From Candidatus Parcubacteria bacterium (GTDB lineage Bacteria > Patescibacteriota > Patescibacteriia > UBA1558 > GWA2-36-10): a stretch of 10,536 nucleotides of DNA. The stretch spans positions 1 through 10,536 of the forward strand of contig DAOVVF010000009.1 of assembly GCA_030632225.1 (NCBI GenBank), read 5' to 3'. Shown in pieces: positions 1 to 10,536 of this stretch. Made by a program: the position numbers and the translations under genes. How positions within the stretch are numbered: position 1 is the first letter of the stretch; every line of letters starts with the position of its first letter. The notes under the pieces were generated by a model. That model saw only the letters and a program-made list of their open reading frames with translations, did not search any database and was not told the origin of the DNA.

Positions 1-396
1 CCTATAATTGAGAAAAAAGTTAAATCCTTCTTAGTTAAATCTCCTGCTTCTATAGATTGTTTCTTCCTTGCAGACTTAGATGATGGTATAATTAGTTTCT
101 TTATTGAACCTGAAAAAACAGTCATCGTTAGATTGTTAATGGAACTCCTGTCAGAAGTGCCTTTTGATAAACACTGGCTTGGAGAAAGTATTCTTAAAAC
201 AAGCAAAGATAATTCTTATGAAAATAGTAGTTATGAAGGATGGATCATATTCAGAATAAATGACACAGAGTTTTGCCTTTTATTGAGAGCCATGTATAGC
301 TATATGGACAAACCGATTGTTCTTGATAATCTACAAGAACTTCCAGATTATAGGTATATTTACATCCAGTTGCAGAAAAACCAGTACATCCTATAA
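1..396 (+). CDS. Hypothetical protein, 5'-partial
   Basis: The frame is open from the first base of the window to a TAA at 394-396, giving 131 visible residues; the start lies outside. The first in-frame ATG is at 133, but the upstream residues look equally protein-like, so the gene very probably begins earlier. I do not recognise the family. The visible part is soluble, mixed charged and hydrophobic, with no signal peptide or membrane segment; aromatic and acidic residues are frequent. Leucine codons are unlike the neighbours: CTT is commonest (6 of 17) and TTA only 4, whereas ychF is dominated by TTA. The 3' end overlaps the convergent helicase gene by 146 bp. The last dozen codons are the antisense of the helicase zinc ribbon and have abnormal C/G-rich third positions (CAG, TTG, TAC, ATC), suggesting a non-native tail. 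It could be a foreign gene fragment. Moderately sure it is a real gene. Confidence 0.5.
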   Translation, partial: PIIEKKVKSFLVKSPASIDCFFLADLDDGIISFFIEPEKTVIVRLLMELLSEVPFDKHWLGESILKTSKDNSYENSSYEGWIIFRINDTEFCLLLRAMYSYMDKPIVLDNLQELPDYRYIYIQLQKNQYIL

Positions 397-2401
397 ATTT
401 ACGACCATTATCCTTACGAGTGCGTTCAGTTAAGAGTCTACCACATCTTGGACATATCATTGGAACTTCTAAGCTTATTCCTTTAATATAATTAGAAATA
501 AATCCTGAAAGACCTTGGTGCCATCGTTCTCCTGTATCAATGTAAATATTCATTAAATACGGATTAATTTCATTTAAGAACATTGAGTTTTTGTTTTCTA
601 GACTATACACATATAGAAACTTCTTGCTTCTTGTTAATGCTACATAAAATAATCTTCTTTCTTCTTCCTGTTCTTCGGCTCTAACACAGAAAGGGTGAGG
701 AAAAGACTGGTTAGTCATGTTAATTACAAAGACAGCTGGCCATTCCAAGCCTTTAGCCTGATGAACTGTGCTTAGAATAACTGCATCTTTGTTATCCTGC
801 CTAGCTTCTTTAACTGAAAAACTTTCTTGTAAACTTATTTCATTTAAAAACAACCCCAAGCTAGTATATTCTGAAGCAAATAATACTAATTGTTCTAAGT
901 CAGCTTCTCTGTATTTATAATCAGCATACTTTTCTCTTAAATATTCTATGTAATGATCAACTATTAGATTAAGTAATTTAGAAATACCTTTATCCTTGTA
1001 CTTTATTAAAGTAGTCACTAGTCCATACAATTTACTCCAGCTATTAGCTGCTCTGTCTGCCATATTTAACTTTAGCTTATCAAGACTATCTGCTTTAGCT
1101 ATTTGTTGATAGATCTGTTGAGCTGTCATTGGTCCAATGCCTTCATATAATTGTAATACTCTTAACCAAGCTACTTCATCACGGAAATTGCCTAAAATTT
1201 TTAAATGAGATAGCACATCTTTTATATGCGCTCTGGCAAAAAACTTTAAACCACCTCTCATCTCATATTCAATACCTCTTTTATTAAGTTCCATTTCTAG
1301 ACTTTGGCTACTAGAAGCAGCTCTAAATAGTACAGCTATCTGATATGGCTTTAATCCGCCAGCTATTAAACCTTCTATTCTATTAGCTACAAACCAAGCT
1401 TCTTCTAAATTACTGCGTAAAGCTACTAACTCTGGCTTGTTAAAACTATCTTTTACTGGATTTAAAGACTTTTTAAACTTATCATCTTTAAATGAAATAA
1501 TCTGATTAGCTAAATTTAATATCTGTGGAGAAGAACGATAGTTAGTTTCCAGCTTATACATCTGACACTGCTTAAACTTTTTAGGAAAATTTAATATATT
1601 CTTGATATTGGCAGCTCTAAAAGAATAGATACTTTGATCATCATCACCAACTACTAAAATATTCTGATGTGTTTTAGATAAATTAAAAATAATCTCGGCT
1701 TGAATTAGATTAGTATCCTGATATTCGTCTACTAAAACATGATCCCATTTCTTAGCTAGTAATTTACCAGCTTCTGGATGTTTAGTAAGCTTTAACCAAT
1801 AGATAAGCAAGTCATCAAAGTCTAAAACATTGGATAATTTTTTTCTTCGTTTGTATTCTCTAGCTATCTTTTCAATATATGGTAGTACTGGTAACCATTC
1901 TGAGAATTTCATTTCTAAAGATTCTTCTAAACTTACTTTAGCATTAACTGAATAGCTAATAGTTTCTCTAATTAAACTTGAAGAGGGTTTACGCTTCTCA
2001 CTAATACTACCAAATATATCCTTAGAAATTGCTTTTATTAAATTATTAGTGTCATCAGTATCTAGAATAGTAAAATCTGGTTCAATATCTATATATTTAC
2101 CATAGATTCTTAATAGTCTATTAGCCATAGAATGAAAAGTGCCTCCCCAGAGACTAAAAGTCTTTAAGTTAAGAATACTCTTTACTCTGGTCATCATCTG
2201 ATTAGCTGCTTTGTTAGTAAAGGTTAATAGTAATATCTTGTTAGCAGGTACTCCTTGTGATATTAACCAAGCTGTTCTGTAGACTAAAGTACGTGTTTTA
2301 CCTGAACCTGCTCCTGCCAAAACTAAATGAGGCCCGTTTCCTGAGCTAACGACCTCATACTGTGCTTTATTAAGCTCTTTACTAAAATCAAGCTGAGTCA
2401 T
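251..2401 (-). CDS. uvrD: UvrD/PcrA-type superfamily 1 DNA helicase with C-terminal zinc ribbon
   Basis: ATP-dependent 3'-5' DNA helicase of the UvrD/PcrA/Rep family, which acts in nucleotide-excision repair, mismatch repair and clearing of replication forks. In order one sees the Q motif (Q14), Walker A AGAGSGKT (29-36), motif Ia LLTFTNKAA (58-66), motif Ib GGTFH (86-90), Walker B LVDEYQD (223-229), motif III GDDDQSIYSFR (252-262), motif IV NYRSS (287-291), motif V VILSTVHQAKGLEW (541-554) and motif VI ERRLFYVALTRSKK (581-594). All SF1A helicase motifs are present, so it should be active. In place of the usual PcrA Tudor-like C-terminus there is a topoisomerase-type C4 zinc ribbon with Cys650, Cys653, Cys672 and Cys680. 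The 36 residues after Cys680 look non-native and overlap the convergent gene; the stop is TGA, the only one in the window. The ATG at 2401 lies 10 nt after a TATAAT box, so the mRNA would be almost leaderless. UvrD, PcrA and Rep cannot be told apart here. Confidence 0.93.
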   Translation of the reverse strand: MTQLDFSKELNKAQYEVVSSGNGPHLVLAGAGSGKTRTLVYRTAWLISQGVPANKILLLTFTNKAANQMMTRVKSILNLKTFSLWGGTFHSMANRLLRIYGKYIDIEPDFTILDTDDTNNLIKAISKDIFGSISEKRKPSSSLIRETISYSVNAKVSLEESLEMKFSEWLPVLPYIEKIAREYKRRKKLSNVLDFDDLLIYWLKLTKHPEAGKLLAKKWDHVLVDEYQDTNLIQAEIIFNLSKTHQNILVVGDDDQSIYSFRAANIKNILNFPKKFKQCQMYKLETNYRSSPQILNLANQIISFKDDKFKKSLNPVKDSFNKPELVALRSNLEEAWFVANRIEGLIAGGLKPYQIAVLFRAASSSQSLEMELNKRGIEYEMRGGLKFFARAHIKDVLSHLKILGNFRDEVAWLRVLQLYEGIGPMTAQQIYQQIAKADSLDKLKLNMADRAANSWSKLYGLVTTLIKYKDKGISKLLNLIVDHYIEYLREKYADYKYREADLEQLVLFASEYTSLGLFLNEISLQESFSVKEARQDNKDAVILSTVHQAKGLEWPAVFVINMTNQSFPHPFCVRAEEQEEERRLFYVALTRSKKFLYVYSLENKNSMFLNEINPYLMNIYIDTGERWHQGLSGFISNYIKGISLEVPMICPRCGRLLTERTRKDNGRKFIGCTGFSATGCKYTYNLEVLVDYQEQSVCPYSYTWLSIKGKTLCHLF

Positions 2402-2411
2402 AAGTATGAAT

Positions 2412-2441
2412 ATTATAGTACAATATGCTAATCATTGCCAG
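2412..2441 (-). promoter_or_regulatory. Promoter of uvrD
   Basis: On the minus strand a perfect -10 TATAAT (2417-2412) follows a -35 CTGGCA (2441-2436, 4 of 6 to consensus) with an 18-bp spacer. Expected transcription start is near 2405, leaving about 4 nt before the ATG, so the message should be essentially leaderless. The -35 box overlaps that of the divergent ychF promoter. Confidence 0.6.
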
Positions 2442-2463
2442 ATATCCTTTTTTATGATTTAAT
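2435..2463 (+). promoter_or_regulatory. Promoter of ychF
   Basis: TTGCCA (2435-2440, 5 of 6 to TTGACA), 17-bp spacer, TTTAAT (2458-2463, 5 of 6 to TATAAT). Transcription would begin near 2470, giving a leader of about 17 nt without a Shine-Dalgarno sequence. It shares five bases of its -35 box with the opposite-facing uvrD promoter. Confidence 0.55.
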
Positions 2464-2486
2464 TGTGTCATTAAATAATTAAATAT

Positions 2487-3548
2487 ATGTCATTTTCTTT
2501 AGGTATTGTTGGATTACCTAATGTTGGTAAATCAACATTGTTTCAAGCTTTAACTAAAAACAAGGTAGATGCTTCTAACTACCCTTTTTGTACTATAGAT
2601 CCAAATGTAGGAGTAGTAGCTGTACCAGATCCTAGGCTAGATAAACTAGCTGAACTTTCTAAATCGGAAAAGATTGTTCCAACTACGATTGAATTTGTTG
2701 ATATAGCTGGTTTAGTTAAGGGTGCTGCTGAAGGTGAAGGCTTAGGCAACAAGTTTTTGTCACATATCAGAGAAGTAGATGCTATAGTTCAAGTAATTAG
2801 AAACTTTGAAGACAAGAATGTTACTCATGTATATGGTCAGATTGATCCTGAATATGATAAGGAGATTATAAACACTGAATTAATACTGGCTGATCTAGAA
2901 ACAGTCACTAAACATTTAGATAAAGTTAATAGTAAATTAAAGGGCCCTCAGGATAAAGAACAGATTAAAGAAAAAAATCTGTTGGATAAATTAAAAAAAT
3001 GTTTAGATAACAATCACTTAGTTAGTCAGTTAGAATTAACGGAAGAAGAAAATAAAATAGTTAAGCAGTTAAATCTATTAACTATTAAACCTATCATCTA
3101 TTTATATAATGTAGCTGAAGAAGATTTAAGTAAAGATTTAAAACTAGATGATAATAGTTTATCTGTTTGTGCTAAAGTAGAAGCAGATCTAGCTGATTTA
3201 AATGAACAAGAAGCTAAAGAATATTTAACAGAATTAGGAATTAAAAAAAGCGGTTTAGATAATTTAATTACCACTAGTTACAAATTGCTTAATTTAATTA
3301 CTTTTATAACCACAGGTCCAGAAGAAACTAAAGCTTGGACAGTAGTTAAAGACACTAAGGCTCCTCAAGCAGCTGGTGTTATTCATACAGACTTTGAACA
3401 AGGCTTTATCAGAGCTGAAGTTATTAACTGGGAAGAATTATTAAAAGCTGGTTCTTGGAATAGTGCTAAAGAGGCTGGTCTAATGCGCATGGAAGGTAAG
3501 AACTATATTATCCAAGATGGTGATACGGTTCATTTTCACTTTAATTAG
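2487..3548 (+). CDS. ychF: Redox/ribosome-associated ATPase YchF (OLA1 family)
   Basis: Universally conserved P-loop NTPase of the Obg-related YchF/OLA1 family. Known members bind ribosomes, prefer ATP over GTP and are linked to translation control and stress responses. The 353 residues are close to the usual bacterial length of about 363. The G domain shows G1 GLPNVGKST (9-17), the switch region YPFCTIDPN (32-40), G3 DIAGL (72-76) with a hydrophobic Leu76 in place of catalytic Gln (HAS-GTPase feature), and the family-typical altered G4 NVAE (208-211) instead of NKxD, which explains ATP preference. A coiled-coil insert follows around 130-195, and the C-terminal TGS domain spans about 270-353 with the typical TGPEETKAW and GDTVHFHFN elements. 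It is transcribed alone from a divergent promoter with uvrD. Its TAG interlocks with the stop of the convergent membrane protein gene (8-bp overlap), and a terminator lies about 116 bp further on. Identification is secure. Confidence 0.97.
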   Translation: MSFSLGIVGLPNVGKSTLFQALTKNKVDASNYPFCTIDPNVGVVAVPDPRLDKLAELSKSEKIVPTTIEFVDIAGLVKGAAEGEGLGNKFLSHIREVDAIVQVIRNFEDKNVTHVYGQIDPEYDKEIINTELILADLETVTKHLDKVNSKLKGPQDKEQIKEKNLLDKLKKCLDNNHLVSQLELTEEENKIVKQLNLLTIKPIIYLYNVAEEDLSKDLKLDDNSLSVCAKVEADLADLNEQEAKEYLTELGIKKSGLDNLITTSYKLLNLITFITTGPEETKAWTVVKDTKAPQAAGVIHTDFEQGFIRAEVINWEELLKAGSWNSAKEAGLMRMEGKNYIIQDGDTVHFHFN

Positions 3549-5247
3549 GTAGTTTCCATAATACTTGCTTCTTGTATATATCAATTATTAATGGTTGTGC
3601 GCCTAATTCCTGAGCCTGAGGCCATTTAGTATGACTAATAACATAAGAATAATCTGGTAGCCCTCCTTCTTTACTAAAGAAGGGTTTTATTTTTATATCT
3701 TCAAAATAGAATTGATAGTAAAAATAATTATAGAACCAGGGGAAGAAATACTGAGGAATAGTATTATCATAGGACAATTCTTTAATGTCTGAATTATCAA
3801 TATAATTTAAGATAGTTCTATCTATATCATATGTTCTAACTCTACTATCACTCAAAACTTTTTGATAACTAACCATAGTAAAGATATTAAAAATAATTAA
3901 TAGCAGAAGTAAACCTGCTACAAATCTTATACTAAATAATTTATACAATATTAATAATAGTAAAATAACTACGCCTGATATAAAAGCTATATTGGGCCAG
4001 CCAAAAAAGCTAATTAAAGCATCTATACCAAAAACTTGAACTTCTGTTGCTTTAATAAAAAGAAATTGTTCTTTATCTAACAATAATGTTAGGCCAGTTA
4101 AAAAACCTATTGCTAAAACAGTATATAAAAACTTTCTTTTTTCAGAACTATAATATCTTTTGTAAAACCACACTAAAGCTAGTACTAAATACAAAGCTAG
4201 AAATCCTTCATTGTAACGACCATAGATTAGATAATGAGATCTAGGATGATTATCTGTACCAAAAACAATTAATAAAGAAGCTCCAAAAATAATAAAAGAA
4301 CTAAGTAATAAATAGGTAAAGACTATTGCTTTATTATCTTTAGTAAATATTTTTAATTTAATAATCTTCTTTAAATATCTAAAAAGAAAAAATAGAGCAA
4401 ATAAGAATAATCCGTAAGTAGCTTGTATTAAATATAATAATTGGCCAGAAGCTGCTAAGAACATTCTTCTTAAACTATCTAAAGAAAATAGCTTACTAAA
4501 AATATTAGAATAAGATGCTGGATCTACAAAAGCTATAGCTAATAATTTATTATTCACTAAAATAGTAACTATAACTAGTAAGGTCATAACTAAAAAAGAA
4601 GCTAGAGCTTTACGATAATTAACTTTTTTAATTAAAACTAAAAATATTAAGAAAAGAGTAGAAGCAATAATTATAGCTAAGCCTCTAATATGTACCATGT
4701 ATATAAATCCACTTAGTAAACCAAATAGAATGGCTGTCCAATAACTATCTTTCTTTAAGAATAAAATTAAAGATAATATAATTAAAGCATAAAGAGGTAT
4801 AAAGGCACTTTCTGCCCAAGCTATAGTGCCTGTTAGAATAAATGCAGGATAAAAAGAAGCTAGAAAAGATATTAAAGCAGCTATCTTAATATCTATCTTC
4901 AAAAACCTATAAACAATATAGAACAATATTAAATAAAGAGAGCTTAATAATAAAGCATTAATAACCATTACTGCTGAATAAATATGATCTGGATTAGTAA
5001 ATAGTAAATAAGCTGGTGTTATCAACAAAGAATAACCAAAATGAGCAAAAGCTTGCCCAGTTAATAATATATGATGACCAGTAATAAAATACCTAGCATG
5101 TCCAAGATAAATAAGCTCATCAGCCCAAACTATAGGCTGCTCTATATTTAAATTAAAAAGTAAATGGTAAATAAATAAAATTAAAAAAGGCAGGATAATA
5201 AAGACTAGCCTGTCAAAATTATTAGATCTATTTAACAAATATTTCAT
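3541..5247 (-). CDS. GT-C fold polytopic membrane glycosyltransferase (ArnT/PMT-like)
   Basis: A 568-residue integral membrane protein, probably of the GT-C superfamily, which transfers a sugar from a polyprenyl-phosphate donor to an envelope acceptor on the outer face of the membrane. The first membrane helix (about 14-33) is followed by an extracytoplasmic loop containing WADELIYLGHARYF (41-54), with Asp43-Glu44 matching the GT-C acidic catalytic motif. A second typical element, IAWAESAFIPLY (142-153), follows, then roughly ten further hydrophobic segments and a soluble, aromatic-rich C-terminal domain of about 100 residues. An upstream in-frame ATG at 5289 would add 14 residues, but it lies beyond the likely promoter; ATG 5247 gives the typical cytoplasmic N-terminus. 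It is divergent to a GT2 gene that could make its lipid-linked sugar donor. Its TAA interlocks with the ychF stop. Substrate cannot be predicted. An O-antigen-polymerase-like function is a less likely alternative. Confidence 0.75.
   Translation of the reverse strand: MKYLLNRSNNFDRLVFIILPFLILFIYHLLFNLNIEQPIVWADELIYLGHARYFITGHHILLTGQAFAHFGYSLLITPAYLLFTNPDHIYSAVMVINALLLSSLYLILFYIVYRFLKIDIKIAALISFLASFYPAFILTGTIAWAESAFIPLYALIILSLILFLKKDSYWTAILFGLLSGFIYMVHIRGLAIIIASTLFLIFLVLIKKVNYRKALASFLVMTLLVIVTILVNNKLLAIAFVDPASYSNIFSKLFSLDSLRRMFLAASGQLLYLIQATYGLFLFALFFLFRYLKKIIKLKIFTKDNKAIVFTYLLLSSFIIFGASLLIVFGTDNHPRSHYLIYGRYNEGFLALYLVLALVWFYKRYYSSEKRKFLYTVLAIGFLTGLTLLLDKEQFLFIKATEVQVFGIDALISFFGWPNIAFISGVVILLLLILYKLFSIRFVAGLLLLLIIFNIFTMVSYQKVLSDSRVRTYDIDRTILNYIDNSDIKELSYDNTIPQYFFPWFYNYFYYQFYFEDIKIKPFFSKEGGLPDYSYVISHTKWPQAQELGAQPLIIDIYKKQVLWKLPN
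3664..3694 (+). terminator. Intrinsic terminator for ychF, inside convergent gene
   Basis: A perfect 8-bp stem CCTTCTTT (3665-3672) / AAAGAAGG (3676-3683), loop ACT, extended by a T·G pair (3664/3684), is followed by GTTTTATTTTT. The T-run exists only on the plus strand, so it terminates rightward transcription from ychF. It lies within the 3' coding part of the opposite-strand membrane glycosyltransferase gene. Confidence 0.6.
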
Positions 5248-5256
5248 AGCTATTAT

Positions 5257-5285
5257 TTGTATTTTATAACATATGATAATATAAT
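5257..5285 (+). promoter_or_regulatory. Putative promoter of the glycosyltransferase operon (divergent region)
   Basis: TTGTAT (5257-5262), 17-bp spacer, perfect TATAAT (5280-5285). The start would be near 5292, with a leader of about 19 nt and no Shine-Dalgarno sequence before ATG 5311. The opposite strand has a possible -10 TATAAA (5268-5263) for the GT-C gene, so the 63-bp gap is a divergent promoter region. The AT-richness here makes chance matches likely. Confidence 0.42.
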
Positions 5286-5310
5286 ACAAATACTATACTT
5301 ATATAATAAT

Positions 5311-6267
5311 ATGAATAAAAATCCATACATAGTAGTACAAATACCAGCATATAATGAAGAATCAACTATTTCTGAGGTTATTAAAAATATACCTCATTCT
5401 ATACCAGGAATAGATAAAATATCTATACTGGTTATGAATGATGGTTCTAGTGACAAGACTTCTGAAATAGCTAAACAAGCTGGAGCTGATTATGTTATTT
5501 CTCATAAACAAAACCTTGGTTTAAGTAAAAACTTTCAAAGCGGTTTAAAGCTTTCTCTAAAACTAGGAGCTGATATTATTGTTAATATAGATGGAGACGG
5601 ACAATTTAATGCTCAAGAAATTCCTAATTTAATTAACCCTATATTAAAACAACAAGCTCATGTAGTTATTGGCTCTAGATTTTTAACTAATAGTAAAGAT
5701 GTACCTTTTCTAAAAAGAGTTGGTAATAAATATTTTACTAAACTAATTAATATAATTACTGGTCAAAAATTTACTGATGCTCAATGTGGTTTTAGAGCCT
5801 ATTCAAAAGAAGCTGCTTTACGTCTTAATATATTTGGTAAATTTACTTACACTCAAGAAACCTTAATAGATCTTATAGCTAAAGATTTAATTATTAAAGA
5901 ATCTCCTATTAATGTTGCTTACTTTAAAAATAGACAATCTCATATATCAGGTAATTTAATTAAATATGGTTTTAGGAGTCTAGGACTAATAGCTAATGCT
6001 ACCAGAGATACTAAGCCTTTAGAATTTTTTGGCTGGCCAGGTTTAATAATGTTTTTCCTTGGTTTTTTAGGAGGCTTAACTTCCTTAATCTATTGGATAA
6101 TCTATTTAGCTACTAGCCCTGTTAAAACTTTGCTATTGGTTTCTATCTTTTTAATGACTTTTGGCATGCTATTAATAATCTTTGGTCTTTTAGCTGATAT
6201 GATTAAGAGAGTTAAAAAAACTCAGGAAGAAATACTTTATAGAATAAAAAAGAATAAACATGAATAG
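5311..6267 (+). CDS. GT2 family glycosyltransferase, polyprenyl-phosphate sugar synthase type, membrane-anchored
   Basis: A 318-residue GT-A fold enzyme resembling dolichyl/polyprenyl-phosphate hexose synthases (DPM1/GtrB type). It would load a nucleotide-activated sugar onto a lipid phosphate at the inner face of the membrane. Visible motifs are the N-terminal VQIPAYNEE (9-17), VMNDGSSDKT (41-50), the metal-binding DGDGQF (94-99, Asp94 and Asp96), GSRF (121-124) and the family element DAQCGFRAYSKEA (156-168). Two membrane segments follow at about 240-265 and 272-296, then a basic tail. ATG 5311 is chosen over the TTG at 5257 because the GT2 domain starts at once and the likely promoter lies between them. 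It is the first gene of a three-gene operon, overlapping the next gene by 8 bp. The divergent GT-C membrane enzyme is the natural consumer of its product, an inference from context. The sugar is unknown. Confidence 0.9.
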   Translation: MNKNPYIVVQIPAYNEESTISEVIKNIPHSIPGIDKISILVMNDGSSDKTSEIAKQAGADYVISHKQNLGLSKNFQSGLKLSLKLGADIIVNIDGDGQFNAQEIPNLINPILKQQAHVVIGSRFLTNSKDVPFLKRVGNKYFTKLINIITGQKFTDAQCGFRAYSKEAALRLNIFGKFTYTQETLIDLIAKDLIIKESPINVAYFKNRQSHISGNLIKYGFRSLGLIANATRDTKPLEFFGWPGLIMFFLGFLGGLTSLIYWIIYLATSPVKTLLLVSIFLMTFGMLLIIFGLLADMIKRVKKTQEEILYRIKKNKHE

Positions 6268-7369
6268 AGATATAAAAATTTCTATGTTAAGCACTCTTCC
6301 TCCTATCAAGGGCATAAGTGACTACACTTTAGGATTAATACAAGCTCTATCTAAAAAATGTGAAATAGATTTTTATGGATTTAAAAGTATCTACCCAGAA
6401 TTTTTATATCCTGGTAGTACAAAAACTAATAAAAAAGAGCCACAAATAAACAACGTATATATTCATAATTATTTAACTTGGTACAATCCTTTATCCTGGA
6501 TAAAAACTGGTTTGACTATTAAAACCAAAATGTTACATGTCCAATCTTGGAGCTGGATTCTAGCTCCTATGTTTTTAGTTATTCTATCTATAGTTAGATT
6601 AAGAAAAAAAATTGTAATTATGACTGTACATAATATAAAGCCCCATGAAAGAAGTATTATTAGAAATTTTTTAAACAAATGTACATTTAAACTAGCTAAT
6701 AAATATATTGTCCATTCTAATAATAACAAAAAAATATTTTTAAAAGAATACGAGACTAACAAAAAAATTTATGTTGTTCCAATGGGTATAATTGAAATGG
6801 AAAAATCTGAATTATCTAAAAACTTTTTAAGAGAAAAATATGGTTTTAATATTAAAGATAATATTTTATTATTCTGGGGAAATATAAGAGAATACAAAGG
6901 ACTAGATATTCTTTTAAAAGCATTAGCCAAAATTAAAGACAAAAAAATAAAGTTAATAATAGCTGGGAAGGCCTGGGGGAACTTTAAAGATTATCAAAAT
7001 ATAATTGATCAATTTAATTTAAAAGAAAGGATTAGATTATATTTAGAATTTATTCCCGACAAAAAATTAGCAGAAATAATTAAGTTGTCAGATGTATGTA
7101 TTTTTCCTTATAAAAAATTTGAAGCGTCTAGTGCCTCTCTTATGGCATCTCTACACTATCGAAAACCTGTAATTGTTACTGATGTTGGTGGTTTAAGTGA
7201 AGTACTAGAAAATAAAAATTTTGTAGTTAAGGCAAATGATCCTATTGATTTAAAAGAAAAAATAATAAAAATATTTGAAAATCCAAATAAAAACTATTCA
7301 GAAAATATAACGGAAAAATTCAGTTGGCATAATATCATTAATAACCTATTAAAAATTTATGAATGCTAA
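6260..7369 (+). CDS. GT4 family glycosyltransferase (GT-B fold)
   Basis: A 369-residue GT-B fold retaining glycosyltransferase, probably adding a sugar to a surface glycan or glycolipid from a nucleotide-sugar donor in the cytoplasm. The N-terminal acceptor domain begins MLSTLPPIKGISDYTLGL (9-26) with the usual glycine-rich loop. A hydrophobic patch at 99-113 may touch the membrane. The C-terminal donor domain shows FWGNIREYKGLDILLKAL (205-222), KLIIAGKAWG (231-240) and the phosphate/nucleotide-binding region KPVIVTDVGGLSEVLE (302-317). In the EX7E motif the first Glu is kept (Glu288) but the second position is Ala296, as in some GT4 subgroups. It starts within the GT2 stop (8-bp overlap, ATGAATAG) and ends overlapping the methyltransferase by 11 bp, so the three are translationally coupled. 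It is more Lys/Asn-rich and AT-rich than flanking housekeeping genes, common for glycan loci. Specificity is unknown. Confidence 0.88.
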   Translation: MNRDIKISMLSTLPPIKGISDYTLGLIQALSKKCEIDFYGFKSIYPEFLYPGSTKTNKKEPQINNVYIHNYLTWYNPLSWIKTGLTIKTKMLHVQSWSWILAPMFLVILSIVRLRKKIVIMTVHNIKPHERSIIRNFLNKCTFKLANKYIVHSNNNKKIFLKEYETNKKIYVVPMGIIEMEKSELSKNFLREKYGFNIKDNILLFWGNIREYKGLDILLKALAKIKDKKIKLIIAGKAWGNFKDYQNIIDQFNLKERIRLYLEFIPDKKLAEIIKLSDVCIFPYKKFEASSASLMASLHYRKPVIVTDVGGLSEVLENKNFVVKANDPIDLKEKIIKIFENPNKNYSENITEKFSWHNIINNLLKIYEC

Positions 7370-8051
7370 GGTAAAAAAATTTGTGGTTGACAAAAATAGA
7401 TACCTAAAAGCACAGAAAATCCAAGAAGTGATTAAAGACTACAATAAAAAAGAATTAGAAGGCTTAAGAATTTTAGATATTGGAACTGGCAACGGAGAGA
7501 TTGCTGATTTTTTTAGTAATAAAAATCAAGTATATTCTGTGGATGTTATAGATCAAAGAAAAAATAAGAATGAAAAAATTATTTTTAAAATAGTACAATC
7601 AGAAGTATTGCCATTTAATAACAATTTCTTTGATATAATTATATCTAATCATACTATTGAACACTTGCCTTGCTCTACAAAACACCTAGCAGAAGTACAT
7701 AGAGTTTTAAATTCTGAAGGAATTATCTATTTAGCTACTCCTAATAGACTATTTCCATGGGAAACACATTATAATATGTTTCTTTTACATTATTTCCCCT
7801 TAAGTTTCTTTCACTTGATACTTAAGTTTTTTAAAAAATATAAGGAAGATATATATTTACTTTCTTATTTTCAATTAAAAAAATTAATTAAGTATTCTAA
7901 CTTTCAATTTAAAGAATATACTCCCTATATTTTAAAATATCCTGATAAATATTTTTTTAATTTGAAGTTTATGAGATTCTTTCCGCTAAATCTACTAGAT
8001 AAATTAAACTTCATATCTCAAACTAATATTTTTATACTAAAGAAAAGATAA
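7359..8051 (+). CDS. Class I SAM-dependent methyltransferase (Methyltransf_11 type)
   Basis: A 230-residue Rossmann-fold methyltransferase. Motif I is RILDIGTGNGE (37-47), the acidic ribose-binding residue is probably Asp62 in YSVDVID (59-65), and the Methyltransf_11 elements are EVLPFNNNFFDIIISNHTIEHL (82-103, with LPF and the NHTIEHL block) and EVHRVLNSEGIIYLATPN (112-129). The C-terminal 100 residues are rich in Phe, Tyr, Lys and Leu and may form a membrane-facing or acceptor-binding part. It begins inside the last codons of the GT4 gene (11-bp overlap), so it is the third gene of the operon. The context suggests it methylates a sugar or lipid-linked glycan, for instance as a capping step; this is inference. 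A small-molecule or quinone methyltransferase is possible but less consistent with the neighbours. An apparent strong promoter begins only 5 bp after its stop. Confidence 0.87.
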   Translation: MNAKVKKFVVDKNRYLKAQKIQEVIKDYNKKELEGLRILDIGTGNGEIADFFSNKNQVYSVDVIDQRKNKNEKIIFKIVQSEVLPFNNNFFDIIISNHTIEHLPCSTKHLAEVHRVLNSEGIIYLATPNRLFPWETHYNMFLLHYFPLSFFHLILKFFKKYKEDIYLLSYFQLKKLIKYSNFQFKEYTPYILKYPDKYFFNLKFMRFFPLNLLDKLNFISQTNIFILKKR

Positions 8052-8056
8052 AAAAC

Positions 8057-8085
8057 TTGATTTTTATTAAAATATATGCTATAAT
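8057..8085 (+). promoter_or_regulatory. Strong extended -10 promoter with no downstream gene on its strand
   Basis: TTGATT (8057-8062), an exact 17-bp spacer, and a perfect TATAAT (8080-8085) preceded by TGC (8077-8079), the extended -10 element. This is the best promoter in the window. Predicted start is about 8092. No ORF follows on the plus strand before the terminator at 8258-8307, which points to a non-coding transcript. Confidence 0.68.
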
Positions 8086-8144
8086 ACTAATATCATATAG
8101 TTCTCTCCAATAAATTCTTTAAAATAAAATTATTAAAATCAACT

Positions 8145-8166
8145 AAAAAGTGCTCTGAAAAAGCAC
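8145..8166 (-). terminator. Weak intrinsic terminator for queH-queA
   Basis: Read on the minus strand, GTGCT (8166-8162), loop TTTTCAG, AGCAC (8154-8150) is followed by TTTTT (8149-8145). The stem can extend past one mismatch by two A-T pairs. It lies about 120 nt beyond the queA stop. The 5-bp stem is short, so it may be only a modest terminator; the same hairpin folds in the opposite-strand RNA. Confidence 0.4.
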
Positions 8167-8257
8167 ATTCAAGTAAGAAAAATAAATAGTTGGTTTAATA
8201 ACCTATTTAAAGACAAAAATCGTACAATACAAAAGCAAAAATGAACACAGAGGTCTA

Positions 8258-8307
8258 AGAGACTCTATTTATCCTCCTTGGGGCAGGTTTAATGGGGTCT
8301 CTTTTTT
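8258..8307 (+). terminator. Intrinsic terminator, plus strand
   Basis: AGAGACTC (8258-8265) pairs with GGGTCTCT (8295-8302). The stem continues with T·G, A-T, T-A, T-A and, after two T/T mismatches, CCT (8273-8275) / AGG (8285-8287); the loop is 9 nt. Six Ts (8302-8307) follow. Two pairs are G·U on plus but would be C/A mismatches on minus, and there is no minus T-run, so it works rightward. Its 3' arm lies in the last codons of queA. Confidence 0.72.
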
Positions 8308-9323
8308 ATATACATAGCATCGCCAAAGGAATAGAATCTGTATTTCTGCTTAATAGCTTTCTGATAAGTATCTAAAATTAACTTTCTACCTGCTAAAGCA
8401 GAAATCATAAACAGTAAAGAACTCTTTGATAGATGAAAGTTAGTAATCAAGTCATTAACAAATTTAAATTTGTAACTAGGGTAGATATAGATACCTACCC
8501 ACTTACTGCCTGAATTTAATTTTCCTTTAGCACTAAAAGCTTCTAAAGCTCTAGCAGTAGTTGTTCCGACAGTTATTATATTCTTACCTTGTGATTTTAA
8601 TTTGTTTAACTCTCTAGCAGTCTTAATATCAATACTAGCCCACTCATGATGAATCTTATGCTTAGTAATATCATCTACTGTGACTGGTTCAAAGGTACCT
8701 AGTCCTATATGCAAAATAATTTTAAAAATCTTTACACCTTTAGCTTTTAACTTTGCTATCAGCTGAGGACTAAAGTGTAAACCAGCAGTTGGTGCTGCTA
8801 CTGACCCCTTACTCTTAGCGTAGACTGTCTGGTATCTTTGTCTAACTGACTGGCTATCTTTGGTCTTTATATACGGCGGAATTGGTGTACAACCAATTTG
8901 TTCAATAATTCTGTCCAGCTCTTTGCCAGACTTGTTAAACTTAATTTGCCACACTTTAGCATCTATATCTTTGACTATAGTTGCTTCCAATTTTTTCTTG
9001 AAATAAATCTTGTCTTTTACTTTTAAATTACGTCCGCCAATCATTACTTGCCAGGTATTACTATTAACTTTTTCTGTTAACAATATTTCTATCTTACCGC
9101 CTGTTAATTTTTTTCCAAACAACCTAGCTGGTATAACTTTAGTTTGATTAACAACCAATACATCGTTACTAGTTAAAATATTTTCTAAATCAGTAAAGTG
9201 TTTATGCTGAACTTTTTTTGTTTTAACATCTAAAATTAACAACTTAGATTTATCACGTTGCTTAAGTGGTTTTTGAGCAATTAACTTTGCTGGTAGATTA
9301 TAATTAAATAAATTAAGTTTCAT
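8289..9323 (-). CDS. queA: S-adenosylmethionine:tRNA ribosyltransferase-isomerase QueA
   Basis: Transfers and isomerises the ribosyl part of SAM onto preQ1 in the wobble position of tRNAs with GUN anticodons, forming epoxyqueuosine. At 344 residues it is close to E. coli QueA (356). Family motifs are FNYNLPAKLIAQKPLKQRD (6-24), NQTKVIPARLFG (59-70), SVAAPTAGLHFS (174-185), HIGLGTFEPV (205-214), GTTTARALE (253-261), TNFHLSKSSLLF (294-305) and FYSFGDAM (330-337). A longer frame would start at 9389, but the extra 22 residues only read through queH. ATG 9323 gives the canonical N-terminus and overlaps the queH end by 11 bp (ATGAAACTTAA), so translation is coupled to queH. The last residues KKRPH extend a little past the usual end and are encoded by the 3' arm of the opposite-strand terminator. 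Identification is secure. Confidence 0.97.
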   Translation of the reverse strand: MKLNLFNYNLPAKLIAQKPLKQRDKSKLLILDVKTKKVQHKHFTDLENILTSNDVLVVNQTKVIPARLFGKKLTGGKIEILLTEKVNSNTWQVMIGGRNLKVKDKIYFKKKLEATIVKDIDAKVWQIKFNKSGKELDRIIEQIGCTPIPPYIKTKDSQSVRQRYQTVYAKSKGSVAAPTAGLHFSPQLIAKLKAKGVKIFKIILHIGLGTFEPVTVDDITKHKIHHEWASIDIKTARELNKLKSQGKNIITVGTTTARALEAFSAKGKLNSGSKWVGIYIYPSYKFKFVNDLITNFHLSKSSLLFMISALAGRKLILDTYQKAIKQKYRFYSFGDAMYIKKRPH

Positions 9324-9855
9324 TTTTTTGTGAATAAATACAACCACAATAATTTTGACGATAGAAGTTTTCTTGTTTAGACATATCACATGCTATTTTA
9401 AAACCATTGTTCTTTTTCCAGTCTTTGTCTAAAAAAGGAACTTTATATTGTTTAGCTAACTTGTTAGCAATACTATTTATCTTTTTAATATCCTTATGAG
9501 GGCTAATAGATAATGTAGCAGCCCAATAATCATAATTATCTTGTTTAGCTTTCTCTGCAGTTTTGCCTAATCTTAGCTCAAAACAAATATCACATCTTTT
9601 ACCCTTTTCTGGCTCTTTTTCTAAACCTTTAATTCTATTAAACCAATCTTTAGTATTATATTCTCCTTCAACAAACTCTACCTTTATCTTATCTAAATAC
9701 TTTTTTATTTCATCTCTTCTAGCTAAATACTCTTTTCTTGGATGTATATTAGGATTAAAAAAATAAACAGTTACCTCATAATCTTTTGATAACTGCTCAA
9801 CAACATAAATAGAACATGGTCCACAACAAGTGTGTAATAGTAATTTAGACTTCAT
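9313..9855 (-). CDS. queH: Epoxyqueuosine reductase QueH
   Basis: Reduces epoxyqueuosine to queuosine in tRNA, the last step of the pathway. QueH (formerly DUF208) is a non-homologous replacement for cobalamin-dependent QueG and uses an iron-sulfur cluster with a further metal site. The 180-residue protein has the N-terminal HTCCGPCS (8-15, Cys10, Cys11 and Cys14), NPNIHPRKEY (34-43), KRCDIC (86-91, Cys88 and Cys91), a conserved SISPHKD (116-122) and a C-terminal YCGCIYS (169-175, Cys170 and Cys172); Cys156 lies in between. All expected cysteines are present, so it should be functional. It directly precedes queA, which makes its substrate, with an 11-bp overlap, so the two consecutive enzymes form one translational unit. 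The ATG at 9855 gives the canonical start just before the CCGPC motif. A GT-C gene ends 5 bp upstream, so all three may be co-transcribed. Confidence 0.95.
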   Translation of the reverse strand: MKSKLLLHTCCGPCSIYVVEQLSKDYEVTVYFFNPNIHPRKEYLARRDEIKKYLDKIKVEFVEGEYNTKDWFNRIKGLEKEPEKGKRCDICFELRLGKTAEKAKQDNYDYWAATLSISPHKDIKKINSIANKLAKQYKVPFLDKDWKKNNGFKIACDMSKQENFYRQNYCGCIYSQKNET

Positions 9856-9860
9856 ATATA

Positions 9861-10536
9861 CTAAAACAGCTGTTTTATTAATTTTTTATACACTTTATAG
9901 CCTAATATCCACAGTCCTATACCAGATAATGCGATAATACTGGGCATTAAAGCTACTCCATATCTAGGCTCTACATGTAAAGGTAAATAAATAATAGTTA
10001 AATAAAGAAACAATAGTAATATAGGGAGCATTAATTTCAATCTTTTTTTAGAACAAAAAACAAAAGCTGGTATAGCTAGTATAAAATAGGCTATAAACCA
10101 AAGGCCGGATGCTTCTGGATAAACATAAAACTGCACATAGTCCTGATACCATAAGCGTGGTATTTTACTAAACCAGTTCTTAAACACTGGCCAAGTATTA
10201 GTCTTTATCTTGGTTAAAGCTAGATTTATAAACTGATTCTCAGCCTCCTTAATACCTATACTATTAGACTTTGCTGCATATTCATCAGTCAAAGACTCTA
10301 CAATCTTTCTTTCTTCTTTGCTGTCAAAAGCACTATCAGGATATTTTCTCCAACCCAACCATTCACTCCACCCTGCTTCATAAGTGCCAATAAATAAACT
10401 ATAGCCTACACCTCCGATACTAACTGGTATAAACTCATCAAAAACTACGTAATTACGTATAGTCCATGGAGAGATAATAGCTACTAAACTGATTGAAAGA
10501 ATAATAGATTTAATAATAGCTTTTTTAAGATAATGA
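9861..10536 (-). CDS. GT-C type membrane glycosyltransferase (ArnT/PMT_2-like), C-terminal part
   Basis: The frame stays open from the right edge of the window to TAG at 9861, showing the last 224 residues; the N-terminus with the catalytic acidic motif lies outside. A TTG at 10358 is an internal leucine, not the start. Visible features fit bacterial polyprenyl-phosphate-dependent GT-C enzymes: a membrane helix ending in ISPWTIRNYVVFDEFIPVS (21-39), which matches the common PWTIRNY...P(V/I)S element of this group, then GGVGYSLFIG (41-50), a soluble loop of about 80 residues, two hydrophobic segments, HVEPRYGVALMPS with the typical PRY element, a final membrane helix and a basic tail. It is a different protein from the one at 3541-5247. 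It ends 5 bp before queH, suggesting co-transcription without a functional link. The substrate is unknown. Confidence 0.75.
   Translation of the reverse strand, partial: HYLKKAIIKSIILSISLVAIISPWTIRNYVVFDEFIPVSIGGVGYSLFIGTYEAGWSEWLGWRKYPDSAFDSKEERKIVESLTDEYAAKSNSIGIKEAENQFINLALTKIKTNTWPVFKNWFSKIPRLWYQDYVQFYVYPEASGLWFIAYFILAIPAFVFCSKKRLKLMLPILLLFLYLTIIYLPLHVEPRYGVALMPSIIALSGIGLWILGYKVYKKLIKQLF
9862..9877. repeat. 16-bp perfect palindrome before queH
   Basis: TAAAACAGCTGTTTTA is self-complementary over its full length. It spans the stop codon of the upstream GT-C gene and ends 6 bp before the queH ATG. It could be an operator for a dimeric regulator, a small hairpin in the message (5-bp stem, AGCT loop), or chance in AT-rich DNA. 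Confidence 0.45.

Follow-up and report, generated by a model that had tools for sequence, protein, structure and literature searches.

A 216-nt RNA that to all appearances belongs to no described family is predicted on the plus strand at positions 8092 to 8307 of the 10,536-nucleotide stretch analyzed here (the window), from the positions of a promoter and a terminator and from its homologues. Homologues occur in 19 of the 21 genomes of the window's taxonomic family, 18 of them recovered by a covariance model (R1, below) and the window copy by blastn. The promoter and the helices are kept in these relatives, covariation included, which supports the original prediction of an undescribed, stand-alone structured RNA at this site. 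By sequence comparison, the RNA would be a member of a new family that has no counterpart in Rfam and that, as known, is confined to one taxonomic family.

In its genome (727 kb; estimated completeness, 83%), the window makes up contig C86, and the genes around the RNA include those for QueA, QueH, YchF, UvrD, a methyltransferase, and glycosyltransferases. A gap of 237 bp, without any ORF of at least 40 amino acids, separates the stop of the methyltransferase gene (8051) from the end of queA at 8289 (gene, 8289 to 9323, minus strand, from the open reading frame list and annotation). The size of this gap and the lack of such an ORF agree with its earlier description as a noncoding stretch, but the label "noncoding" is doubtful, as the 3' arm of the RNA carries a conserved micro-ORF. 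A motif scan finds the proposed promoter at 8057 to 8085 on the plus strand (score, 10/12), with TTGATT, a 17-nt spacer, and TATAAT preceded by TG, giving the extended -10 element TGCTATAAT and a predicted start near 8092. The same TGCTATAAT is carried at the extended -10 position by the G020 copy, and all 18 listed copies have an extended -10 (TGN plus TATAAT, TATACT, or TATTAT) whose distance to a downstream GUUC-type element is 12 to 15 nt. As promoter-like sites are no commoner in the whole window than in shuffled versions of it (53 against 58.8 expected), the promoter by itself is no proof of an RNA gene.

An intrinsic terminator, also part of the original prediction, is clear on folding of the plus strand at about 8257 to 8307, where a hairpin with UUGGGGC in its loop is followed by six T's; the motif scan omits it because that scan accepts only loops of 3 to 8. 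All 18 listed copies have a terminal hairpin, 13 of them with a good T tract and five, by reading, with a poor one (G001, G008, G012, G013, and G017). GGGGC is found in 12 of 19 downstream stretches and GGGC in 16, the terminator GGGC being absent from the other 3. Since the final codons of the convergent queA overlap the terminator (8289 to 8307), the two transcripts would converge with overlapping ends. The locus thus has the features of the small RNA (sRNA) class, namely, a promoter and a terminator of its own with no gene between them and a conserved secondary structure.

The 19 copies share an anatomy that consists of the extended -10 element, a rod (helices P2a and P2b), an apical hairpin, a one-sided A-rich loop, a 3' arm, and the terminal hairpin. 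From folding and covariation, P2a in the window pairs 8116 to 8123 with 8206 to 8213, and P2b pairs 8130 to 8145 with 8187 to 8201. P2b is the 13-pair long-range helix (8131 to 8144 with 8188 to 8200) noted at the outset, which proves to be real and to covary through the family. The apical hairpin, P2c (8150 to 8166), is found at the same place in all 18 copies compared, though its letters differ. It is followed by the unpaired A-rich loop (8167 to 8186), which over 18 copies is 73% A and measures 12 to 22 nt on the 3' side against about 5 nt on the 5' side, and which adjoins the most conserved helix end. An apical hairpin with an unpaired A-rich tail is present in 18 of 18 copies tested, compared with 0.28 expected from mononucleotide shuffles, with anchors and thresholds that were chosen after the sequences had been seen. 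At the 5' end, the GUUC element (8100 to 8103) may pair with GAAC at 8243 to 8246 as a closing helix of 4 bp, P1; its pairing is above that of linker shuffles, yet swapping partners between genomes yields equally many pairs, and P1, for which covariation support is absent, is tentative. In one copy (G020; L034/L044), the linker between rod and 3' arm is interrupted by some 160 nt bounded by terminal inverted repeats (AGACCTGTTGCATAATAA..), an insert that resembles a MITE.

Covariation in the rod was assessed in two alignments, with a family structure obtained from these very sequences by RNAalifold and a scan for helices. In a plain MAFFT alignment, 82% of rod cells pair, and double-change cells number 31, compared with 12.9 in shuffles and 11 to 18 when the alignment is slid. 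Ten pairs are changed on both sides there, a weaker result, as 37 of 500 shuffles and one slid version also reach this count. In the model-fitted alignment, which is biased towards its own structure, 87.7% of cells pair, double-change cells number 46 (compared with 13.1), and of the 17 rod pairs, 14 have a change on each side. The local hairpin at 8183 to 8209, which was thought to compete with the long helix, can form in the window and is unconserved, with six of its seven pairs present in only 5 to 7 of 16 to 18 sequences; a conformational switch between the two is rejected for this reason.

The plus-strand RNA of the window folds at -42.6 kcal/mol (z = -3.78; minus strand, z = -1.50). Over 18 cores without the terminator, the mean folding z is -2.03 on the plus strand and -1.89 on the minus strand, so that folding energy over the copies fails to choose a strand and the earlier argument from wobble pairing carries little weight. 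It is the promoter, the terminator, and the 3' arm that set the strand.

With the window region as the blastn query and 53 genomes as the target, three longer alignments (107 to 136 bp) were obtained to the same part of the region, all within the window's family (G018, E = 1.7e-7; G010, E = 2.5e-4; G007, E = 1.3e-3); many matches of comparable E-value are short AT-rich stretches and were left out. Used as a DNA query, the G010 copy matched 10 of the 21 family genomes at an E of 0.001, among them G014; that match was discarded, as it extends over nothing but promoter-like letters that precede another gene. Six seed copies, the window's not among them, went into model R1, which represents 71 nt of the 3' part as a covariance model. 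Searched in 36 genomes of the order, it found credible copies in 18 of the 21 family genomes, 12 of them beyond the seeds, while missing the window copy. Weaker second R1 matches within the family are excluded from the counts; on reading, those at L064 to L066 have neither promoter nor rod. Each of the 12 newly found copies has an extended -10 promoter upstream, and the rod is present in the 11 that were folded (all but G020). The two family genomes in which the RNA was missed have assembly reasons for it, as queA was not found in G014 and the contig ends inside queA in G015.

Model R2 covers the whole core (144 positions; 18 sequences) and was searched in 380 genomes of the class under strict prefilters, with 8 candidates scored per listed genome. 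It recovers the window copy, which was among its building sequences, and matches 17 of the 19 family members drawn, the two without a match being G014 and G015. Outside the family, 2 of 361 genomes have weak matches (E = 0.04 and 0.08), and the best outside match in a slower search of 34 genomes, 15 of them from outside the family, has an E of 0.05 (G030). These matches, in G148, G175, and G030 (the last being the one read from the slower search, whose other weak matches lie above an E of 0.2), are without promoter, rod, or 3' arm and look coding, as does G030, or due to chance. Neither the 380-genome class scan nor the slower search of 34 genomes thus yields a credible copy outside the window's family. 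A pattern scan of named genomes matched four records, three from Candidatus Komeilibacteria and one from Candidatus Parcubacteria. As judged from these searches, the range seems limited to one family, with diverged copies possible elsewhere, and a core cellular role is therefore unlikely.

The genomic position of the RNA is fixed in 12 of 13 family genera compared. In all 19 copies, queA lies convergently downstream; no ORF of at least 60 amino acids intervenes in 16, and one or more do in G007, G011, and G016. Upstream of 11 of the 19 copies, ychF is found in the same orientation (including those of G020, G016, and the window, the last with four genes between), the other 8 having no ychF within the flank examined. 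Membrane-protein/glycosyltransferase-like genes separate ychF from the RNA both in the window (3541 to 8051) and in G016 (L135, 4257 to 9862). Because genes are inserted beside the RNA in G007, G011, and G016 and upstream of it in the window, the RNA appears independent of any immediate neighbor. In a related family of the same order (f4), ychF and queA are convergent, only about 20 to 158 bp separating the match ends (G023, G026, G028, and G031), and the RNA was not found between the two genes in these four genomes. The QueA tree places 20 family members on one side of one branch and f4 on another. These comparisons are most simply read as an origin of the RNA gene at the base of the family, or its retention only there.

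Downstream of the rod, the family has a conserved 3' arm, ACAAUUGAAU..ACAUGGAAGU. In the window, the aligned arm (8224 to 8254, plus strand) has diverged from the consensus ACAAUUGAAUAU..ACAUGGAAGU to ACAAUACAAAA..ACACAGAGGU. We take ACAUGGAAGU to resemble a CsrA site; the window, G012, and G017 no longer have the GGA of this CsrA-like motif. Frame analysis of the plus strand reveals a putative micro-ORF at 8241 to 8258 (ATG AAC ACA GAG GTC TAA, MNTEV). A closed frame of 4 to 7 codons (e.g., MEVF-stop) is found in 17 of 19 genomes against a shuffle mean of 0.31, a control that is soft because shuffling destroys the motif. In the GAA-GUN frame, a stop falls within codons 3 to 6 in 16 of 19 genomes, with counts of 0 and 0 for the other two frames; an AUG no more than 15 nt upstream of the conserved GAAGU (or a variant) is in frame in 18 genomes, again with 0 and 0 in the other frames. 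All three stop codons are used, and in most copies the stop is found at the stem base of the terminator. That it coincides with the border of the U-rich and A-rich stretches before the terminator counts against a coding frame.

The window and G011 have lost the usual AUG and have an in-frame AUG two codons upstream (MNTEV and MYTEVL), a shared shift that may be a single event. G010 and G016 have GUG plus an in-frame AUG upstream. Against the frame, an AUG is missing from G012, which in the QueA tree forms the deepest family branch, and a nearby stop is missing from G009. No Shine-Dalgarno-like word precedes the usual start in any of the 19 copies, and AUGGAAGU may be conserved as an RNA motif rather than as codons. 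Going by the frames, we regard actual translation of the micro-ORF as a real possibility, if the less probable outcome.

With modest confidence, we consider it probable that the gene encodes a stand-alone sRNA, of a new lineage-specific family, that acts as a trans-acting regulator through its 3' arm. RNA polymerase would start near 8092 and stop at the T run; the rod would stabilize the RNA, its A-rich face perhaps serving to bind a protein, and the single-stranded arm (ACAAUUGAAU..ACAUGGAAGU) would form the working end together with the GGGC-bearing terminator. Action in trans would then come about through pairing of the 3' arm with other RNAs, through ribosomes engaging the micro-ORF, or both. 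Pairing with the start regions of the neighboring genes gives no signal (queA, mean z = -0.04 in 15 genomes; ychF, mean z = 0.06 in 4 genomes), which fits action in trans. For the queA start region, the window alone scores z = -3.39; as the 14 other genomes do not follow, this target was rejected. The RNA is like bacterial trans-acting sRNAs in having its own promoter, an intrinsic terminator, and a single-stranded conserved arm, in being intergenic, and in occurring in one lineage. Its long covarying rod, A-rich one-sided loop, and micro-ORF at the terminator have no match among the families of Rfam.

A more specific form of this reading, which we put forward tentatively and think somewhat improbable, is that the working end is the conserved micro-ORF of 4 to 7 codons itself (M..EV(F/L/Y)-stop), translated without a Shine-Dalgarno sequence at the terminator, as a ribosome-engaging minigene and/or as part of a translation-gated terminator. 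We know of no described family with this architecture, a structured RNA that ends in a micro-ORF at its own terminator. Leader-peptide attenuators of the trp and tna type also have a very short ORF beside an intrinsic terminator. Unlike in those attenuators, the ORF here follows a long structured RNA, and in most copies no codirectional gene lies after the terminator.

Comparison with Rfam 15 supports the view that the RNA is undescribed, as no match touches 8057 to 8307 at an E of up to 10, and scans of the window and the homologue loci give nothing above the gathering cutoff at the RNA. On the RNA strand, only L10_leader overlaps a copy, that of G003, and it does so at chance level (29.1 bits; cutoff, 44; E = 0.82). 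The earlier remark that hallmarks of tmRNA, RNase P RNA, and signal recognition particle (SRP) RNA are missing is borne out by the models for the first two, whereas SRP RNA is disfavored only. For tmRNA (RF00023), ARAGORN finds none in the window and Rfam none at the site; above-cutoff tmRNA matches lie elsewhere in 17 of 21 family genomes, the exceptions being the window's 83%-complete genome, G009, G018, and G020. RNase P RNA (RF00010) has no match at the site; 19 of 21 family genomes have it above the cutoff at another place, the window's genome (G000:C77) among them. At 596 to 686 of the window, on the minus strand, there is a subthreshold match to n00280 (44.1 bits; cutoff, 65.2; E = 9.4e-5), an sRNA known from within a helicase gene; as this match lies in the window's uvrD-like helicase gene, it is probably shared coding sequence.

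Among the alternatives to a trans-acting sRNA, the one that survives best, though we judge it unlikely, is a rod RNA that binds RNA polymerase or another protein, as a counterpart of 6S RNA or of mycobacterial Ms1, with the A-rich loop as the contact. The window RNA is like 6S RNA (RF00013) and Ms1 in being a stand-alone rod of about 200 nt with an internal loop, and the A-rich loop, conserved and adjoining the helix end of highest conservation, would suit such a contact. 6S RNA has a large central bubble that is open on both strands, whereas the loop here is one-sided in all 18 folded copies; with no model match in addition, identity with 6S RNA itself is rejected. The single-stranded conserved 3' arm with its putative micro-ORF is a further difference from 6S RNA and would be left without explanation. 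In 21 of 21 family genomes, the RNA site included, 6S RNA goes undetected (6 of 14 control genomes match), which would favor this alternative, but as the search used one model only, this absence is weak evidence. Ms1, in the available portion of PMC4191392, provides a precedent for an RNA polymerase-binding RNA that is a lineage's own.

Alternatively, the micro-ORF could gate the terminator, in that ribosomes on it would cover the terminator's first arm and cause read-through antisense to queA. The stop codon at the stem base in most copies and the invariant convergent queA suit this mechanism. An ORF of at least 60 amino acids lies between RNA and queA in 3 of 19 copies (G007, G011, and G016), the micro-ORF is putative, and queuosine-type codons, at 11 of 73 codons after the start by hand count, show no clear enrichment, all of which argues against it and makes such gating quite improbable.

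A strongly diverged SRP RNA is more improbable still. SRP RNA models RF00169 and RF01854 match in 0 of 21 family genomes, the window site included, which would favor this reading; however, SRP RNA goes just as undetected in 32 genomes from outside the family, in which the window RNA is not found either, and its lack therefore does not single out the window RNA. With the small bacterial model of Rfam, all 53 genomes (G000 to G052, made up of the window's family, f1, and 32 others of the order and class) are without a match to an E of 1 and 13 of 14 controls match, meaning that SRP RNA in G000 to G052 is either very diverged or lost. SRP RNA has a conserved GNRA-capped hairpin with conserved internal loops. 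No such conserved hairpin is present in the family RNA, whose apical loops vary in length and letters over 18 copies. Finally, a chance promoter and hairpin in nonfunctional AT-rich DNA, which the abundance of promoter-like sites in shuffled windows might suggest, is contradicted by conservation, covariation, and the fixed locus across genera and is hardly credible.

The RNA resembles candidates from comparative genomics, which in the portions available of PMC2864571, PMC8632094, and PMC8040213 are intergenic, covarying, and without assigned function; it differs from them in that no Rfam 15 family reaches its cutoff at the window RNA. Parcubacteria, Patescibacteria, and candidate phyla are not mentioned in the available part of PMC8632094, and that of PMC12045711, on TIGR-Tas, concerns guide-RNA arrays. 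Among the literature matches listed for small or structured RNAs in Komeilibacteria, Patescibacteria, and the Candidate Phyla Radiation, there is no such RNA, and no regulatory small RNA from the Candidate Phyla Radiation is described in the matches listed. A 2024 perspective on Patescibacteria (PMC11665869) states, in the part available, that differentiation mechanisms are completely unknown and that regulation of translation is likely to be key; noncoding or small RNA goes unmentioned in that part.

An RNA gene present in 19 of 21 family genomes, and missing only where the locus is unassembled, offers a concrete entry point to regulation in Patescibacteria. Related genomes that have the same site without the RNA make its origin datable. 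If the micro-ORF is translated, the family would represent a new architecture, in which a structured RNA ends in a minigene at its own terminator.
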